NCBI GenBank assembly: GCA_025463135.1
Contig: JAOAPY010000015.1
Coordinates: 186,001-250,000, forward strand
Reading direction: 5' to 3'
Length of the DNA stretch: 64,000 nt
Source: Acidobacteriota bacterium
GTDB lineage: Bacteria > Acidobacteriota > Blastocatellia > Pyrinomonadales > Pyrinomonadaceae
The position numbers were made by a program, and so were the translations under genes. Below, in pieces: positions 1 through 64,000 of the stretch (positions within the stretch are counted from its first letter, which is position 1; each line of letters opens with the position of its first letter). Below the pieces are notes generated by a model. The model ran no database searches and was not told where the DNA came from. It worked only from the letters and a program-made list of their open reading frames with translations.

Positions 1-236
1 GTCCCATCGAAGCCTGCATGTTCTGGATCCCTGACGAGGACCATCCTCCCTTTGGCCGGATCGAAGTCGATCCCTATCTTTGTATTGGCTGTCAGAAGTG
101 TATCAGCAAAGGCCCGGATGGTGCTTTTCTCGACGGCTGTCCCTGGGACGCTATTGAAATGGTGCCGACCGACGATTGGGAATCAGTCCATGGCATTGTG
201 CTTCCCGATGCTCCGCCGGCGCCTCCTACTGCGTGA
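1..236 (+). CDS. 4Fe-4S ferredoxin-like protein, C-terminal part (5' end outside window)
   Basis: The reading frame is open from the window edge, so the gene begins upstream; a Met at 18 is probably internal. The visible part has a C-x2-C-x2-C cluster followed by a further Cys in a GCPWDAI context, typical of ferredoxin-type iron-sulfur domains in electron-transfer subunits. With the last Cys of one cluster displaced, only one 4Fe-4S site is clear here. The protein ends in a Pro/Ala-rich tail. Its stop overlaps by 11 bp the end of the oppositely oriented HEAT gene, so the two genes converge. Its enzyme or complex cannot be told from this fragment. Confidence 0.7.
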   Translation, partial: PIEACMFWIPDEDHPPFGRIEVDPYLCIGCQKCISKGPDGAFLDGCPWDAIEMVPTDDWESVHGIVLPDAPPAPPTA

Positions 237-1146
237 GACTGCTCTTCTGTCCGGCCTGACCGTTTTGACCTTGACCCCGACCTTGAGCTGAACGGCTCTG
301 AATGGCTTTTGCCGTCAGGGCCGCTTGTTTCTTAATACGCTCGGGTAAAGTAGCGATTCCCTGCGCATACCTTTCAATCTCGTTCAGGTCATCAGCCTTT
401 CCGATAAGCGCCAATCCTCTCAAGGCCTCCCAAATGCTGGTGGCGTCGGAACTAAGCGTCAGGATAGTCGTGCCGGAACCAACTCGCGATCCATTTCCGC
501 TGGTGATCTTTTCAATTCGTCCCGGCAGTGGTGATCGAACCTCGCTGATCGCACCGTTCGTTTCTTCGATTCTGGCCAACAAGGTACCGCGCGAAATCAG
601 CGACCCTTCGTTTAGAGTGCTGTTAATCACCCCATCAACGGGGGCGGAAACTGGCTGTGGCTTCAAAATGCTCAACAGCTCCTCGCGGCCGCTCGCGTCA
701 TTGAACCGAACGAGAGCGAGAGAGGCATTGCGTCGCACCATGGGCTCTTTGTCGCCCAGCAACTTCAGCAGGGACTGATGGAATTGATCTGATTTGTTGT
801 CGTAGCCCATCAACCATGCGGCTGTCATGCGAAACTCAGTCTCAGGATGGGAGGTCAACCCCTGAATCGCTGGATACCACTGCCGGCAGCATCCGTCGTC
901 ACCTTTTTCCAACCGCTGTTCAATTTGCAGCAGAGCGTGCTGCACATGACGGGGATGTTTTTCATCCGCCAGATACTGACTGATCTCCTGATCGGTAAGG
1001 TCACGACCAAACCAGGTGTAATACCAGGTTAGGAACGTAGCCGAGACGAACAGGACTGCAAGAACCAGAATGGGCAGAGACGACCGGCGCCGCTTTGCCT
1101 GCGGCAATAGTATTGCCGGTTGCCGCTCGTTAATTTGCTCTGACAT
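226..1146 (-). CDS. Membrane-anchored HEAT-repeat protein fused to a biotinyl/lipoyl-like domain
   Basis: 306 residues. A short basic N-terminus precedes one membrane segment (about 24-44). Helical HEAT-like repeats follow (about 50-160, with the typical D-x-x-x-x-V-R-x-x-A-x-x-A-L pattern), then a barrel-sandwich (biotinyl/lipoyl-like) domain at about 165-233 with VSAPVDGVI and RSPLPGRI half-motifs. The Lys that would carry biotin or lipoate is not seen, so it is probably a structural or secretion-adaptor-like hybrid domain. More helices and a Gly/Gln-rich tail end the protein. It is the last gene of the respiratory cluster, so a role in oxidase assembly or stability is a reasonable guess, not shown. 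Confidence 0.65.
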   Translation of the reverse strand: MSEQINERQPAILLPQAKRRRSSLPILVLAVLFVSATFLTWYYTWFGRDLTDQEISQYLADEKHPRHVQHALLQIEQRLEKGDDGCCRQWYPAIQGLTSHPETEFRMTAAWLMGYDNKSDQFHQSLLKLLGDKEPMVRRNASLALVRFNDASGREELLSILKPQPVSAPVDGVINSTLNEGSLISRGTLLARIEETNGAISEVRSPLPGRIEKITSGNGSRVGSGTTILTLSSDATSIWEALRGLALIGKADDLNEIERYAQGIATLPERIKKQAALTAKAIQSRSAQGRGQGQNGQAGQKSSLTQ

Positions 1147-1176
1147 GACGACTGCCTGCGCGATCCGCCTCCCTTG

Positions 1177-1608
1177 TTATGGTGCGGGATAGATCTGGTA
1201 CAAAAATAAATAAACGACGACGCCAGTGATCGAGACGTAAAGCCAGATTGGCAAGGTCCAGCGGGCGATCTTTCGATGTCGTTCAAAGTCACCCCGCGTC
1301 GCCCTGTACAACGTAACCAGTATGAGCGGGACGACCGCGATGGCAAGAATAGTATGGCTGATCAGGATCGTGAAATATAGCGGCCGGGCCATTCCCTGCC
1401 CTGGAAAACGGGTCGCGCCGTGATAATAGTGATAGGTCAGGTACGAAGCCAGGAACACAGTTGAAGTAACGAAGGCAGAGACCTGACAAGTGCGATGGGC
1501 CCTTACCTGTCCTCGTCTGATGAAGGTGTAACCGCTTATCAGCAGAACCGCGCTGGTGCCATTCAAGCAAGCATTCAGATGCGGCAGGAGGGAAAGATAA
1601 TCAGGCAT
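1177..1608 (-). CDS. DUF420 family membrane protein (CtaM/YozB-like oxidase assembly factor)
   Basis: 143 residues with four hydrophobic segments, and His-rich loops (YHYYHG, ISH, RHRKIARW) typical of the DUF420 family. Members such as CtaM of Staphylococcus and YozB of Bacillus are linked to maturation of heme A-containing oxidases. Its position at the downstream end of the caa3/aa3-type oxidase cluster fits this role. It acts in the cytoplasmic membrane. The family match is from recalled sequence features; the precise step it assists is not established by the sequence. Confidence 0.8.
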   Translation of the reverse strand: MPDYLSLLPHLNACLNGTSAVLLISGYTFIRRGQVRAHRTCQVSAFVTSTVFLASYLTYHYYHGATRFPGQGMARPLYFTILISHTILAIAVVPLILVTLYRATRGDFERHRKIARWTLPIWLYVSITGVVVYLFLYQIYPAP

Positions 1609-1624
1609 CAGGATTGGGCCGAAC

Positions 1625-2017
1625 TTAACTGTCGTTTCGTACAGGTTGTTTCATTCTCTCAACCAGTTGCAAAACGTCGGGCGGATAGGGGCGGCCCTTG
1701 GGATCCAGCAAAACGGCGGCTTTGGGTTTTTTGACTTCTTGCGTGGCGGGTGCGGCGGCGGCACTCAGAGCTGCGGCAGGCGACTTTACTTGTTGGGCGG
1801 GTTCAGCCCTGGCTTTGCCGGCAGCTTTCGGCCGTGCCGACATCTCCTCATAGCCACAGCGTTCGCACTGCCAAACCGGGAATACGGCGTCGGGATCGCC
1901 GGCATTCTGATATACCGCGCGATCCGATGGAATGATCTTGCCACCGCAACGCGGGCAGGTGCGACCCCGAGTGGTCCGGGTGGCCACGTCTATGGCTAAA
2001 GGATTCTCAGGCGTCAT
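1625..2017 (-). CDS. Small zinc-ribbon protein of the oxidase cluster
   Basis: The Met at 2017 is chosen as start because the minus strand has GAAGGA about 8 bases before it; a longer version from 2056 has no such site. This gives 130 residues. Near the N-terminus lies CPRCGG and, about 30 residues on, CERCGY, forming a four-Cys zinc ribbon. A long Ala/Lys/Pro-rich linker follows, then a short conserved-looking end (DPKGRPYPPDVLQLVERM). The start overlaps the preceding gene by 11 bp, indicating translational coupling. No enzyme activity is suggested; a role in copper/heme oxidase biogenesis is inferred from location only. Confidence 0.6.
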   Translation of the reverse strand: MTPENPLAIDVATRTTRGRTCPRCGGKIIPSDRAVYQNAGDPDAVFPVWQCERCGYEEMSARPKAAGKARAEPAQQVKSPAAALSAAAAPATQEVKKPKAAVLLDPKGRPYPPDVLQLVERMKQPVRNDS

Positions 2018-2252
2018 CGTCTTTTCCTTCACCCTTATGCCGCCTGAGAACAACAAAGATGGAGCAGAAAATGGTAACCGGAGGAATCAACAAAACCAGA
2101 ACACCTATGTTGAGATTGCGAATGAACGTGGCGTTATTTGATCCCGCGAGAGAGGCCCGGCACATAGCGCACTGGGCAAGATCTGTGGGCGCCGCGGCCA
2201 ACAGCACAACAACAACCAGCATGGCGACAAACAATATTCTCGAGACGCTCAT
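2007..2252 (-). CDS. Small exported membrane protein with QCAMCR motif
   Basis: 81 residues: an N-terminal signal segment (about 5-25), a QCAMCRASL motif right after the predicted cleavage region, and a C-terminal membrane helix (about 45-68) with a basic/acidic tail. Similar small proteins with an AMC motif occur in oxidase clusters of Acidobacteriota and Bacteroidota. The two Cys (C-x2-C) on the outer side could bind metal or undergo redox, which is inference. It lies between subunit IV and the zinc-ribbon gene, overlapping the latter by 11 bp. Confidence 0.65.
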   Translation of the reverse strand: MSVSRILFVAMLVVVVLLAAAPTDLAQCAMCRASLAGSNNATFIRNLNIGVLVLLIPPVTIFCSIFVVLRRHKGEGKDDDA

Positions 2253-2260
2253 TCGTTCCT

Positions 2261-2932
2261 TTACTGATCCTCGTCCGCGGTCTTCTTTACTTCGACGGGT
2301 GGCGGTTCATTGAATTTATAACGCAAGCCAAGCGACCTGAAACTGTCCGGGAAAAACACAAACAACAGACAGATGCAGATTACCAGCATAGGCACCACGG
2401 TGAGAATCAGACTCAAGCGCTCGAACTTCAGGTGCATGAAGTAAGCAATGATCAATGCCGCCTTGATGATCGAGAGCCCCAGCAGAATTGTCAGCATCAA
2501 GTGAATAGACATTGGCTTGTAGGCCAGAATGATTTCGATCGCCGTGAGCACCAACAGCCAGAGCCAAATAAACGAAAACAGTTTATTGGTGCCGGAAAAG
2601 TGGACTTCTTCGACAGGCTCGTCGTGTTCGATCGCCACTGAGCCGGTTCCCAACTGCTCGGGCGAAGAACCTTCCGGAAGCGCCTTCTTCATGAACGGCA
2701 GCGGCAATTTGCCAGCATCTTTCAGATACAGCAGCGGGCCCACCGCCAGCACCAGCGCAAACAGCAGGCAAATTACGGTAAGGAAAAGATTGTCGGTAGT
2801 GAAAAAGTCGCCGCTGGTAATGGCATTGAAGGCTGCAAACGCCAGGAACGCGATCGCTCCCACGGTGCAAATGACATTAAGAACGGTAGCTTCTTTTTTC
2901 ATTCCGCTTTGTTGACTCGCTTGATGATCCAA
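2261..2932 (-). CDS. Cytochrome c oxidase subunit IV-like protein, long form with extra two-helix N-terminus
   Basis: 223 residues starting at a TTG; AAGGAG lies 7 bases upstream of it on the minus strand, and the internal ATG at 2902 lacks a properly spaced site. The first 80 residues carry two membrane helices. A linker (about 80-112) joins them to a three-helix COX4-type domain (about 113-223). That domain is nearly the same as the next gene upstream (2966-3322), with long identical runs around FMHLKFERLSLILTVVP. The pair therefore arose by duplication, and this copy also gained or retained the N-terminal module. It is expected to be a peripheral small subunit of the aa3-type oxidase. Confidence 0.8.
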   Translation of the reverse strand: MDHQASQQSGMKKEATVLNVICTVGAIAFLAFAAFNAITSGDFFTTDNLFLTVICLLFALVLAVGPLLYLKDAGKLPLPFMKKALPEGSSPEQLGTGSVAIEHDEPVEEVHFSGTNKLFSFIWLWLLVLTAIEIILAYKPMSIHLMLTILLGLSIIKAALIIAYFMHLKFERLSLILTVVPMLVICICLLFVFFPDSFRSLGLRYKFNEPPPVEVKKTADEDQ

Positions 2933-2965
2933 CCAACGGCTCCTTATCTGACCATCATCTGACCA

Positions 2966-3322
2966 TTATTGATCTTCGGTCTTCTCAACGGCCACGGGTG
3001 GCGGCTCCTTGAACTTATACCGCAATCCTGAAGATCTGAAACTGTCCGGAAAAAACACGAACAGCAGACAAATACAGATTACCAGCATCGGCACCACGGT
3101 TAATATCAGACTCAACCGTTCGAACTTGAGATGCATGAAGTAGGCAACGATCAAAGCTGCCTTGATAATCGAAAGACCCAACAGGATCGTCAGCATGAAG
3201 TGAATCGCCATTGGCTTGTAACCGAGGAAGATCTCAATTCCGGTTAACAACAAAAGCCAGATCCATATTGAGCTGAAAAGCTTATTGGTGCCCGCGAAGT
3301 GCTCTTCTGCATGTGCGCTCAT
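2966..3322 (-). CDS. Cytochrome c oxidase subunit IV (COX4-type), short form
   Basis: 118 residues with three membrane helices, matching the bacterial COX4 (cyoD/coxF-like) small subunit. It is almost identical through its helices to the C-terminal half of the adjacent 223-residue protein. It lies 22 bp after subunit III and 33 bp before its paralog, in the same operon. It is probably a structural subunit helping assembly or stability of subunit I/III; no cofactor ligands are expected or seen. Confidence 0.85.
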   Translation of the reverse strand: MSAHAEEHFAGTNKLFSSIWIWLLLLTGIEIFLGYKPMAIHFMLTILLGLSIIKAALIVAYFMHLKFERLSLILTVVPMLVICICLLFVFFPDSFRSSGLRYKFKEPPPVAVEKTEDQ

Positions 3323-3344
3323 CTGAACTCCATCGCCCGGAACT

Positions 3345-4022
3345 TCACTTTGTTAAGCCTTGAACGTCAACCGACATAATGTAAATCAGCGGGAAGACGA
3401 ACATCCATACCAGATCAACAAAGTGCCAGTAGAGTCCGCTAATCTCGATGTCCTCGTGTTTTAGCTTCTTCACCCGCGCCGCTACGACGCTCAGGTAGAG
3501 AGCTCCGGTCAAGACGTGGAACATGTGCAGACCGGTAATGGCAAAAAATGTAGCGCCAAAGAGCGGTGACGGCGGTGTGCCATCGGTCGTGGTAAAGACT
3601 TTGACCCAATGCTCAGGAAGGAAAAACGGACGCAGGCCCTCGCTGATCAAGTGATTCCATTCGATCATGTGCAGTACCACAAAAGCCAGGCCAAGCAGAA
3701 TGGTCGCGATGATCCATTTGCGCGCTCCCGCCTTATCGCCGCGCGCCGAAGCCGACACGCCAAACACCATCGTCAGACTTGATGACAGCAGGCAGAATGT
3801 CATCACCGAGGAAAACACAATGCTCGGATAGAACGGAAATGGCGTGGGCCATACGTTTGAGGCGCGCAGGTAAGCGTAGCCCATCAAGAGCGCGGAAAAG
3901 GTGAGTGAGTCGGAAACAATGAACAACCACATTCCCAACTTCCGATGACCTACCCGGTAAGGGAGCGTACCTCCGTCCCAATCCGCTGCGGCAAAACTTT
4001 CGGCTCGTGCCTCAGTGCTCAC
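3345..4022 (-). CDS. ctaE: Cytochrome c oxidase subunit III (second copy)
   Basis: The start is the GTG at 4022: it shares bases with the TGA stop of the previous gene (GTGA) and has GGAGGT 5 bases upstream; a longer form from 4064 would overlap that gene and lacks a site. The product, about 225 residues, has the subunit III pattern with several membrane helices. Family motifs include an MIEW-type glutamate, GLHMFHV and a terminal YWHFVDLVWMFVFPLIY. It differs strongly from the subunit III encoded just upstream, so these are ancient paralogs rather than a recent duplicate. It probably sits beside subunit I in the membrane. Confidence 0.9.
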   Translation of the reverse strand: MSTEARAESFAAADWDGGTLPYRVGHRKLGMWLFIVSDSLTFSALLMGYAYLRASNVWPTPFPFYPSIVFSSVMTFCLLSSSLTMVFGVSASARGDKAGARKWIIATILLGLAFVVLHMIEWNHLISEGLRPFFLPEHWVKVFTTTDGTPPSPLFGATFFAITGLHMFHVLTGALYLSVVAARVKKLKHEDIEISGLYWHFVDLVWMFVFPLIYIMSVDVQGLTK

Positions 4023-4705
4023 TGTGACCTCCAGAGGAATAGCAGTAGGAATAAGTAGATCCAAAGACCATCCATAAAGTGCCAGTAGATACCGACCGCA
4101 TCGGCTCGGGCCTGACGCCTGGCTTCTGCTACGACATCGTCAACCCTGCTTCGCGTCCGAAACAGCAGATAAAGCAAGGCCAGCAAGCCACCCAACAAAT
4201 GCAGCCCGTGCATGGCCGTCAAGAGATAAAAGAAAGAGCTGTGCGGATTGCTCGAAAGAAAAACTCCCTGATGTCTTAATTGTTGCCAGGCCAGCAACTG
4301 AGAACTCAAAAACCCGATCCCGAGCGCGCCCGTGATCAGCAGCCACTTGAAATAGCCGCTCTGAAATAATCCCTTCAGCTTTCTTCGCGCGGCTTCGATC
4401 GTGACACTGCTCAACAAGATCAAGGCAGTGCTCAGCCAAAGAATGCGCGGCATGGCGATAGGCCGCCAGTCCGTGGCCGATGCGGCGCGTACGATATAAG
4501 CACTCGACAGGGCGGTAAAGAACATGGAGACGCTCGCGATCATCACCCAGGTTCCAACCCGATAACGAGACGCCGCTGAGTAGCCCGAAAACAGGTCGCC
4601 GCCACCGTTGCGCTTGTGCGAGCCGTTTCCATTAGGCCCGCGAGGGCCCGGACCACCCAGTCCCTGACCTACTTTGGTCCTAGTGCCTGTGACCGTTGTG
4701 GCCAT
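4019..4705 (-). CDS. ctaE: Cytochrome c oxidase subunit III (first copy)
   Basis: 228 residues: a Gly-rich soluble N-terminus (about 1-45), then five membrane helices and the family ending YWHFMDGLWIYLFLLLFL. MHGLHLLGG corresponds to the His-containing helix of subunit III. It overlaps the end of ctaD by 26 bp and the start of the next subunit III gene by 4 bp, so the three are translationally coupled. Two tandem subunit III genes are known from other Acidobacteriota and Bacteroidota oxidase clusters. Confidence 0.88.
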   Translation of the reverse strand: MATTVTGTRTKVGQGLGGPGPRGPNGNGSHKRNGGGDLFSGYSAASRYRVGTWVMIASVSMFFTALSSAYIVRAASATDWRPIAMPRILWLSTALILLSSVTIEAARRKLKGLFQSGYFKWLLITGALGIGFLSSQLLAWQQLRHQGVFLSSNPHSSFFYLLTAMHGLHLLGGLLALLYLLFRTRSRVDDVVAEARRQARADAVGIYWHFMDGLWIYLFLLLFLWRSQ

Positions 4706-6536
4706 TTCCGGTTATTCCTTCGGAGCCCGCGGGCTCCACTACACCCTCGGGGTCGGTTTGCATTAGAAAATCATTTGCGGCGCCGGGCACGGCATATTCA
4801 TAGGGTCCGCGATAAACCGTCGGCGCACGACCCGCAAAGTTATCGTGGGGCGGCGGTGACGGTGTAGTCCATTCGAGTGTGGTCGCCTCCCAGGGATTAT
4901 CGCCGGCCTTCTTGCCTTTAAAGATGCTCCACACCAGATTGAAGTAAAAAACTATTTGCACCACGGCCGTCACAATCGCAGCGATGGACACAAACACCAC
5001 CAGCGGGTGCAGCGACTTGAGAAATTCATATTCGGTAAACTGCGCGTAGCGACGCGGCATCCCTACCAGACCCATAACGTGCATGGGAACAAAGATGGAA
5101 TAGACCCCGATAAAAGTAATCCAGAAATGGAACTGCCCCAGCCGTTCGTTCATCATGCGGCCAAACATCTTGGGGAACCAAAAGTAAATTCCCGCGAACA
5201 TGCCAAAGATGGCTGCCACTCCCATTACCAAATGAAAGTGAGCCAGCACGATGTAGGTATCATGCGACGACAGGTCGAGAGAGGTCTGGCCCAGAATCAG
5301 GCCCGTAATTCCCCCCGCGACAAAGAGCGATACGAAGCCAATGGCGAAGAGCATCGGGGTGGTGAAGCGAATCTTTCCGCCCCACAAAGTCCCAAGCCAA
5401 TTGAAGGTCTTCACAGCGGAAGGCACGCCTATAGACAACGTGATGATGGAAAACGCCACGGCCGAGTAGGGGCTCATGCCGCTGATGAACATGTGATGGC
5501 CCCAAACGAAAAATCCGAGCAGGCCAATGGCAAAGATTGCAAACACCATGGCGCGATAGCCAAAGACGGGCTTGCGGGCAAACGTCGCCAGGATGTGCGA
5601 CGTTGCGCCCATGCCCGGCAGAATCGCGATGTAAACTTCCGGATGGCCGAAGAACCAGAATAAGTGCTGCCAGAGAATGGGCGATCCACCAGTGTGCAGC
5701 GGAAACCGTGCGTCCTGACCAGAGAGCAAGCCGCCTACATACAATCCGCCGGGAATAAAGAAGCTGGTTCCCGCGACCCTATCGAGCAACAAGAGAATGC
5801 CGGCGCCGAGCAGCACCGGAAATGAAAGCAGCGCTAAAACCGCAGTCGTGAACCAGGCCCAGCACGTAAGCGGCATGCGCATCAGCGACATGCCACGCGT
5901 ACGCATATTGAGCAGTGTGGTGATAAAGTTCAGTGCGCCCAGCAGTGATCCTACGCAAAAAATGGCGATGCTGATAATCCACAGGTTCATGCCCATTCCC
6001 TGTCCGGGTCCCGCGATTGCTCCCAGGGCACTTAACGGTGCGTATCCCGTCCAACCCCCAATGGGCCCGATGGTTGAAGGCGAGCCTGAAAAGAAGATCG
6101 CCGCCAGGATTACAATGAAACCGACCAGCGTGACCCAGAACGACAACATGTTTAGATAGGGAAAGGCCATGTCGTCGGCGCCAATCTGAATTGGGAGAAA
6201 GTAATTCCCAAATCCGCCCTGCGGCGCCGTGGTCAGGACAAAGAAAACCATGATCGTGCCGTGCATGGTTACCAGAGACAGATAGAACTCCGGGTTCATC
6301 ACGCCGCCTGGCGCCCCTGCCGGAAACAACGTGGCGAGTATCGGCCAACTGGTCCCGGGCCACGACAGGTTCATGCGCATCAGCACCGACATCGTCATGC
6401 CCACCAGTACCGCGGCCAGCGCGAGGACGATGTACTGGATGCCAATGACCTTATGATCAATGCTAAAGATGTACTTCCGTATGAACCCTGTCGGCGCCGG
6501 GTGCCGGTGCACCTCGTCGTGAGTTTCAACAGACAT
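4680..6536 (-). CDS. ctaD: Cytochrome c oxidase subunit I
   Basis: 618 residues, the catalytic heme-copper subunit with at least twelve membrane helices. Ligand motifs are all present: TMHGTIMVFF (low-spin heme His), FGHPEVYI (CuB His and the cross-linked Tyr, with the proton-channel Glu of A1-type enzymes), WGHHMFISG (two CuB His) and HDTYIVLAHFHLVMG (heme a3 and heme a His). It reduces oxygen to water and pumps protons. A soluble C-terminal tail of about 60 residues is His/Gly-rich at its end. It follows ctaC by 48 bp in the operon. Confidence 0.97.
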   Translation of the reverse strand: MSVETHDEVHRHPAPTGFIRKYIFSIDHKVIGIQYIVLALAAVLVGMTMSVLMRMNLSWPGTSWPILATLFPAGAPGGVMNPEFYLSLVTMHGTIMVFFVLTTAPQGGFGNYFLPIQIGADDMAFPYLNMLSFWVTLVGFIVILAAIFFSGSPSTIGPIGGWTGYAPLSALGAIAGPGQGMGMNLWIISIAIFCVGSLLGALNFITTLLNMRTRGMSLMRMPLTCWAWFTTAVLALLSFPVLLGAGILLLLDRVAGTSFFIPGGLYVGGLLSGQDARFPLHTGGSPILWQHLFWFFGHPEVYIAILPGMGATSHILATFARKPVFGYRAMVFAIFAIGLLGFFVWGHHMFISGMSPYSAVAFSIITLSIGVPSAVKTFNWLGTLWGGKIRFTTPMLFAIGFVSLFVAGGITGLILGQTSLDLSSHDTYIVLAHFHLVMGVAAIFGMFAGIYFWFPKMFGRMMNERLGQFHFWITFIGVYSIFVPMHVMGLVGMPRRYAQFTEYEFLKSLHPLVVFVSIAAIVTAVVQIVFYFNLVWSIFKGKKAGDNPWEATTLEWTTPSPPPHDNFAGRAPTVYRGPYEYAVPGAANDFLMQTDPEGVVEPAGSEGITGNGHNGHRH

Positions 6537-6584
6537 CTTTCGGTCTCCTCATGGTTGAAAACATGCAATCACGAAAGCAACTTG

Positions 6585-7430
6585 CTAGTAATTAGGTAAC
6601 GGATACTTGTCCAACAGTTCTTTCATCCGTGCCTGGAACTCGGCCTGTGGCAACGCCACCAACGCCTTATGCTCATCTTCGGGCAGGACCAACATGTAGC
6701 TCTTCATCTTGAAGTGCAGCTGCCCGCAGAGTTCCGCACAGGCCAGTTCGTATTTCCCAACCGTGTTCGGGGTAAAGTGCACGCGGATAGCCATGCCCGG
6801 AACCAGGTCCTGCTTGAAGCGCAACTGCGGCACCCAGAAACTGTGGATCACATCTTTGGAACGTAGAATCAATTCGACCGGGCGGTTGACCGGCACTGCG
6901 AGCGCCGTCACCACAGAGTCGTCCTTGGCATTTGGGTCAGTCTCATCCAGCCCCAGGAAATTCAATGACGAATCGTCTATTAGTTTGGGATCTGTGCGTC
7001 CGAAAAGAACGTCCTTACCAGCGTAATGGAAATTCCATTGGAACTGCTGAGCTACGACTTCAACCTGGAAGGAACCCGGCGGTGCTTCGTTCAAGCGCAA
7101 TGAAGCCCAGACGCTTTGGCCCATCACCGCGAGGCCAACGAAAATCGCCGCCGTAATAACCGTCCAGAGAACTTCGAGTTTATTGCTGCCATGGGTATAG
7201 ACCGCGCGGGCCCCGGTATTCGTGTCGCGATATTTCCACAGCATGTAACCCAAGCCAACCTGCGCGGCCGTAAAAGCAAAGCCGACGACCAGGATCGTAA
7301 TCATGAACTGGCGGTCGAGGGCCGGACCGTGGTTGACGATAGACGGCGGGAACCACCATTTCTTGCAGGCGAAAATCAGCACCGACAAAAATGTCAGAAT
7401 CCAGATGATAACCGCTAGAGCTCGTCCCAT
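6585..7430 (-). CDS. ctaC: Cytochrome c oxidase subunit II with CuA site
   Basis: 281 residues. Three hydrophobic segments precede the periplasmic cupredoxin domain, one more than the usual two. CuA ligands are seen as the His in VIHSFWVPQ and the CAELCGQLHFKM block (C-x3-C, His, Met). No CxxCH is present, so this is an aa3-type rather than a caa3 subunit, and electrons must come from a separate carrier such as the multiheme cytochrome or the cupredoxin lipoprotein encoded upstream. A palindromic repeat element lies between it and ctaB. Confidence 0.95.
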   Translation of the reverse strand: MGRALAVIIWILTFLSVLIFACKKWWFPPSIVNHGPALDRQFMITILVVGFAFTAAQVGLGYMLWKYRDTNTGARAVYTHGSNKLEVLWTVITAAIFVGLAVMGQSVWASLRLNEAPPGSFQVEVVAQQFQWNFHYAGKDVLFGRTDPKLIDDSSLNFLGLDETDPNAKDDSVVTALAVPVNRPVELILRSKDVIHSFWVPQLRFKQDLVPGMAIRVHFTPNTVGKYELACAELCGQLHFKMKSYMLVLPEDEHKALVALPQAEFQARMKELLDKYPLPNY

Positions 7431-7454
7431 CGGTTACGTCTCCTTTGGAGAATT

Positions 7455-7545
7455 GTCCGACAAACTCTATTAGTTTGTCGTTGTCATAGACAGCGAGTTG
7501 ATTTGCTAACAACAGTCGAGGACAAACTGATCAAGTCTGTCGGAC
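7455..7545. repeat. Paired inverted hairpin repeat (GACAAACT family)
   Basis: Two ends, each itself palindromic around GACAAACT...AGTTTGTC, face each other over 91 bp between ctaB and ctaC. The outer bases read GTCCG at one end and CGGAC at the other. It is the same element type as at 18316, 21185, 28195 and 49570, here with slightly longer hairpins. In the transcript it would fold into one or two stem-loops. Confidence 0.75.
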
Positions 7546-7548
7546 GTC

Positions 7549-8466
7549 TTAACGATTCAGAACCATCAAAATGAACAGGAGCGGCAGATAGATCACCGAA
7601 GCCAGCAACAGCTGCCGTGCAGACTGCCTGGACTTGGAAATCGCCGCCCGAATACTACTGAATAAAAACAGCAGGCCGAGTATCGCCGCGCCATACAAAT
7701 AAATCCTGCCTGATAGCCCGATGTACGCCGGCAGCAAACTCACCGGAAGCAGCATGATGGTGTATACAACAATCTGCTGGCCGGTCACGCGGCCTTCGGG
7801 TTCGACCACGGGCAACATCAGAATTCCGGCGCGACCATAGTCCTCGCGATACATCCAGGCGATCGCCAGAAAGTGCGGAAATTGCCACAGGAAAAGGATC
7901 GCAAACAGCACCCAGGCTTCCAGCGTGATTTCACCACGCGCCGCGGTCCATCCGATTAACGGCGGCACTGCGCCCGGAAATGCGCCGACCATGGTCGAGA
8001 GCGATGTTCTGGTTTTGAGCGGCGTATATGCGAAAAGATAACCGGCAATTACAGTCAAGCCCAGCACCGCGGTCAGCGGATTTACCAGTACGGCCAGGTA
8101 GATCTCGGCGACGATTGTCAGGGCCGTGCCAAAGAACAGTGCCTCCCAGGGCAACAGGCGGCGCGACGGCAAAGGCCTGTCAGCCGTGCGCCGCATCAGC
8201 AGATCCAGATCCCGCTCGATGTATTGGTTGAGTGTGGCAATGCCGGACGACAGCAGCGCGATGCCAATCATCGCATTCGAGAACACCAGGTAGTTCAAAC
8301 TGCCTCGAGCAGAAGCGAGACAAAAACCGGCGGCGGAAGTGAGCACGATCAGAAAAGTGATGCGCGGCTTGGTTAGCTCCAGATATGCGGACATTCGCTC
8401 GCGCACGGTCTGGCGCTCAATCTCCGCAACGCCCGAATCATTCAAGTCTATGGCAAACTCTTTCAT
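7549..8466 (-). CDS. ctaB: Protoheme IX farnesyltransferase (heme O synthase)
   Basis: 305 residues of the UbiA prenyltransferase family with about eight or nine membrane helices. The first Asp-rich motif, NQYIERDLDLLMRRT followed by RPLP, and the second region (YTPLKTRTSLSTMVGAFPGAVPPLIGW) match heme O synthases. It adds a farnesyl group to heme B, giving heme O, the substrate of the heme A synthase encoded just upstream. Location inside the oxidase cluster supports the call. Confidence 0.95.
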   Translation of the reverse strand: MKEFAIDLNDSGVAEIERQTVRERMSAYLELTKPRITFLIVLTSAAGFCLASARGSLNYLVFSNAMIGIALLSSGIATLNQYIERDLDLLMRRTADRPLPSRRLLPWEALFFGTALTIVAEIYLAVLVNPLTAVLGLTVIAGYLFAYTPLKTRTSLSTMVGAFPGAVPPLIGWTAARGEITLEAWVLFAILFLWQFPHFLAIAWMYREDYGRAGILMLPVVEPEGRVTGQQIVVYTIMLLPVSLLPAYIGLSGRIYLYGAAILGLLFLFSSIRAAISKSRQSARQLLLASVIYLPLLFILMVLNR

Positions 8467-8503
8467 GTTTCTCGCTAATTACCTGAAACTCCACGCTGCA
8501 GAC

Positions 8504-8545
8504 CGTGGCGCGGGCGTCCCGCCTGTGTGGCGCTCGCCCTGGTTC
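8504..8545. repeat. Short GC-rich inverted repeat (GTGGCACGGGCGTC family)
   Basis: In the 88-bp gap between ctaA and ctaB, CGTGGCGCGGGCGTCCCGCC and a following GTGTGGCGCTCGCC resemble the ends of the elements at 45123 and 54085. The copy looks partial or decayed. Confidence 0.4.
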
Positions 8546-8554
8546 TCAACAATC

Positions 8555-9472
8555 TTAAGCGGCCGCCAACTCAAACGCAGGCTCTGAGGCCCGCAGCATT
8601 CTGAAAGCTCGTAGTGTCAAAACAATCGTGGTCGCGAAAACCAACGCGCCGCAGGCAACATGCGCGACGGTGATGGCAATCATTGGATTCAAAGGCTGCG
8701 GGTCAGTAGGCGAAGCAAGCCGCGTGAGGTAGGCAGCTACCCCCAGCGTCAATTGCAACCCCAATAGTCCCAGCGCAAGCTTCGCCGGGTTTGCAAGATA
8801 CTTTTCGCTCGCAAACCTGCGAAATATCGTGAAAGCGGCCGCGCCAAGAATCAGCACCACTGCTACCGCGCCGCCGACGTGGGCCAGCACCAGTTCGACA
8901 GGCAGATAATGATCCCAGGGGGCGGAATGACGCAGCGTCGCACCGAGAATCAGTTGTATAAAGATCGTAATGACGGCAGCGACACACAAATAGCGCACTG
9001 GTAAGCCGCCCTTCTCTGTCACTGTCCTTCGATCTTCCTGCCATCCCGCCGAGGTGAAAACCGAAAGACTGACCAGCGTGCAAAAGAAGAGTTGGGCCAG
9101 CGTTGCGTGTGCGGCGGAAACAACGAGCGGCAGATTCAGCTTTACAGTCAAGCCGCCCAACAGTCCCTGAGCAATAACGGCGACCAGTGCGAATATCCCC
9201 AGCCGTACTACGCTTCGCCTGCGTTCCTTTCTGATCAGGTACACCAGCAACGCTATCGTTAAGAGGCCAACCGTAGTGGCCACCATGCGGTGCCCGTGCT
9301 CCCAAAACAAGTTCCCGACCATCCTGGGGAAAACCTGTCCGTTCGAGAGTGGCCAATCCGATGTTGCCAGGCCGGCGTCGTTGCTCGTTACCAGCGCTCC
9401 TGCGATCAAGAGGAAGAAAGTAGCGCCGGTCACGAGCAACGTGAAACGATGAAGACCCTTGTTCATTTCCAA
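8555..9472 (-). CDS. ctaA: Heme A synthase (COX15/CtaA)
   Basis: 305 residues with eight membrane helices in two four-helix halves. Each half carries a pair of histidines: EHGHR and SAAHATLAQ in the first, LAHVGGAV and VAHVACGAL in the second, as in CtaA/COX15. It oxidises the methyl group of heme O to formyl, producing heme A for subunit I. Length and pairing of His motifs are normal for the family. It lies between the cupredoxin-like lipoprotein and ctaB. Confidence 0.93.
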   Translation of the reverse strand: MEMNKGLHRFTLLVTGATFFLLIAGALVTSNDAGLATSDWPLSNGQVFPRMVGNLFWEHGHRMVATTVGLLTIALLVYLIRKERRRSVVRLGIFALVAVIAQGLLGGLTVKLNLPLVVSAAHATLAQLFFCTLVSLSVFTSAGWQEDRRTVTEKGGLPVRYLCVAAVITIFIQLILGATLRHSAPWDHYLPVELVLAHVGGAVAVVLILGAAAFTIFRRFASEKYLANPAKLALGLLGLQLTLGVAAYLTRLASPTDPQPLNPMIAITVAHVACGALVFATTIVLTLRAFRMLRASEPAFELAAA

Positions 9473-9477
9473 TTTGC

Positions 9478-9524
9478 CAATTTCCGATCGCTATTGCTAA
9501 AACTCGGCATTCGGTAATCGGAAA
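9478..9524. repeat. Short inverted repeat of the CGATTGCCGATT type
   Basis: The gap between the lipoprotein gene and ctaA contains TTGCCAATTTCCGATCG followed by CGGCATTCGGTAATCGGAAA, an imperfect inverted pair. A related pair is at 15028-15131. It may form a hairpin in the operon mRNA. Confidence 0.4.
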
Positions 9525-9529
9525 TGTAC

Positions 9530-10402
9530 TCAGTGATGGCCAACAATCGGTACTTCGATCGCCGGCATCATCTCGAGCGATGATGGAGCACCAGCGGTAG
9601 CCGCGCCAAACGAAAAATCGGCCTTGGCAGCGCCGCTCGCGGGCACGGTTACCTGCAACGTTTTCTCCGTGCCGTTGCCCGGGCCCTCGTGCCAGGCAAC
9701 TACGGTGTATTTACCGGGAGGAACGTCTTTGATCTCAAAGGTACCGTCAGCTTTAGTGATGGCAAAGTAGGGGTGTTTCGTTACGCCGACATAAGCCTTC
9801 ATCCACGGATGCTGATTACACTTGACCGGCACCAGAACTTCAGCACGTTTGAATTCGTGCGTCATGGGTGGCGCGCCGTTTGGCTGCGACTGGTTCCAGT
9901 CGTCATTGTTCTTTGGCGTAAAGTGGATGTTGTGTTGCGTCGGATCGCTGTTCGTGATCTTCAGTTTCTGGCCGACCTGCGCGCCCGATACATGCGGCAC
10001 ATAGTGACAACCATTCTGGTCCAGGGGCACTTCAGTACTGGGAACGTCGAAACTAAGACCTGTAATCTTAGTGCCGTCCGCGAGCGTACCGTCCTTGATG
10101 TAAACGAACACGTTTGCCAGCTTGCCATCCTTCACGACGTTCTCTTCAGTTTCGAGGTTCGCGTTCTTGGCACAAACCGGATCAGCCGAAGCATCGATCT
10201 TCTTGGCCGGAGGCGGAGTGCCCTCGTAAGCCACAGCGCCGGAAATGGAGCCTTCCTTGCCGGTCTTGACATACTTCTTGGTAGCGGGTGTCGATCCCCC
10301 TTCTTTATTATCAGAGGTCTTCGGCCCGCAGGCCGAACCCATACCAAACAAAACCAAACCTACTATCAATGCCAACCATGATCGCGTATTTTTCGAAATC
10401 AT
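9530..10402 (-). CDS. Lipoprotein with cupredoxin-like domain and carboxypeptidase-regulatory-like fold
   Basis: 290 residues. The signal peptide ends in GMGSAC, a plausible lipobox, so the protein is probably lipid-anchored outside the inner membrane. The domain at about 125-210 has HNIHFTP and, later, KCNQHPWMKAYV (C-x2-H-x2-M), a His-Cys-His-Met set as in type 1 copper proteins. A Gly/Asp-rich beta segment follows (DGTFEIKDVPPGKYTVVAWHEG), like carboxypeptidase regulatory domains. It lies between the bc-type complex and the oxidase genes, so it is a good candidate for carrying electrons between them; this is inference. Confidence 0.75.
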   Translation of the reverse strand: MISKNTRSWLALIVGLVLFGMGSACGPKTSDNKEGGSTPATKKYVKTGKEGSISGAVAYEGTPPPAKKIDASADPVCAKNANLETEENVVKDGKLANVFVYIKDGTLADGTKITGLSFDVPSTEVPLDQNGCHYVPHVSGAQVGQKLKITNSDPTQHNIHFTPKNNDDWNQSQPNGAPPMTHEFKRAEVLVPVKCNQHPWMKAYVGVTKHPYFAITKADGTFEIKDVPPGKYTVVAWHEGPGNGTEKTLQVTVPASGAAKADFSFGAATAGAPSSLEMMPAIEVPIVGHH

Positions 10403-10469
10403 AAATCAATCCTCCAAATTCAATAACCTTACATTAGAAAGCTTGATGCGCAGACCAGCGCCGCGTTCT

Positions 10470-13400
10470 TCAATTGGGGGCGCGCGCAAGGGGACGCTGT
10501 GATCGCAAAGACGCGACCGTATTACGCCGTTCCGTCTTTTCTGCTCTGAACCATCCAAGTTCGCTTCCCAGTCTTCGCCTGGGCGCGTGGGCGTTCTGTG
10601 CTGCCGGCTGAGCAGCGGGGGGCGCCGGTGATGCGGACAGTAAACGCCTCTGTTCGTCCGGCGACATCAGGAACATATACCTTACCAGGAGCCGCGCATG
10701 GTCGCCGTGATAGTCCGCGACGTCCTTTGGTGGTTTAGGCAGGTTGACGGCCCAGCGTTCGCCGTCTCTTTTGAACAGTCCCGAAGGCATCGCCGTCCCC
10801 GGACTTATCTGCGAAGGATCAAGCAGCCAACGGAAAGTCCACTCAGGCTTCAGTCGCTCGCTGGCCAGCAGAAAGTTTGGCGCAATAGCCTTCGCGTCAT
10901 GCGCCGGTTCGCCGGTAATGTGGCACTTCAAACACGGCGTGCCGGACGTGAACATCTCACGCGCTACCAACTTGTCCTGCTCAGTCAGCGGATCGAGTTG
11001 CTCTTTGATATATGGCTCCTGTTGTCCGGACAGAGCCATGAAAAAACGCACCAACGTTTGTAATTCGTTGGGCGAAAAATTAAATGTCGGCATCCGCACT
11101 TTCAGGTATGGTCGCACACCGTTACGATCCGCGCCAGGCTGCGCCGGGTATTTATCACCACTCTGCGGCCCACCTTGAGGCGCATTCCCAACAGGCGCAT
11201 TACTTTGCGCCGCGGGTGTTGCCGCCGGGACCTGGCCACCGTTGAGCGAGGGATCATGCAGGAAGCGCAGCAACCAGTTTGGATCGACCCGCGCGCCCTC
11301 GCTGGTCAGACGCGGAGGCAACAGATCCTTGCCTTCGGGCGTTGAATACTGCGGTAAATCCATCAGTATTGAACGCTGTCCAACCTGCACCTGGTGGCAA
11401 CCGACGCAGTTATATTTCTTGATCAGCCACCAGCCGTTTTGAATGTCCTGGCGCCGCTGATCCTGTGGATCATAGAAGAGCGACTTGGGAACATTGGCGC
11501 CTTCGGTGCCGACGCTGCCCAGGAGGAAGGTGGTCAAGGCGGTGCGCCACTCATCCGTCAAATATGGCTTGGGCATGCGCAGCCGATCCTGAGGGGCCTT
11601 CTCTTTGCCCTTGTCGTAAATCGAAGGGTCAGCGAGCTTATGTTCAAAGAAGCCCTTGTGCGTATACCATTCCTTCTCTTTCCGGTCCGGAAATAGTTCC
11701 TTAAAGAGTGGATCCCTTCCCTGCTCCGCATCCTGCGTGGACGTGGCGAAGTCGAGTCGCTCGAGCGGCGTCGCGCCTTCGACAGTCAACTCCTTGCCGA
11801 TGCGTTGTTCTTCTTCAAAGCCGTTGATCTCGTGGCAGCCGGCGCAACCGAACTGTTTGATCAACTGTCGGCCCTGCTCCTTGAGATTCGGATCATCCAT
11901 AAACGCAGTCGCCTCGCGACCGGGCCGCGATGAAAGCGAGAACAAATAGGTAGCAAGGTCGCGCGCTTCGGTTTCGCTCAAACGGAAATTAGGCATCACC
12001 GTCATGTTCTGCACCTGCAATTCGGCGCCGTCGATCGGGCACTTGGAATGCAGTTCGGTATCGAAGACAAACGGCTTGCCTGCCTGCTTGTAATCGTCGG
12101 CAGTAAGATCGCGCTTGTGTTTGGGACAGTAAGGCGCCCAGCGCTCGCGTGGATTGTGGATCCAGCGAACGATGTATTCGAAATTCGCTTTCTCACCAAC
12201 CTTACTCAGATTCGCGGCGAACGTTCCACCGACTTTATTGTCCTCAGCTCCAAGCGAATGACAGGCGAGACAGCCTTTCGTTTCGAACAGGTCCTTGCCG
12301 TTGTTTACGTCACCTTTCTGCTGGTCGGGAGTCTTCCCGTCAAATCCTGTTTGCCAGAGATAGGCCGAGATAGCTTTGATTTCGTGATCGCCGTTCTTAT
12401 CGACGGAGAAACGCCAGAAGGTCGGCATCTTGGTGCCGGGACGAAACGCCTGCGGATCTTTCAACCATTCAGGGATCCATTCCTTCGCCAACTTCAAACG
12501 CACATCTTTCAGATTGGGCCCGACCTTTTTCTGGTCCTGCATCAGGTATTTGCTTTGCAGGTTCATCTGGTCGATGCGTGCAGCCAGCAAGCTGTTGGTG
12601 ACCCGCAAACTTTCGGCATGGGCCAACAGCCGGCGCGCATCGGTATCGTCAGTGGCTTCCGCCGCGGCAGCCGCATCCTGGCGGCCAAGTTTATCGTTGG
12701 CGGTAATCTGATCTTCCAGTTGACTGATCGTCTGACGCGCGTTGGTCAGGGCGTCGGTCTCGCGATCGAAGCCTTCGTAACGATGGCATCCCATACAGCC
12801 GCGTTGCGAAAAAAGATCGCGCCCCAGATTCAGCGTCTCGGCGCCTTGCGTAACTCGGTCCTTCGAGTGGCATTGCTGGCAGCCGGCTTCGGTATTTTCT
12901 TTTTCGAACATCGGCCACAGCCAGAATTTATTCAGGCCGTGTGCTTTTTCCTCACCGGTAGTCGCGCGACCATTGCCCCAGTGACAACTCGAACAGCCAA
13001 AGCGGTCGGGTTTATGGATGTCAAGCAATTCCTTATTGGGATGGCTTACAAAAGCGCGCGCCAGGTCATCCGGGTCCTTGCCGGGACCGCCGGGCGCCAT
13101 ATCTTCGGCCCTGATAGTGAGAGGTGAACGGACGCCCAGGTGGCAAACCTCACAGCGATCGGCGATGTTGTAATCATTGACGCTGACCTGGTGACCCAGG
13201 ATGGAATAATCGAAACTCTTGAGTCCCTTCTTGACGCCGTCGATCTGGCTGGGCGTCAGAATGGTGAGGTGGTTTTTTAGATAGTCGTCACGTTTCTTGG
13301 CGAGCTCCTGGCTCTCACGACTCTTCTCAGCCTTGTCGCCCAACAGCTTTGCTTTTTGTTCACGCAGATCGTTGTACGTCTTTTCCAGGGTCGCATAATC

Positions 13401-13961
13401 CATCTTCACGACCTTGATCTTGCCCGCGGCATCGTCGTCGGGCATTTCGACTGCGACCGTCTCGTTGCGCTTGTCTTCGGCTTGCTTTCTGTATTTTTCC
13501 TTCGCTCCCCCGCTAGCCTGTTCGATGTTGTAATTGATGACGGTGAGTTTGCCGCGCTGGTTTTGGAACGGCTCAGTTACCGCATCGAGCTTGGGTTGAA
13601 TCTTCTTAACTTCGGCGTTGATTTGATCGATATCGGGCTGGACTTTCTCTTTTGCCGCGTTGGCTTCCGCATCGAGCGCCTGGTATTCAGGACTATTCTT
13701 TATCTCGTCCTCACCCTGGCTGGCGCGCTCTCTTATGCTGTTCAGATAGCGGTCGTAGCGCGCCACAAATTCGCGCTGCATTTTTTTCCAGGGACGCTGA
13801 CCAATGGCTTCATCGTACAACGACCATGCCAGGGAAAACGTCAGCAGCAAGGCGCAGACGAGCATAATGCCGCTGGTCGACCAGCTCACGATAGGATCGT
13901 GTGCCGGGACATCAGGTTCTCGCTTTGCTAACGCGTCCGTAGCTTCAGGAGAGTCTGCCAC
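10470..13961 (-). CDS. Membrane-anchored octaheme cytochrome c of a bc-type complex
   Basis: 1163 residues. One membrane helix near the N-terminus (about 30-48) is followed by a charged coiled-coil region (about 55-230) and a large periplasmic part. Eight CxxCH motifs lie at about residues 270, 323, 361, 389, 564, 706, 852 and 1010. A second coiled coil (about 400-470) splits the hemes into two groups of four. A CP...CP pair (about 612 and 641) between hemes five and six may be a small metal site. It follows petD by 22 bp, so it most likely takes the place of cytochrome c1/f. The last 40 residues are basic and low-complexity. Confidence 0.9.
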   Translation of the reverse strand: MADSPEATDALAKREPDVPAHDPIVSWSTSGIMLVCALLLTFSLAWSLYDEAIGQRPWKKMQREFVARYDRYLNSIRERASQGEDEIKNSPEYQALDAEANAAKEKVQPDIDQINAEVKKIQPKLDAVTEPFQNQRGKLTVINYNIEQASGGAKEKYRKQAEDKRNETVAVEMPDDDAAGKIKVVKMDYATLEKTYNDLREQKAKLLGDKAEKSRESQELAKKRDDYLKNHLTILTPSQIDGVKKGLKSFDYSILGHQVSVNDYNIADRCEVCHLGVRSPLTIRAEDMAPGGPGKDPDDLARAFVSHPNKELLDIHKPDRFGCSSCHWGNGRATTGEEKAHGLNKFWLWPMFEKENTEAGCQQCHSKDRVTQGAETLNLGRDLFSQRGCMGCHRYEGFDRETDALTNARQTISQLEDQITANDKLGRQDAAAAAEATDDTDARRLLAHAESLRVTNSLLAARIDQMNLQSKYLMQDQKKVGPNLKDVRLKLAKEWIPEWLKDPQAFRPGTKMPTFWRFSVDKNGDHEIKAISAYLWQTGFDGKTPDQQKGDVNNGKDLFETKGCLACHSLGAEDNKVGGTFAANLSKVGEKANFEYIVRWIHNPRERWAPYCPKHKRDLTADDYKQAGKPFVFDTELHSKCPIDGAELQVQNMTVMPNFRLSETEARDLATYLFSLSSRPGREATAFMDDPNLKEQGRQLIKQFGCAGCHEINGFEEEQRIGKELTVEGATPLERLDFATSTQDAEQGRDPLFKELFPDRKEKEWYTHKGFFEHKLADPSIYDKGKEKAPQDRLRMPKPYLTDEWRTALTTFLLGSVGTEGANVPKSLFYDPQDQRRQDIQNGWWLIKKYNCVGCHQVQVGQRSILMDLPQYSTPEGKDLLPPRLTSEGARVDPNWLLRFLHDPSLNGGQVPAATPAAQSNAPVGNAPQGGPQSGDKYPAQPGADRNGVRPYLKVRMPTFNFSPNELQTLVRFFMALSGQQEPYIKEQLDPLTEQDKLVAREMFTSGTPCLKCHITGEPAHDAKAIAPNFLLASERLKPEWTFRWLLDPSQISPGTAMPSGLFKRDGERWAVNLPKPPKDVADYHGDHARLLVRYMFLMSPDEQRRLLSASPAPPAAQPAAQNAHAPRRRLGSELGWFRAEKTERRNTVASLRSQRPLARAPN

Positions 13962-13983
13962 TAATATCGTTCCTCCGGACCCT

Positions 13984-15024
13984 TCATATATTGAAATACG
14001 GTGTTACCCACACATACTTAATTGTCAGCGCCAGCCTCAGTATTAGCTTCACGGGCAACGCCAGCAGCACACTAACGGCGAAAAACTGAAATGTCAGATA
14101 CTGCAACAGACTGGTGCGCGCGAGCAGCTTGCTTTCAAATTTGTCTTTCGTCGTAATCCATAACCAGAGACGCCGCGTCAATGGCAGCGAACCGTCAAAG
14201 CGATCCAGTCCGCCGCGCGTCATCAGCCAGTGGAAAAAGAGCCCGCCAAGAATGTAAAAGCCGCCCACTACAAGGCCGCCGAAAATTGCCTTGCCCGCGG
14301 TGCTTTGCAGAAATCCGAGATGCAAAAACTTTCCAATCGCACTGGTAGCGATAAAGTCATGCAGGTCGACATTCTTATCAAACACCACCGTGTTGTGGTC
14401 CCAGGTCTGGCCGGGCCAGAACCAGATCCAACCAGGACCGCGAATGAATGTGCCAATGAAGATCAGCATGATCCACATCAGGAAACCCCAGCCAAACATG
14501 CCCAGCGCAAACCGGCGCTGCTTGATGGTGTAATAGCCGTTGCCGAAAGGACTCGAATCGACATAAGGAAATACCATCAAGCCGATCATAATCAGCGATG
14601 GCATCACCACGCCCGCAATCCACGGATCAAAATAGACCAGCATCTCCTGCAAGCCGAGGAAGTACCACGGCGCCTTTGAGGGATTCATGGTCAAGTTGGG
14701 ATTCGATGGTTCTTCGAGCGGGGCGTTCAGCGTTATGGACCAGACAAACAGGATCACGGTAACAATCAAAGTCACCAGAAACTCGATGCGCACGAGATAG
14801 GGCCAGACGTGTAATTCCTTAGCCCAGCCGGGACGCCACGGCTCGACCTTACGATGGTGCGTCTTCGCGAGTTTGGTATCGCCTTCGAGGCGAACGATCA
14901 ACCGATCGTTAGCGCGGGCTTGCCTGATTCCCATCCAGGTAAAGATGGGTACCAGAAAAAGCATCGCCACAATGGGCACATTGTCAGGCGCCGAAGCTAT
15001 TATCCAAAGTTGATGCCAATCCAT
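13984..15024 (-). CDS. petD: Cytochrome b C-terminal part (PetD-like subunit), extended
   Basis: 346 residues, much longer than the about 160 of b6f subunit IV. The core (about 75-205) has NPSKAPWYFLGLQEML, the quinol-site region; the usual PEWY Glu is replaced, reading APWY. Additional membrane helices are present before and after, with a WIWFWPGQ segment and a C-terminal helix pair. Together with the petB-type gene upstream it makes a split cytochrome b. It is 111 bp after petB, with an inverted repeat in the gap. Confidence 0.9.
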   Translation of the reverse strand: MDWHQLWIIASAPDNVPIVAMLFLVPIFTWMGIRQARANDRLIVRLEGDTKLAKTHHRKVEPWRPGWAKELHVWPYLVRIEFLVTLIVTVILFVWSITLNAPLEEPSNPNLTMNPSKAPWYFLGLQEMLVYFDPWIAGVVMPSLIMIGLMVFPYVDSSPFGNGYYTIKQRRFALGMFGWGFLMWIMLIFIGTFIRGPGWIWFWPGQTWDHNTVVFDKNVDLHDFIATSAIGKFLHLGFLQSTAGKAIFGGLVVGGFYILGGLFFHWLMTRGGLDRFDGSLPLTRRLWLWITTKDKFESKLLARTSLLQYLTFQFFAVSVLLALPVKLILRLALTIKYVWVTPYFNI

Positions 15025-15027
15025 AAG

Positions 15028-15131
15028 ATTCCCGATTGCCGATTGTCAACTGCCGATTTCTCTCTCTGACGATTGCGGCTCGCCTGAAATAAATTTCCTT
15101 AAAGCGGCAATCGGCAATGGAAAATCGACAA
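15028..15131. repeat. Inverted repeat pair in the petB-petD gap
   Basis: CCCGATTGCCGATTGTCAAC at one end and GCGGCAATCGGCAATGGAAA at the other form an inverted pair over about 100 bp, filling the petB-petD spacer. The type resembles the imperfect pair at 9478-9524. Confidence 0.55.
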
Positions 15132-15135
15132 TGAT

Positions 15136-16065
15136 CTATTTCTTCTTCACTGCCTTCAGCTCGGATTCCAGCATCACCGGAGCCGGTCCCGAGATACCAC
15201 CATCTTTGCGTATGCGCCAGAAGTGCACTGCCATAAAGATCGAAGCCACTAACGGAATGCCGATGCAATGCCATATATATGAACGCAGCAATGCATTCGA
15301 ATCCACAATCGAGCCCCCGAGCAATCCAAACCGAACATCGTTGAACGGCGTCATTCCCAGTTGCGGACCCAGAGGTCCTTCGCTGCCAAACATGGGCGTG
15401 GCCCGCGCCATGTTCGTGCCCACCGTTACCGCCCAGAATCCCAATTGGTCATCAGGCAGCAGGTAACCGGTAAACGAAAGGAGCAGGGTGAGCACCAACA
15501 GCACCACGCCGACACACCAATTAAATTCCCTTGGCCGCTTGTAAGATCCCGTGAGTACCACTCGGAACATGTGCAGCCAGGTTGTAATCACCATCAGGTG
15601 CGCGGCCCAGCGATGCATGTTCCTCAACAACTTGCCAAAGGGAACATCGTGTTCGAGATAAAGGATGTCGCGAAATGCCAGGACTTTCTGCGGATGGTAA
15701 TAGAACATCAGCAGCACGCCGGTGAAGGTGAGCACGACGAACAAATAGAAAGTGATGCCGCCCATACCCCAGGTGAACCCGTACCGAGTGGCGTCGCGAT
15801 TGATCTTGGCGGGATGCAGGTGCAGAAAGACATTCGACAGAATCGCGAGCGAGCGATTGCGGGGATCGGCACGATCGTGCGAAACACGAAAGATCGATTT
15901 CCAGAGCTGCGTATCCTGCGGGTCTTTGTAAGTCTTTGCTTCTTCGATCGCTCGTTCTTTGAGCGCGGCTGTTTCCTCGCGCACTCGTCCCATAAGACCC
16001 GAGGCGGTCTTTTCGCCTTCGCCAAGCTGTTTGGTCTTTTTTTGGTCCGGTCGCTCAGATTCCAT
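15136..16065 (-). CDS. petB: Cytochrome b N-terminal part (PetB-like)
   Basis: 309 residues. After a charged, helical N-terminal extension of about 85 residues come four membrane helices. Heme-ligand histidines are visible in RNMHRWAAHLMV and IWHCIGIPLVASIFMAVHFW, with WLHMFRVVLTGSYK between, as in cytochrome b/b6. GYLLPDDQLGFWAVTVGTN matches the quinol-oxidation side. It lies 39 bp after the Rieske gene and before petD, giving the order Rieske, b, d, c. The long N-terminal extension is unusual. Confidence 0.93.
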   Translation of the reverse strand: MESERPDQKKTKQLGEGEKTASGLMGRVREETAALKERAIEEAKTYKDPQDTQLWKSIFRVSHDRADPRNRSLAILSNVFLHLHPAKINRDATRYGFTWGMGGITFYLFVVLTFTGVLLMFYYHPQKVLAFRDILYLEHDVPFGKLLRNMHRWAAHLMVITTWLHMFRVVLTGSYKRPREFNWCVGVVLLVLTLLLSFTGYLLPDDQLGFWAVTVGTNMARATPMFGSEGPLGPQLGMTPFNDVRFGLLGGSIVDSNALLRSYIWHCIGIPLVASIFMAVHFWRIRKDGGISGPAPVMLESELKAVKKK

Positions 16066-16104
16066 AATTATTATGAAGAAGGGTTCTTATTCGGGGCTTA
16101 TGCT

Positions 16105-16716
16105 CTAGAGCGGAATGTAGGCGTTATCTTTATCGAATTCACTGGGTTCACCTTTGGGCCATTTGAACAGCCGGTTGGTGTCGACGACAATCTGTCCTTC
16201 CGGATCTATTTCCACTCGCGCCCGATCCATGGGACGCGGGGCGGGGCCTTCAAAGTTAACGCCTTCGCTGTCATAGCCGCTGCCATGACAGGGACACTTG
16301 AATTTATTTTCGCTGGCCTTCCAATCAGGTGTGCAGCCGAGATGTGTGCACTTGGCGTAAATGACGAACAGCCGATCAGAAGTCTTATCGACCCAAATCC
16401 TATATTGCTGCTGCCACTTTGTATCCACACCTAAAGCATAGTCACTGGGAAATCCGATTTTGAAAACAGTGGAAGGCTCCTGAATTGAGCGCGGCAAAAA
16501 GAAGCGCAGAAACATGAGAAACGAAGTCGTGAGAAAGCCCGCGACGCTGGCCCAAACAATCCGGCGCCTCATCTTATTCACAGATGAATCCGGTGTGCTC
16601 TCGACGACGGCTCCCGCGGGATTCGCCGCAGGCGGCCGAGCAGCGGTTTTCGCTACCGGCGTGGTCGCGGCAACAGTGCTTTCCGGTGTGCTTCCTTCGC
16701 CGGACTGGCTATCCAC
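16105..16716 (-). CDS. petC: Rieske 2Fe-2S protein
   Basis: The GTG at 16716 is chosen as start because GGGGAGGAG precedes it by 8 bases on the minus strand; a longer reading from 16788 has no such site. The protein, about 203 residues, has an Ala/Pro-rich N-terminus, one membrane helix following an RRR stretch, and a C-terminal Rieske domain with CTHLGC and CPCHGSGY, which hold the cluster. It is first in the respiratory operon, so the promoter should lie upstream of 16716. It passes electrons from quinol to the cytochrome c subunit. Confidence 0.93.
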   Translation of the reverse strand: MDSQSGEGSTPESTVAATTPVAKTAARPPAANPAGAVVESTPDSSVNKMRRRIVWASVAGFLTTSFLMFLRFFLPRSIQEPSTVFKIGFPSDYALGVDTKWQQQYRIWVDKTSDRLFVIYAKCTHLGCTPDWKASENKFKCPCHGSGYDSEGVNFEGPAPRPMDRARVEIDPEGQIVVDTNRLFKWPKGEPSEFDKDNAYIPL

Positions 16717-16788
16717 TTTGACAACTCCTCCCCAATTTACAAACGTCTTTATTTTTGGAGCGACCCACGCAGATACACTCCTGCACAA

Positions 16789-17125
16789 CTATAGAGCGTG
16801 AACCACACAATTACTCCATCGCAGGGTTTTCACTCTCTGCCGAACGAACCGAGTTGTAGGCGCAAAACATGAAAGCCCGTGCCGGTAACAAAATTAAACT
16901 GGCTCGGTGCCCGTATTTATACCTTTTTTCTCAAGTTAGTGGCAAGCGGTTTTATCCGACTCCCAGTGAGGCGATTGATGAAGTTGAAAAAGTGTAAGTA
17001 TACAGAACGGCGAGCGGCGGCGACTGGATCCTTCACTCACCACCCAATCCTTACGTACGTTGATCTCTGGAATTCCGGGTGACTGCAGGATCCCGTCGCT
17101 CCGCTCCCGGTTCTGTAAAGTTGGA
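16789..17125. other. Intergenic region between the respiratory cluster and bchH
   Basis: About 340 bp without a credible gene. It must hold the promoter of the Rieske-to-HEAT operon (minus strand, to the left) and the end of the bchH transcript. A repeat element occupies 17001-17117. No clear -35/-10 pair or terminator was picked out by eye. Confidence 0.5.
17001..17117. repeat. Inverted-repeat element (TACAGAACCGGGAGCG family)
   Basis: Starts with TACAGAACGGCGAGCGGC and ends with the complement, GCTCCGCTCCCGGTTCTGTA, giving imperfect terminal inverted repeats of about 30 bp over 117 bp; both ends also share a GGATCC-type block. The left end abuts unique sequence and the right end stops 9 bp before the bchH stop codon. 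Related copies are at 41710, 55843 and 56763. No coding capacity, so a MITE-like element. Confidence 0.65.
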
Positions 17126-19432
17126 TTACAAAACAGCGTCGTTAAAGTTCAGTTCCCGGCTGCAGATCTCGATCGAGTCAAACAACCTTTCCCGCTCGGC
17201 ATCAGCCGTTGCCTGGCGGTATGCCATCACTAGATCCTTCAGCGTCGCCAGGTCTTTGTACAGACCGGCATTCTCAATCGGCGGAGTCAGATAAGAAATC
17301 AACTCGGCATAAGAACGTCGCTTGGCAATTGAGCCCTCCGAAGGGTTGTTGACACTGTAGATATAAAGGTTAGGCAGCTCGCCGATCAATCTGTCCGGCC
17401 AGCACTCGCCGGATAACCCAACTTGCTTGCCGGGCATGAACTCCATGGCGCCGTGTGTGCCGACATGGATTACGGCATCTGCCGAGAACACCTTTTCCAT
17501 AAAGGCGTAAAACGCCATGAAGCCATGATGCGGAGTACCGCTACGCGCCATCATCAAACGCATCGGGTCGCCTTCATAGCCAAAACTGGGTTGCACGCCG
17601 ATAAAGATATTCCCCAACGTCACTCCGTGAATCAGAAGATCGCCGGCAAAAGTATTGATGCGGCCGGGCGCGCTGCCCCAATCCTTCTCGACTTCATCCA
17701 CATACGGACAAAGCCGCCGGTAGTCATCGACCTTCAGACGATGGACCACATTGACCGTTGATCCGAACTTCTCTGAGTTCCCGCCCAACATCAATTCGCG
17801 CAACTGCTCTGGAGAGTCGGGCAGATCAAGCACATAGCCCTCGGCCTGCAATTTCACAAGCGTGTCCCAAACACTGGGGAAAACATCGAGGTCGGCGGCC
17901 GTACCGATGTTCCCTTTGTTGGGCGGAAAGCAATACAGCACCAGCGCCAGCTTTAATGATGCGCGCGGCGCTGTGCTTAAACGGTTCCAGCGGCGCAAAC
18001 GGCGCGCGAATCTTTGGCAGCGATCTTCGAGCGCTACTGGTTCGACCCCATTTGCCGGCAAGCCTCCATAGACAAAGGGCTCTGTCGCGCCATCAATCTC
18101 CGGGATCGCTATCTGCATTCCCGCCTGCACCGGGTTGAGCCCGGTCCGCGAAGTGTTCCACGATTCGATGGTCTGCATGTCGAGGCTGATAGCGGAACGA
18201 TAAGGACGATTCAGCGTAGTTAGAAATTCCGCGGCCGCTTCGCTGTCATTCATAGCCGGGCCGCCGACAAAGCTGAAGCCGGTAAGCGAAACCAGTTGAC
18301 TGATACGCGATCCATGTCCGACCAACTTCAGTTTGTCGCTCGCCCTCCCAGGATGATTCTTTGCCTGCAACGACAAACTGAAGTTTGTCGGACTCTTCGG
18401 TCCCTGATCCAGGAAATATTTCTCGCATGCCTCGCGGTTATCCATCAACGTGGCGAGCACCGGAATAACAGAAAGCCCCTCGGCCTCAATCGATCGAATC
18501 AAGTGATCGTAATGTTTTGTCGCCTTGCTGATGACCTGCGGCCGCATCAGCAGCAACCCAATCGTCGTCTCCGGATGTAGGGGCGGACCTATGTGTCCGC
18601 CCTGCTCGGGTGAAACGGCTCGTGGGGCTCTCGTCTTCCTTGCGCGCTGCGCGTACCACTTGCTATACGCCTCGAACGATTCAAACATGCGCGGCGCGTC
18701 CGGATGATAGATCGCCACGGACGGCATCTTTTCCGGTGGCGGCACATGCACCGGTTTTAGTCGCTCATCCGGAACATAATTCTTCAACGCGCAAAGAATC
18801 ATTGCCTGCACGTTTGCCGGCGTCGGTTGCAGAAAATAACAAAAGATTGAGAGGTAGTTCTTAACATCGCGCAAAGCGCCCGCGCCCGGAACAAACCGAA
18901 GAACGCCAGGGAGATGATCCGCAAGCTTCAAATAGCGCGTGTGATTGTTACCATTCTTGGAACGGAAAGCTTGCGCCTGAGTGCCTACCCACGATCCAAC
19001 CATCCTCAGCACATTCAGACTGCCCTTCGCCCTGCTTCTTTCATTCTGCGTCTTTACGCTTTTGCGGGAAATCTGTTCTGAGGATGATGCCACCCCGAGT
19101 AGCCGCGCCAAATCCAACTTTCCCATGCGCGTGCGCCGCATCAGATCCGGCATGCAGTTGATTACGATTACCGCGCGATGTCGCGCTTGATGCCGCTTTA
19201 ACTCGGTAAGTAGTCGCGCAGCGTTCTCACCATCCATAACATGAATTACAAAGACGATGTCCGACCCGCCCAGGTCCTGCGCAACATCGATCCATTCGTC
19301 TTCAGTCAGCGAGGCGCCAAAGTTATGCGCGGCAATACTGAGATCCAGCCCGTATTCTCGATTGATCTCGCGCTCAGCACTCTTCAAAGGAGCGAGCAGA
19401 CTCGAGCCGATATAAAAGACGGTGACCTTCAC
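17126..19432 (-). CDS. bchH: Magnesium/cobalt chelatase large subunit, N-terminal half (BchH-N)
   Basis: 768 residues from a GTG that directly follows the stop of the preceding gene. Residues 1-115 match the N-terminal domain of BchH/ChlH (CMPDLMRRTRMGKLD region). Then come IYHPDAPRMFESFEAYSKWY, VSLTGFSFVGGPA, the CobN/BchH core (GNIGTAADLDVF, GVQPSFGYEGDPMRL, HVGTHGAMEFMPGKQVGLSGECWPDRLIG) and NNPSEGSIAKRRSYAELISYLTPP. It stops exactly where the remaining third of BchH would begin, and that part is encoded by the upstream gene. Two repeats are embedded in frame (about residues 277-286 and 347-372). The metal inserted, Mg or Co, cannot be told from sequence alone. Confidence 0.9.
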   Translation of the reverse strand: MKVTVFYIGSSLLAPLKSAEREINREYGLDLSIAAHNFGASLTEDEWIDVAQDLGGSDIVFVIHVMDGENAARLLTELKRHQARHRAVIVINCMPDLMRRTRMGKLDLARLLGVASSSEQISRKSVKTQNERSRAKGSLNVLRMVGSWVGTQAQAFRSKNGNNHTRYLKLADHLPGVLRFVPGAGALRDVKNYLSIFCYFLQPTPANVQAMILCALKNYVPDERLKPVHVPPPEKMPSVAIYHPDAPRMFESFEAYSKWYAQRARKTRAPRAVSPEQGGHIGPPLHPETTIGLLLMRPQVISKATKHYDHLIRSIEAEGLSVIPVLATLMDNREACEKYFLDQGPKSPTNFSLSLQAKNHPGRASDKLKLVGHGSRISQLVSLTGFSFVGGPAMNDSEAAAEFLTTLNRPYRSAISLDMQTIESWNTSRTGLNPVQAGMQIAIPEIDGATEPFVYGGLPANGVEPVALEDRCQRFARRLRRWNRLSTAPRASLKLALVLYCFPPNKGNIGTAADLDVFPSVWDTLVKLQAEGYVLDLPDSPEQLRELMLGGNSEKFGSTVNVVHRLKVDDYRRLCPYVDEVEKDWGSAPGRINTFAGDLLIHGVTLGNIFIGVQPSFGYEGDPMRLMMARSGTPHHGFMAFYAFMEKVFSADAVIHVGTHGAMEFMPGKQVGLSGECWPDRLIGELPNLYIYSVNNPSEGSIAKRRSYAELISYLTPPIENAGLYKDLATLKDLVMAYRQATADAERERLFDSIEICSRELNFNDAVL
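18316..18393. repeat. 78-bp paired hairpin repeat inserted in frame in bchH-N
   Basis: The outer 23 bases at each end are inverted copies with one mismatch, each containing ACTTCAGTTTGTCG-type palindromes. Length is 78 bp, exactly 26 codons, so the reading frame is kept. It encodes about residues 347-372 of the chelatase, just before the conserved VSLTGF block where BchH proteins normally have only a short linker. An intergenic copy of the same length is at 28195. Confidence 0.85.
18577..18603. repeat. GGGGCGGAC repeat end inside bchH-N
   Basis: AGGGGCGGACCTATGTGTCC and the next bases match one end of the paired element at 53341-53411 with one difference. Here it is read in the minus frame as GGHIGPPL at about residues 278-285 of BchH-N, in a linker between two conserved blocks. 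Only a single end is recognisable. Confidence 0.65.
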
Positions 19433-21160
19433 TCAGGCAACTCCCTCAAGCTGGTCCTCAAGATCGGAAATGATGTCGCGCAGTCTGGCAACAGTGTTCG
19501 AGTCGACATCCCAGTAGCCGCGGCCGTGCGCTTCGAGCAGACGATTGACCAGGGAATGCGCAGAGTGTGGATTCAAATTGCTCAGCCGTTGGAGCATCTC
19601 TTCGTCAAGCAGGAAAGTTTTCGCGACCTCCGTGTACACCCAATCATCGACGGCATCGGCGGTCGCACTCCAGCCAAAGGTGTTCGAGACATGATTTTCG
19701 ATCTCGGCCACGCCGCGAAAGCCGTGCTTCAGCATTCCTTCGTACCATTTTGGATTAAGAGTTTTCGCGCGCGTCTCGAGCTGCACGGTCTCTTCCAGAG
19801 TTCGAATTTGCGCGTCGCGTGAAAGCGTGTCCGACAAATAGATGGCGGGACGTGCGCGCGCGCGTTTCTCAACCGCCTTGGAGATGCCGCCCAGATATTC
19901 AAAGTAGTGATCGACATCCGTAATGCCAATCTCAAAGGTATCGATATTCTGATAGGTGGCTTCGACACGGGCCAGCGCGCGATCCATCGCCACCCGCGCT
20001 TCCCTGCCCTCAATCTGCCGGCCCCGCGAATCTCGTCCGTAGGCGAAACACTTTCGCGTGACAAAAAGGTCACCCAGTGTTTCTTCGCTCTCCCACTGCG
20101 AATCCATCACCATGAAGTTCACGTTAGTACCGTAATTTCCCGGGGCGTTGGAAAAGACTCGGATCGCTGCTTCATCAAAGTCGCAGGAGGTTGATTGAAT
20201 CTGCTCCATTACATTGCGCCGCACATAGTTCAGCTCGGCCGGTTCCTCGAGCTGCGCGACGAGACGCACCGCTTTGTCTAAAAGCTCGACTGTCGGACTG
20301 AACAAATCGCGAAAGATCCCGGACACGGTCATCACCACATCCACACGCGGCCGCTTCAATTCCGCGAGGGGTATGGCCGTGACTTGTGTGACGCGATTCA
20401 AGCCATCGCGCACTGGTCGCACACCCAGTAACCATAAGGCCTGGGCCACACCCTCTCCCTGGGTCTTGATGTTGTCGAGTCCCCAAAGCACCAGGGCCAT
20501 TGCGTGCGGATAACGGCCGTGCTCACTCTGGTATCGTTCGAGCAGACGCTTGGCCACCACTTCTGCTTTCGCAAATGCGACTTCGGAAGGCACAGCATAG
20601 GGATTGATTGCGTGCGTGTTACGTCCGGTAGGAAGAATCGCGGGGTTCTGAACAATGTCGGCGCCCGGACCGGGCTGGATGTATTCGCCGCACAGCGCGC
20701 GCAACAGCGCTTCTATCTCAACGTTCGTCTCCAACTCGCGCGAAATTCGATCCAGTAATAGAAAGGTGGGCCGAGAGTCTTCGGGATTAACGCTGGCGAT
20801 ATCTTTCAGTTGCGTGGCGGCCGCATCGACGCCGCCGGCCATGAACGTTTGCATAGCTGTCGTCAGGATTGCTGCAACTTGTTCGCGTTGCCGCAACTCC
20901 TCTTCGCTGATGGCTCTTGCGCGTTGGTTGGAAGCTAGCGACCCGAAGCCCAGGCCCTCAGCAATCAGATCAGGCAGCGCGCGCGAGTTTGCTTCCGGCC
21001 TATCGAAGGACGAAACCATACGCAGCATGTCCGCGCGCTCGGATCCGACTGAAGGCCGGCCAAAAACGTGCAGACCCGTGGGAATCAAACGCTGTTCGAT
21101 CTCCAACAGGCGATCGTGGAGATCCAGGACGCGTCGATCCCGCTCAGCGGATGTAGTCAT
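19433..21160 (-). CDS. bchH: Magnesium/cobalt chelatase large subunit, C-terminal half (BchH-C)
   Basis: About 575 residues from the ATG at 21160 (MTTSAERD); a longer reading to 21247 would begin inside a repeat. It matches the last third of BchH/ChlH: RLIPTGLHVFGRP, GRNTHAINPYAVPSEVAFAKAEVVAKRLLERY, LVLWGLDNIKTQGEGVAQALWLLGVRPV, FRDLFSPTVELLDKAVRL and GATEEL-type end regions including WSATADAVDDWVYTEVAKTFLLDEEML. It lies immediately upstream of the gene for the N-terminal half, with no spacer (TGA then GTG). The two products probably assemble into one chelatase subunit. Confidence 0.9.
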   Translation of the reverse strand: MTTSAERDRRVLDLHDRLLEIEQRLIPTGLHVFGRPSVGSERADMLRMVSSFDRPEANSRALPDLIAEGLGFGSLASNQRARAISEEELRQREQVAAILTTAMQTFMAGGVDAAATQLKDIASVNPEDSRPTFLLLDRISRELETNVEIEALLRALCGEYIQPGPGADIVQNPAILPTGRNTHAINPYAVPSEVAFAKAEVVAKRLLERYQSEHGRYPHAMALVLWGLDNIKTQGEGVAQALWLLGVRPVRDGLNRVTQVTAIPLAELKRPRVDVVMTVSGIFRDLFSPTVELLDKAVRLVAQLEEPAELNYVRRNVMEQIQSTSCDFDEAAIRVFSNAPGNYGTNVNFMVMDSQWESEETLGDLFVTRKCFAYGRDSRGRQIEGREARVAMDRALARVEATYQNIDTFEIGITDVDHYFEYLGGISKAVEKRARARPAIYLSDTLSRDAQIRTLEETVQLETRAKTLNPKWYEGMLKHGFRGVAEIENHVSNTFGWSATADAVDDWVYTEVAKTFLLDEEMLQRLSNLNPHSAHSLVNRLLEAHGRGYWDVDSNTVARLRDIISDLEDQLEGVA

Positions 21161-21184
21161 GCAGTTTGCCTTGAATAGAAAACA

Positions 21185-21264
21185 GTGCGACAAACTTTTA
21201 GTTTGTCGTTGTGCTCGCGAAATTCTTCTTTCGAAAATCTGCCACAAACTGAAGTTTGTCGGAC
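21185..21264. repeat. Paired hairpin repeat between chlID and bchH-C, overlapping the chlID end
   Basis: About 80 bp: GACAAACTTTTAGTTTGTC at 21189-21207 and CACAAACTGAAGTTTGTCGG near 21243-21262, facing each other. The chlID reading frame runs into it: the last 22 codons are repeat-derived and the TAA stop at 21198-21200 sits in the loop of the left hairpin. Confidence 0.8.
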
Positions 21265-23393
21265 ATCAATGGACGGTTTGCGGATTGGTCCCGCGTCGAA
21301 ATTCGCAGCTGCCGCGCACCGAGTTGCTTGGCCAGTTCCTGCGTATTTCGGTTGGATGCAAAGTCGTTTTGCGTCTCGACCACCATCGTCTGAACTCGCA
21401 ACGCGCGCAACCTCGCTCCCAAAAGAGAAACTTCGTGAGCAATTAGTTCTTGGCGGAGCTCGCGGCCTCTTGATCCAACTGCCTGCGCAGTGCTCGGTTG
21501 CAGGGCAACGTTGGCGCCGCCATCGGTGAAAAGGAGCAGCACGATGTCGCCGTCCTGATGATTTGCCGCGTGTTGCGCTACTTTGAGTGAACTTTGAAGT
21601 CCGGCAGACAGAGGTGTTCCGCCACCGATGCTAAGCGAGTCGAGCACCCGCTTTGCTCGCACCATACTGCGAGAGGCAGGTAAAAGAATCTCAGCAGACG
21701 TACCTCGAAAGCCCACGATGGCAACACGATCGCGATCAATATAGGACTCCTTTAGTAGATTAAGCAGCGCCCCTCTGGCCTGACTGATCCGTTTCAGCGC
21801 CATGCTGCCCGATGTGTCCAATGCGAATATGAAGAGCGTTCCTCGTTTGCTCGCAAATTGTTTGAAGCGAAGCGCATCCGCAGGAATAGCCTGCAGGCGG
21901 TTTCTTATTGGATGTGGTTCAGCTTCTGCGTCCGGATGGCGATAGCCTGCCGCGATGAGGGTCCGCAGCGTCGCGTCCACTGCGATTCGCGCACCGGCAC
22001 TCCTGTGTAAAATGGATCGGCTGTATCTTCCGCGCGCCGAGTTGTATGTAGTACGTCCGGTTTTTGCGCGTGAGAGGCGCGGCTTCGCTTTCACTTCTTT
22101 TTTTAAGTCGTGATCACTGCGTGGCTTTGGCAATTGAGCCTCAACCGGAGCCGAAGCCTCAGAATGATTTTCCGAGTCAGCGCCATTCTTACCGCCCGGT
22201 TCAAAGTTCCCCTGTGCGCTGGTGCGTTGATCGCGGGAACCCTTCCTACCTCCCGCCGAGTTGTTACCACCGTCGCCTTTATGAGGCCGAACCAGATCCG
22301 GTTCAGAAAACACCCTATCCAGGGTCTGTTCAATTCGCGCGCCCACTGTGGATTCCGATAAGGCATCCCGATGAAGTCGATGGCGCAGGGACATCGGAGC
22401 AACCCGCCGCACATCTGCTTCCGAAACAGCCTTGCGTCCGGCAAAAGCAGCCAGGGCCCGCGCCGCTCGCGTGATCGTTAGTTCACCCCGATGGCCGTCG
22501 ACCTGCAATTCTGAACATAGCGTAGCAATCTGTCGCAACAACGGCCGACCGACTTTCACTGTCGCAAAGTTCCGGCTGGCGCGCGCAATTTTTTGTCGCA
22601 ACTGTTTTTGTTCAGTCTCCTTCAACGCGCAAAATTCTTCAGGGTTACGTTCAAACGACTCGCGTCTTTCGACGATCGCGATCCTCTGCTCGACATCATT
22701 CTCAGTTTTGACTTCGACATAAAGACCAAAGCGGTCCAGCAATTGAGGTCGCAACTCGCCTTCCTCCGGATTGCCCGAACCCACCAGGACGAATCGCGCC
22801 GGATGTTCCACGGAAATATTCTCACGCTCGACTTTGTTGCGGCCGGTAGTTGCGACGTCAAGCAGTAAGTCCACGAGGTGATCTTCCAGAAGGTTCACTT
22901 CGTCGATATACAGAAATCCGCGATTGGCCCGCGCCAACAATCCGGGTTCAAAGGCCTTGATGCCTTCAGTCAGGGCCCGCTGAATATCTATTGCACCGCA
23001 GACGCGGTCCTCGGTTGCTCCCAGAGGCAGATCGACGACCGGTACCGCGCGTCTTTGGCGCTCGATCTTCGCGTCCGCAGACTGCCTCCTTTGGCATTCA
23101 GCGCAGCGAAATCTCTCATCGTTTGGATCACAATTAAAGAGACAGCCGCGGGTCGCCGAAATCTCCGGTAATAAGTCAGCCAGTGCGCGCACCGCGGTCG
23201 ACTTACCGGTTCCCCGATGCCCCATCATCAAGACGCCTCCGATTGACGGGCCGATTACATTCAGGATCAGTCCAAGCTTCATCTCTTCCTGACCAACTAT
23301 CCCTGTAAAAGGATAAGAGTCAGGAGCTGTTGCACCGCGAGGTGATCTCGTTCGCAATTCCCTTTCTGGTTGTGGAGCGTTCGTTCTCTTCAT
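21198..23393 (-). CDS. Fused chelatase ATPase-VWA subunit (ChlI-ChlD fusion)
   Basis: 731 residues. The N-terminal AAA+ ATPase has GHRGTGKS (about 58-65), a four-Cys cluster (84, 88, 97, 100) probably binding metal or Fe-S, LPLGATEDRVCG, the Walker B region LYIDEVNLLEDHLVDLLLD and GSGNPEEGELRPQLLDRFGL. A charged linker (about 360-450) leads to a VWA domain with DTSGSM MIDAS motif (526-531), GGGTPLSAGL and LLFTDGGANV. Such I-D fusions with the four-Cys insertion are known mainly from cobaltochelatase-type loci of non-phototrophs. It drives metal insertion by the H subunit encoded next. Its tail after about residue 709 is encoded by a repeat. Confidence 0.92.
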   Translation of the reverse strand: MKRTNAPQPERELRTRSPRGATAPDSYPFTGIVGQEEMKLGLILNVIGPSIGGVLMMGHRGTGKSTAVRALADLLPEISATRGCLFNCDPNDERFRCAECQRRQSADAKIERQRRAVPVVDLPLGATEDRVCGAIDIQRALTEGIKAFEPGLLARANRGFLYIDEVNLLEDHLVDLLLDVATTGRNKVERENISVEHPARFVLVGSGNPEEGELRPQLLDRFGLYVEVKTENDVEQRIAIVERRESFERNPEEFCALKETEQKQLRQKIARASRNFATVKVGRPLLRQIATLCSELQVDGHRGELTITRAARALAAFAGRKAVSEADVRRVAPMSLRHRLHRDALSESTVGARIEQTLDRVFSEPDLVRPHKGDGGNNSAGGRKGSRDQRTSAQGNFEPGGKNGADSENHSEASAPVEAQLPKPRSDHDLKKEVKAKPRLSRAKTGRTTYNSARGRYSRSILHRSAGARIAVDATLRTLIAAGYRHPDAEAEPHPIRNRLQAIPADALRFKQFASKRGTLFIFALDTSGSMALKRISQARGALLNLLKESYIDRDRVAIVGFRGTSAEILLPASRSMVRAKRVLDSLSIGGGTPLSAGLQSSLKVAQHAANHQDGDIVLLLFTDGGANVALQPSTAQAVGSRGRELRQELIAHEVSLLGARLRALRVQTMVVETQNDFASNRNTQELAKQLGARQLRISTRDQSANRPLMSDKLQFVADFRKKNFASTTTN

Positions 23394-24009
23394 GAATTAG
23401 TGAAATGGTTTTTAGCTGAAAAGGGCAGTTACGGCAAGCGCTCCAGCCTCCGCGCATCAAATGGTCCAAAAACAACTGAGTCAGAACCAGCGGTTTGCGG
23501 TGGGCAGCTGTGCACAAAGAGTAGATTTACCAGTCCGCGCGAGCGGACGAATGACAATAGCCCAACAGTTTACTGTCTGCGTCAAAACTCTGATACCACC
23601 AGCTGCGACCTTGTAGAAGTAATAACGGGCAAAAGTTGAATCTCCACGCGATTAAAAGTCGGTGGTATCTACGGAACCAGCCTCCGCAAGTTTGGAAAAA
23701 CTATTGACTTTGAGGACAGCCCGTACTAAAGTGCCTCCACTCACAGGTCAGCGGTGTCCAGTTCTTCTTGCCCAGCAGTTCGAAGGTAACAACTTAGCTC
23801 CCGACAATCGTCGCTCCCGACGTTGGTAGGCTTTGGCATGGCCAGAATCAACTATAGATTCGATCTATATTCCGACCAGCCTTAACGAACAAACAGGTTT
23901 CACTTCGGCTTCAGCGGTCAGGATAAGCAGACGCATTTCCTTCGGGAAAATTTCTGTTCTTCTGGTTGCATCGGGCAGACACCTTCCATTCTCCTAGGAG
24001 GAGACTCAA
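23394..24009. other. Divergent intergenic region between chlID and the di-heme oxidoreductase gene
   Basis: About 615 bp between divergent genes, so both promoters should be here. A perfect inverted repeat lies at 23853-23869. A strong ribosome binding site, AGGAGG, precedes the oxidoreductase start. No cobalamin riboswitch hallmarks were recognised on either strand, and no conserved gene was seen; a 65-codon TTG frame at 23320-23517 is not convincing. Confidence 0.5.
23853..23869. promoter_or_regulatory. Perfect palindrome, possible operator
   Basis: TATAGATTCGATCTATA: 7-bp arms around a 3-base centre, about 140 bp upstream of the di-heme oxidoreductase start. Shape and size fit a dimeric regulator site, but nothing else supports it. 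Confidence 0.3.
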
Positions 24010-25344
24010 ATGATGAAACTGATGAAGGTTCTAGCGGTACTCTTGTTTGTGGCGGCCCTGGCATTGCCCGTTTGGATGCCGAGATCCGTCGAAGGTCAGG
24101 GCGGAACTGAGGCCCTTACCACTGACATGGACGCCAAGACCCCTGGCGATCTCTTTAATGGTTTTGGAGCGTTAGGCACGCCAATAGATGAGTGCGTCGC
24201 CCCTCCTGTGGCACCGACCGCGCGCGGCAACGGAAAATTCGAAGACAACAAATTTATTTTCTCTGAACGCGAAACGGTCGCCGACGGCCTTGGACCAACT
24301 TACAACGACGTCGGTTGCGTTGAGTGTCACCAATCCGTTGACGTAGGTGCATTCAGCCAGACGATGGAGTTTCGGGCCGGACATATTTCGGGCGGTGCTT
24401 TTGTTGACGCGCCCGGCGGTCAACTGATTCACGCTCGCGGAACAGATTCGGACATCGTGGAGCACATTTCCACGGCCGAGACAGTCAAAGCTTTCAGAAT
24501 TACAACCAGCACGCTGGGCGATGGCTTTGTCGAGTGTCTATCAAACACCGTGTTGCAGAATAATGTGGCTGCGGAGCCGACTGCGCAGCGCGGAGTTCTT
24601 ACATCTGTTCCGGTGACCGAGGCCGGAAACCAATTGCGAATTGGTAGATTCGGTTGGAAAGCCCAGCAGGCGAGCCTGTTGTCATTTGCCGGCGATGCCT
24701 ATCTTAATGAGATGGGCATAACGAACAAGTTTGCCGGAGATGGGGGCCGAAGTTCTACGGATCCCAACGCCGGACATTTTGAAAACCCCTGCAGTACCGC
24801 CGAAGCTATCGTGAACTGTACCGGTCTTCCTTTTGATCCAGTAGCGGATCCTGAGGACGATGGTGGAGACGTGATGGCATTTGCGGACTTCATGGCTGCA
24901 ACCCGCGCGCCTGGACGCCAGAATCCAATTCCTGCTTCAGCCACTCGCGGCGACCCGCTGTTTACTTCCGCGGGCTGCGCGGTTTGCCATACCCGCACTT
25001 TCCAAACGGCCGCTCCGGGAACTCTAATCAATGGCGGCGCGTTCGCAGTGCCGACCGCTTTGGGCAACAAAATAATCCACCCGTTCAGCGACTTTGCCCT
25101 GCATGATATTGGCACAGGCGACGGCATCGTTCAGAATGCCGGCCAGTCGTCGGCCAACCAGATGCGGACCGCGCCCCTTTGGGGTATTCGCGCTCGCAAC
25201 CGGTTCATGCATGAGGGTCTGAACGTAACCATAACCGATGTGATCAATCTGCATGCCGGCCAGGCAACGGCTGCACGGAACGCTTTCAACTCGTTGTCGG
25301 CTGCGAGCAGAGCGGATCTTGTCGCCTTCGTCTTGTCACTGTAG
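24010..25344 (+). CDS. Di-heme oxidoreductase (DHOR/DUF1111 family), exported
   Basis: 444 residues with a signal peptide (about 1-29). Two c-type heme sites are seen: VGCVECHQS (103-107) and AGCAVCHTRT (323-327). IHPFSDFALHDIGTG and the terminal TAPLWGIRARNRFMHEGL block are characteristic of di-heme oxidoreductase family proteins related to di-heme peroxidases. It acts outside the inner membrane and needs the Ccm system encoded downstream. The start has AGGAGG about 8 bases upstream. A terminator follows, so it is probably transcribed alone. The substrate is unknown. Confidence 0.88.
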   Translation: MMKLMKVLAVLLFVAALALPVWMPRSVEGQGGTEALTTDMDAKTPGDLFNGFGALGTPIDECVAPPVAPTARGNGKFEDNKFIFSERETVADGLGPTYNDVGCVECHQSVDVGAFSQTMEFRAGHISGGAFVDAPGGQLIHARGTDSDIVEHISTAETVKAFRITTSTLGDGFVECLSNTVLQNNVAAEPTAQRGVLTSVPVTEAGNQLRIGRFGWKAQQASLLSFAGDAYLNEMGITNKFAGDGGRSSTDPNAGHFENPCSTAEAIVNCTGLPFDPVADPEDDGGDVMAFADFMAATRAPGRQNPIPASATRGDPLFTSAGCAVCHTRTFQTAAPGTLINGGAFAVPTALGNKIIHPFSDFALHDIGTGDGIVQNAGQSSANQMRTAPLWGIRARNRFMHEGLNVTITDVINLHAGQATAARNAFNSLSAASRADLVAFVLSL

Positions 25345-25373
25345 TTGTCGGTGAGAATGACGGAGCCCCTACC

Positions 25374-25413
25374 GAAAGCTCGCCGGCTTCAAACACCCGG
25401 CGAGCTTTCTTTG
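25374..25413 (+). terminator. Rho-independent terminator after the di-heme oxidoreductase gene
   Basis: A perfect 13-bp stem, GAAAGCTCGCCGG and its complement, around a 10-base loop, ending in a TTTCTTTG run, 30 bp after the stop codon. Confidence 0.85.
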
Positions 25414-25456
25414 CCCAATCAATTACCTGACTATTATTCGGAAACTGAAGGATGAA

Positions 25457-26209
25457 ATGATTGCGGCTCTACTAAAGTTTCAAGCAGGCTCAAGGGCAAC
25501 GTCTGCGCATTTCATTTTGGAAGTTGTCGGTATCGCTCTGTGTGCTTTTGCCTTTGGTTGTGCCGGACCTCAAAAGACCAAAACTGAGGCGGCGCCGTCG
25601 CCCGTGACTGTAGAAGCTAAACAACAACAGATGTCAAAACTCCCTGCTCCTGATAACGAGCAGGTACAACAAGCAATCAAGCGCATCTTCAAAGACAGTG
25701 TGACGGTGGACGGCAGCCAACAACCGAGTTTTATCGCGGGAGATTTCAATGGGGACCTTTCGCAGGATCTTGCCGTCATTGTAAAACCCAGTTCCGGAAG
25801 CCTTTCTGACATTAATGAAGAATCTCCCCGCTGGATGATTAGAGATCCTTTTCATTCCACCGAGCCGACCGCACCGCCGCTTCGTGTAGCGGAAAACGAA
25901 ATACTGTTGGCCATAATCCATGGTTTCGGAGCCGAAGGATGGCGTGACCCGCAGGCAACGCAGACTTACCTGCTTAAGAACGCAGTGGGCTCTGGGCTCG
26001 GCGTACAGGCGGGTAAGGAGTTTATGGCGGCAAACACCGGCAAGACCCTTCCACGCCTGCATGGGGATCTGATAAGTGAAGTAATTCGCGGGACTGCCGG
26101 ATATCTCTACTTCGCCGGGCCGACCTATTCCTGGTATGACCCGAAGACATTTAAAGGCGAATCCGAAGTCCGAGTGGTGCATGGTCGGCCCCCAGCAACG
26201 AAGCCCTAA
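25457..26209 (+). CDS. Lipoprotein of unknown function with an FG-GAP-like segment
   Basis: 250 residues. A hydrophobic segment ends in FAFGCAG, a likely lipobox, so the protein is probably lipid-anchored. FIAGDFNGDLSQDLAVIVKP (about 96-115) resembles a single FG-GAP/VCBS calcium-binding motif. The rest is not recognised; similar exported proteins are frequent in Acidobacteriota. It precedes the rhodanese gene by 55 bp in the same direction, so the two may be co-transcribed. Confidence 0.6.
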   Translation: MIAALLKFQAGSRATSAHFILEVVGIALCAFAFGCAGPQKTKTEAAPSPVTVEAKQQQMSKLPAPDNEQVQQAIKRIFKDSVTVDGSQQPSFIAGDFNGDLSQDLAVIVKPSSGSLSDINEESPRWMIRDPFHSTEPTAPPLRVAENEILLAIIHGFGAEGWRDPQATQTYLLKNAVGSGLGVQAGKEFMAANTGKTLPRLHGDLISEVIRGTAGYLYFAGPTYSWYDPKTFKGESEVRVVHGRPPATKP

Positions 26210-26264
26210 CGTGAAATGCAAACTGACGAGAAGAGTCAAAATTATCCATCAGGGAGGTCATCCG

Positions 26265-26744
26265 ATGAGCCTTAAGAATATTGCCGCAGGCGTGTTCATC
26301 GTTCTACTAAGCAGCTTGGTCCAAATCAGTGGAAAGGTTCGACCCTCCGCTAACGCTCCAGTGCCTGCTGATCAAGTCACCCCTTCGGCAATCGAGTTCA
26401 TGAGTGCTGAGGAGCTGAAAACAAAGGTCAACAGGAACCAGCCGATAACCATAATTGACGTGCGAGGGAGTGAGTCTTTCGCTAACAGCGATCGGAAGAT
26501 CAAAGGTGCGACTCATGTAATGCTTAGGAGACTCAGGTATCGACTGGGTTTTGCGCCGCTTAAGAGTGTGGCGCGCGATAGCGAAGTGGTTACGTATTGT
26601 GCGTGTCCGAACGACGAGTTGAGCATTCAGGCAGCGCAGGTATTGATAGATTCCGGGTTCACACGAGTTCGCGCCTTAAAAGGTGGCTGGCGCGAGTGGC
26701 TTAAGCTTAAAGGTCCCGTTGAAGCCGCATCCAAAGGGATCTAG
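26265..26744 (+). CDS. Exported rhodanese-like protein
   Basis: The ATG at 26265 is chosen for its GGGAGGTC site 5 bases upstream. The product has 159 residues with an N-terminal hydrophobic signal or anchor, then a rhodanese fold: FMSAEELKTKV, ITIIDVRGSESFANSDRKIKGATHV, and the active-site loop YCACPNDELS with its Cys, followed by ALKGGWREWLKL. The loop lacks the Arg of classic thiosulfate sulfurtransferases, so substrate and activity are uncertain. It lies 160 bp before the ccm operon. Confidence 0.85.
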   Translation: MSLKNIAAGVFIVLLSSLVQISGKVRPSANAPVPADQVTPSAIEFMSAEELKTKVNRNQPITIIDVRGSESFANSDRKIKGATHVMLRRLRYRLGFAPLKSVARDSEVVTYCACPNDELSIQAAQVLIDSGFTRVRALKGGWREWLKLKGPVEAASKGI

Positions 26745-26905
26745 AGCAGGGCTTCGCTCTCACCACAGAGTCGCACTCGTAAAAAACAGTGCTGATTTGT
26801 CTTGCCTTTGTTTCTTCGCCACGAATGCTTTTCTCGCGAAAGTTCCTTACAATGGTCGCGTTACTTTTTAGATAAGATGACAGGGAGCCGGCGGCCATAT
26901 TAGAA

Positions 26906-27514
26906 GTGAACAGCCTCGGGTGCGTGCGCGGTGATCGGCGCTTGTTTAGCGGCCTTAACTTTTCAGTCTCTGCGGGCACGCTGTTGCAGGTGACCGGACC
27001 AAACGGATGTGGCAAAACAAGCTTGCTGCGCATGATTTGTGCATTATTGGAACCGGCCGAAGGGACCATCAAGTGGCAGGGAGAAAATATCCGCACACTT
27101 GGTGAGGAGTATTTCACATCCCTCACTTTTCTTGGACATCGGAACGGCGTCAAAGAAGAACTTTCGGCAATCGAAAATCTACGCGTAGCCAGCGGCCTCA
27201 ATGGAATAGATCTTCGCCCGAAAGCCGCGGTGAAAATCCTGCGGGATATGGGATTAGAGGGACGGGAACAATTGCCCGCGCGTTTGCTTTCTGAAGGCCA
27301 GCGGCGCCGGCTGGCGCTGGCTCGGCTCGCTGTTTGCAATACCACGCTCTGGGTTCTGGATGAGGTGCTTACCTCTTTGGACAAGGCCGCCGTGGCTTTG
27401 GTCAAGTCCTTGATTGAGAAGCATCTGGACAACGGTGGCCTGGCAATTGTTGCCACCCATCAGGAACTCGAGTTGAACAGCGGTTCGTTCCTGCGGATTG
27501 AACTCGCGTCGTGA
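26906..27514 (+). CDS. ccmA: Heme exporter ATPase CcmA
   Basis: 202 residues from a GTG. ABC ATPase motifs: GPNGCGKTS (Walker A), LLSEGQRRRLALARL (signature) and LWVLDEVLTSLD (Walker B). The length and the signature are those of CcmA, the cytosolic ATPase of System I cytochrome c maturation that releases holo-CcmE. Its stop overlaps the ccmB start (GTGA). First gene of the ccm operon. Confidence 0.93.
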   Translation: MNSLGCVRGDRRLFSGLNFSVSAGTLLQVTGPNGCGKTSLLRMICALLEPAEGTIKWQGENIRTLGEEYFTSLTFLGHRNGVKEELSAIENLRVASGLNGIDLRPKAAVKILRDMGLEGREQLPARLLSEGQRRRLALARLAVCNTTLWVLDEVLTSLDKAAVALVKSLIEKHLDNGGLAIVATHQELELNSGSFLRIELAS

Positions 27515-28194
27515 AGGCGCCGTCGACATTTTCGATGTTCCGCTGGATCATCCGGCGAGATTTGATCCTGGCGTGGCGGCGAAGGGCGGATGTCTTATCG
27601 ACCCTCTTCTTCTTTGTCATTGTGGTCAGCCTGTTCCCGCTCAGCATCAGCCCGGACCCTCGACTTCTCAAGTCAATCGCACCGGGAGTCGTTTGGGTCG
27701 CGGCATTGCTGGCCTCGATGCTTTCGCTGGGGCGGCTCTTCTCGAACGACTATGTGGACGGCACGCTCGAGCAGATCCTGCTGACGCCCCAACCGCTATA
27801 TTTGATTGTGCTGGGAAAGGTGTTGGCCCAGTGGTTGGTCGCAGAAGTGCCGTTGGTACTGATGGCGCCCATCCTTGGCGTACAGTTTGGCTTGTCGCAG
27901 AACACGCTGGTGGTGCTGACAATCTCTTTGTTGCTGGGCACGCCGGTACTCAGCTTGATCGGTTCGATCGGAGCAGCATTGACTTTGGGACTCAGGGGGA
28001 GTGGAGTATTGGTGGCTCTATTGGTGCTGCCGCTCTACATTCCCGTTCTGATTTTTGGTGCGCTCGCAGTTGATGCGAGCATTGCGGGTTCCAATCCGCA
28101 AGCACATCTTTCCCTGCTGGGCGCCGTGCTGGCCCTGTCGCTGGTTTTTGCACCGTGGGCGACCTGTGCAGCACTCAGAATATCGGTGGAGTGA
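27511..28194 (+). CDS. ccmB: Heme exporter membrane protein CcmB
   Basis: 227 residues, GTG start overlapping the ccmA stop. Six hydrophobic segments and the family pattern FRWIIRRDLILAWRRRADVLSTLFFF, then ASMLSLGRLFSNDYVDGTLEQILLTP, are typical of CcmB. It forms the membrane part of the CcmAB transporter. A repeat element separates it from ccmC. Confidence 0.93.
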   Translation: MKAPSTFSMFRWIIRRDLILAWRRRADVLSTLFFFVIVVSLFPLSISPDPRLLKSIAPGVVWVAALLASMLSLGRLFSNDYVDGTLEQILLTPQPLYLIVLGKVLAQWLVAEVPLVLMAPILGVQFGLSQNTLVVLTISLLLGTPVLSLIGSIGAALTLGLRGSGVLVALLVLPLYIPVLIFGALAVDASIAGSNPQAHLSLLGAVLALSLVFAPWATCAALRISVE

Positions 28195-28272
28195 GTCCGA
28201 CAAACCTCAGTTTGTCGAAGTCCTGACAATCGAGTGATTCGGGAGAGAACGACAAACTGAAGTTTGTCGGAC
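28195..28272. repeat. 78-bp paired hairpin repeat between ccmB and ccmC
   Basis: Two inverted 23-base ends, each a palindrome around GACAAAC...GTTTGTC, with a 32-base unique middle. The length equals that of the copy embedded in bchH (18316-18393), though the middles differ. It begins next to the ccmB stop and ends 11 bp before ccmC. Confidence 0.85.
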
Positions 28273-28283
28273 ATAGAAAAACG

Positions 28284-29057
28284 ATGCCTAATCGAAAGAT
28301 CAATTGGTACAAATACGCCGCCCCTGCGAATTTCTATCCCCTGGCCGGCAAGCTGATCCCCTGGTTTGGTATTCCCGCGGCGCTATTGTTCGTCGCCGGT
28401 TTGTACATCGGATTCTTTGTCGCTCCCACAGATTTTCAACAGGGTGATGCGTACCGAATAATTTTCATTCACGTTCCCGCGGCCTGGATGGGAATGTTTC
28501 TATACATTCTGATGGCTCTCTATGCCGGCGTCGGTTGGGCCTTCAATGCTCGACTGGCTTCAATGATGGCGACCGCTCTTTCCATCACCGGAGCGATGTT
28601 CACGTTTCTTTCACTGGCAACGGGCTCGCTGTGGGGCAAGCCGACGTGGGGAACCTGGTGGGTTTGGGATGCGCGGATGACTTCAACCTTGATTTTGCTC
28701 TTTCTTTATATCGGGTTCATTTCGTTGCAAGCGGCCATTGACGATCCGCGACGAGCCGATCGAGCGGGCGCGGTCCTGGCGCTGGTGGGCTTGATCAATG
28801 TGCCGATTATCTATTTTTCGGTTCAATGGTGGAATACGCTGCATCAGGGAGCTACGATCCGGTTATTGAACAAGCCGACCATGGCGCCGCCAATGCTGGC
28901 TGCGATGCTGATTATGCTGGCTGCCTGCTGGCTCTATTCCATCGCCATAGTCCTGATGCGACTGCGCTGCATCATACTCGAGCGAGAGCATGAAGCAGGT
29001 CGCACCTTAACACTGGGCGCAAAGACCGCGCAGTTTTCGAGAATGGAATCAATATGA
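28284..29057 (+). CDS. ccmC: Heme handling protein CcmC
   Basis: 257 residues with six membrane helices. The tryptophan-rich WWD domain is present as WGKPTWGTWWVWDARMTS, and flanking heme-ligand His are in IFIHVPAAW and LHQGAT. CcmC loads heme onto CcmE. Its stop overlaps the ccmD start (ATGA). Confidence 0.95.
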   Translation: MPNRKINWYKYAAPANFYPLAGKLIPWFGIPAALLFVAGLYIGFFVAPTDFQQGDAYRIIFIHVPAAWMGMFLYILMALYAGVGWAFNARLASMMATALSITGAMFTFLSLATGSLWGKPTWGTWWVWDARMTSTLILLFLYIGFISLQAAIDDPRRADRAGAVLALVGLINVPIIYFSVQWWNTLHQGATIRLLNKPTMAPPMLAAMLIMLAACWLYSIAIVLMRLRCIILEREHEAGRTLTLGAKTAQFSRMESI

Positions 29058-29227
29058 GCTGGTCAGAATTTTTTCACATGGGCGGCTATGCTTTCTACGT
29101 TTGGGGCTCCTATGGGATCGCGTTGGTTGTCATCGGCGGAGAAGTGCTGGCTCTGCGTCAACGCAGGAAAGGTTTGCAGGCACGCCTGAATAACATCTCG
29201 GAATCAGCGGAAAGTGAGCAATCATGA
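29054..29227 (+). CDS. ccmD: Small membrane protein CcmD
   Basis: 57 residues, read directly from the sequence: MSWSEFFHMGGYAFYVWGSY, one membrane helix, then a basic segment (LRQRRKG). Size, the GGYAFYVW pattern and its place between ccmC and ccmE identify CcmD, which helps release holo-CcmE. Both ends overlap the neighbours by ATGA. Confidence 0.9.
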   Translation: MSWSEFFHMGGYAFYVWGSYGIALVVIGGEVLALRQRRKGLQARLNNISESAESEQS

Positions 29228-29667
29228 AAACTCGCCATAAGAAAATAGCGTTCATCCTCGTAGGATTATTGGCAGTCGGCGGTGCGACTGCGCTAGTGCT
29301 GAGCGCACTTAAGACGAATATCGTATTCTTCTACACTCCTTCTCAAGTGGCTGCGAAGGAGGCTCCAGGTAATCGTGCGTTTCGGGTTGGCGGGCTCGTA
29401 GAAAAAGGAAGCCACAAACGCAATGTCGAGGGACTCGGTGGCCGGTTTATCGTAACAGATACCTCACAAAGCATCCCGGTTGTTTATGAGGGAAGCGTTC
29501 CCGACCTTTTCAAAGAGGGTCGAGGCTGCGTGGTCGAAGGAAGCCTTGGTTCTGACGGTGTCTTTCATGCTACGCAGGTTCTGGCCAAGCACGACGAAAA
29601 CTACATGCCTCCCGAAGCAGGAAAGGCAATTGATGAGGCCAAAGCCGCCAGAAGCCTGGTGAAATAA
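29224..29667 (+). CDS. ccmE: Heme chaperone CcmE
   Basis: 147 residues: N-terminal membrane anchor (about 8-30), then an OB-fold periplasmic domain with FRVGGLVEKGS, VVYEGSVPDLFKEG and VLAKHDENYMP. The His of that last motif is the expected covalent heme attachment site. It starts inside the ccmD stop. Downstream the ccm order is broken by two unrelated small genes. Confidence 0.95.
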   Translation: MKTRHKKIAFILVGLLAVGGATALVLSALKTNIVFFYTPSQVAAKEAPGNRAFRVGGLVEKGSHKRNVEGLGGRFIVTDTSQSIPVVYEGSVPDLFKEGRGCVVEGSLGSDGVFHATQVLAKHDENYMPPEAGKAIDEAKAARSLVK

Positions 29668-29708
29668 CGACGAAGGCTGAAGACAGATCGCTATCAGAAT
29701 TTGCTCAT

Positions 29709-30014
29709 ATGCCAAAGTTGTTTGAGTATTTGGGAATCATAGTTCTCTTTTACTCAAATGAGCACGAGCCCATTCACGTTCATGGCAAATATCAGGGACG
29801 GGAAAGCAAAGCCGATTTGATCCTTAGGGATGGCAAAATAATTGAGATCATAATTTCATCAGTTAAGGGGAAACGGCCCTTGCTGCAGACCCAACTGAAA
29901 GACTTTCAAGAGTTGACGCAGCATTTTGCAGATGAGATCGTACAGAAATGGATAGACTACTTCGTACTTCACAAGCCAATCCAAGCACGCCGGATAACAA
30001 CGAGGATCAATTGA
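29709..30014 (+). CDS. DUF4160 family protein
   Basis: 101 residues matching DUF4160: PKLFEYLGIIVLFYSNEHEPIHVHGKYQ with the HxPxHxH-like element near the start. Family members commonly pair with DUF2442 genes, sometimes viewed as toxin-antitoxin-like, but no activity is proven. Its stop overlaps the next start (TGATG). It lies 41 bp after ccmE, inside the ccm operon, where no such gene is expected. Confidence 0.8.
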   Translation: MPKLFEYLGIIVLFYSNEHEPIHVHGKYQGRESKADLILRDGKIIEIIISSVKGKRPLLQTQLKDFQELTQHFADEIVQKWIDYFVLHKPIQARRITTRIN

Positions 30015-30271
30015 TGTCCACCGACAGCCCAGTACTGGAGATCATACGTGTCCAGCATTTGGTTCAATATGAGTTAAAGCTCGAGTTCAATGACGGGACA
30101 GAAAGGATAGTCGACTTTCAGCCTTTCCTCGAGAATTCGAAGAATCCTTTGATCCGCCTTTATCTCGATCCCGAGAGGTTTGCAAACTTTAGACTGGATT
30201 ATGGTGATCTAGTGTGGGATGACTATGGGCTCTGTTTCCCGATCGCCGATCTATATGAGGGACGTGTCTAA
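30014..30271 (+). CDS. DUF2442 family protein
   Basis: 85 residues from the ATG at 30014, which overlaps the stop of the DUF4160 gene. The body (VLEIIRVQHLVQYELKLEFNDGTERIVDFQPFL ... LDYGDLVWDDYGLCFPIADLY) fits DUF2442. It ends 3 bp before ccmF. The pair is a known gene duo; its function is unknown. Confidence 0.8.
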   Translation: MSTDSPVLEIIRVQHLVQYELKLEFNDGTERIVDFQPFLENSKNPLIRLYLDPERFANFRLDYGDLVWDDYGLCFPIADLYEGRV

Positions 30272-30274
30272 CTC

Positions 30275-32302
30275 ATGATTCCTGAAATCGGACAATTCGC
30301 CTTAATCATCGCGTTGCTGCTGGCAATAACACAGGCCAGCCTGCCCATGATCGGCGCGGCCCGCGGTAATAGATCCTGGATGGCTGTGGCCGCACCGGCG
30401 GGCCAGGCCCAATTCATCTTTGTCGCGATTGCGTTTGGTTGTCTCGCCTGGTCTTTCATCAACAACGACTTTTCCGTTCTCAACGTAGCCAGCAATTCCA
30501 ATTCACAACTGCCGCCACATTATCGACTCGCCGCAACCTGGGGTTCACATGAAGGGTCTTTGCTGCTGTGGACCTTGATGATGGGATTCTGGACCGTTGC
30601 GGTCACGCTCTTCAGCCGTCATCTGCCGGAAGACATGCTGGCCCGCGTACTCAGCGTGATGGGGATTATCAGTATCGGGTTCCTTCTGTTCATGCTGCTG
30701 ACATCAAATCCGTTTGAAAGAATATTCCCTGTCCCGCTTGACGGACGCGATCTCAATCCCCTGCTTCAGGATCCGGCGATGGTGGTGCATCCGCCGATGC
30801 TCTACATGGGTTACGTGGGTTTTTCGGTGGCCTTTGCCTTTGCTATTTCGGCACTCATCGGCGGGCGGCTTGACGCCACCTGGGCGCGCTGGTCGCGTCC
30901 CTGGACCACGGTAGCCTGGATGTTTTTGACCGTCGGCATCGCGTTGGGTAGTTGGTGGGCTTATTACGAATTGGGTTGGGGCGGCTGGTGGTTTTGGGAT
31001 CCGGTTGAGAATGCTTCCTTTATGCCCTGGCTGGTGGGCACGGCCTTGATTCATTCTTTAGCCGTGACTGAAAAGCGCGGCGGGTTCAAAAGCTGGACGG
31101 TGTTGCTGGCCATTGCTGCTTTTTCCCTGAGTCTGCTGGGCACATTCCTGGTTCGTTCCGGTGTCCTGACCTCGGTTCATGCGTTTGCTGTTGATCCAAA
31201 ACGCGGCATCTTCATCCTCGCGTTTTTGTTTGTCGTGATTGGAGGCTCGCTGATTCTCTACGCCTGGCGAGCCAAACACGTGGGACTCGGTTCGAAGTTT
31301 GATCTTGTGTCGAGGGAATCATTCCTGCTTTCAAACAATGTGTTGCTGGCTGTGGCCGCCGGATCGGTGTTGCTGGGGACGCTGTATCCTCTGATCATTG
31401 ATGCTCTGGGCATGGGCAAGCTTTCGGTTGGACCACCTTACTTCAACGCTGTGTTTGTGCCTTTGATGGTGCCTGCGGCTTTTCTGATGGGCGTCGGTCC
31501 GATAGCGCGTTGGAAGAAGGCAAGTTTACCGGAACTAGCCGTGCGGCTGCGCTGGGCTTTTGCTGCCAGCGCTCTGGCGGCGCTGATTCTCCCCTTCGTG
31601 ATGGGTCAATGGAAAGCTTTAGTCAGCCTGGGAGTTCTGTTGGCATTATGGATCGTGAGCACAGCGGTGCTGGGTATCCGGGAAAGATTGAAAAGCAATA
31701 CGGGCGCGGTTGGAACATGGCAAAAATTGCGCATGCAATCCCGCAGCTACTACGGCATGCAACTGGCCCACGTGGGTGTGGCGGTGTTTATTGTGGGGAT
31801 AACGTTTGTAACCCAGTATCAATCAGAAAAAGATGTGCGTATGAATGTCGGCGACAGCATCAACGTAGGCGGCTATGATTTCAAATTCAATGGAGCTGCC
31901 AATGTGGTCGGACCAAATTACCGGGCCGCCCGCGCCAGCATAGATATCAGCCGGAACGGCAAACTGATCCGCACCATGAGTCCCGAAAAACGCATCTACA
32001 ACGTGTCGGAAAATGCCATGACGGAAACAGCTATCGACACAGGCTTGTTTAGAGATCTTTACCTTTCGCTCGGTGAGCCCGTGGGCAATGGTGGCGCCTG
32101 GACGGTGCGTGTGCACTACAAGCCTTTCGTGGATTGGATTTGGGGTGGCGCCGTGTTGATGGCCCTCGGTGGCGGACTGGCGGTGAGCGATCGGCGTTAT
32201 GCGCTGGCAGCGCGCAAACAGCGCGAAGTGGCGGCCCCATCCACCAAGGAACAAGCGCCGGCCATGGCCAGGATTGCGACTGAGCCTGAGATTTTGAATT
32301 AA
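30275..32302 (+). CDS. ccmF: Heme lyase CcmF
   Basis: 675 residues with about 14 membrane helices. The WWD domain reads WAYYELGWGGWWFWDPVENASFMPW, and heme-related His occur in ATWGSHEGSLLLW, VVHPPMLYMGY and ALIHSLAVTEKRGGF. It attaches heme to apocytochromes c together with CcmH/I. It ends in a periplasmic domain (about 530-625) and a final helix. The gene follows the DUF2442 gene by 3 bp. Confidence 0.95.
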   Translation: MIPEIGQFALIIALLLAITQASLPMIGAARGNRSWMAVAAPAGQAQFIFVAIAFGCLAWSFINNDFSVLNVASNSNSQLPPHYRLAATWGSHEGSLLLWTLMMGFWTVAVTLFSRHLPEDMLARVLSVMGIISIGFLLFMLLTSNPFERIFPVPLDGRDLNPLLQDPAMVVHPPMLYMGYVGFSVAFAFAISALIGGRLDATWARWSRPWTTVAWMFLTVGIALGSWWAYYELGWGGWWFWDPVENASFMPWLVGTALIHSLAVTEKRGGFKSWTVLLAIAAFSLSLLGTFLVRSGVLTSVHAFAVDPKRGIFILAFLFVVIGGSLILYAWRAKHVGLGSKFDLVSRESFLLSNNVLLAVAAGSVLLGTLYPLIIDALGMGKLSVGPPYFNAVFVPLMVPAAFLMGVGPIARWKKASLPELAVRLRWAFAASALAALILPFVMGQWKALVSLGVLLALWIVSTAVLGIRERLKSNTGAVGTWQKLRMQSRSYYGMQLAHVGVAVFIVGITFVTQYQSEKDVRMNVGDSINVGGYDFKFNGAANVVGPNYRAARASIDISRNGKLIRTMSPEKRIYNVSENAMTETAIDTGLFRDLYLSLGEPVGNGGAWTVRVHYKPFVDWIWGGAVLMALGGGLAVSDRRYALAARKQREVAAPSTKEQAPAMARIATEPEILN

Positions 32303-32304
32303 TT

Positions 32305-32829
32305 ATGCGTTACGCAATTCCACTCGTGCTCTTCATTGGGCTCGTGGCTTTCCTGGCGATTGGCCTGGGTCGCGATCCACATGAGGTACCATCGCCGCTA
32401 ATCAACAAAGCTGCGCCTCCGTTCCAGCTCTCACAATTGCACCAGCCGGACAAGAAGTTCGGCGCCGAGGAAATGCGTGGCAAGGTTTGGCTCTTGAATG
32501 TCTGGGCGTCTTGGTGTGTATCGTGTCGTGAGGAGCATCCCCTGCTGGTGGAGCTTTCACGCACCCATGCCGTGCCGATCTATGGACTCAATTGGAAGGA
32601 TAAACGTGAAGACGCGATCACCTGGCTTAGCGATCTGGGCAATCCTTACGTGCTGAGTGTTTCCGATCTGGATGGCAGAATCGCGATCGATTATGGAGTC
32701 TACGGCGCTCCCGAAACGTACCTAATCGATAAAACCGGTGTGATTCGCTTTAAGCAGATTGGCCCCCTCTCTCCCGAGGTGCTGCAAAAGACAATCCTGC
32801 CAATGGCTAAGGAATTGATGAGCAAATAA
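32305..32829 (+). CDS. ccmG: Thiol-disulfide protein CcmG (DsbE)
   Basis: 174 residues: N-terminal membrane anchor, then a thioredoxin fold with active site WASWCVSCREEHP and the family segments PPFQLSQL and YGVYGAPETYLIDKTGVI (cis-Pro at GAPET). It keeps the apocytochrome CxxCH cysteines reduced. It starts 2 bp after ccmF. Confidence 0.95.
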   Translation: MRYAIPLVLFIGLVAFLAIGLGRDPHEVPSPLINKAAPPFQLSQLHQPDKKFGAEEMRGKVWLLNVWASWCVSCREEHPLLVELSRTHAVPIYGLNWKDKREDAITWLSDLGNPYVLSVSDLDGRIAIDYGVYGAPETYLIDKTGVIRFKQIGPLSPEVLQKTILPMAKELMSK

Positions 32830-32830
32830 T

Positions 32831-32905
32831 CTAAGCCAAACTGTTGGTTTGCGTAATCGTTGGATGAATTCAACGCAGCCGCAAACCAAGAGTTTGCGTT
32901 ACAAG
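32831..32905. repeat. Inverted repeat pair between ccmG and ccmH (CAAACT/GTTTGCG variant)
   Basis: CCAAACTGTTGGTTTGCGTAA at the left and CGCAAACCAAGAGTTTGCG at the right face each other over about 75 bp. It is related in design to the GACAAACT elements and closer to the copy at 41542. It fills most of the ccmG-ccmH gap. Confidence 0.65.
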
Positions 32906-32927
32906 AGCCACTTAACAATCGCAACTG

Positions 32928-33401
32928 ATGAAACGCTTTTCACTCTTATTTATGATTTCGGTATGCGTCTGCACTTTGGTCTGCGCGCAGGTCGCCCGAT
33001 CGCCTGCCGAAGAGGAACTCGATAACCGCGTACGCGATCTTTCGCAACAATTGCGTTGTCTAGTTTGCCAAAACGAAACGCTGGCTGACTCGCAGGCTGA
33101 TCTGGCCTCAGACCTGAAAAGACAAATTCGCGAGCAGATGAAGGCCGGCAAGAGTGACAAGGAAATCCTGGCGTTTCTCACCGAGCGTTATGGCGACTTC
33201 GTACTCTATCGTCCGCCCGTTAAGCGCACCACATATCTGCTCTGGTTTGGGCCCTTTATTCTCCTGGGCGGTGGTTTATTCGCGCTCTTTCGTTATATCA
33301 AAAGCCGCCGCGAGCAAATTCACGAGCAACCACTCTCGTCGGAAGAACACAGACGAGCTTTGGAACTGCTGAATGCCGATTCGGGAAAGGAGTCAGCATG
33401 A
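32928..33401 (+). CDS. ccmH: Cytochrome c maturation protein CcmH (CycL-like)
   Basis: 157 residues: signal peptide, then the LRCLVCQN redox motif and helical bundle (ADSQADLASDLKRQIREQM ... FLTERYGDFVLYRPP), ending in a membrane helix. It reduces or holds the apocytochrome heme site with CcmG. This is the short CycL-like form; the TPR part is a separate gene (ccmI) overlapping by ATGA. Confidence 0.95.
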   Translation: MKRFSLLFMISVCVCTLVCAQVARSPAEEELDNRVRDLSQQLRCLVCQNETLADSQADLASDLKRQIREQMKAGKSDKEILAFLTERYGDFVLYRPPVKRTTYLLWFGPFILLGGGLFALFRYIKSRREQIHEQPLSSEEHRRALELLNADSGKESA

Positions 33402-34294
33402 TCAGCTTTTGGCTAATCTGTGCAGTGATGGTGATCGTCGCGTTGCTGTTTATCCTTCCGCCGCTATTGCAGCGAGAAGAAAAAAACAATGTTGCGGAAG
33501 TCCGTGCGGCAAATCTTTCCGTGTACCGAGATCAGTTGCGCGAGCTCGAAAATGATCTGACGAATGGCATCACCAGCAAAGAACAATATGAGCAGGATCG
33601 AGAAGAAATTGAGCGACGTTTGCTCGCCGATGTCGGCGGTGAGAAAGACCTGAAGCGATCCAAGCCTGCGCCTTCTTCGCGGAATCTTGCTTATGTGCTC
33701 GCCCTTGCTTTGCCGGTTGCCGCGTTGCTTTTCTACTTGCAGGTGGGCACGCGGCAAGCGCTATCGGCGACGCCCCACTCAGTTCCTACAGTGGCCGCGA
33801 ACAGGAATGCATCCCCCTCTAACCAACCTGGCGAAATGACTCCGCAGCGGATCGAGGCGAATGTCACAGCGCTGGAAAAAAAGCTGGAACAGAATCCGAA
33901 TGACGGCGCCGGTTGGTCGATGTTGGCGCGCTCCTACTCGACGCTAAGCAGATACAAGGAAGCGAGTGCCGCTTTTGAAAAAGCCACTGCCCTCGTGACG
34001 AACGACGCCGACCTCTTGACTGAATACGCTTATGCTCTTTCGATGGCCCGAGGCCAGCAAATGGAAGGCAAGCCTACTGAGTTACTCAATAAGGCTTTGC
34101 AGATCGATCCGCAGAATCTAAAGGCACTGGTGCTGGCCGGTAATGCGGCCTTCAAAGCAAAGAAGTACGATCAGGCTGTCAGCTACTGGCAAAAAGTTTT
34201 GCCGACGCTGCCACCCAAGTCCGAGGTGGAGCAGTCCCTCACTGAGAAGATCAGCGAAGCAAAGAGATTGTCGAAAACTACCTCGAGCAAGTAG
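33398..34294 (+). CDS. ccmI: Cytochrome c maturation protein CcmI (CycH-like)
   Basis: 298 residues. Two membrane helices (about 3-22 and 98-114) flank a coiled segment with YRDQLRELENDLTNGIT and EQYEQDREEIERRLL, as in CcmI. The C-terminal half has TPR repeats (WSMLARSYSTLSRYKEASAAFEKA, LKALVLAGNAAFKAKKYDQAVSYWQKV) that bind the apocytochrome end. Starts inside the ccmH stop. Confidence 0.92.
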   Translation: MISFWLICAVMVIVALLFILPPLLQREEKNNVAEVRAANLSVYRDQLRELENDLTNGITSKEQYEQDREEIERRLLADVGGEKDLKRSKPAPSSRNLAYVLALALPVAALLFYLQVGTRQALSATPHSVPTVAANRNASPSNQPGEMTPQRIEANVTALEKKLEQNPNDGAGWSMLARSYSTLSRYKEASAAFEKATALVTNDADLLTEYAYALSMARGQQMEGKPTELLNKALQIDPQNLKALVLAGNAAFKAKKYDQAVSYWQKVLPTLPPKSEVEQSLTEKISEAKRLSKTTSSK

Positions 34295-34341
34295 AGTTAT
34301 CGATGACTTCTCACCCGATTGACCCGAAGGAGAGGAAACAA

Positions 34342-34539
34342 ATGTCCCAGCGCAAAGTACTTGATTGTCGTTCGCATCCCAGCGACAGGGGCTGCACACT
34401 CAGTATCGAAGGCAAGGAGGAAGAGGTCCTCGATGCCGGGACGCTCCACGCAATTACAGCTCATGGCCATACCGATGGTCCCGAGCTGCGTGAACAATTG
34501 CGTGCGTTGCTCAAAGACGCCGAGTTGACGGATTCGTAA
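34342..34539 (+). CDS. DUF1059 family small protein
   Basis: 65 residues from the ATG at 34342, chosen for GAAGGAG about 10 bases upstream. It resembles DUF1059: RKVLDCRSHPSDRGCTLSIEGKEEEVLDAGTLHAITAHGHTD, with two Cys early on. The function of the family is unknown. It lies 47 bp after ccmI in the same direction and may be co-transcribed. Confidence 0.65.
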   Translation: MSQRKVLDCRSHPSDRGCTLSIEGKEEEVLDAGTLHAITAHGHTDGPELREQLRALLKDAELTDS

Positions 34540-34611
34540 AGCGGCCAAAATCTTTTAGTGTTCCCGCCACACCTTTAACTCAAACCGAAGTCAAATAATT
34601 TCTTCAGCATA

Positions 34612-35214
34612 ATGACCAGAGACAATCTACTTTTCACGATCATCGGCCTATTACTTGGTTTCATCGTCGGCTTCATGCTCGCCAGCAGCATTACGCAACG
34701 CGAAGCCATGCCCGCAGGCGCGGCTCGTACGCAAAACCTTCCGCCCGATCATCCGACGGTTGGTGATGCTCAGGCGGGCGCCCCGGGTCAAATGCAAGCC
34801 CAGGTCTCGGCTGCGCTGGACCAGGCAAAGAAGGAACCCAATAACTTTGAAGCGCAGCTAAAAGCGGCCGAGCTCTATTATCAAATTCAGCGCTACGATG
34901 ACGCGATTGGATATCTATTGAAGGCGAACCAGCTGCAGCCTGATAGTTACGAAACGGTCGCCAACCTGGGAATGGTGAACATGGATGCCGGCCACTTTGA
35001 GACTGCCGAAAAGTGGTACAAGGCAGCGCTGGTTAAGAAACCCGACGACGTGCGAGTACTGGATGGTTTATGTGTCGTTTACCTGGAACAGGGCAAGACA
35101 AAAGAGGCCGAGGACGCTATAGCCAGGTTGGCGAAAACCGATCCCAGCAATCAGGACCTGGTGCAATTCCGCGAAAGACTGGCCAAGTTGAAAACGGGTG
35201 GTAAAGAAAAATAG
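34612..35214 (+). CDS. Membrane-anchored TPR protein
   Basis: 200 residues: N-terminal membrane helix (about 7-27), Pro/Ala linker, then three to four TPR repeats (FEAQLKAAELYYQIQRYDDAIGYLLKANQLQPD, YETVANLGMVNMDAGHFETAEKWYKAALVKKPD, RVLDGLCVVYLEQGKTKEAEDAIARLAKTDP). Similar to the TPR part of CcmI/NrfG, so it could be a second apocytochrome-binding factor, but TPR proteins are generic. Probably the last gene of the ccm operon. Confidence 0.75.
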   Translation: MTRDNLLFTIIGLLLGFIVGFMLASSITQREAMPAGAARTQNLPPDHPTVGDAQAGAPGQMQAQVSAALDQAKKEPNNFEAQLKAAELYYQIQRYDDAIGYLLKANQLQPDSYETVANLGMVNMDAGHFETAEKWYKAALVKKPDDVRVLDGLCVVYLEQGKTKEAEDAIARLAKTDPSNQDLVQFRERLAKLKTGGKEK

Positions 35215-35217
35215 GGA

Positions 35218-35285
35218 ACGACCCGCACCAGCACCCCGTCGGGGCTGCCCGCCGCCGTCGCCGCTTCGCTCTGCCGGCGCACTCC
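35218..35285. repeat. GC-rich sequence between convergent genes
   Basis: CACCCCGTCGGGGCTGCCCG followed by GCCGCCGTCGCCGCTTCGCT and CTGCCGGCGC can fold into hairpins. It resembles the right part of the element at 56763-56901 (GGGCTGCCCGGCCGGCGTCC). There is no T run, so it is not a standard terminator. Probably a decayed repeat. Confidence 0.35.
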
Positions 35286-35295
35286 AAAGTCACCC

Positions 35296-36384
35296 TCATG
35301 GCGCGATCGACATTCGCAGGACGCTGGTCAGCGGTACTCGTTTCGTATAGCCGTCCTCGGTGACAATCACAACCTCACCGTTCTCAACCGTGAGCCGTGT
35401 CACGGTACTCATCAGGTACTCGATACGCGACCCGCCCTTCACTTCGATTATCAGTCGACCATTCTCAGCAGTCGGCTCAGGCTTTGGAGTCCGACCAGAG
35501 CCGCGAGTAGATCCCGGCGTAGCGCGGCGCGGCGTGGGCCGCCTGTTGACGGGGCCAGCCTTCGCAGTCGTCGCGCCTTCCTCAGTTTTAGATTTCTTAG
35601 CGGGTTTCGCCGGCTGCGCCTCATCACTTTCAGAAGTACCTGAAGAGGCTTGGTCCGGCGGCTTCGCTGCAGGTTTTTTCGAGGGTAAACGCGTGACCGG
35701 GCGGCGCCCGCGCGCGCTACGAGGTGCGGGAGTTTTGGTAACGGCAGTCGAGGATTCCTCCTTTGGAGTTACGGGCGTTGGCTCGGGTGTTGCGACTGCC
35801 GCGACTTCAGCAACTGGCTCATCAATCCGCGCGCCAGAGGAGGATACTCTGGAGGTTTTCCTGTCTCCGGTTCGAGACGGAGATGACGTTTCTTCTTTAG
35901 CGGTGGCCGCATCTGCCTCAAGTGAACGGTTATCAAGCGGCGCGAACGATCCAGTGAAACGAATTCGATAACTACCTTCGTCATCGTTTGGCGTTCTCGC
36001 CTCGACACGCAGTATCAGACTCTCGGGCTTGCGTAAATAAATGTTCTTCGTGACCGCGGTCGCGGTCTCAGCATAAACCACTACCTTTAAAAGTGGGCGC
36101 AGTTCAGCAGCTGTGAATACATCAAAATCGCCGTTCAGGTTTTTGCTTTCAACGGTGATCAGTATGTCCCCGGGTAAGCCGTTGAAAGTGTAGAAATGAT
36201 CCGTTAGACGCGCATCGCCAATATCCCGAGCGGGGACGGCGCCCACAATCTCACTGCCGCGAACGGCCGTAGGGAAACGCACATCCGTGGACTGTCCGTA
36301 AGCCGTGAGTACCGCGGGCAAGAACCACAACATCAAGCCTGCAGTAAACCGCAGGATGCAAATTCGTGAGAACGAAAACGACAT
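35296..36384 (-). CDS. Exported protein of unknown function, Pro/Thr/Lys-rich middle
   Basis: The ATG at 36384 is chosen because AAGGAG lies 5 bases upstream and a signal peptide follows directly (ICILRFTAGLMLWFLPAVLTAYGQ). The product has about 362 residues. An N-terminal beta-rich domain (about 35-155; TDHFYTFNGLPGDILITVESKNLNGDFDVFT) resembles the pre-peptidase/PPC-type fold. A low-complexity Pro/Thr/Ser/Lys/Arg-rich segment follows (about 165-300), then a beta C-terminus (LIIEVKGGSRIEYLMSTVTRLTVENGEVVIVTEDGYTKRVPL). No catalytic motif is seen. Confidence 0.65.
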   Translation of the reverse strand: MSFSFSRICILRFTAGLMLWFLPAVLTAYGQSTDVRFPTAVRGSEIVGAVPARDIGDARLTDHFYTFNGLPGDILITVESKNLNGDFDVFTAAELRPLLKVVVYAETATAVTKNIYLRKPESLILRVEARTPNDDEGSYRIRFTGSFAPLDNRSLEADAATAKEETSSPSRTGDRKTSRVSSSGARIDEPVAEVAAVATPEPTPVTPKEESSTAVTKTPAPRSARGRRPVTRLPSKKPAAKPPDQASSGTSESDEAQPAKPAKKSKTEEGATTAKAGPVNRRPTPRRATPGSTRGSGRTPKPEPTAENGRLIIEVKGGSRIEYLMSTVTRLTVENGEVVIVTEDGYTKRVPLTSVLRMSIAP

Positions 36385-36590
36385 CAACACTCCTTGGTAT
36401 TTCCGATCAGATTGGCGCAGGAGACACTTAAAATGCGCGGACGACAGAACCAAACTGTGGCCAGAATACCAGATCTGAAGGCCGAGGACGATGAGCAATT
36501 GAGACAACGACAGATTAGTCAACCACCTACTTGCGGGGGAAGCAAGTCGAGTGAATCACAGCCAATTGATTTCAGGAAAACTGAAGGCGG

Positions 36591-37556
36591 CTATTGCTGA
36601 GCGGGAGCGATTTCAATCAATCGCTGGAGTGGATCGAACGTCAGGCGAAAGGGATAAAGAGCGTCTCGGCCCAACAGAATAGGAGCATCTCTCTCCGCAC
36701 CCGTGAGGATGTCGGTCGGCACGCCGCGCAACGTCAGCGAGCCAATGCTTATAGTGGATGGCGCAGCCCTTCTTGACGCGACTGCACCGCCGCCAAGATC
36801 CAGAACGCCCGGCCTGCGATTTTGCTGGACCTGCAAATCTTGACTTACTGCGAGGCCAAAGCCGGAACCTGTGTCGATTAATGCCAATCGGCCATCTCCC
36901 AATCTCACAAACGGGCGTTGGCTCGAGCCGGCCACCCAGCGAACGACGGCGCCACCGTCAGGTACGTCGTTGATGCTCAACGGATTATTCCTGGGATCAA
37001 AGGCGGCGATTTCATGGCCCGGCATATCGATCGAGTAACCGAGAGGAGAATACGCATCCGTGGGATCCAGTACGCCGTCAATCTCCGCAGGCAGGTTGTC
37101 TATGACGATCGCTTTTTGATTCGCACGTAACAAATTTGCCGGGTCACCGATTGCCAGACCGCGGATGACTGTTGTTCTGCCTCTGGAGTTTACGACCCCG
37201 CTAAGTCCACCCAGCGCCACGGTCGTGCCTTGACGTTCCGTTGCAGCGCTCGCAGCAACACGGTCGCCGATGAGAGTAATGCCCGCTCCAGTGTCAACGG
37301 CAAAAGTATATGGACCGGTATCGTTGATCCAGACTTTGACTAATAGCCCGCGGTCTTTGGAGTTGCGAAAAGTTACAGAGCGTGGAATTGAAAGTCTATG
37401 TGCCGGACTCTTCGTCGGCCGCACCACTTTGCGAACTGGGGGTAACCGCCGGGGCTTCGACAAAGAGACAGGGGCAGCTACAGTCACCGTAGCTGCCCCC
37501 CAAATGATACCAAGAGCTATCAATAGCGCGATGGCCTGGGCTCCTGGCGTTTTCAT
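36591..37556 (-). CDS. Clan AA aspartic protease-like protein with two DTG motifs
   Basis: 321 residues with a signal peptide. FAVDTGAGITLIG (Asp at about 88) and ALIDTGSGFGLAV (Asp at about 228) are both aspartic protease active-site motifs, and ILLGRDAL near the end fits the hydrophobic-hydrophobic-Gly element. Retropepsin-like bacterial proteins usually have one such motif per chain; two suggest an internally duplicated, pepsin-like arrangement. It lies 9 bp before the end of the Gly-zipper gene upstream and may be co-transcribed with it. Confidence 0.75.
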   Translation of the reverse strand: MKTPGAQAIALLIALGIIWGAATVTVAAPVSLSKPRRLPPVRKVVRPTKSPAHRLSIPRSVTFRNSKDRGLLVKVWINDTGPYTFAVDTGAGITLIGDRVAASAATERQGTTVALGGLSGVVNSRGRTTVIRGLAIGDPANLLRANQKAIVIDNLPAEIDGVLDPTDAYSPLGYSIDMPGHEIAAFDPRNNPLSINDVPDGGAVVRWVAGSSQRPFVRLGDGRLALIDTGSGFGLAVSQDLQVQQNRRPGVLDLGGGAVASRRAAPSTISIGSLTLRGVPTDILTGAERDAPILLGRDALYPFRLTFDPLQRLIEIAPAQQ

Positions 37557-37565
37557 GTTCGACCG

Positions 37566-38120
37566 TTACCGGTTACGGTTGCGCTTGCGTAATTTATAGG
37601 TGTAAAGAGCCGAACCGCCGAGACCGGCCAGCGAGCCAATCGCCGCACCCTTTTTCCCACCGACCAGCGCACCAATCAAAGCACCACCACCAGCGCCCAT
37701 TCCCAGCGTTAGCTTGTCGCGATGCTTGCTCCAGAAACTGCGACCCCGCGGCCTATTGTAATCATAGTAAACCCGGCGCGAATTACTGCGCGAAGAGCGA
37801 TAGACTGGACCACCGCTGGAAACCACAGCATTGCTGCGGACGTTTCCATCTTCGTTGCAAGCCTTAAAGCCGTCCGCGAAACCGACCTTGTAGGCGCTTT
37901 GTTCTTCAGTGGTATTGAACTCGCTCGGCACTGGCTGGTTAGCCACATTCATATACTGTGGGTCTCTGGTATTATCCCAGGCCGTGGTGCTCGCCGGCAC
38001 CGCAGTATTGGTTTCAGCCACGCGTGCGTTATCCCTCGAGTGCATCACCGCCGCTCCCAACGAGGCGCCAATCAGCGCGGTTATCAACGCGACCGCTACT
38101 ATCTTGTTTGTCATAATCAT
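37566..38120 (-). CDS. Gly-zipper membrane protein
   Basis: 184 residues. An N-terminal hydrophobic segment (signal or anchor) precedes a polar region (about 30-120, Asn/Ser/Arg/Tyr-rich), then GMGAGGGALIGALVGGKKGA with further Gly repeats, a glycine-zipper hairpin like YMGG/OmpA-type Gly-zipper proteins. It ends in a very basic tail (KLRKRNRNR). Probably inserted in an envelope membrane; function unknown. The N-terminus could start at the first or third residue (both Met). Confidence 0.65.
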   Translation of the reverse strand: MIMTNKIVAVALITALIGASLGAAVMHSRDNARVAETNTAVPASTTAWDNTRDPQYMNVANQPVPSEFNTTEEQSAYKVGFADGFKACNEDGNVRSNAVVSSGGPVYRSSRSNSRRVYYDYNRPRGRSFWSKHRDKLTLGMGAGGGALIGALVGGKKGAAIGSLAGLGGSALYTYKLRKRNRNR

Positions 38121-38514
38121 CGCTCAAATCTCCTTAAGCAAATGGCTTTCGTTGGTGGTTGTACAGGCAATACCAATTCCACGCAGGCCATTGAATCGCA
38201 TGATAGCTCACCTCCCTGCGTTTTCATTCGGCATCGTCTCAAATGCAAGAGCATTGCAATCAGAAGTGAAGAAGACAGATCGTCTCTCCCAGTCTTTCGA
38301 TACCCGATATGGAGTTGTTGTGTATTCGAAATGATCAGTCGCCGGGCTGATTGATGTTGAAAAAGACTTAATAAGCCTGTCGGTTAGAAAGCGCACTTGT
38401 CCGCCGGTTACTTTCCCGAGATCCTGGTACCGAATGCTATCTGCCGCTCCAAAACAAAAAGACCGGGTGAGATTCCCCTCACCCGGCCAACTCTTACTTT
38501 ACGTGTCGGTCCCT
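38121..38514. other. Intergenic region
   Basis: About 390 bp upstream of the Gly-zipper gene, holding its promoter (not resolved) and the terminator of the ctpA-like gene (38451-38486). No gene or tRNA was recognised. Confidence 0.5.
38451..38486 (-). terminator. Rho-independent terminator of the ctpA-like gene
   Basis: Read on the minus strand, a 9-bp stem (CCGGGTGAG and its complement, 6-base loop) is followed by TTTTTGTTTT, about 30 bp after the stop codon. Confidence 0.85.
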
Positions 38515-39792
38515 TTACGCGGCCTTTGCAGCGGGTTTGTTTTCGCGCAAAAGTTCCAGGGCCTTCTTAAGCTGCACGTCTTCGACCGGCTTAGCTTCCG
38601 GTGCTGCTTCACGTTTGTCCTGAGGCTGTTTTACTGCATCGTCGTCATTACCCGTGAGGTCGTCAGGAGCAACGGCATCCGCCAGTTCCGGTCGCTTCAC
38701 TTCCACCGAGGGAGTGATGCCGGAGCGCGCGCGATCTTCGCCCAGAAAAGGTTTGGCATTGGCCGAGGCCCATTTAACTACGGTCAACAGCAATCCATCG
38801 CCATCCCTCAACGAAAACAACTGCTGCTCGGCGCCGGCGCCGAAGCTCTTCTCGCCAACAACCTGGCCACGATTACGCTCGAGCAAAGCGGAAGCAATAA
38901 TCTCAGCGGCTCCGGCGGTGCCGTTATCAATGACGGCGACGACTGGGCCCGCAAAAATCGCAGCCTTCGGATCCGCAGGAAAAGTCTTCAGGGTCTTTCC
39001 CTCGCGTCCAATGGTTTGCGCCAGCGTTCCATCCTTGATGAAGAGATTCGAGACGGCAATCCCCTCGGTGAGCGAACCGCCGGCGGAATCGCGCAAATCA
39101 AGGACGATCTTTATCGCCCCTTGCTTTACCAAATCCTGCACGCGGCTTTTCACATCGGCCGCTTCACCATCACCGAGACTATTTATCTTTATTATTCCAA
39201 TCTTGCCGGCTTCCATGCGCGCCTCGGCAGCAGGCGCCCTAAACGAGCCGCGCTTTACCGTGAGTGTGAGTGGCCGAGCATTAGCGCGCAGCACTCTCAA
39301 TTTTACTTCCGAGCCCGACTGCCCATTCAACAGCTGCTTCGCATCGTAGAGTGATATGTCCCTGGTAGCCTTGCCATCGATATATTCAATAATGTCTCCC
39401 GCGTGCAATCCGGCCAGGTCCGACGGCGAGCCCTTCATGGGAGCAATTACATAAAGGTATGAAGCGACCTGAGATAGTTCAGCACCGATCCCTACGTCGT
39501 TTTTCTTGCCACTCTCATTAAAGTCCTTAACTTGATCCGCGGTTAAGTAAGTCGAGTAAGGATCCAGGCCATAGGCTAGTCCGCGCAGGGCTCCCGCTCG
39601 GACCTTTTCCATGTTGGGCTCATCAACGTAGTCGTTCTGAATATGTTGCAGAACATTATCAAAGATGCGCAGCTGCGCATTGGGATCATTTGCCGGTTGT
39701 TGCGCTCGGGTCGAAATCCAGGCGCCAAACCCCGCATAAAATGCCAGTGTGGCCGATAAAATAATAAGAGAAAACTTGGTTCTGAGTGTCAT
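38515..39792 (-). CDS. CtpA-like S41 family protein lacking catalytic Ser and Lys
   Basis: 425 residues: signal/anchor (about 5-28), helical N-domain, PDZ domain (about 95-180; VIAPMKGSPSDLAGLHAGDIIEYIDG) and an S41 core (about 195-350; IVLDLRDSAGGSLTEGIAVSNLFI). In active CtpA/Tsp proteins the core has GSASASE and, 25 residues on, a Lys in SFGKG. Here these read GTAGAAE (Gly at 294) and SFGAG (Ala at 319), so both catalytic residues are replaced while their 25-residue spacing is kept. The Gln four residues further remains. It is likely an inactive relative, perhaps an adaptor. The tail (about 365-425) is charged. Confidence 0.85.
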   Translation of the reverse strand: MTLRTKFSLIILSATLAFYAGFGAWISTRAQQPANDPNAQLRIFDNVLQHIQNDYVDEPNMEKVRAGALRGLAYGLDPYSTYLTADQVKDFNESGKKNDVGIGAELSQVASYLYVIAPMKGSPSDLAGLHAGDIIEYIDGKATRDISLYDAKQLLNGQSGSEVKLRVLRANARPLTLTVKRGSFRAPAAEARMEAGKIGIIKINSLGDGEAADVKSRVQDLVKQGAIKIVLDLRDSAGGSLTEGIAVSNLFIKDGTLAQTIGREGKTLKTFPADPKAAIFAGPVVAVIDNGTAGAAEIIASALLERNRGQVVGEKSFGAGAEQQLFSLRDGDGLLLTVVKWASANAKPFLGEDRARSGITPSVEVKRPELADAVAPDDLTGNDDDAVKQPQDKREAAPEAKPVEDVQLKKALELLRENKPAAKAA

Positions 39793-39937
39793 TAGTTACC
39801 TTTCAATGCCCTAAATCTCATCACTAATTTCAGACGCGACGGTGGGCGTTTGTGGCGCACCCGTCGTATGATACAGGCCGTTGTTTTACCGTGCAAGCTA
39901 CCTTTTATCGCGCTAATGCCTTGATGCTGCTTAAACA

Positions 39938-40432
39938 TTGACTACTTTATTTTCAGAAGAACGCGCGGCTTCCCATGACCGTGAAATCGTTGGGCCGATC
40001 CTTTCGCTGGATCTCGGAACCAGGCGAGTCGGGGCTGCAGTCTCGGATCCGACCCTAATTGCCATAACCAGAATTGAGGCCATCATTCGTTCTAATTGGA
40101 AGCAGCTATTACTTGACGTTAGCGAACTGATACGGCGCTTTGACGCTAAAACCATGGTAATTGGTTTCCCGCTTAATTTGGATGGCAATGAAGGTGACGC
40201 AGCGAGTGCCGCGCGAGCCGTGGCGGTCAAGTTTGCCCGCTCCCTAAATTTGCCGGTTTATTTACAGGATGAACGGCTTACTTCCCGGGAAGCAGAAGAA
40301 CGATTGCGCGCCGATGGCTATAGTTCAAAAGAAATTGCCGCCCACGTTGACAGTGAGTCGGCCGCAGTCATCTTGCGAGACTTCCTCGTCGACGGGCAAC
40401 ATAGGATTCTTATTCAACGTCCCTTGGAATAG
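39938..40432 (+). CDS. ruvX: RuvX/YqgF family putative Holliday-junction resolvase or rRNA-processing nuclease
   Basis: 164 residues from a TTG; no in-frame ATG precedes the conserved start. Motifs: LSLDLGTRRVGAAVSD, VIGFPLNLDGNEGDAA, VYLQDERLTSREAEERL and the Asp in HVDSESAAVIL, as in the RNase H-like YqgF family. The enzyme acts in the cytoplasm on pre-16S rRNA or DNA junctions. It lies 21 bp before mltG, a common pairing across bacteria. Confidence 0.92.
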   Translation: MTTLFSEERAASHDREIVGPILSLDLGTRRVGAAVSDPTLIAITRIEAIIRSNWKQLLLDVSELIRRFDAKTMVIGFPLNLDGNEGDAASAARAVAVKFARSLNLPVYLQDERLTSREAEERLRADGYSSKEIAAHVDSESAAVILRDFLVDGQHRILIQRPLE

Positions 40433-40453
40433 TATGTTCCGCGGCTTACTCGA

Positions 40454-41530
40454 ATGAAAAGACTTCTATTCATCTTCATTGTCGTCGTCGTGCTTTGTGC
40501 GGGTGGCATTGGCTATTGGGGCTATAAGGATCTCCATACTCCAGTCCGTCACAGCAGGAGCGAACAGTACGTCGAGATTCCCCGCGGCGCCGCACCCGCG
40601 AGTGTGGTACGAAAGCTGGCGAGTGAGGGAGTGATAACCCACGAGTGGCCCCTCAAGCTATACATGAAGTTTAGCGGCTCAGGCACCCGGCTCAGGGCCG
40701 GCGAATACATGTTTCCCTCGCCGATCAGTCCGCTTGGCGTGCTCCGCAAACTTCAACTGGGTGAACAACGCACCATGCGCTTGACCATTATCGAGGGCTG
40801 GACCCGTTGGGACATAGCAAGCGCAATGGCGCGCGTACCAGAATTCGAACTTGCAGACCCGGACGAAGCTTTGAAGTTGATGAATGATGTCAGTCTCATC
40901 AAGTCTGTCGATCCGGAGGCCACAAATCTCGAGGGCTATCTTTATCCAGATACGTACGAATTTCCTCCGGGGACTTCTCCCAGGGTCGTGATAGAGATGA
41001 TGGTGAAGCGCTTTCTCATGGAATGGTCCCCGGAGAATGCCGCCAAAGCGCGCGCCCTGAATCTAACGCCGCGTCAAATTGCGACCACTGGATCGTTAAT
41101 TGAGACTGAGGCCAAGCTGAAGGACGAACGGCCGATAATCGCTTCCGTCATCTACAACCGGCTAAAAAGAAATATGCCTTTAGGAGTTGACTCATCCATC
41201 ATTTACGCATCAAAGCTGGCGGGAAAATGGAAAAACGACGGTAAGGTTTACAAGAGCGATGTCGATCGGGTTTCGCCATACAACACGCGCCTCTTTGCCG
41301 GATTACCTCCGGGCCCCATTGCTTCCTTCGGGGCAAGTTCTCTGGAAGCAGCGTTAAATCCCGCGAAAACGGAGTTTCTGTTTTATGTTCGGGATCCGGC
41401 TCGCAATGATGGCGCCCACAATTTTTATGCTAATGACAGCGACTTTAGCCACGGCGTGCAGGCCTTGCGTAACTGGGAGCGACAACGCGATGCCGCCAAC
41501 GCTGCCCGGGGAGCGCCGACGACTCCGTGA
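40454..41530 (+). CDS. mltG: Endolytic murein transglycosylase MltG
   Basis: 358 residues: N-terminal membrane anchor, LysM-like/YceG N-domain (VEIPRGAAPASVVRKLASEGVI) and the catalytic region with LEGYLYPDTYEFPPGTS, the Glu in GSLIETEAKLKDERPIIASVIYNRL, and YNTRLFAGLPPGPIASFGASSLEAALNPA. It cleaves nascent peptidoglycan strands outside the inner membrane. The family motifs and length are normal. Confidence 0.95.
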   Translation: MKRLLFIFIVVVVLCAGGIGYWGYKDLHTPVRHSRSEQYVEIPRGAAPASVVRKLASEGVITHEWPLKLYMKFSGSGTRLRAGEYMFPSPISPLGVLRKLQLGEQRTMRLTIIEGWTRWDIASAMARVPEFELADPDEALKLMNDVSLIKSVDPEATNLEGYLYPDTYEFPPGTSPRVVIEMMVKRFLMEWSPENAAKARALNLTPRQIATTGSLIETEAKLKDERPIIASVIYNRLKRNMPLGVDSSIIYASKLAGKWKNDGKVYKSDVDRVSPYNTRLFAGLPPGPIASFGASSLEAALNPAKTEFLFYVRDPARNDGAHNFYANDSDFSHGVQALRNWERQRDAANAARGAPTTP

Positions 41531-41541
41531 TTTTTAGGGGT

Positions 41542-41651
41542 CCTAAGTTGTAACGCAAACTGTTAGTTTGCGGCAGCGTTCAATGTCATTCAATCTTCGC
41601 ACACTCGGCGTGCCCGGCGGGGTGGCCTTACAGTTTGCATTACAACTTAGG
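41542..41651. repeat. 110-bp element with 22-bp terminal inverted repeats
   Basis: Begins CCTAAGTTGTAACGCAAACT and ends with its complement, one mismatch in 22 bases. Next to the left end is an internal palindrome, GCAAACTGTTAGTTTGC. The middle encodes nothing recognisable. It has a MITE-like shape, is related to the element at 32831, and lies 11 bp after the mltG stop. Confidence 0.8.
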
Positions 41652-41709
41652 GCAGCAGCTGAGTTTTGGTACTGGTGCAGTTTGATGGAAAGTGAAAATG
41701 CAATAGCTA

Positions 41710-41742
41710 TACAGAGCCGGGAGTGGGTAGCGACCGGATCCT
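41710..41742. repeat. Single end of the TACAG...GGGAGCG repeat family
   Basis: TACAGAGCCGGGAGTGGGTA followed by GCGACCGGATCCTTC matches the left ends at 17001, 55843 and 56763. No facing partner is obvious. Confidence 0.5.
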
Positions 41743-41886
41743 TCAATGGGAAATGCGTCTTACTAAATCAAACTGCGCCACTATCTGAGTTTTTTGCATC
41801 TTGAATTTGCCAAAGCGTTACTCTATTCTCCTGAAGTGAGTAGGATAGGGCTGGGCTTTAATGTTCGAACAGCAAAGGGGTGGGCC

Positions 41887-42531
41887 GTGAAGCAATTTTG
41901 TTATGCATCATTAGTGGTTCTCTTCGCCACTGGTATCGCCTGGTCGCAAGGAAAAGGTGTCGACAAACAGAGCGAACGCGTGCGAGATGGCGGCAGTAGC
42001 CGCACGCCCGCTACTAACGGCGGCAAGCAAGACACTGGAGCCGGACGTGGCTTTGATTTCGGTAAGGGTAAGACGCGGCCGGTAGGCAAGCTGGACAATC
42101 CCTACCGCCTGGCCGGGCGACGCGATGTCATCATAAAAGCAGTTCAGGATTTGATGCGCGACCGAAAGCTCATCGTCGATGACAGTGCTTCGAAGCTATC
42201 CGAAGGAATCATCGTCAGCCAGCCCTACAGGTTCATAAAAGGTGCGGTGGTCACGCAGTCAGAGCTGGGCCGCTATGCCGATGTTCCGCTTTCAACCACG
42301 CATGGTTGGACCCAGGGTCGATATACGATCACAGTAGAGGTGCAGCCGATTGATGGTGTTAATTCCAACGTGGTTGTTAATGCGAAGATCGAGGGGCGCA
42401 GCGACGGTGCCACCGGAGCAGAATGGGTAACTCTGCCGAGCCTTGGCACCGCTGAAGATGAGTTCCTTGCTGCCTTGATAGAGGCAGTGACCGGCACCAC
42501 GCCAGCGGGTCGGCCTCCTGCGACGCCATAG
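41887..42531 (+). CDS. Exported protein of unknown function
   Basis: The GTG at 41887 is chosen: AAAGGGG lies 6-7 bases upstream and a signal peptide (FCYASLVVLFATGIAWS) follows. The product has about 214 residues. A Gly/Arg-rich region (about 20-70) leads to a domain (about 72-210) with DVIIKAVQDLMRDRKLIVDDSASKLSEGIIVSQPYRFIKG and a beta-rich YTITVEVQPIDGVNSNVVVNAKIEGR. This resembles exported lipoprotein-like alpha/beta domains but no family was recognised. Confidence 0.6.
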   Translation: MKQFCYASLVVLFATGIAWSQGKGVDKQSERVRDGGSSRTPATNGGKQDTGAGRGFDFGKGKTRPVGKLDNPYRLAGRRDVIIKAVQDLMRDRKLIVDDSASKLSEGIIVSQPYRFIKGAVVTQSELGRYADVPLSTTHGWTQGRYTITVEVQPIDGVNSNVVVNAKIEGRSDGATGAEWVTLPSLGTAEDEFLAALIEAVTGTTPAGRPPATP

Positions 42532-42625
42532 CAAACCACAGAGAAGCAACATCAGTTGAAGCTTATAGTTGTCCCGGAGCTTCAGGTATTACATTAATGC
42601 GGGACAGAAAAACAAGAGTCAATTC

Positions 42626-43243
42626 ATGAGTCTTCTCGATTCTTCCACTTCCGATCCCAGCGCCGAAAGCCAATCGCGTAGCGTGGTGTTACTGGGGGTG
42701 CTCGCTGCCCTGGTGGTAACGGGTCTCTTCTTTGTCGGTTATGCCGTCCTCAGAAAACAACATCAACAGAAAGTGATTGCCGCGGATCAGTCACAAGTGT
42801 CTCGCTCCGTCGAACCAAAAGGTCCGCCGAAGGCTCAAATCCTTGTTGACGAGGCCCTGATCAAAGGCGACCAGACTGTTGTCGGTGGAACCGTGAAGAA
42901 CATCTCCAATGAATCGCTCGACAATCTCGGTGTAAATCTCGAGCTGGTACGTCGCCAGGACGGGGGAATCCAAAAGACTGTAGTCCAAGTGGAACCGGCC
43001 CAACTGGCGCCGCAACAGGAAGGCAGGTATTCACTCCAGCTGCGTTCTGCGGATTTCATCACTGTGAAGTTGGCGGGATTGAAGAGCGGTGCGAATCCCT
43101 CATTGGTAGCGTTTGTTGCAGCACCGGGCCAAAAGCGCCCATTCGAAAAGCTTGAAAGCAAGACGATTATCGTGGGGCGTCCCGCGGTCGGTAAGAAGGG
43201 AGGATTCTTGAATTCACCCGACAACCCCGGCCGGGTGCCTTAA
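42626..43243 (+). CDS. Membrane-anchored protein with FxLYD/DUF2393-like beta domain
   Basis: About 205 residues from the ATG at 42626 (a longer reading from 42569 is possible). One membrane helix (about 20-42) is followed by a periplasmic beta domain: ALIKGDQTVVGGTVKNISNESLDNLGVNLELVRRQDGG, a pattern of FxLYD/DUF2393-type domains. It ends with a Lys/Gly/Pro tail. No catalytic site. Follows the previous gene by about 95 bp. Confidence 0.6.
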   Translation: MSLLDSSTSDPSAESQSRSVVLLGVLAALVVTGLFFVGYAVLRKQHQQKVIAADQSQVSRSVEPKGPPKAQILVDEALIKGDQTVVGGTVKNISNESLDNLGVNLELVRRQDGGIQKTVVQVEPAQLAPQQEGRYSLQLRSADFITVKLAGLKSGANPSLVAFVAAPGQKRPFEKLESKTIIVGRPAVGKKGGFLNSPDNPGRVP

Positions 43244-43454
43244 CTTTTTTAACCTTCTTGTTGAAGCGTCGGCGTCGCGACCGCTGAGATTCCACTTCAA
43301 GAACGGAAAGATTTTGGGACGCCTTCTCTCTTTCGTGTTCTTAAGTTTTGGGTTGGTGAATTACTTGCGGATGATTAGGAACAACCATTCTCAGCTCAAC
43401 TCGCCCTCTGAATCATACCTTATCGGCAAGGCCTGCTTTCAACTCATTAACAAA

Positions 43455-44078
43455 ATGCTTGAGCTGCTCACTTCCATGATTGGTCGACAGTTTAGCCGCA
43501 GGCAGGTTCGCCAACTTTTGCGCGTCCGCGTCCGCTCCTCCCTCGTCATGTTATCCCTCATCTTTGGGTTGGCAGCTTTGACATCGGCTCAAACGAGCCC
43601 GCGCACCATGCCTACTCCTCCGGAACCAATTAACATCGACAAACCTCAGTCTTCTGACGACAAACCGGCGCTGGGCACAATTGACGAAGAAATGCGTGTC
43701 AAGCAAAGCATCAAGCTTCTGGAAAAAGAATACAAGCAAAATGTCGAACGAGCCCGCGAAGCTGCCGAGCTCGGAGCCCAGCTGCGAGACGCATTGAAAG
43801 ACGGACGACCCTTCGGTAGAGAAGAGACCAAGAAGCTGGAACGCCTGGAGAAGCTGGCTAAGAAAATTCGGGATGAAGCCGGAGGATCTGACGAGGATGA
43901 TCTCATCAACAATCCACCGGGCAAACTCGACTCGGCGTTGTCGCGGCTTGCAGACGTCGCGGAGGCCCTTTTCAAAGTAGTTGAAAAGACCCCCCGGCAG
44001 GTAATCTCGGCGGCGGTGATCGAAAAAGCTAATGCATTACTTCAGCTGGCAAGGGTCACCAGGAATCTCTTTCACTAA
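43455..44078 (+). CDS. Exported helical protein of unknown function
   Basis: The start is uncertain; ATGs at 43455 and 43476 both precede a signal-like segment (SSLVMLSLIFGLAALTSAQT), and the frame is open from 43314. The mature part (about 110 residues) is mostly charged helices (IDEEMRVKQSIKLLEKEYKQ, ETKKLERLEKLAKKIRDEAG), then a Pro-linked C-terminal helix pair. No family recognised. It may work with the neighbouring exported proteins. Confidence 0.55.
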   Translation: MLELLTSMIGRQFSRRQVRQLLRVRVRSSLVMLSLIFGLAALTSAQTSPRTMPTPPEPINIDKPQSSDDKPALGTIDEEMRVKQSIKLLEKEYKQNVERAREAAELGAQLRDALKDGRPFGREETKKLERLEKLAKKIRDEAGGSDEDDLINNPPGKLDSALSRLADVAEALFKVVEKTPRQVISAAVIEKANALLQLARVTRNLFH

Positions 44079-44201
44079 TCTGCGACCGAACGGGGCGACG
44101 TTCACATCACTGATTTGTCAGTACACTTGAGATCAATCGAACTCCCCACCTGCTGATGCATGTGGTTACTGACAGCTCCCCGCGTAAACAAGGTTCTTCC
44201 G

Positions 44202-45113
44202 ATGCAACTTAAGAAACCACTTCAAGTTTTTTGCTGGGTTCTGCTCACTTCCCTTACTGCCGGCTCCGTCGCCGCGCAGGACGACGAGGTTGTCAGAACG
44301 AATACGGATCTGGTGGTCCTGAATGTGACTGTCACCGACAGTGCAGGCAAGTATGTGAAGGGTCTGCGAGCTTCTGACTTCAAAATTTATGAAGACGGGA
44401 AGGAAGTTCCATTGAGCTCGATCTCAGGGTTTAATCTCCAGGAGACCCCGTTTGCTTCGGTAGTCCTGCTGGATACTTCAGGAAGTATGGAGATGCGGCT
44501 TTCGCTGGCTCGATCGGCCGCCATTCGATTTCTGGATGGCCTGAGGGATGAGGATGTCGCGGCAGTATTCCGCTTTGATACGACGATTGAACAGCTTCAG
44601 GACTTCTCTTCCGGTCGGGATCTGGCGCCCCTTGCCTACGGCATCAAGGCAAACGGCATGACCGTCCTCAACGACGCAATCGTCAAAGCAGCTGCCGTAT
44701 TGAATCAACGTCCTGAAAAGCGAAAAGCGATAGTGGTCTTGTCCGACGGCATTGACACCAACAGCCAGGCCTCCTCCTCCAAGGCGCTGGATCAAGCTCT
44801 GGCCCTGGGTGCCGGCATCTACACTGTCGACATGTCAGCGACAGACGGAGGAGCTTCTCGAAATGCTCAAAGTGCGGCCATCTTGAGGAACTTCGCGGAA
44901 AAAAGCGGTGCTCGCTTTGTGGCAACCCCTGGGGGGCCCGCTCTGCGCGATGCCTTTGCCGGAATCGCCGATGAACTCGGACACCAATACACAATCTCGT
45001 ATCGGCCATTGAATCGCACGCATGATGGTAAGTGGCGGAATCTTGAAGTGAAAGTCGCCCGGGACGCGACGACGGTCCGCACGCGCAAGGGATATCGCGC
45101 ACCTAAGAACTAG
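44202..45113 (+). CDS. VWFA-related acidobacterial-type secreted protein
   Basis: About 303 residues from the ATG at 44202 (AAGG 8 bases upstream), with a signal peptide. The pattern VVRTNTDLVVLNVTVTDSAGKYVKGLRASDFKIYEDGKE, then VVLLDTSGSMEMRL (MIDAS), VLSDGIDTNS and a C-terminal HQYTISYRPLNRTHDGKWRNLEVKV is that of the VWFA-related domain abundant in Acidobacteriota. It is presumably exported and binds a metal-dependent protein ligand, as VWA domains do. It is one reason for assigning the window to that phylum. Confidence 0.85.
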   Translation: MQLKKPLQVFCWVLLTSLTAGSVAAQDDEVVRTNTDLVVLNVTVTDSAGKYVKGLRASDFKIYEDGKEVPLSSISGFNLQETPFASVVLLDTSGSMEMRLSLARSAAIRFLDGLRDEDVAAVFRFDTTIEQLQDFSSGRDLAPLAYGIKANGMTVLNDAIVKAAAVLNQRPEKRKAIVVLSDGIDTNSQASSSKALDQALALGAGIYTVDMSATDGGASRNAQSAAILRNFAEKSGARFVATPGGPALRDAFAGIADELGHQYTISYRPLNRTHDGKWRNLEVKVARDATTVRTRKGYRAPKN

Positions 45114-45122
45114 GAATGAAGG

Positions 45123-45201
45123 CGTGGCACGGGTGCCTGGCCCGTGTGTCGCCGCAAGAGACTCTCCGGTGAGCAATACGGGGCGGGACGCTAGTCCCAC
45201 G
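45123..45201. repeat. Inverted-repeat element (GTGGCACGGG family)
   Basis: CGTGGCACGGGTGCCTGGCC at the left and GGGGCGGGACGCTAGTCCCA at the right, imperfectly inverted, span about 80 bp in the convergent gap between the VWA gene and ddl. Related to 54085-54133. Confidence 0.5.
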
Positions 45202-45360
45202 TTGTTAATTTTGTTCCTCAATGGTCGGCGGCTCAACCTCTGATCCTTCTCTTTTAAAGTTAACCTTTACTTTCTATTTCTGCCGTCTTCCTCATTTGTT
45301 TGGGAGGCGCCGTGCACCGAGACTCTACCGGCTGGCAGCTTGTAGTGCAGGCAAGGGCCA

Positions 45361-46497
45361 TCATCTACTCGTTTGGTTAAGCAGCTTGTCTCGATGCCTC
45401 TCAAAAGCCAACTCGATCAGCTGCTCCAGGACTTCAGGGAAGCTCAAACCTGAAGCTGCCCACATCTTCGGATAACCGGACACCTCGGTCAGGCCAGGCA
45501 TCGTATTCAGTTCGTTTAGGACCAGTTCCTTCGTGTCATCCCTCAGGAAAAAATCAACTCGGGCCAATCCCGCGCCATCGATTGCCTGAAACGCCTTGAT
45601 GGCCATCGCCTGAATCTTCTTGGTCATTGATTTTGAAAGAGGAGCCGGCACCACAAATTCCACGTTCCCGGTGCTGGTGTATTTCTCGGCGTAGTCCAGA
45701 AACCGAGCGGACTCCTCGTGAATCACATATTCACCCGGCAGGCTCGCCAGCGGCTTGTCGTTGCCAATGACAGCGCACTCTATCTCGCGAGCAGTGAGTC
45801 CCTCTTCAATGATGATCTTGCGGTCGTAACGCGCTGCCAGATCAATCGCTTTGACCAACGATGCTCGGTCGACAGCCTTTGAGACACCGACTGAGGAACC
45901 CAGGTTTGCCGGCTTTACGAAACAGGGAAAACCGAACTCCCGTATTACCTTGCGCAGGACACTGTCGCGATCTTCCCTCCATTCAGAGCGCAGGCACCAA
46001 ATATACTTGCAGATGGGTAACCCGGCTTCCTTGAAGAGGGCCTTCATCGTCACTTTATCCATGCCGCAGGATGAGGCCAACACACCGCAGCCCACATAGG
46101 GCACACCTGCCATTTCCAAAAGACCCTGGATCGTGCCGTCCTCACCATAGGTGCCATGCAGCAGTGGAAATACGACGTCGAGAGGATCCGCGTCTTGAGG
46201 TGGTCCAGGATTGTTTAGTGAAATGAGCCCGCGATGTGAGGGGTCACCCACGATCGCTACCTGACTGGTTGGCCTGGCGGAGAGTTTCCTGGGAAACAGC
46301 GCGCGAGCCTGGGCGGGCAAAAGGTTTACAGCCTCGGGAGGTGAAAGCCACTTCCCTTCCTTGCTGATAGCAATGGGCAGTACTTCATATCTCTGGTGAT
46401 CGATTGCCTGAATGACCGCCGCGGCCGAACGTATTGACACTTCATGTTCACCTGAACGACCGCCAAAAATTACGCCTACGCGAAGTTTCTTTGCCAA
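45361..46497 (-). CDS. ddl: D-alanine--D-alanine ligase
   Basis: 378 residues of the ATP-grasp fold. Motifs: [62 protein letters not shown] and ARVDFFLRD then [17 protein letters not shown]. It makes D-Ala-D-Ala for peptidoglycan. The Tyr/Ser arrangement has not been checked for D-Lac specificity. It lies 16 bp after the arginase gene, same strand. Confidence 0.95.
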
Positions 46498-46513
46498 CCA
46501 ATAGTCTCCAACT

Positions 46514-47461
46514 CTAAAGAATCGTCTTTCCCAAACCAGAGAGGATTAATTCGACACCCAACTCACCGGTCTTGTTGTTGACATCAAGTGCCGCATTAAT
46601 CTCTACCACCTCGAGCGAAATCATGCCACCTGCTTCCGCGATTTTTTCCATCGCCAGATGGGCCTCCCGATAAGTCATCCCGCCGCGTACCAGCGTGCCT
46701 GAACCGGGAGCATCGTTTGGATCGAGCGCGTCGACGTCAAAGGTGACGGCATACCCCGCGGTCCCGCGCGAAGCAATGGCGATGGCTTCGTCCATACAGG
46801 CGCTCATGCCGCGTTCGTCAATTTCACGCATGGTGAAAAACCGCATACCTAATTTGCGCACCAGCTCGCGTTCACCGGGATCGAGATCGCGCGCGCCGAC
46901 GTGGGCGCAAAGTTTTGGATCGAGCTTCGGCGAAAAGCCGCCGATCTCAGTGAGCTCCGTCGCTCCGAAACCCAACGACACCGCCAACGGCATCCCGTGA
47001 ATATGACCGGATGGCGTACTCTGCGGAGTGTTCATATCGGCATGCGCATCAAACCAAATGAGGCCAAGGGATTTATTCCGGTCGCGACAATGAGAAGAAA
47101 CCCCGGCCAGCGAACCGATGGCAATGGAATGGTCGCCTCCCAGGATGACAGGCAGTGCTCCAGAATCGAGCGAGCTCTTGACCTTGTCGGAAAGTTGCCG
47201 GCAGGTGTTACTGATTTCGGAAAGATACTTGAGCCTATCATTTGCCTCTGCCACTCGTTCCGGCCGACCCGCGCCGATGTCACCCAAATCCTGTACGTCA
47301 TACCCCAACTCACCGATTCTCGCTTCCAGGCCTGCCATGCGCATCACCGCCGGGCCCAGTTCCACGCCTACCATATCGGCGCCGTAGCGCAGGGGCACTC
47401 CCACAATGCCGACGCGCGGTCTCGGCTTCATTACCACTTCATTTGAAAGTGACTCAGTCAT
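46514..47461 (-). CDS. rocF: Arginase
   Basis: 315 residues. Binuclear manganese motifs: GGDHSIAIGS, WFDAHADMNTP, SGHIHGMPLA and TFDVDALDPNDAPGSGT, then GGMISLEVVEINAALD, the arginase variant of the last motif. Hydrolyses arginine to ornithine and urea. Part of a tight operon between the AIM24-like gene (14 bp) and ddl. Confidence 0.93.
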   Translation of the reverse strand: MTESLSNEVVMKPRPRVGIVGVPLRYGADMVGVELGPAVMRMAGLEARIGELGYDVQDLGDIGAGRPERVAEANDRLKYLSEISNTCRQLSDKVKSSLDSGALPVILGGDHSIAIGSLAGVSSHCRDRNKSLGLIWFDAHADMNTPQSTPSGHIHGMPLAVSLGFGATELTEIGGFSPKLDPKLCAHVGARDLDPGERELVRKLGMRFFTMREIDERGMSACMDEAIAIASRGTAGYAVTFDVDALDPNDAPGSGTLVRGGMTYREAHLAMEKIAEAGGMISLEVVEINAALDVNNKTGELGVELILSGLGKTIL

Positions 47462-47475
47462 AGAGTCGCTGCTAC

Positions 47476-48342
47476 TCAGCCGCCAAGGTTGATATTAAAG
47501 CCGCTGCCGCTTCCTCCCTGCGTGGGAAAGAACGGTTTCAATAAGCCCGCCAGGGCGGCAAGATTGCGCGTCTGGATCAACAATTCACCCGGCCCGCTAA
47601 ATTCAGCTACGATTCCCTCTCCGCTTACCATGCTTCGGAAGAATCCGGACGCTGCTTTGCGCAAGGTGTATTGCGTAGTGCCTTCCCACGCCACCAGGTG
47701 ACCTGTATCTACAACGTATCGCTCGCCGGCTTGCAGGCGCTTGCGATGAATCGCGCCAAATGAGGAGACGAGCAAAAGCCCCTGACCTTGTACTTGAAGG
47801 ACAAACAATCCTTCGCCGCCAAAGAATGATTTTGCGCCGCCCCACTTTGTATCAACAACCAGGCTGGCATCGCCGGCCAGATAGGAACTAGATTGCACAA
47901 AGAACGTTTGATTGTTCATCTCAATTGCGGCGATATCTCCCGGCGCTCCCGGTGCGAGCGTAACTTCACCTGGACCGCCGCGTGATGTAAACGTCGAGAC
48001 AAACGCGGATTCGCCACCAGCGGCTCGCTTGATGGCGCCGAAAAGCCCACCTTTCATTTGCGACTGCAATTCAATGTTCGCGGACATCGAAACCATGGCT
48101 CCGGACTCAGCCTGAATCGATTGCTCAGGTTGCAAATGAACCACGGCCAGGGAAAACGCGGGTTGATGCAGCACTTCATATGCGTAGCCGCGACCCTGAC
48201 CACGCGAATCTTCATCAATGTGAATACGTTCACCGGAAGCAGACGGGTTAGCCGCGGCCGCGCCGGCGTCAACGCGATTCCCACAAACTCCGCAAAAGCT
48301 CGCATCGGGCCTCATCTGGGCGCCGCACTTCGTACAATTCAT
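47476..48342 (-). CDS. AIM24/TIGR00266 family protein with N-terminal zinc ribbon
   Basis: 288 residues. MNCTKCGAQMRPDASFCGVCGNRV is a four-Cys zinc ribbon. After a linker (about 25-50) comes the TIGR00266/AIM24 beta fold, with LQPEQSIQAESGAMVSMSANIELQ, KRAAGGESAFVSTFTSRGGPGEVTLAPGAPGDI and SFGAIHRKRLQAGERYVVDTGHLVAW. Function of bacterial members is unknown. Overlaps the LOG-like gene start-to-stop (ATGA). Confidence 0.88.
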   Translation of the reverse strand: MNCTKCGAQMRPDASFCGVCGNRVDAGAAAANPSASGERIHIDEDSRGQGRGYAYEVLHQPAFSLAVVHLQPEQSIQAESGAMVSMSANIELQSQMKGGLFGAIKRAAGGESAFVSTFTSRGGPGEVTLAPGAPGDIAAIEMNNQTFFVQSSSYLAGDASLVVDTKWGGAKSFFGGEGLFVLQVQGQGLLLVSSFGAIHRKRLQAGERYVVDTGHLVAWEGTTQYTLRKAASGFFRSMVSGEGIVAEFSGPGELLIQTRNLAALAGLLKPFFPTQGGSGSGFNINLGG

Positions 48343-48890
48343 AAAATCACTCCTTTTGATTTTTCCCTGACGATGGCCACCGCTTCCTCGGCGGTGCGCG
48401 CGAAATCGAGTGCGGCGATGTCTTCTTCGCTAACCACGAGATTTTCCCGCCAGCTTCTGACTACTGGCTTCCAACAATCTCCCAGGAGGACCAGCGGTCG
48501 AGGCCCGATCACCCCAGTCTGAAGTTTGTTCCAGACCAACGACAACTCAGTCACGGTTCCCATGCCTCCGCGCAGGGCGATGAAGCCTACCGATCGCGTT
48601 ATCAAACGCTGGAGTCGTTCATAGAAATGAGGCGTGGCAACCTTTTCCGTGAGGTAGCGGTTTGGCTCGCTTTTGAATTGATTCATCACTATTCCAAGGA
48701 CCCGCCCGCCTGCCTCGTGAGCGCCGCGACTGGCCGCCTCCATCACACCGAGGTAACCACCGGTACAAATGGTGTAGCCGGCCGTCGCGAGCAACTCGCC
48801 GACCCGCTGTGCCTGGGCGTATTCCGGATCAGTCTCGCGGCATTTCGCGCCGCCAAAAATTGTGACAATACGTTCTCCGGTGTCACTCAT
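48339..48890 (-). CDS. LOG family (TIGR00730-like) Rossmann protein
   Basis: 183 residues. TIFGGAKCRETDPEYAQAQRVGELLA, YTICTGGYLGVMEAASRGAHEAGG and ALRGGMGTVTELSLVWNK match the LOG/'lysine decarboxylase-like' phosphoribohydrolase family; the usual PGGxGTxxE motif reads RGGMGTVTE. Members cleave nucleoside monophosphates such as N6-modified AMP. Overlaps the methyltransferase stop and the AIM24-like start. Confidence 0.85.
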   Translation of the reverse strand: MSDTGERIVTIFGGAKCRETDPEYAQAQRVGELLATAGYTICTGGYLGVMEAASRGAHEAGGRVLGIVMNQFKSEPNRYLTEKVATPHFYERLQRLITRSVGFIALRGGMGTVTELSLVWNKLQTGVIGPRPLVLLGDCWKPVVRSWRENLVVSEEDIAALDFARTAEEAVAIVREKSKGVIL

Positions 48891-49564
48891 CTCTTTCGAC
48901 CACTTACCATTAACGATCCGGCCGCGCGGTACGCCAAATAATCTTCACGCGACTTAAAAGATGTACCGATGTAATCCTCAGGCACCGGCGACGGATCAAG
49001 AATTCGCTCGGTCCGGATCTCGCCAAAGCCGGCGTCGACAAAAAGCGCACTATATTGAGGAATACTTAAAAGGTGGACCGGCACTTTCAGAGTCTCGATC
49101 CATTGATGTGAAGGTTCATTTTCGAGATAAAGATCCACCACCGTCACAAACAAGCCACCCGGTTTGAGGACCCGGTGAATTTGTGTAATAGCGCGCGACA
49201 TGTCTGCGTAGTAATACAGTGACTCCATTGAAAATGCGTCGGTGAATTCATCATTCTCAAAAGGCAGATCCTCGGCGCTGGCGACCCGGTACTCAAGATT
49301 GGGAAAGGCGATCGAAGCTTCGCGGGCGACGCGTATCATCTCGTCCGAGATATCAATGCCCACAACGCGTCCACTGCGAGCTTTGTTTGCTAGAAGGCGA
49401 GCTGCCCAACCCGAACCACAGCCTACATCCAGCACCTGGGCATCAAGTTGGACACCCATCTTCTCAATCGCCTGCTCCCCGACCGGCCTATGTCCACGCT
49501 CCATGCTCTCGCCGCGACCTGCTTTGGCCCACTCGTTGAACTCGATGCGTAAAGGATCTTCCAT
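48887..49564 (-). CDS. Class I SAM-dependent methyltransferase
   Basis: 225 residues with VLDVGCGSGWAARLLA (motif I), VVGIDISDEMIRVARE (motif II), SAEDLPFENDEFTDAFSMESLYYY and HRVLKPGGLFVTV. The fold is that of UbiE/type 11 methyltransferases; the substrate is unknown. First gene of a run with LOG-like, AIM24-like, arginase and ddl genes on the minus strand. A paired hairpin repeat lies upstream. Confidence 0.85.
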   Translation of the reverse strand: MEDPLRIEFNEWAKAGRGESMERGHRPVGEQAIEKMGVQLDAQVLDVGCGSGWAARLLANKARSGRVVGIDISDEMIRVAREASIAFPNLEYRVASAEDLPFENDEFTDAFSMESLYYYADMSRAITQIHRVLKPGGLFVTVVDLYLENEPSHQWIETLKVPVHLLSIPQYSALFVDAGFGEIRTERILDPSPVPEDYIGTSFKSREDYLAYRAAGSLMVSGRKR

Positions 49565-49569
49565 CTGTT

Positions 49570-49670
49570 GTCCGACAAACTTCAGTTTGTCGCTTCGAGT
49601 AGCACTTCAATCTGTGAGTTCGGAGCCGGCAGCCTGTCGCACAGGGTCGACAAACTGAAGTTTGTCTGAC
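49570..49670. repeat. Paired hairpin repeat between asnS and the methyltransferase gene
   Basis: Inverted 23-base ends of the GACAAACTTCAGTTTGTC type over 101 bp (one mismatch at the right end), filling the gap. The right end touches the asnS stop codon, so the element may form the 3' hairpin of the asnS mRNA. Confidence 0.8.
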
Positions 49671-51019
49671 TAAGGTCGCAAGCGATACATCATACGCGGA
49701 AAAGGAATGGCTTCGCGCACATGCTCGATGCCACACATCCAGGCCGTACAACGTTCGATACCCATGCCGAAACCGGCATGAGGTACGCTGCCATAGCGCC
49801 GCAAATCGAGATACCATTCAAACGCTTCCGGAGGTAGTTCGTGTGTGGCAATTTGCTGCTGCAAATATTCCAATGAGGTCGCGCGTTCTCCACCGCCAAT
49901 AACTTCGCCATACCCTTCCGGCGCCAGGACATCAACGCCGAGAGCGAGTTCCGATCTATCCGGATCGCGCGCCATGTAAAAGGCCTTAACCTCGGCGGGG
50001 TAATGATGGACCATAACCGGCTTGTCGAAATGACCAGAGATAAACGTCTCATCCGGAGCGCCAAAGTCTCCACCCCATTCGAAGCGTGCTTCGAGAAGTC
50101 CCTTTGCACGTCCTTCCTGAAGCATCTTGACGGCGTCGTCATAGTGCAGACGCGGAAAGGGCGGAACAATCGCTTCCAATTTCGCCGGGTCACGCTCGAG
50201 CACCTTCAACTCTTCCGCTCTGTCGGCCAGCACCCGCGCTGCGATGTAAGACAGCATTCGCTCAGACAGCGTCAAAACGTCGTCAAGCGTGGCATAAGCC
50301 ATTTCCGGCTCAACCATCCAGAACTCCGTCAGATGCCTTCGCGTCTTTGATTTCTCAGCTCGGAACGTGGGGCCAAAACAATATACTTTGCCAAAGGCGG
50401 CAGCCGTCGCTTCGTTATAAAGTTGACCGGATTGAGTAAGGTAAGCTTTCTCGCCGTCGAAATAGTCGGCGGCAAAAAGGGTAGTTGTACCTTCGCATGC
50501 TGCCGGAGTGAAGATAGGCGCGTCACACAAAGTGAATCCGTCGTTGTCCAGAAAATCGCGCACGGCGCGCACGACTGTGTGGCGAATCTTCAGTATCGCG
50601 TGCTGGCGGCGTGAACGAAGCCAGATATGCCGGTGATCCAATAGGAATTCGGTGCCGTGCTCTTTCGGAGTGATGGGATAATCATGGACCTCCTGCACGA
50701 CCTGGGCATTCGTGACGTCTATCTCATAGCCACCAGGCGCGCGACTATCCGCCCGCACTTTGCCTTCAATGATAAGAGCCGACTCCTGACCCAGTCCCTT
50801 GAGTGACTCCCAGAGTTCGGGTTGTACGGCATTTTTTAGAACCACGCATTGGACGACGCCCGACCCATCCCGCAATTGCGGAAAGAGAATCTTGCCGCTT
50901 GAACGCATGTTATAAAGCCAACCCTTGAGCGTGACCTCCTGATCGACATGCGCGGAAAGCTGGTTGATATAAACGTGTGGAGTGATTGCTTGCTTTAGTG
51001 ACGGCGATTCAGTAACCAT
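49670..51019 (-). CDS. asnS: Asparaginyl-tRNA synthetase
   Basis: 449 residues, class IIb. N-terminal OB-fold ([30 protein letters not shown]), motif 2 ([26 protein letters not shown]) and motif 3 ([28 protein letters not shown]). The pattern, including [15 protein letters not shown] and [14 protein letters not shown], is that of Thermus-type AsnRS. Its stop abuts a hairpin repeat. Confidence 0.95.
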
Positions 51020-51070
51020 TTTAGTCTTTGGGAAGCTTTAGATTTGGAACTTCCCCGTTCCTTAATTCAT

Positions 51071-52111
51071 CTACAATCGGGACGATAGCATTCGCCTAAG
51101 CACCGGAAAGCGTTCCAGCCATTCAGCGGCCTGGACCACCATTTCCAACAAAGGATTTATGAGCGGTTCGTAGGTCACTCCGCGGCCGCAGACGGCTGTT
51201 TGATACGAAAAAGTTCCCACCGCCTTTAATCCCCGTTGGACCGTTACCAGCCGGAATTCCCTGGCGAACTCGTCCGGATCAAGTGAACTCAAACCCAACA
51301 GCCGACGCTCTTCAAGGAGGTACAAACGGTGGTGGCGCAGCTCAGCCAGCGAAGGCGCACAAGTCTGCCGATCGAGCAGCAGGGATACCAGGTCGTAACT
51401 CGCGGGGCCCATGCGCGCATCCTGATGATCGATGACTCGCAAATGCTTCTTGCTATCGATCAGGAGGTTCGCGGCGTGGAAATCTCGATGACATAAAACG
51501 CGCGGCACAGCTGCCAGTTCAGCCGCCAGGTCATTGAGTTCTACTCTTAACTCCGCCTCATCGGCGCGCTTCAGCGACTCGCCGCGTAAACTTCCAAAGT
51601 AGTGCTCGCGGAAAAAGCCCAGCTCCCAGGACAGTTTTGGTTCGTCAAAAGCCAAGCGGCTGGCAATCGATTTCAGCTCCGCAGCCTTTTCCGTGGCCTT
51701 CTGAATACGGGCAATTAAATTGATGGCGCGCTCTTTGTACTCTTCACAATCCTCTTCCGAAGCGGATTCGAGAAATCGGGACAACTGCTGGTCACCCAGA
51801 TCCTCCTGCACGATGATTCCTCGTTCCCCGTCGATCGAATAAATCGCCGGCACCGGAATACCCGCGTCCAGGAACAGCCGCGTTACATCCAGATAAGGAT
51901 GGACTTCGGGATCGAAAGCTTCGGGATAAACAGCCGCAACCGCAGTACCTTTCTTCCAGGGTACGCGAAAGTAATTTCTGGTTGAGGCATCGGGAGTAAG
52001 CGGAATGATTTGGTTCGACTGCACCGCACTCTTCGCCGCCAGGTATTGTTCCAGTCGCTCCGCCGCTGAGCTGGCGAAGCCGTTCAAGCTGACGTGTTTA
52101 GGTGAACTCAT
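51071..52111 (-). CDS. AmgK-like anomeric sugar kinase (aminoglycoside phosphotransferase fold)
   Basis: The ATG at 52111 is preferred; a longer GTG reading from 52183 begins in a palindromic GTGGCGGGAC...GTCCCGCC repeat. About 346 residues. The kinase fold has IIVQEDLGDQQLSRFL, catalytic loop LCHRDFHAANLLID and metal motif RVIDHQDARMGPASYDLVSLLLD, as in AmgK. AmgK makes MurNAc-1-phosphate, which the nucleotidyltransferase encoded just upstream would use. Together they form a peptidoglycan recycling bypass. Confidence 0.82.
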   Translation of the reverse strand: MSSPKHVSLNGFASSAAERLEQYLAAKSAVQSNQIIPLTPDASTRNYFRVPWKKGTAVAAVYPEAFDPEVHPYLDVTRLFLDAGIPVPAIYSIDGERGIIVQEDLGDQQLSRFLESASEEDCEEYKERAINLIARIQKATEKAAELKSIASRLAFDEPKLSWELGFFREHYFGSLRGESLKRADEAELRVELNDLAAELAAVPRVLCHRDFHAANLLIDSKKHLRVIDHQDARMGPASYDLVSLLLDRQTCAPSLAELRHHRLYLLEERRLLGLSSLDPDEFAREFRLVTVQRGLKAVGTFSYQTAVCGRGVTYEPLINPLLEMVVQAAEWLERFPVLRRMLSSRL

Positions 52112-52154
52112 TTTGCGGAAAGCGGCGCCCGACAGCGGCTTATTATCAAGACAA

Positions 52155-52183
52155 GGCGGGACTACACTGCCGGGTCCCGCCAC
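52155..52183. repeat. Short palindrome between the murU-like and amgK-like genes
   Basis: GGCGGGACTACACTGCCGGG then TCCCGCCAC: a 7-bp inverted repeat, GGCGGGA and TCCCGCC, of the GTGGCGGGAC type. It lies over the possible upstream start of amgK. Confidence 0.4.
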
Positions 52184-52213
52184 ACTGCGACCTTCAAATG
52201 AGCGCAGATTGTA

Positions 52214-53272
52214 TCATTGCGTTAGAGGCACGACAAAATTCTCACCTCGCAATTCCCCACGCAGGGCTTTAGCCGGAGAAGTTGAGCCGGCGATAAGGGC
52301 GGCGCGCACCACGGCTGCGTTTTCAATCGCTTCACCCTCAGGAATTCGGACTCCGTCCCCGAGGATGGCCCGTCGGACGCGGGACCCTGCTGCAACAATG
52401 ACATCATCCCAGATAATCGAATCTGTAATCTCAGCGCTGGGAGCAATTTTGCAGCGCAAGCCCTTGTAAACACTGACGCCCTCCTCAGCCAGCAACTTCA
52501 GGCTAATTTCGAGATAGCGGGGAATCGTTGATAGCTCGTACCACTTCCCTTTTGCCACATGCGCCGCCACCACTTCACCGTTGGCAATCGCCTGTGGATA
52601 GACGTCTATGGTCGAATGAGAAAAAACACCCCGAGGAATGTAGTCAAAAATGCGCGGCTCGAGAATCTGAATTCCCGTAAACATCAGAGGCGCTGCGTGG
52701 TTTACTTCTGCGTCTTGCGGTTGGTGTAGGTCTGGCTCTTTGGATTGATCCAGATCTCCCGGGTCCTGCTCCTGCCTCCTGCTCCTGCCTCCTCCCTCCG
52801 GCATGCCGCCGAATCCTTTGACTAATCCGCCCGCCACCTCAACCATTGAAAAGCGTTCGCGAGCGACATTGGGTAGCAAGATAAGAGTCGCTAGTGCATT
52901 TGTTTTTATGTGAGTCTCGAGTGCCGCACCGAGATCGATATCCGTAATGATCTTGCCGTTGACGACAACGAACGTTTCGCGATCAAGCAAGTGGCGCGCA
53001 TTATCCAACGCGCCGCTGGTTCCAAGAATCGTCGACTCCTCAACATAGGTAAGCTGTGCACCGAAGCGGCTGCCATCACCGAGTGCGGCTCGCACAGACT
53101 CCGGTCGATGATGAAGATTCACAACAATGTTTCGGTATCCAAAGCCCGCGAGATACTCCGCGACGTAACCCACCAACGGCTTTCCCAGAATTGGCAAAGC
53201 GGGCTTGGTGCGATCTTCAGTTAAAGGCCAAAGCCGGGTTCCGTATCCGGCTGAAAGGATCATCGCGCGCAT
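52214..53272 (-). CDS. MurU-like nucleotidyltransferase with in-frame repeat insertion
   Basis: 352 residues. The N-terminal part (MILSAGYGTRLWPLTEDRTKPALPILGKPLVGY) and the NGKIITDIDL block mark the nucleotidyltransferase family of MurU/RfbA-like enzymes; a left-handed-helix-like C-terminus (about 280-345) follows. Residues about 156-190 (GGGRSRRQEQ to HQPQDAEVN) are charged and low-complexity and replace a short loop. Their DNA contains a 13-bp tandem repeat, CCTGCTCCTGCCT, twice, at 52765-52790. The neighbour amgK supports a UDP-MurNAc-making role. It begins after a mixed intergenic region. Confidence 0.83.
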   Translation of the reverse strand: MRAMILSAGYGTRLWPLTEDRTKPALPILGKPLVGYVAEYLAGFGYRNIVVNLHHRPESVRAALGDGSRFGAQLTYVEESTILGTSGALDNARHLLDRETFVVVNGKIITDIDLGAALETHIKTNALATLILLPNVARERFSMVEVAGGLVKGFGGMPEGGGRSRRQEQDPGDLDQSKEPDLHQPQDAEVNHAAPLMFTGIQILEPRIFDYIPRGVFSHSTIDVYPQAIANGEVVAAHVAKGKWYELSTIPRYLEISLKLLAEEGVSVYKGLRCKIAPSAEITDSIIWDDVIVAAGSRVRRAILGDGVRIPEGEAIENAAVVRAALIAGSTSPAKALRGELRGENFVVPLTQ

Positions 53273-53340
53273 GTTGGGTATTCTATGGGTGATGGTGAGT
53301 TAGACAAAGGCCTGTTACGTCTTCGGCTCAGGAACAGCGC

Positions 53341-53411
53341 AGGGGCGGGGACCTGAGTGTCCGCCTTCCTTGTTTCCTTTGGCACGAGGGCGGACACACA
53401 GGTCCGCCCCT
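53341..53411. repeat. Inverted-repeat element (AGGGGCGGAC family)
   Basis: AGGGGCGGGGACCTGAGTGT at the left and its near-complement ending GTCCGCCCCT at the right form an inverted pair over about 71 bp between the HARE-HTH gene and the murU-like gene. One end of the same family is found inside bchH at 18577. Confidence 0.75.
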
Positions 53412-53439
53412 ACAACGATGTAACGAAATTGAATATTTA

Positions 53440-54060
53440 TCAGGAAGCCTTCGAAGCGTCGCGCATCACCAGATCAAACGTGCCGGGTGCGGCCTTGCGA
53501 AAACGACCGTTGCGATTGAGGGACACGGCAATGCTGATGGTGGGATTTTGGCCGGTGAATTTGAAGCCGCCTTCTTTGAGCCGATTAAAAATCTCGTTGA
53601 CGTGCAAAGGAGCGCCTTCCTCACGCAAGAGCATGGTAACTGCCTGCGGAATCGTGCGATCCAAAAAGCGATCGCTGAGCGCCTCGACATTATTTCTCAC
53701 TGAGGGAATCGCCTGGCGCCGCGGTTCGACTGGTGTTTGCACTCGCGGTCGGGGTGCGGCACTGCGGTACATTGCCGCCTCGAGTTCGGAATCTGAGGGC
53801 AGATCAAAAGGTACATTGCTGGTGGCGAGCACGGACGAGAGCCGCCGGTAGAGAGACGCTTCCGACTGGCTAACTACAATGTCCAGCTCGGCCAGTTCGG
53901 CGCGGACAGAGTCAGCCTCGGCCTCCAACTCACGCAAACGCCCGGAAAGCTGAGCCCGCGCCTTGCGCGACTCTTGCAGCATCGAGGCCATCTTGGCGAC
54001 CAGGTTTTCGTTGGACCACTCCACGGCGAAAAGTTTAGCGGCAATTGACGGTTTAGACAA
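53440..54060 (-). CDS. Coiled-coil protein with C-terminal HARE-HTH-like domain
   Basis: 206 residues. Residues about 20-90 form a coiled coil (LVAKMASMLQESRKARAQLSGRLRELEAEAD). A linker (about 90-130) leads to IPQAVTMLLREEGAPLHVNEIFNRLKEGGFKFTGQNPTISIAVSLNRNGRFRKAAPGTFDLV, resembling the HARE-HTH winged-helix domain. Such domains are found in restriction, chromatin and RNA polymerase delta proteins and bind nucleic acid or protein. The function here is unknown. Confidence 0.7.
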   Translation of the reverse strand: MSKPSIAAKLFAVEWSNENLVAKMASMLQESRKARAQLSGRLRELEAEADSVRAELAELDIVVSQSEASLYRRLSSVLATSNVPFDLPSDSELEAAMYRSAAPRPRVQTPVEPRRQAIPSVRNNVEALSDRFLDRTIPQAVTMLLREEGAPLHVNEIFNRLKEGGFKFTGQNPTISIAVSLNRNGRFRKAAPGTFDLVMRDASKAS

Positions 54061-54084
54061 TAGCTAAGGTAGCACACCCCAAAA

Positions 54085-54133
54085 GTGGCATGGGCGTCCC
54101 GCCCATGAACCACGGGCGAGACGCCCGTGCCAC
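54085..54133. repeat. 49-bp inverted repeat (GTGGCACGGGCGTC family)
   Basis: GTGGCATGGGCGTCCCGCCC and the complement of GTGGCACGGGCGTCTCGCCC are joined by a few bases (GAAC), between the HARE-HTH gene and the polyprenyl synthase. Each half is itself palindromic around GGGCG-TC-CGCCC. A strong hairpin in RNA is likely. Confidence 0.75.
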
Positions 54134-54143
54134 CTGTTAGCGC

Positions 54144-55166
54144 TTAACTCTCGCGCTCGATGACGTAGCTGGGAATCGAACGCAAAGACTCGGAATATTC
54201 AGAATTTGGCAGGATATTCAGGCAATCTCTGGCGGCGGCGGCGTATTCGTCAGCCCTGGCCTTGGCGCGCTTAATCGCCCCGGTTCTTTCAACCGCTTCA
54301 ATGAGATTCGCGCGTGACACAGTGTTATAGGCGCCTTCAGCCACAACCGTCAGGACCAATTCGCGGGCGGCAGAGTCACCACTCTGCATCAGATAGATTA
54401 GAGGCAGGGTCAGTTTACCTTCAAGGAGATCTACCCCGGCCGCCTTGCCCAGCCGCTCACCCGACCCTGTGAAATCGAGCAAGTCATCGATAAGTTGAAA
54501 CGCCGTTCCCAGGTTCATTCCATAGTCCCGCAGCGCCAGGCGTTGCGGTTCGCTGGCTCCGCCGAGCAGGGCTCCGACTTCGCAGCAGGCGCTGAAAAGA
54601 AACGCAGTCTTTCGCTGCAAGACTTCCAGATACTGATCTTCAGTAATGTCGGTGCGACCCAGCAAGGTGAGTTGTAGCAGTTCACCCTCTGTCATCTTGC
54701 GCGTGACGGCCGTCAGGATATCGAGTACCGGCAGCGACCGCTCCGTCAAACTGGTCTCAAACGCCGACATGTAAAGCCAGTCGCCCATGAGGACCGCGGT
54801 CTGGTTGCCGTATTGATTATTGATTGTCGGGCGGTTACGTCTGGTCGCGGCATTATCGATGATGTCGTCATGGACCAGGGTCGCCGTGTGGAGGAATTCC
54901 ATGACGGTGGCCATGCGAATGGAGTTGTAACGCGCCCCGTGGCCACCGACCGCGTAATTTGAGAGGATTGTTAACGCTGGTCGAACCCGTTTGCCGCCCG
55001 ACGCTCGCAGGTAGTTACCGATGTAAGCAATAACCTGAATGTTGGAGCGGGCCTGCCGCTCGAATTCAACTTCAACTTCAGCAAGATCCGCTGAGATCAA
55101 ACTAAAGATTCGTTGCGCCGAAAACTTTACTTCTTCGGCAAGTGCTGTTGGGCTCAATGACTGCAT
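54144..55166 (-). CDS. Trans-polyprenyl diphosphate synthase
   Basis: 340 residues. The first Asp-rich motif is HDDIIDNAATRRNRP and the second is QLIDDLLDFTG; ASGGKRVRPAL is the Arg-binding site. The overall length fits medium/long-chain synthases such as octaprenyl or heptaprenyl synthase, which make the quinone side chain. Chain length is not settled by sequence. It is monocistronic or follows yajQ. Confidence 0.92.
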   Translation of the reverse strand: MQSLSPTALAEEVKFSAQRIFSLISADLAEVEVEFERQARSNIQVIAYIGNYLRASGGKRVRPALTILSNYAVGGHGARYNSIRMATVMEFLHTATLVHDDIIDNAATRRNRPTINNQYGNQTAVLMGDWLYMSAFETSLTERSLPVLDILTAVTRKMTEGELLQLTLLGRTDITEDQYLEVLQRKTAFLFSACCEVGALLGGASEPQRLALRDYGMNLGTAFQLIDDLLDFTGSGERLGKAAGVDLLEGKLTLPLIYLMQSGDSAARELVLTVVAEGAYNTVSRANLIEAVERTGAIKRAKARADEYAAAARDCLNILPNSEYSESLRSIPSYVIERES

Positions 55167-55208
55167 CGTGTAACGCAGAGTTCAATCTGCCGCTGATAAA
55201 AACCAATT

Positions 55209-55706
55209 CTAATTCGAGCGATAGTTTGTAAAGGACATATGAATGCCGAAATCTTTGGCCTTCAGCTTTGCGATAATGTCCTGAAGCGTATCACGATCAC
55301 GGCCCGTCACGCGCACGACGTCGCCCTGGATGGCGGCCTGAACCTTTACCTTGGTGTCTTTGATGAACCTTACTATTTCCTTCGCCTTTTCCTGGGGGAT
55401 TCCCTGTTGAATATGAGCTCGCTGCCGCACTGTTCCGCCGGCCGCCGGCTCTGAGTCGTCGTAACTGAAAGCTTTTAGCGGCACGCCGCGTCGCACCAGC
55501 TTTTGCTGAAGGATGTCGTTCATGTTGCGTAACTTCGTGTCGTCTTCGGCAGAGAGCACCAAGTCCTTATCATCAAGTTCGACGTTAGCTGCGCTACCCT
55601 TGAAATCAAAGCGCTGGTGCACTTCCTTCAGCGTCTGGTTAAGCGCATTCACAATCTCCGCGCGATCAACTTCTGAAACAATATCAAATGAGTTTTGTTG
55701 GGCCAT
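55209..55706 (-). CDS. yajQ: YajQ family cyclic nucleotide-binding protein
   Basis: 165 residues: QNSFDIVSEVDRAEIVNALNQTLKEVHQRFDFKGS at the start and RVTGRDRDTLQDIIAKLKAKDFGIHMSFTNYRS at the end are the family's conserved termini. YajQ-type proteins bind nucleotides (c-di-GMP in some). Normal length. It lies 42 bp before the polyprenyl synthase gene on the same strand. Confidence 0.95.
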   Translation of the reverse strand: MAQQNSFDIVSEVDRAEIVNALNQTLKEVHQRFDFKGSAANVELDDKDLVLSAEDDTKLRNMNDILQQKLVRRGVPLKAFSYDDSEPAAGGTVRQRAHIQQGIPQEKAKEIVRFIKDTKVKVQAAIQGDVVRVTGRDRDTLQDIIAKLKAKDFGIHMSFTNYRSN

Positions 55707-55842
55707 AAGTTTTCGTATTGTCCGTTAACATTCGCGAGAATAACATCAAAGAGCATGCATGTGAAAGTCTTCTCTTAAGCAGGATAGGGGCTCAGTTTGG
55801 GAATTGTCGGAACCCGACGCCTCTGTGACCGGAAGCGCCGTT

Positions 55843-55875
55843 TACAGTACCGGGAGCGGCAGCGACCGGATCTTG
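55843..55875. repeat. Single end of the TACAG...GGGAGCG repeat family in the yajQ-tatD gap
   Basis: TACAGTACCGGGAGCGGCAG then CGACCGGATCTTG. The about 250-bp gap between tatD and yajQ otherwise shows no gene. Confidence 0.5.
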
Positions 55876-55959
55876 ACACTCAACATGGTTCCAAGATCGC
55901 GAAAGAGTCCCCTTCCTAAACTGAACGAAGTGGCATCGCTTCGCTCAACCTTCGCACGG

Positions 55960-56754
55960 TCATAGATCTTTATTTATCTCCAGCTGGAACAGTTCAAGGA
56001 AATTGCTGCTGGTGATCTCACCGATCTGGTCCAGCGTCTTTTGATGAATTCCCGCGAGACAGCGCGCTACTTCTACAACATGGGCCGGCTCGTTGCGTCG
56101 CCCGCGAAAAGGAATTGGCGTCAGGAACGGACAGTCGGTCTCAATCAGTAATCGCTCGAGCGGGACTGCGGCGGCAACCGTTCGTAGATCTTCGGCCTTC
56201 TTGAATGTCAGAACACCAGCAAATGAAATCAGGAAACCGAGTTCCAAGGCTGCTTCAGCCAGTTCCCGCGAGCCGGAAAAGCAATGCATGATTCCCTTTC
56301 CGGGTTGCTGCCATTCGGCACGAAGTATCCCAATCGTGTCGTCCTCGGCTTCGCGTGTATGAATGATTACCGGGAGGCCCGCGTCGCGCGCAAGTCGCAG
56401 TTGGCGGCGAAACACATCTCGCTGCACGTCGCGGGGTGAATTGTCGTAATGGTAGTCGAGACCGATTTCGCCCCAGGCGATAACGCGCGCGCTGTCGGCG
56501 GCTAATTTCCGAATTCGCCTTTCGGCCCCTTCGTCAAAAAGACGAGCGTCGTGGGGATGCGTACCAACTGCGGCGTATATGTCGTGGTGTTTTTCGGCAA
56601 GTTCGATTGCGCGTTCAAGCGCACCGCTGTGTGGGTCACCTGTACCGACATTAAGGATCGCGCGGACGCCGGAATCGCGCGCACGCTGAATTACCTCGTC
56701 ACGATCGACGTCATACTCCGGCCCATCGATGTGCGCATGCGAGTCAATGAACAT
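55960..56754 (-). CDS. TatD family metal-dependent hydrolase (DNase)
   Basis: 264 residues: FIDSHAHIDGPEYDVDRDEV, VGTHPHDA, GEIGLDYHYDN, VIIHTREAEDD, CFSGSRELAE and LLIETDCPFLTPIPFRGRRNEPAHV match the TIM-barrel, metal-dependent TatD/YcfH family. It is followed by repeats and metG upstream, as is common: metG-tatD pairing is frequent in bacteria. Confidence 0.94.
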   Translation of the reverse strand: MFIDSHAHIDGPEYDVDRDEVIQRARDSGVRAILNVGTGDPHSGALERAIELAEKHHDIYAAVGTHPHDARLFDEGAERRIRKLAADSARVIAWGEIGLDYHYDNSPRDVQRDVFRRQLRLARDAGLPVIIHTREAEDDTIGILRAEWQQPGKGIMHCFSGSRELAEAALELGFLISFAGVLTFKKAEDLRTVAAAVPLERLLIETDCPFLTPIPFRGRRNEPAHVVEVARCLAGIHQKTLDQIGEITSSNFLELFQLEINKDL

Positions 56755-56762
56755 CCTATTAA

Positions 56763-56901
56763 TACAGTACCCGGAGCGGTAGCGACAGGATGCTGCTATT
56801 CATGTTTGAGTCTGCCTTTGAACTTGAGTTTGCGATCCGGTCGCATCCACCACCCCAGCCGGGCTGCCCGGCCGGCGTCCCCGGTCGCTCCCGGTTCTGT
56901 A
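56763..56901. repeat. Inverted-repeat element (TACAG...GGGAGCG family), 139 bp
   Basis: Begins TACAGTACCCGGAGCGGTAG and ends GGTCGCTCCCGGTTCTGTA, an inverted pair with the terminal TACAG preserved. It fills most of the metG-tatD gap. The middle includes a GC-rich GGGCTGCCCGGCCGGCGTCC segment. Confidence 0.65.
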
Positions 56902-56953
56902 ACTCGCAACCGGTCTATTGTCTATCTTCAGTGGTCCCGCGGTCATTCCGACG

Positions 56954-59077
56954 CTACTTCAATCTGGCGCCGTTCGGCACATCTTCGGCAAAGGTGGCAA
57001 TCACCGGTTTTCCTTCCTCGCCGTAGGAAGCCGCAACGACCATGCCCTGTGATTCATAGCCACGCAATTTGCGCGGTTTAAGGTTCGCGACGACGACAAC
57101 CTTGCGGCCAACCATTTTCTCGGCATCGTAATATTGCGCGATGCCCGCCAGCACCTGACGCGGCTTCTCTTCTCCGATGTCGATACTCATCAACAACAGT
57201 TTGTCAGCCTTCGGAATGCGCTCGGCGGTCAGAACCTCACCCACTCTCAGATCGACCTTGGCAAAGTCGCCGATCTCAATAAAGTTCGCCACGCCTACGA
57301 TCGCATCAGCCTGGCTTGCATGGATCATCGGTGGTTGAGTTGGTGCGCTCTCTACGAGTGTTGGCGCGCCGGGTATGGCCTCAGCTTCAGTAATATGCAC
57401 ACCGGTTGGTTCAGTTTCAGTCTTAATTGCCGTCATGGTCCTGGCTTTATCGAGGCGCGGGAATACCGGCGTTATTTCTCCAACTTGCGTATTCTCCGGC
57501 AATTCGCCCCAACGCAGTCCACCAGGATCGATAGTGGAGAGCGACCCTGGCAGTCCCAGCTGCGCATAGATGTTTTGGCTCGCGCCAGGCATCACCGGGT
57601 AAAGGAGCACACAAAGCCAGCGCAGGGTTTCGGCCGCGCGGTAGAGCACGGCGTTAAGCGTCTGCCGCTGATTGTCGTCCTTGGCCAGATCCCAGGGCTT
57701 GGCGTCGCTGATCATCTTGTCGACCCGGGCAATGATGGACCACACTACTTCCAGAGCGCGACTGAAGGCGAAGTTGTCGCAGTGAATCTGAAACTCGTCG
57801 CGTGCGTGTTCAATAAACCCGGCGATAGTTGTTTCATCGGTGTCGACGCCGGTGCGTTTTGCGAGCAGCAATTTGTCTTCCGAAATCTTTCCGGAAGGAA
57901 CGCGGCCTTCACAGTAGCGCGCAATCATCGTCAGGGTGCGGCTGGAAAGGTTTCCCAGACCGCTCGCAAGATCGCTGTTGGCACGATCGATCAAGGCTTC
58001 GTAACCGAAGCGGCCGTCCTGGCCAAAGACCATTTCACGCAGACAAAAATAGCGAATGGCATCAACGGAGAAATGCTTGGCAAGAGCATCCAATTCAACT
58101 GTGTTGCCCAGGGTCTTGGACATCTTGCGTCCGTTTGGATCGAGCCACATGCCGTGCGCGACTATGCCGCGTGGCTGCTCCACACCGGCTGCCATCAGAA
58201 ATGCCGGCCAATACACGGCATGGAATCGCAGGATGTCTTTTCCCACCAGGTGCAGGGCCGGCCAAAATTTCTCAAACCCGGCGGCCTTCTGTCGCTCTTC
58301 GTTTCCAAAGCCGATGGCAGTGATGTAATTGGTCAATGCGTCGAACCAAACATACATCGTGTGCGCCGGATCATCCGGTACCGGAATACCCCAACTCACC
58401 GAAGTACTCAGCCGGCTGACTGACAGGTCCTGCAGTCCCCCACGAACAAAACTCGCAACTTCGTTTCTTCTCGATTCCGGCCGCACAAAATCGGCCCGCG
58501 AATCGTAAAGTTCCAACAGTGCTTCGTCGTAGTCAGAAAGCCGAAAAAAATAACTCTCTTCAGAAATACTGTCCAATGGAGTCTCGTGGATCAAACACCG
58601 CGGCGGCTCGTCAGCGTTTTCAGACTTCACATATTCGTCTTCGGTCTTGTAAGCCGCGCAGGCTGCGCAGAACCACCCCTCGTAATGACCTTTGAACAGT
58701 GCATCGTTGCCTTTCGGGGTTTTAGCCGCGGCCACCCGCCGCCAGAGCTCGTTTACTCCCTGATAGTGGAACGGCGCCGTGGTGCGCATGAAGATGTCGT
58801 AACCGCCATGTTCCGAATCCAGCCCGAATTGCGCGGTCATCTGCTTGTAATAACTTACAACATAGTCCGCCTGTTCCTGCGGCGTACGACCGGCTCGCTT
58901 CGCCGCTCGTTCGATGTTAATACCATGTTCATCCGTGCCGGTCAGGAAGAACGTTTCAATGCCCTGCTGTCTTTTGCGGCGCGCCGTAGTATCGGCCACG
59001 ATCATCGTATAAAGATGACCAAGGTGCGGCAGGCTATTCGCGTAGTAGATGGGCGTAGTGACGTAAAAAGTTTCCAT
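56954..59077 (-). CDS. metG: Methionyl-tRNA synthetase with C-terminal tRNA-binding domain
   Basis: 707 residues. TTPIYYANSLPHLGHLYTMI holds the HIGH-type motif (HLGH, about 18-21), LTGTDEHG, and GRKMSKTLGN; a Cys-containing zinc knuckle region follows WFCAACAAYKT. A low-complexity linker with Thr/Glu/Pro joins to an EMAP/tRNA-binding fold (VDLRVGEVLTAERIPKADKLLLM). Full length; charges tRNA-Met. Confidence 0.96.
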   Translation of the reverse strand: METFYVTTPIYYANSLPHLGHLYTMIVADTTARRKRQQGIETFFLTGTDEHGINIERAAKRAGRTPQEQADYVVSYYKQMTAQFGLDSEHGGYDIFMRTTAPFHYQGVNELWRRVAAAKTPKGNDALFKGHYEGWFCAACAAYKTEDEYVKSENADEPPRCLIHETPLDSISEESYFFRLSDYDEALLELYDSRADFVRPESRRNEVASFVRGGLQDLSVSRLSTSVSWGIPVPDDPAHTMYVWFDALTNYITAIGFGNEERQKAAGFEKFWPALHLVGKDILRFHAVYWPAFLMAAGVEQPRGIVAHGMWLDPNGRKMSKTLGNTVELDALAKHFSVDAIRYFCLREMVFGQDGRFGYEALIDRANSDLASGLGNLSSRTLTMIARYCEGRVPSGKISEDKLLLAKRTGVDTDETTIAGFIEHARDEFQIHCDNFAFSRALEVVWSIIARVDKMISDAKPWDLAKDDNQRQTLNAVLYRAAETLRWLCVLLYPVMPGASQNIYAQLGLPGSLSTIDPGGLRWGELPENTQVGEITPVFPRLDKARTMTAIKTETEPTGVHITEAEAIPGAPTLVESAPTQPPMIHASQADAIVGVANFIEIGDFAKVDLRVGEVLTAERIPKADKLLLMSIDIGEEKPRQVLAGIAQYYDAEKMVGRKVVVVANLKPRKLRGYESQGMVVAASYGEEGKPVIATFAEDVPNGARLK

Positions 59078-59187
59078 AGTTACCGTGAACCGTAAACCGT
59101 GACAAGTACCGTTAAGGCGTGGAGGCTGGGGTTGTCTCCTCGAGAGATCGCGCCTTACTCATCACGGTTTCCGGTACGCCTTTCGGT

Positions 59188-59820
59188 TTATTGTCTTCCT
59201 GTGATCAATGACATCGCTTCGGCGCGAGTCCTTGGGTCTTTGCGGAAGCCACCCATCACGGCCGAAGTAATAGTCTTCGCGCCGGCTTTTCTGACCCCTC
59301 GCAAAGTCATGCAGGTGTGTTCCGCTTCGATCACCACCATTACGCCCAGCGGTTTCAATCCTTCATAGAGCGTCGTCGCAATGTCCGAAGTCAGACGTTC
59401 CTGAAGCTGCAGGCGTCGTGAAAATGTTTCAGCCAGCCGCGCCAGCTTTGAGAGTCCCACAATCCGGCCGTCTTTCGGAATGTAAGCGATATGACACTTC
59501 CCTACAAACGGCGCCAGGTGATGTTCGCAAATTGAGGCAATACTTATGTCCCGAACAATTACCATTTCATCGTGCTTGTCTCCCGGTAAGGGCCGAACGT
59601 GCTGCTTGGGATCCTCGCGCATGCCTGCTGTGAGTTCCGCAAACATCTCCGCCGTGCGCCGGGGAGTGTCCTTCAAACCCACGCGCTCAGGGTCTTCACC
59701 GATCCCTTCAAGAATCAAACGGACGCCGCTGGCAATCTTAGCCAGGTCGACATCTCCACTCATCGCGCCGTTGGCTTTGCGCGAAGGGCCGGCGGATGAA
59801 ATTCTTTTCTTCGTTGTCAT
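59188..59820 (-). CDS. folE: GTP cyclohydrolase I
   Basis: The ATG at 59820 starts the recognisable N-terminus (MTTKKRISS), so about 210 residues; a longer frame to 59931 overlaps larC. Zinc and catalytic residues are in SICEHHLAPFVGKCHIAYIP and EAEHTCMTLRGVRKAG; QLQERLTSDIA is the family helix. It makes dihydroneopterin triphosphate for folate or tetrahydrobiopterin. It follows larC by 7 bp. Confidence 0.94.
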   Translation of the reverse strand: MTTKKRISSAGPSRKANGAMSGDVDLAKIASGVRLILEGIGEDPERVGLKDTPRRTAEMFAELTAGMREDPKQHVRPLPGDKHDEMVIVRDISIASICEHHLAPFVGKCHIAYIPKDGRIVGLSKLARLAETFSRRLQLQERLTSDIATTLYEGLKPLGVMVVIEAEHTCMTLRGVRKAGAKTITSAVMGGFRKDPRTRAEAMSLITGRQ

Positions 59821-59827
59821 ATTTGAA

Positions 59828-61024
59828 CTACTCTCGAGAACTCTGCAAACGGGCCAACGACAGTCTGGCTTCATCTTCAACCTGGCGCAGCGGCACGTTC
59901 GCCTGCAGCGCTGCCTGATGACATTGCTCATACTCGGGCATTTGATTAACTATCTCGCCGTGCATGCGCGCTACTTTAACATCAATTGGACCATAACGTG
60001 TTTCGACTGAAACGACTTCACGTTCAAGCGCTTCGCGTTGCACCTCATAACTCCGCAGGCCCAGCGTAGTCGTCTCCCTAAACAGCATTTCTGAGAGCTT
60101 AGAGCGCTCACCGTCGCGACACAGAATTGAGATCAAGACACCCGGTCGATTTTTTTTCATCTGTACCGGCGTGAAGAAGCAATCCAGTGCTCCCGTCGCC
60201 AACGCTACGTCCATCACATGGCCGAGTATCTGAGGCGATAGATCATCAATATTTGTTTCAATCATCCACAACCGCTCGGTACTTACGCTAACTGAATCAG
60301 GAGCGCTGACTTCGCCGACAAATACGCGCAGCACGTTGGGAAACTTCTCGTATTCGCGCGTGCCCGCGCCATAGCCGGTGCGCTGAATCGTCATGTGCGG
60401 CAGGGCCCCGAATTCTTCGCAAACGGTGGCGATGATCGCAGCCCCCGTCGGCGTGACCAGTTCACCTTTAATATCGGTAGCATACACTGGGATCCCTTTG
60501 AGCAATTCCACAACCGCGGGCGGGGGCACTGGAAAGCGACCGTGAGCCATTGCTACCGTGCCGCTGCCAACCTGCAAAGGCGAACAGACAAAGCGTTCGA
60601 TACCGAGCAGTTCGAAACAGATCGCGGCGCCGACCACGTCAACGATGGCATCCAGCGCGCCGACCTCATGAAAGTGAACCTGATCGACAGGTTCGTTGTG
60701 TACGAGGGCCTCAGCCTCCGCCAGTCGCGAAAAGATTTTTGCAGTTCGATCCTTCACATCGTCACTCAGTCGCGACGCGTAAACGATCTGCAAAATATCG
60801 CCGAGGTGCCGATGCGCGCGTTGTTCGACTGTTTGGACGCGGGCGTGCGTGGCGCTGATGCCCGAACGATTGACGGGCACAAACTCGATCGTAAAACCCT
60901 GTACACTGAGCGATGCCAATTGGTGTTTCAGCGCGCCCTGATCAACCCCGGCGGCTACCATCGCGCCAAGTATCATGTCGCCGCTGGCGCCCGCGAAACA
61001 GTCGAAATAAAGAGTCTTCATCAT
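59828..61024 (-). CDS. larC: Nickel pincer cofactor biosynthesis protein LarC
   Basis: 398 residues in one uninterrupted frame (many larC genes need a programmed frameshift). YFDCFAGASGDMILGAMVAAG, VDQVHFHEVGALDAIVDVVGA, GTVAMAHGRFPVPPPAVVELL, ELVTPTGAAIIAT and ETNIDDLSPQILGHVMD match LarC. It inserts nickel into the pincer cofactor of lactate racemase-type enzymes. larA, larB and larE are not in this window. Confidence 0.92.
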   Translation of the reverse strand: MMKTLYFDCFAGASGDMILGAMVAAGVDQGALKHQLASLSVQGFTIEFVPVNRSGISATHARVQTVEQRAHRHLGDILQIVYASRLSDDVKDRTAKIFSRLAEAEALVHNEPVDQVHFHEVGALDAIVDVVGAAICFELLGIERFVCSPLQVGSGTVAMAHGRFPVPPPAVVELLKGIPVYATDIKGELVTPTGAAIIATVCEEFGALPHMTIQRTGYGAGTREYEKFPNVLRVFVGEVSAPDSVSVSTERLWMIETNIDDLSPQILGHVMDVALATGALDCFFTPVQMKKNRPGVLISILCRDGERSKLSEMLFRETTTLGLRSYEVQREALEREVVSVETRYGPIDVKVARMHGEIVNQMPEYEQCHQAALQANVPLRQVEDEARLSLARLQSSRE

Positions 61025-61054
61025 CTAAGTCCAAAACATCCAAACGCAATCGGC

Positions 61055-61798
61055 TCATCTCTGGCTAAAGAGCGGCAAGACTTCGCCCGCCTTGCCTGTC
61101 AATACTTCATCGCACAAATCCGAGAATGGCGTTTCTTCCGGATTGATTTCACACACGTACGCGCCGGCCGCTTTGGCAATTTCTGGGAGGCTGGCCGCGG
61201 GATAGACCTGGGCTGAAGTGCCGACGGCAAAGCATAATTCGCACTTCTCTGCCTGTTTCGCGGCTCGCTCAAAAACTCCGGGAGGGAGCACTTCTCCAAA
61301 CAGCACCACGTCGGGACGCAATGCATCGCCGCACGCTTTGCACTCCTGTGCGCGTCGCTGGTTGGAAAAGATTTCGAAGCGTGAGTGACACGTAATGCAG
61401 CGAGCACGCCAGACACTTCCGTGCAGCTCAACCACGTCGCGTGATCCCGCTTTTTGATGCAAGCCGTCTACGTTCTGCGTAACCAAAGTGAAATCACCAA
61501 AGCATTGCTCCCATTCTGCGAAAGCCCGGTGCGCGGCGTTCGGCTTCAGGTTTTCTAAAAACTCACGCTTCTGATCGAACCATTCCCAAACCGCCGGCAG
61601 GTTGCTTTGGAGCATGCGCGCGGACGAGATCACATCGAGCGGCATCCCTTTCCACACGTCGGAGTTGCCGCCGCCACGGAAAGTGGGTACGCCCGACTCG
61701 GCTAATACTCCCGCGCCCGTTAGCACCAGCACCCGTGTCGCGCGCGCAAATCGACGTCGTAGTTCTTCTGAAATCACTGATCTTTTCGTCGTTTGCAT
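61055..61798 (-). CDS. NAD-dependent protein deacylase (sirtuin, CobB-type)
   Basis: The ATG at 61798 (MQTTKRS) is preferred to one at 61846; about 247 residues. LTGAGVLAESGVPTFRG, LVTQNVDGLHQKAG and the catalytic His in VELHGSVW mark a class III/II bacterial sirtuin; four Cys (CITC and CKAC) form the zinc site. The usual GAGISAESGIP reads GAGVLAESGVP. It deacylates lysines using NAD. Confidence 0.94.
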   Translation of the reverse strand: MQTTKRSVISEELRRRFARATRVLVLTGAGVLAESGVPTFRGGGNSDVWKGMPLDVISSARMLQSNLPAVWEWFDQKREFLENLKPNAAHRAFAEWEQCFGDFTLVTQNVDGLHQKAGSRDVVELHGSVWRARCITCHSRFEIFSNQRRAQECKACGDALRPDVVLFGEVLPPGVFERAAKQAEKCELCFAVGTSAQVYPAASLPEIAKAAGAYVCEINPEETPFSDLCDEVLTGKAGEVLPLFSQR

Positions 61799-61938
61799 CA
61801 AGGTCGGGATGGTAGCAGAGCGGAGTGCAAAGCTGTCAAGCAACACCGATTGAGCGTTAGCACAGCCTTACTCGCTAAGCTATACTCTGACCTTTTGCGA
61901 TTGATCAAATAGTTCGAAGAGAAAGACAACAACCAACA

Positions 61939-63996
61939 GTGACCCTATTAGAGCTCCAGAACCAACTGAAACTTCAGATCCGCGGCGCCGCACTGGCGCG
62001 CTGGGGCGTTGAACTGGAAGGTATTAACGCCGAAACGCCTCCGCGTCCTGACCTGGGTGATGTCGCCTTTCCGGTTGCGTTCGAATTGGCCCGGTTGATC
62101 AAACAGGGAACGGGGATCAAGGTGGCTCCGCGAGCGATCGCTGAAGAGCTGAAACCCGCGCTTGAAGCCCCTGCAGAAGTGTCCCGCGTTGAGATTGCAG
62201 GCGCGGGATATATCAACGTGTTTTTCGATCGCGCTAAATTGCTGGCCGACTTTTCCGTCAGCACTTTAGCGCCGGCTGAGACGATAACGGATGAGTCTCG
62301 ACCAAAGATGATGGTCGAACATACAAGCATTAACCCCAACAAAGCTGCGCACATTGGTCACGTACGTAACGCCGTGCTCGGCGACACTTTTGTGCGGATC
62401 CTGCGGGCCGCCGGTCAACGCGTTGAGGTGCAGAACTATATTGACAACACCGGGGTTCAGGTTGCCGACGTGGTAGTCGGATTCATGGATATCGAAGGTA
62501 TGAATCTCGATCAAATCAAGGCGATGGACCAATCGCTGACCGGCGAGCAATCGTTTGATTACTACTGCTGGGACCTTTACACGCGGGTTGGGCTGTTCTA
62601 TCGCGATGATAATCCCACCGCGGATCCAAATCCCGAAAAGCTAAAGCTGCGCACGGAGGTTTTGCATGCGCTGGAAGCCGGCCATAACCCCACTGCGGAA
62701 CTGGCGGATTACGTAGCCACCAGGAATGTCGAGTGCATTCTGGACACAATGGACCGCCTGGATATTCGATACGATTTGCTCGCGCGCGAGTCGGACATTC
62801 TCGGTTTGCATTTTTGGGATCGCGCTTTTGAATTGATGAAGCAGGCCGGCGTCATTCGCCTTGAAAGCGAGGGACGCAGTAAGGGTTGCTGGGTGATGCC
62901 CTTTGAATCGCATACCGGTACGGAAGAACATGAGGCCGACAAAGTGATCGTGCGCTCGAACGGTACGGTGACCTATACGGGCAAAGACATTGCGTATCAA
63001 CTTTGGAAGCTCGGTCACCTCGGGCTTGATTTCAATTACCGACCGTTTCGGACTTACGCCAACGGCCAGATTGCGTGGACCACCAGCACTGTGCCTAATT
63101 CTGACGTGCTTCCTGAAGTGCCGCGTCCCAGCTTTGGCGGCGGCGTGACTGTCTATAACGTCATCGACTCGCGACAGTCGTATCCGCAGGAGATTGTTGC
63201 ACGCGGAGTCGCTGCGCTGGTGCCGGAACTTGGCAAGAGTGCCAGCGTGCATTTTGGCTACGAGATGGTGGCCCTGTCGGTGGCTGCCTGCGACGATCTA
63301 GGAATTGACTTGAGCGACGATGATCGAGCGCGGCCATTTATTGAAATGAGCGGACGGAAAGGTCTTGGCGTGAAGGCCGACGACTTGATTGATCGTCTGG
63401 AAGTAGATGCCCGGCGCGAAGTGGGATCACGTCATCCCGAATTGTCGCCAGAAGAGTGGCAGGCGACGGCGCATGAGATTGCGGTGGGCGCGTTGCGGTA
63501 TTTCTTGCTCAAGTTTACCCGGAGCACTGTGATTATTTTTGATTTCAAGGAGGCCTTGTCCTTCGAAGGCGAGACAGGGCCCTACTGTCAATACGCTGCA
63601 GTGCGAGCAAATTCAATCTTCCGCAAACTGGATTCCCAGGCTCCGGCCGCGGCCTGGGACCTGATACGAAATGCCGGCAGCGATGAAGCAATCAGAACCA
63701 AAGTCGCCGACGCCCTGCAAGGGGAAACGGGCACGGAGATTTGGTCTCTGGTAATGCTGGCCGAGAAGTTTGACGAAGTCATCGCTCAGGCGGCGGCTTC
63801 CGCCGAGCCGGCGAACGTTGCTAAATACACTTTTAATCTGGCCCGCGCCTTTAATCTGTTTTACCACCGTCACCGGATCATCGCGGAAGGAGACGCAACG
63901 AAAAAAGCGGTGTTGGTTGCGACTGCGGACATCGCGCGCCGACAATTGACCGCGGCGCTGCTTACCCTTGGTATCAATGTTCCCGAGCGAATGTGA
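61939..63996 (+). CDS. argS: Arginyl-tRNA synthetase
   Basis: 685 residues from a GTG at 61939. The N-terminal additional domain has the PPRPDLGDVAFP pattern, the HIGH motif is HIGHVRNA (138-141), and the KMSKS-equivalent region is MSGRKGLGVKADDLID. A C-terminal anticodon-binding domain (KYTFNLARAFNLFYH) completes it. Longer than the typical 550-590 residues, with additional sequence in the catalytic half. It is the only plus-strand gene in this part of the window. Confidence 0.94.
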   Translation: MTLLELQNQLKLQIRGAALARWGVELEGINAETPPRPDLGDVAFPVAFELARLIKQGTGIKVAPRAIAEELKPALEAPAEVSRVEIAGAGYINVFFDRAKLLADFSVSTLAPAETITDESRPKMMVEHTSINPNKAAHIGHVRNAVLGDTFVRILRAAGQRVEVQNYIDNTGVQVADVVVGFMDIEGMNLDQIKAMDQSLTGEQSFDYYCWDLYTRVGLFYRDDNPTADPNPEKLKLRTEVLHALEAGHNPTAELADYVATRNVECILDTMDRLDIRYDLLARESDILGLHFWDRAFELMKQAGVIRLESEGRSKGCWVMPFESHTGTEEHEADKVIVRSNGTVTYTGKDIAYQLWKLGHLGLDFNYRPFRTYANGQIAWTTSTVPNSDVLPEVPRPSFGGGVTVYNVIDSRQSYPQEIVARGVAALVPELGKSASVHFGYEMVALSVAACDDLGIDLSDDDRARPFIEMSGRKGLGVKADDLIDRLEVDARREVGSRHPELSPEEWQATAHEIAVGALRYFLLKFTRSTVIIFDFKEALSFEGETGPYCQYAAVRANSIFRKLDSQAPAAAWDLIRNAGSDEAIRTKVADALQGETGTEIWSLVMLAEKFDEVIAQAAASAEPANVAKYTFNLARAFNLFYHRHRIIAEGDATKKAVLVATADIARRQLTAALLTLGINVPERM

Positions 63997-64000
63997 GCGC

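Follow-up and report, generated by a model that had tools for sequence, protein, structure and literature searches.

Our analysis of a 64,000-nt stretch of acidobacterial DNA (hereafter the window) revealed that the large subunit of a BchH/ChlH-type chelatase is encoded there by two adjacent genes in swapped order, the gene for the C-terminal half preceding that for the N-terminal half. Magnesium chelatase normally starts chlorophyll synthesis, and H is its large porphyrin-binding subunit. In the reading that we favor, with a probability of roughly two in three, the two genes would constitute one class I H subunit, reassembled from its halves, driven by an I-D motor protein, acting most likely on Mg2+, derived from a single early split and serving a purpose other than chlorophyll or corrin synthesis. 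A search of the open-access literature retrieved no account of BchH/ChlH being split or order-swapped, or of this chelatase in Acidobacteriota, in agreement with the preliminary description of this DNA, whose author knew of no permuted split in the family; as far as that literature goes, the arrangement appears to be new.

The two genes (Table 1) encode complementary parts of one BchH/ChlH-type chelatase subunit: no portion of the 1090-position PF02514 model (CobN-Mg_chel) is covered twice by their products, and a DUF3479 domain is found on the N-half in addition to its PF02514 segment. The possibility of two full paralogues, raised in the preliminary description, is thus ruled out, the halves being complementary on both PF02514 and ChlH. 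Alignment to ChlH places the break where fused BchH/ChlH is continuous, as had been claimed, and the coordinates of the two frames, their C-before-N order and the direct succession of TGA and GTG were likewise borne out by the list of open reading frames and by reading the sequence. The C-half gene comes first in transcription; the N-half gene follows in frame with zero spacer (gcc-TGA-GTG-aag), its GTG being preceded at 8 nt by GAGGGAG, a ribosome-site-like stretch. The two halves are the only PF02514 pieces in the window's own genome, which is 100% complete by estimate. A scan of the window for promoters and terminators found promoter-side sites no commoner than in shuffled sequences. A 9-pair hairpin lacking a T-run is located on the minus strand at 21188-21208, where the stop of the I-D gene is separated from the start of the C-half gene.

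Table 1. Features of the split chelatase locus and its conserved neighborhood (window coordinates; ChlH ranges refer to Synechocystis ChlH in 4zhj chain numbering, 20 above native).
Feature	Coordinates	Strand	Details
Fused I-D AAA+/integrin-domain protein (ChlI-like N part, ChlD-like C part)	21198..23393	-	First gene of the presumed operon
C-terminal half, BchH/ChlH-type H subunit	19433..21160	-	575 aa, ATG start; PF02514 552-1089; ChlH 761-1350
N-terminal half, same BchH/ChlH-type H subunit	17126..19432	-	768 aa, GTG start; DUF3479 and PF02514 3-539; ChlH 178-727
C-half/N-half junction	19430..19447	-	GAGGGAG 19447-19441; TGA 19435-19433; GTG 19432-19430; direct sequence read
Rieske protein	16105..16788	-	CTHLGC and CPCHGSGYD motifs; conserved downstream neighbor
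Cytochrome b (b6-like N part)	15136..16065	-	Conserved neighbor; close orthologue found together with the split chelatase
Second cytochrome b part (subunit IV-like)	13984..15024	-	Conserved neighbor
Large multihaem cytochrome c	10470..13961	-	Many CxxCH motifs; conserved neighbor

Each half alone fails the BchH equivalog model TIGR02025 (704 and 668 against a cut-off of 829 bits), and the joined N+C sequence passes it with 1388 bits. The joined sequence also exceeds the cut-offs of PRK12493 (1461 vs 1300 bits) and, narrowly, PRK13405 (1170 vs 1166 bits); every CobN model scores it below the respective cut-off. Two trees of joined N+C sequences and fused relatives unite all split proteins in a single clade (support 100 and 100/100), which falls with BchH/ChlH and apart from CobN. 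With modest support (90/89), this clade is placed close to the BchH of purple bacteria and of genomes G086 and G114, in both of which BchH is a fused single chain. These two genomes and G157 are presumably Chloracidobacterium-like phototrophs; G086, the phototroph-like genome used for comparison, has four PF00148 genes and a BchM above the cut-off. A CobN-type protein is present besides BchH in G086 (L065), G114 and G157. G086 lacks CbiC, and its CobN therefore lacks an obvious corrin substrate.

The I-D protein of the window carries AAA lid and VWA domains and is above the TIGR02030 cut-off (502.6 vs 467); it also matches TIGR02031 and TIGR02442 ("putative cobaltochelatase"), both below the cut-off. 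The TIGR02442 match, together with the ability of ChlI/D-type motors to serve CobN (PMC9227772), is what could be expected of a cobaltochelatase whose halves act as CobN with the I-D protein in aerobic vitamin B12 synthesis. Given the CobN scores of the joined sequence, the position of the split clade on the BchH side, and the active-site residue and missing corrin gene described below, we find this explanation very improbable. An I-D gene, or separate I and D genes, lies directly upstream of the H halves in most loci; the flanks of the split H genes yielded no I-D gene at L018, L021, L022, L025, L027, L043, L045, L030, L038 and L039.

The same arrangement recurs across Acidobacteriota, and its carriers are mostly soil bacteria. 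A contig scan with the C-half as query yielded 58 loci. In 46 acidobacterial loci having both halves on the examined piece, these are encoded C-then-N on one strand in separate frames, and the window, G009 and G123 bring the total to about 49. None of these approximately 49 loci has the N-then-C order, and no single fused C-N frame, i.e., a circular permutant, was found in any acidobacterial locus examined. An assembly error hiding a true N-then-C order, which had been considered in the preliminary description, is therefore ruled out, as dozens of independently assembled genomes agree. One of the 46 loci, L053, has broken frames and keeps the C-then-N order; the frames of L014 are broken too. 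At L049, no N-half was found within about 7.7 kb past the C-half. The fused relatives that were read (Planctomycetota, Chlorobiota, Chloroflexota, and Bacillota) each have N and C, in that order, in one frame, and in a distant relative, Tepidiforma (L060), N precedes C in broken frames.

The spacing between the C and N genes varies from -17 to 1558 nt (39 junctions) and is short or overlapping in most relatives, 12 of the 39 junctions having the 4-nt overlap typical of coupled translation. The break point is constant, falling after "...ERxxLYxxIEExxxxLNL" and before "ERDRRVLxLYEQLLEIEQRLIPTGLHV", and sits between two helices in the predicted models of the halves. Genes inserted between the halves were GxxExxY-like, DUF2059-like and caspase-like (named by eye); they look unrelated and sporadic, and assigning a function from them was rejected. 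The GxxExxY-like gene, which looks like a sporadic insertion, was observed at L004:8427-8804, L005:9866-10243, L027:7235-7621, L028:9870-10247, and L043:8791-9156.

We propose that the split would have arisen once, early in the acidobacterial lineages carrying it, and then been kept. The polypeptides themselves are unpermuted, and only the gene order is. This order could be the outcome of duplication followed by reciprocal loss, or of a fission after which one half moved; the second route explains it as well as the circular-permutation route does. According to the preliminary description, a circular-permutation-type event had produced two polypeptides that reassociate. Reassociation is retained below on account of the divided active site, but the permutation-type event found no confirmation, with no remnant half-copies above 60 bits flanking the split loci and no fused C-N frame. 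The lack of remnants at any locus is also in line with fission followed by relocation of one half, rather than a tandem duplication whose outer parts were lost, as are the unrelated genes between the halves in several loci and the situation in G251, where the C-half is found 86 kb into a 482-kb contig, behind separate I and D genes, and the N-half is on a different contig. However, remnants of an old duplication would have vanished, and C-N adjacency, otherwise nearly universal, is what the duplication route predicts. Fission with relocation, which concerns the history of the genes and not their function, is a tentative explanation to which we give somewhat less than an even chance.

The active-site residues of ChlH are H621, E625, Y651, Y653, E660, and H1174 (PMC13297055). 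All six are conserved in every one of the 21 split proteins compared; the N gene supplies five of them and the C gene H1174. In the window, the N-half equivalents of the five are H660, E664, Y690, Y692, and E699 (E699 codon at 17338-17336), and H1174 corresponds to H418 of the C-half (codon at 19909-19907); in the residue comparison, CobN references carry Asp at the latter place. Long invariant blocks are present in both halves over 39 sequences. Since domain III is on the N chain and domains V and VI are on the C chain, neither half alone could form the site, and because the active-site residues are divided between two genes, the halves would have to assemble to work; from the sequences, we infer that the two chains form one subunit. 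The predicted models of the N-half and the C-half each match ChlH crystal structures best, the C-half modelled alone being poor (pTM 0.54).

In the proposed mechanism, the N-half (head, neck, and domain III) and the C-half (domains V and VI) would dock via the domain IV backbone to give a closed cage. The metal-insertion site would lie between the chains, with the equivalents of H621, E625, Y653, and E660 coming from the N chain and that of H1174 from the C chain. The I-D AAA+ protein would drive insertion of the metal into protoporphyrin IX or a close relative, and the active-site fingerprint makes Mg2+ the most likely metal.

CbiC/CobH is required in both B12 routes. It was found in none of the 27 distinct split-bearing genomes, the window's own included (G404 and G405 repeat G377 and G189 and were counted once), these genomes being mostly drafts or metagenome assemblies, with the seven from the phylum sample at least 96% complete; CbiC was found in 7 of 14 control genomes. 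There would therefore be no corrin ring to metallate, and a role in B12 synthesis was rejected on the absence of CbiC, the scores below the CobN cut-offs and the His at the H1174 place. PF00148 (BchN/BchB and relatives) was absent or below the cut-off in all 27 genomes, again including the window's own, and BchM (TIGR02021) exceeded its cut-off in 0 of 23; these two are the chlorophyll markers tested. A ferrochelatase was identified in 22 of 23 genomes with the split (all except G123), so that haem synthesis is independent of the split chelatase and replacement of ferrochelatase by it is ruled out. As the hosts are without the tested corrin and chlorophyll genes, the product would serve a purpose outside both pathways, and the split chelatase probably has a job still unrecognised in its hosts.

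Could the genes instead be a relic of a phototrophic ancestor, drifting or coding only for porphyrin binders or sensors? The missing downstream chlorophyll genes (PF00148 and BchM tested) are consistent with this, as are the patchy presence of the chelatase, lost in G025 and kept in G377 of the same genus, and the broken frames of L053 and L014. Nevertheless, neither the tested catalytic residues nor the long conserved blocks vary across deeply diverged sequences, and most loci have retained the motor gene next to the halves, which makes a relic quite unlikely.

The genomic neighborhood offers a hint to the purpose of the product. The genes typically run in the order I-D (or I, D), H-C, H-N, followed by Rieske, cytochrome b, the second cytochrome b part, and multihaem cytochrome c genes. 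The downstream set from Rieske to multihaem cytochrome c was found in 26 loci, counting the window and including the early-branching Bryobacterales (L037 and L041) and L042; the upstream flank varies, being occupied by ccm genes or glycolytic genes. A close cytochrome b orthologue (about 69% identity and above) occurs in 24 of 396 phylum genomes, among them all seven split-chelatase genomes of this sample (hypergeometric 1.2e-9, kinship ignored); the other 17 have the cytochrome b and no split chelatase. Both are present, though not as neighbors, in G009 and G251. In G025, ccm adjoins the Rieske-cytochrome b genes, and in G377, from the same genus, the chelatase halves sit between them. We consider this association a lead to a joint function, not proof of it, and the product of the chelatase could possibly be tied to the adjacent Rieske/cytochrome b complex. 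A further-reaching proposal, that non-phototrophic Acidobacteriota employ a two-piece chelatase to make a Mg (or other metal) porphyrin that serves in or near a particular Rieske/cytochrome b6-like respiratory complex, and hence a tetrapyrrole cofactor outside haem, corrin, and chlorophyll chemistry, is unlikely, if conceivable. The multihaem cytochrome c of the window (10470-13961; 1163 residues) is membrane-anchored and would be an unusual electron acceptor for a Rieske/cytochrome b complex.

Haem genes around the locus and the haem-rich respiratory neighborhood would also suit a de-chelatase like HmuS of Bacteroidota, stripping iron or another metal from haem. HmuS is evidence that a protein of the chelatase fold can catalyse the opposite reaction (PMC12583661); it shares this fold and matches both halves. 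The second active-site motif of the split proteins, DHYFEYLGG, resembles LSLDHxxEFMGG of HmuS, and a ferritin-like (bacterioferritin-like, named by eye) gene follows the N-half in four loci (L003:12565-13029, L007, L021, and L022). However, HmuS works without ATP, is anchored in the membrane and contains an insertion rich in Met (PMC12583661), whereas the split operon has an AAA+ I-D motor. Moreover, a similar motif, DHYYEYLGG, is found in BchH of the phototroph-like G086, and the split sequences group with BchH. De-chelation is accordingly an improbable function, and a chelatase driven by the I-D motor is preferred.

Work on ChlH has dealt with a single chain of some 150 kDa, in which metal insertion is believed to be driven by movements of the domains. 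If a natural and ancient ChlH consists of two chains with the active site at their interface, the halves could be handled separately in structural and kinetic studies, and the covalent link in domain IV would prove dispensable. The presence of a Mg-type chelatase in hosts without the tested chlorophyll or corrin genes would mean an unrecognised use of metal porphyrins in respiring bacteria or another activity of the fold. For genome annotation, the label "magnesium chelatase" does not imply phototrophy, and the failure of split halves at equivalog cut-offs is a warning.

Several known systems resemble the split pair in part. The haem de-chelatase HmuS (PDB 9D26; PMC12583661) has in common with it the fold, a conserved His pair across the cavity, and hosts in which the context is outside chlorophyll and B12, but it is one membrane-anchored, ATP-independent chain, whereas the split pair consists of two chains with an adjacent ATPase gene. 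Cobaltochelatase CobN (TIGR02257; PDB 7C6O) shares the class I fold and the PF02514 profile; however, it has Asp where the split pair, scoring below all CobN cut-offs, has His, and it serves corrin synthesis, the marker of which is absent from the split-bearing hosts. Orphan chelatases as such are not new, since chelatase motor genes without a large subunit (PMC9227772) and CobN-annotated proteins untied to other cob genes (PMC12583661) are already known. Fused BchH-like proteins from Planctomycetota and Chlorobiota MAGs (L051, L052, and L056) have, like the split group, a BchH-type active site and no CbiC or PF00148, but they are single N-C chains with no I-D match in the flanks read; orphan BchH proteins are thus wider than the split group. 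Finally, the magnesium chelatase H subunit itself (BchH/ChlH; TIGR02025, PRK12493; PDB 4ZHJ, 6YSG) has the same domain content and active-site residues and pairs with an I-D motor, as the split pair does by gene context. BchH/ChlH is, however, one chain of about 1,300 residues with a chlorophyll pathway around it, whereas the split pair is two chains in hosts without the tested chlorophyll genes; being encoded by two genes in C-then-N order, it is therefore a variant of BchH/ChlH and not an ordinary member.
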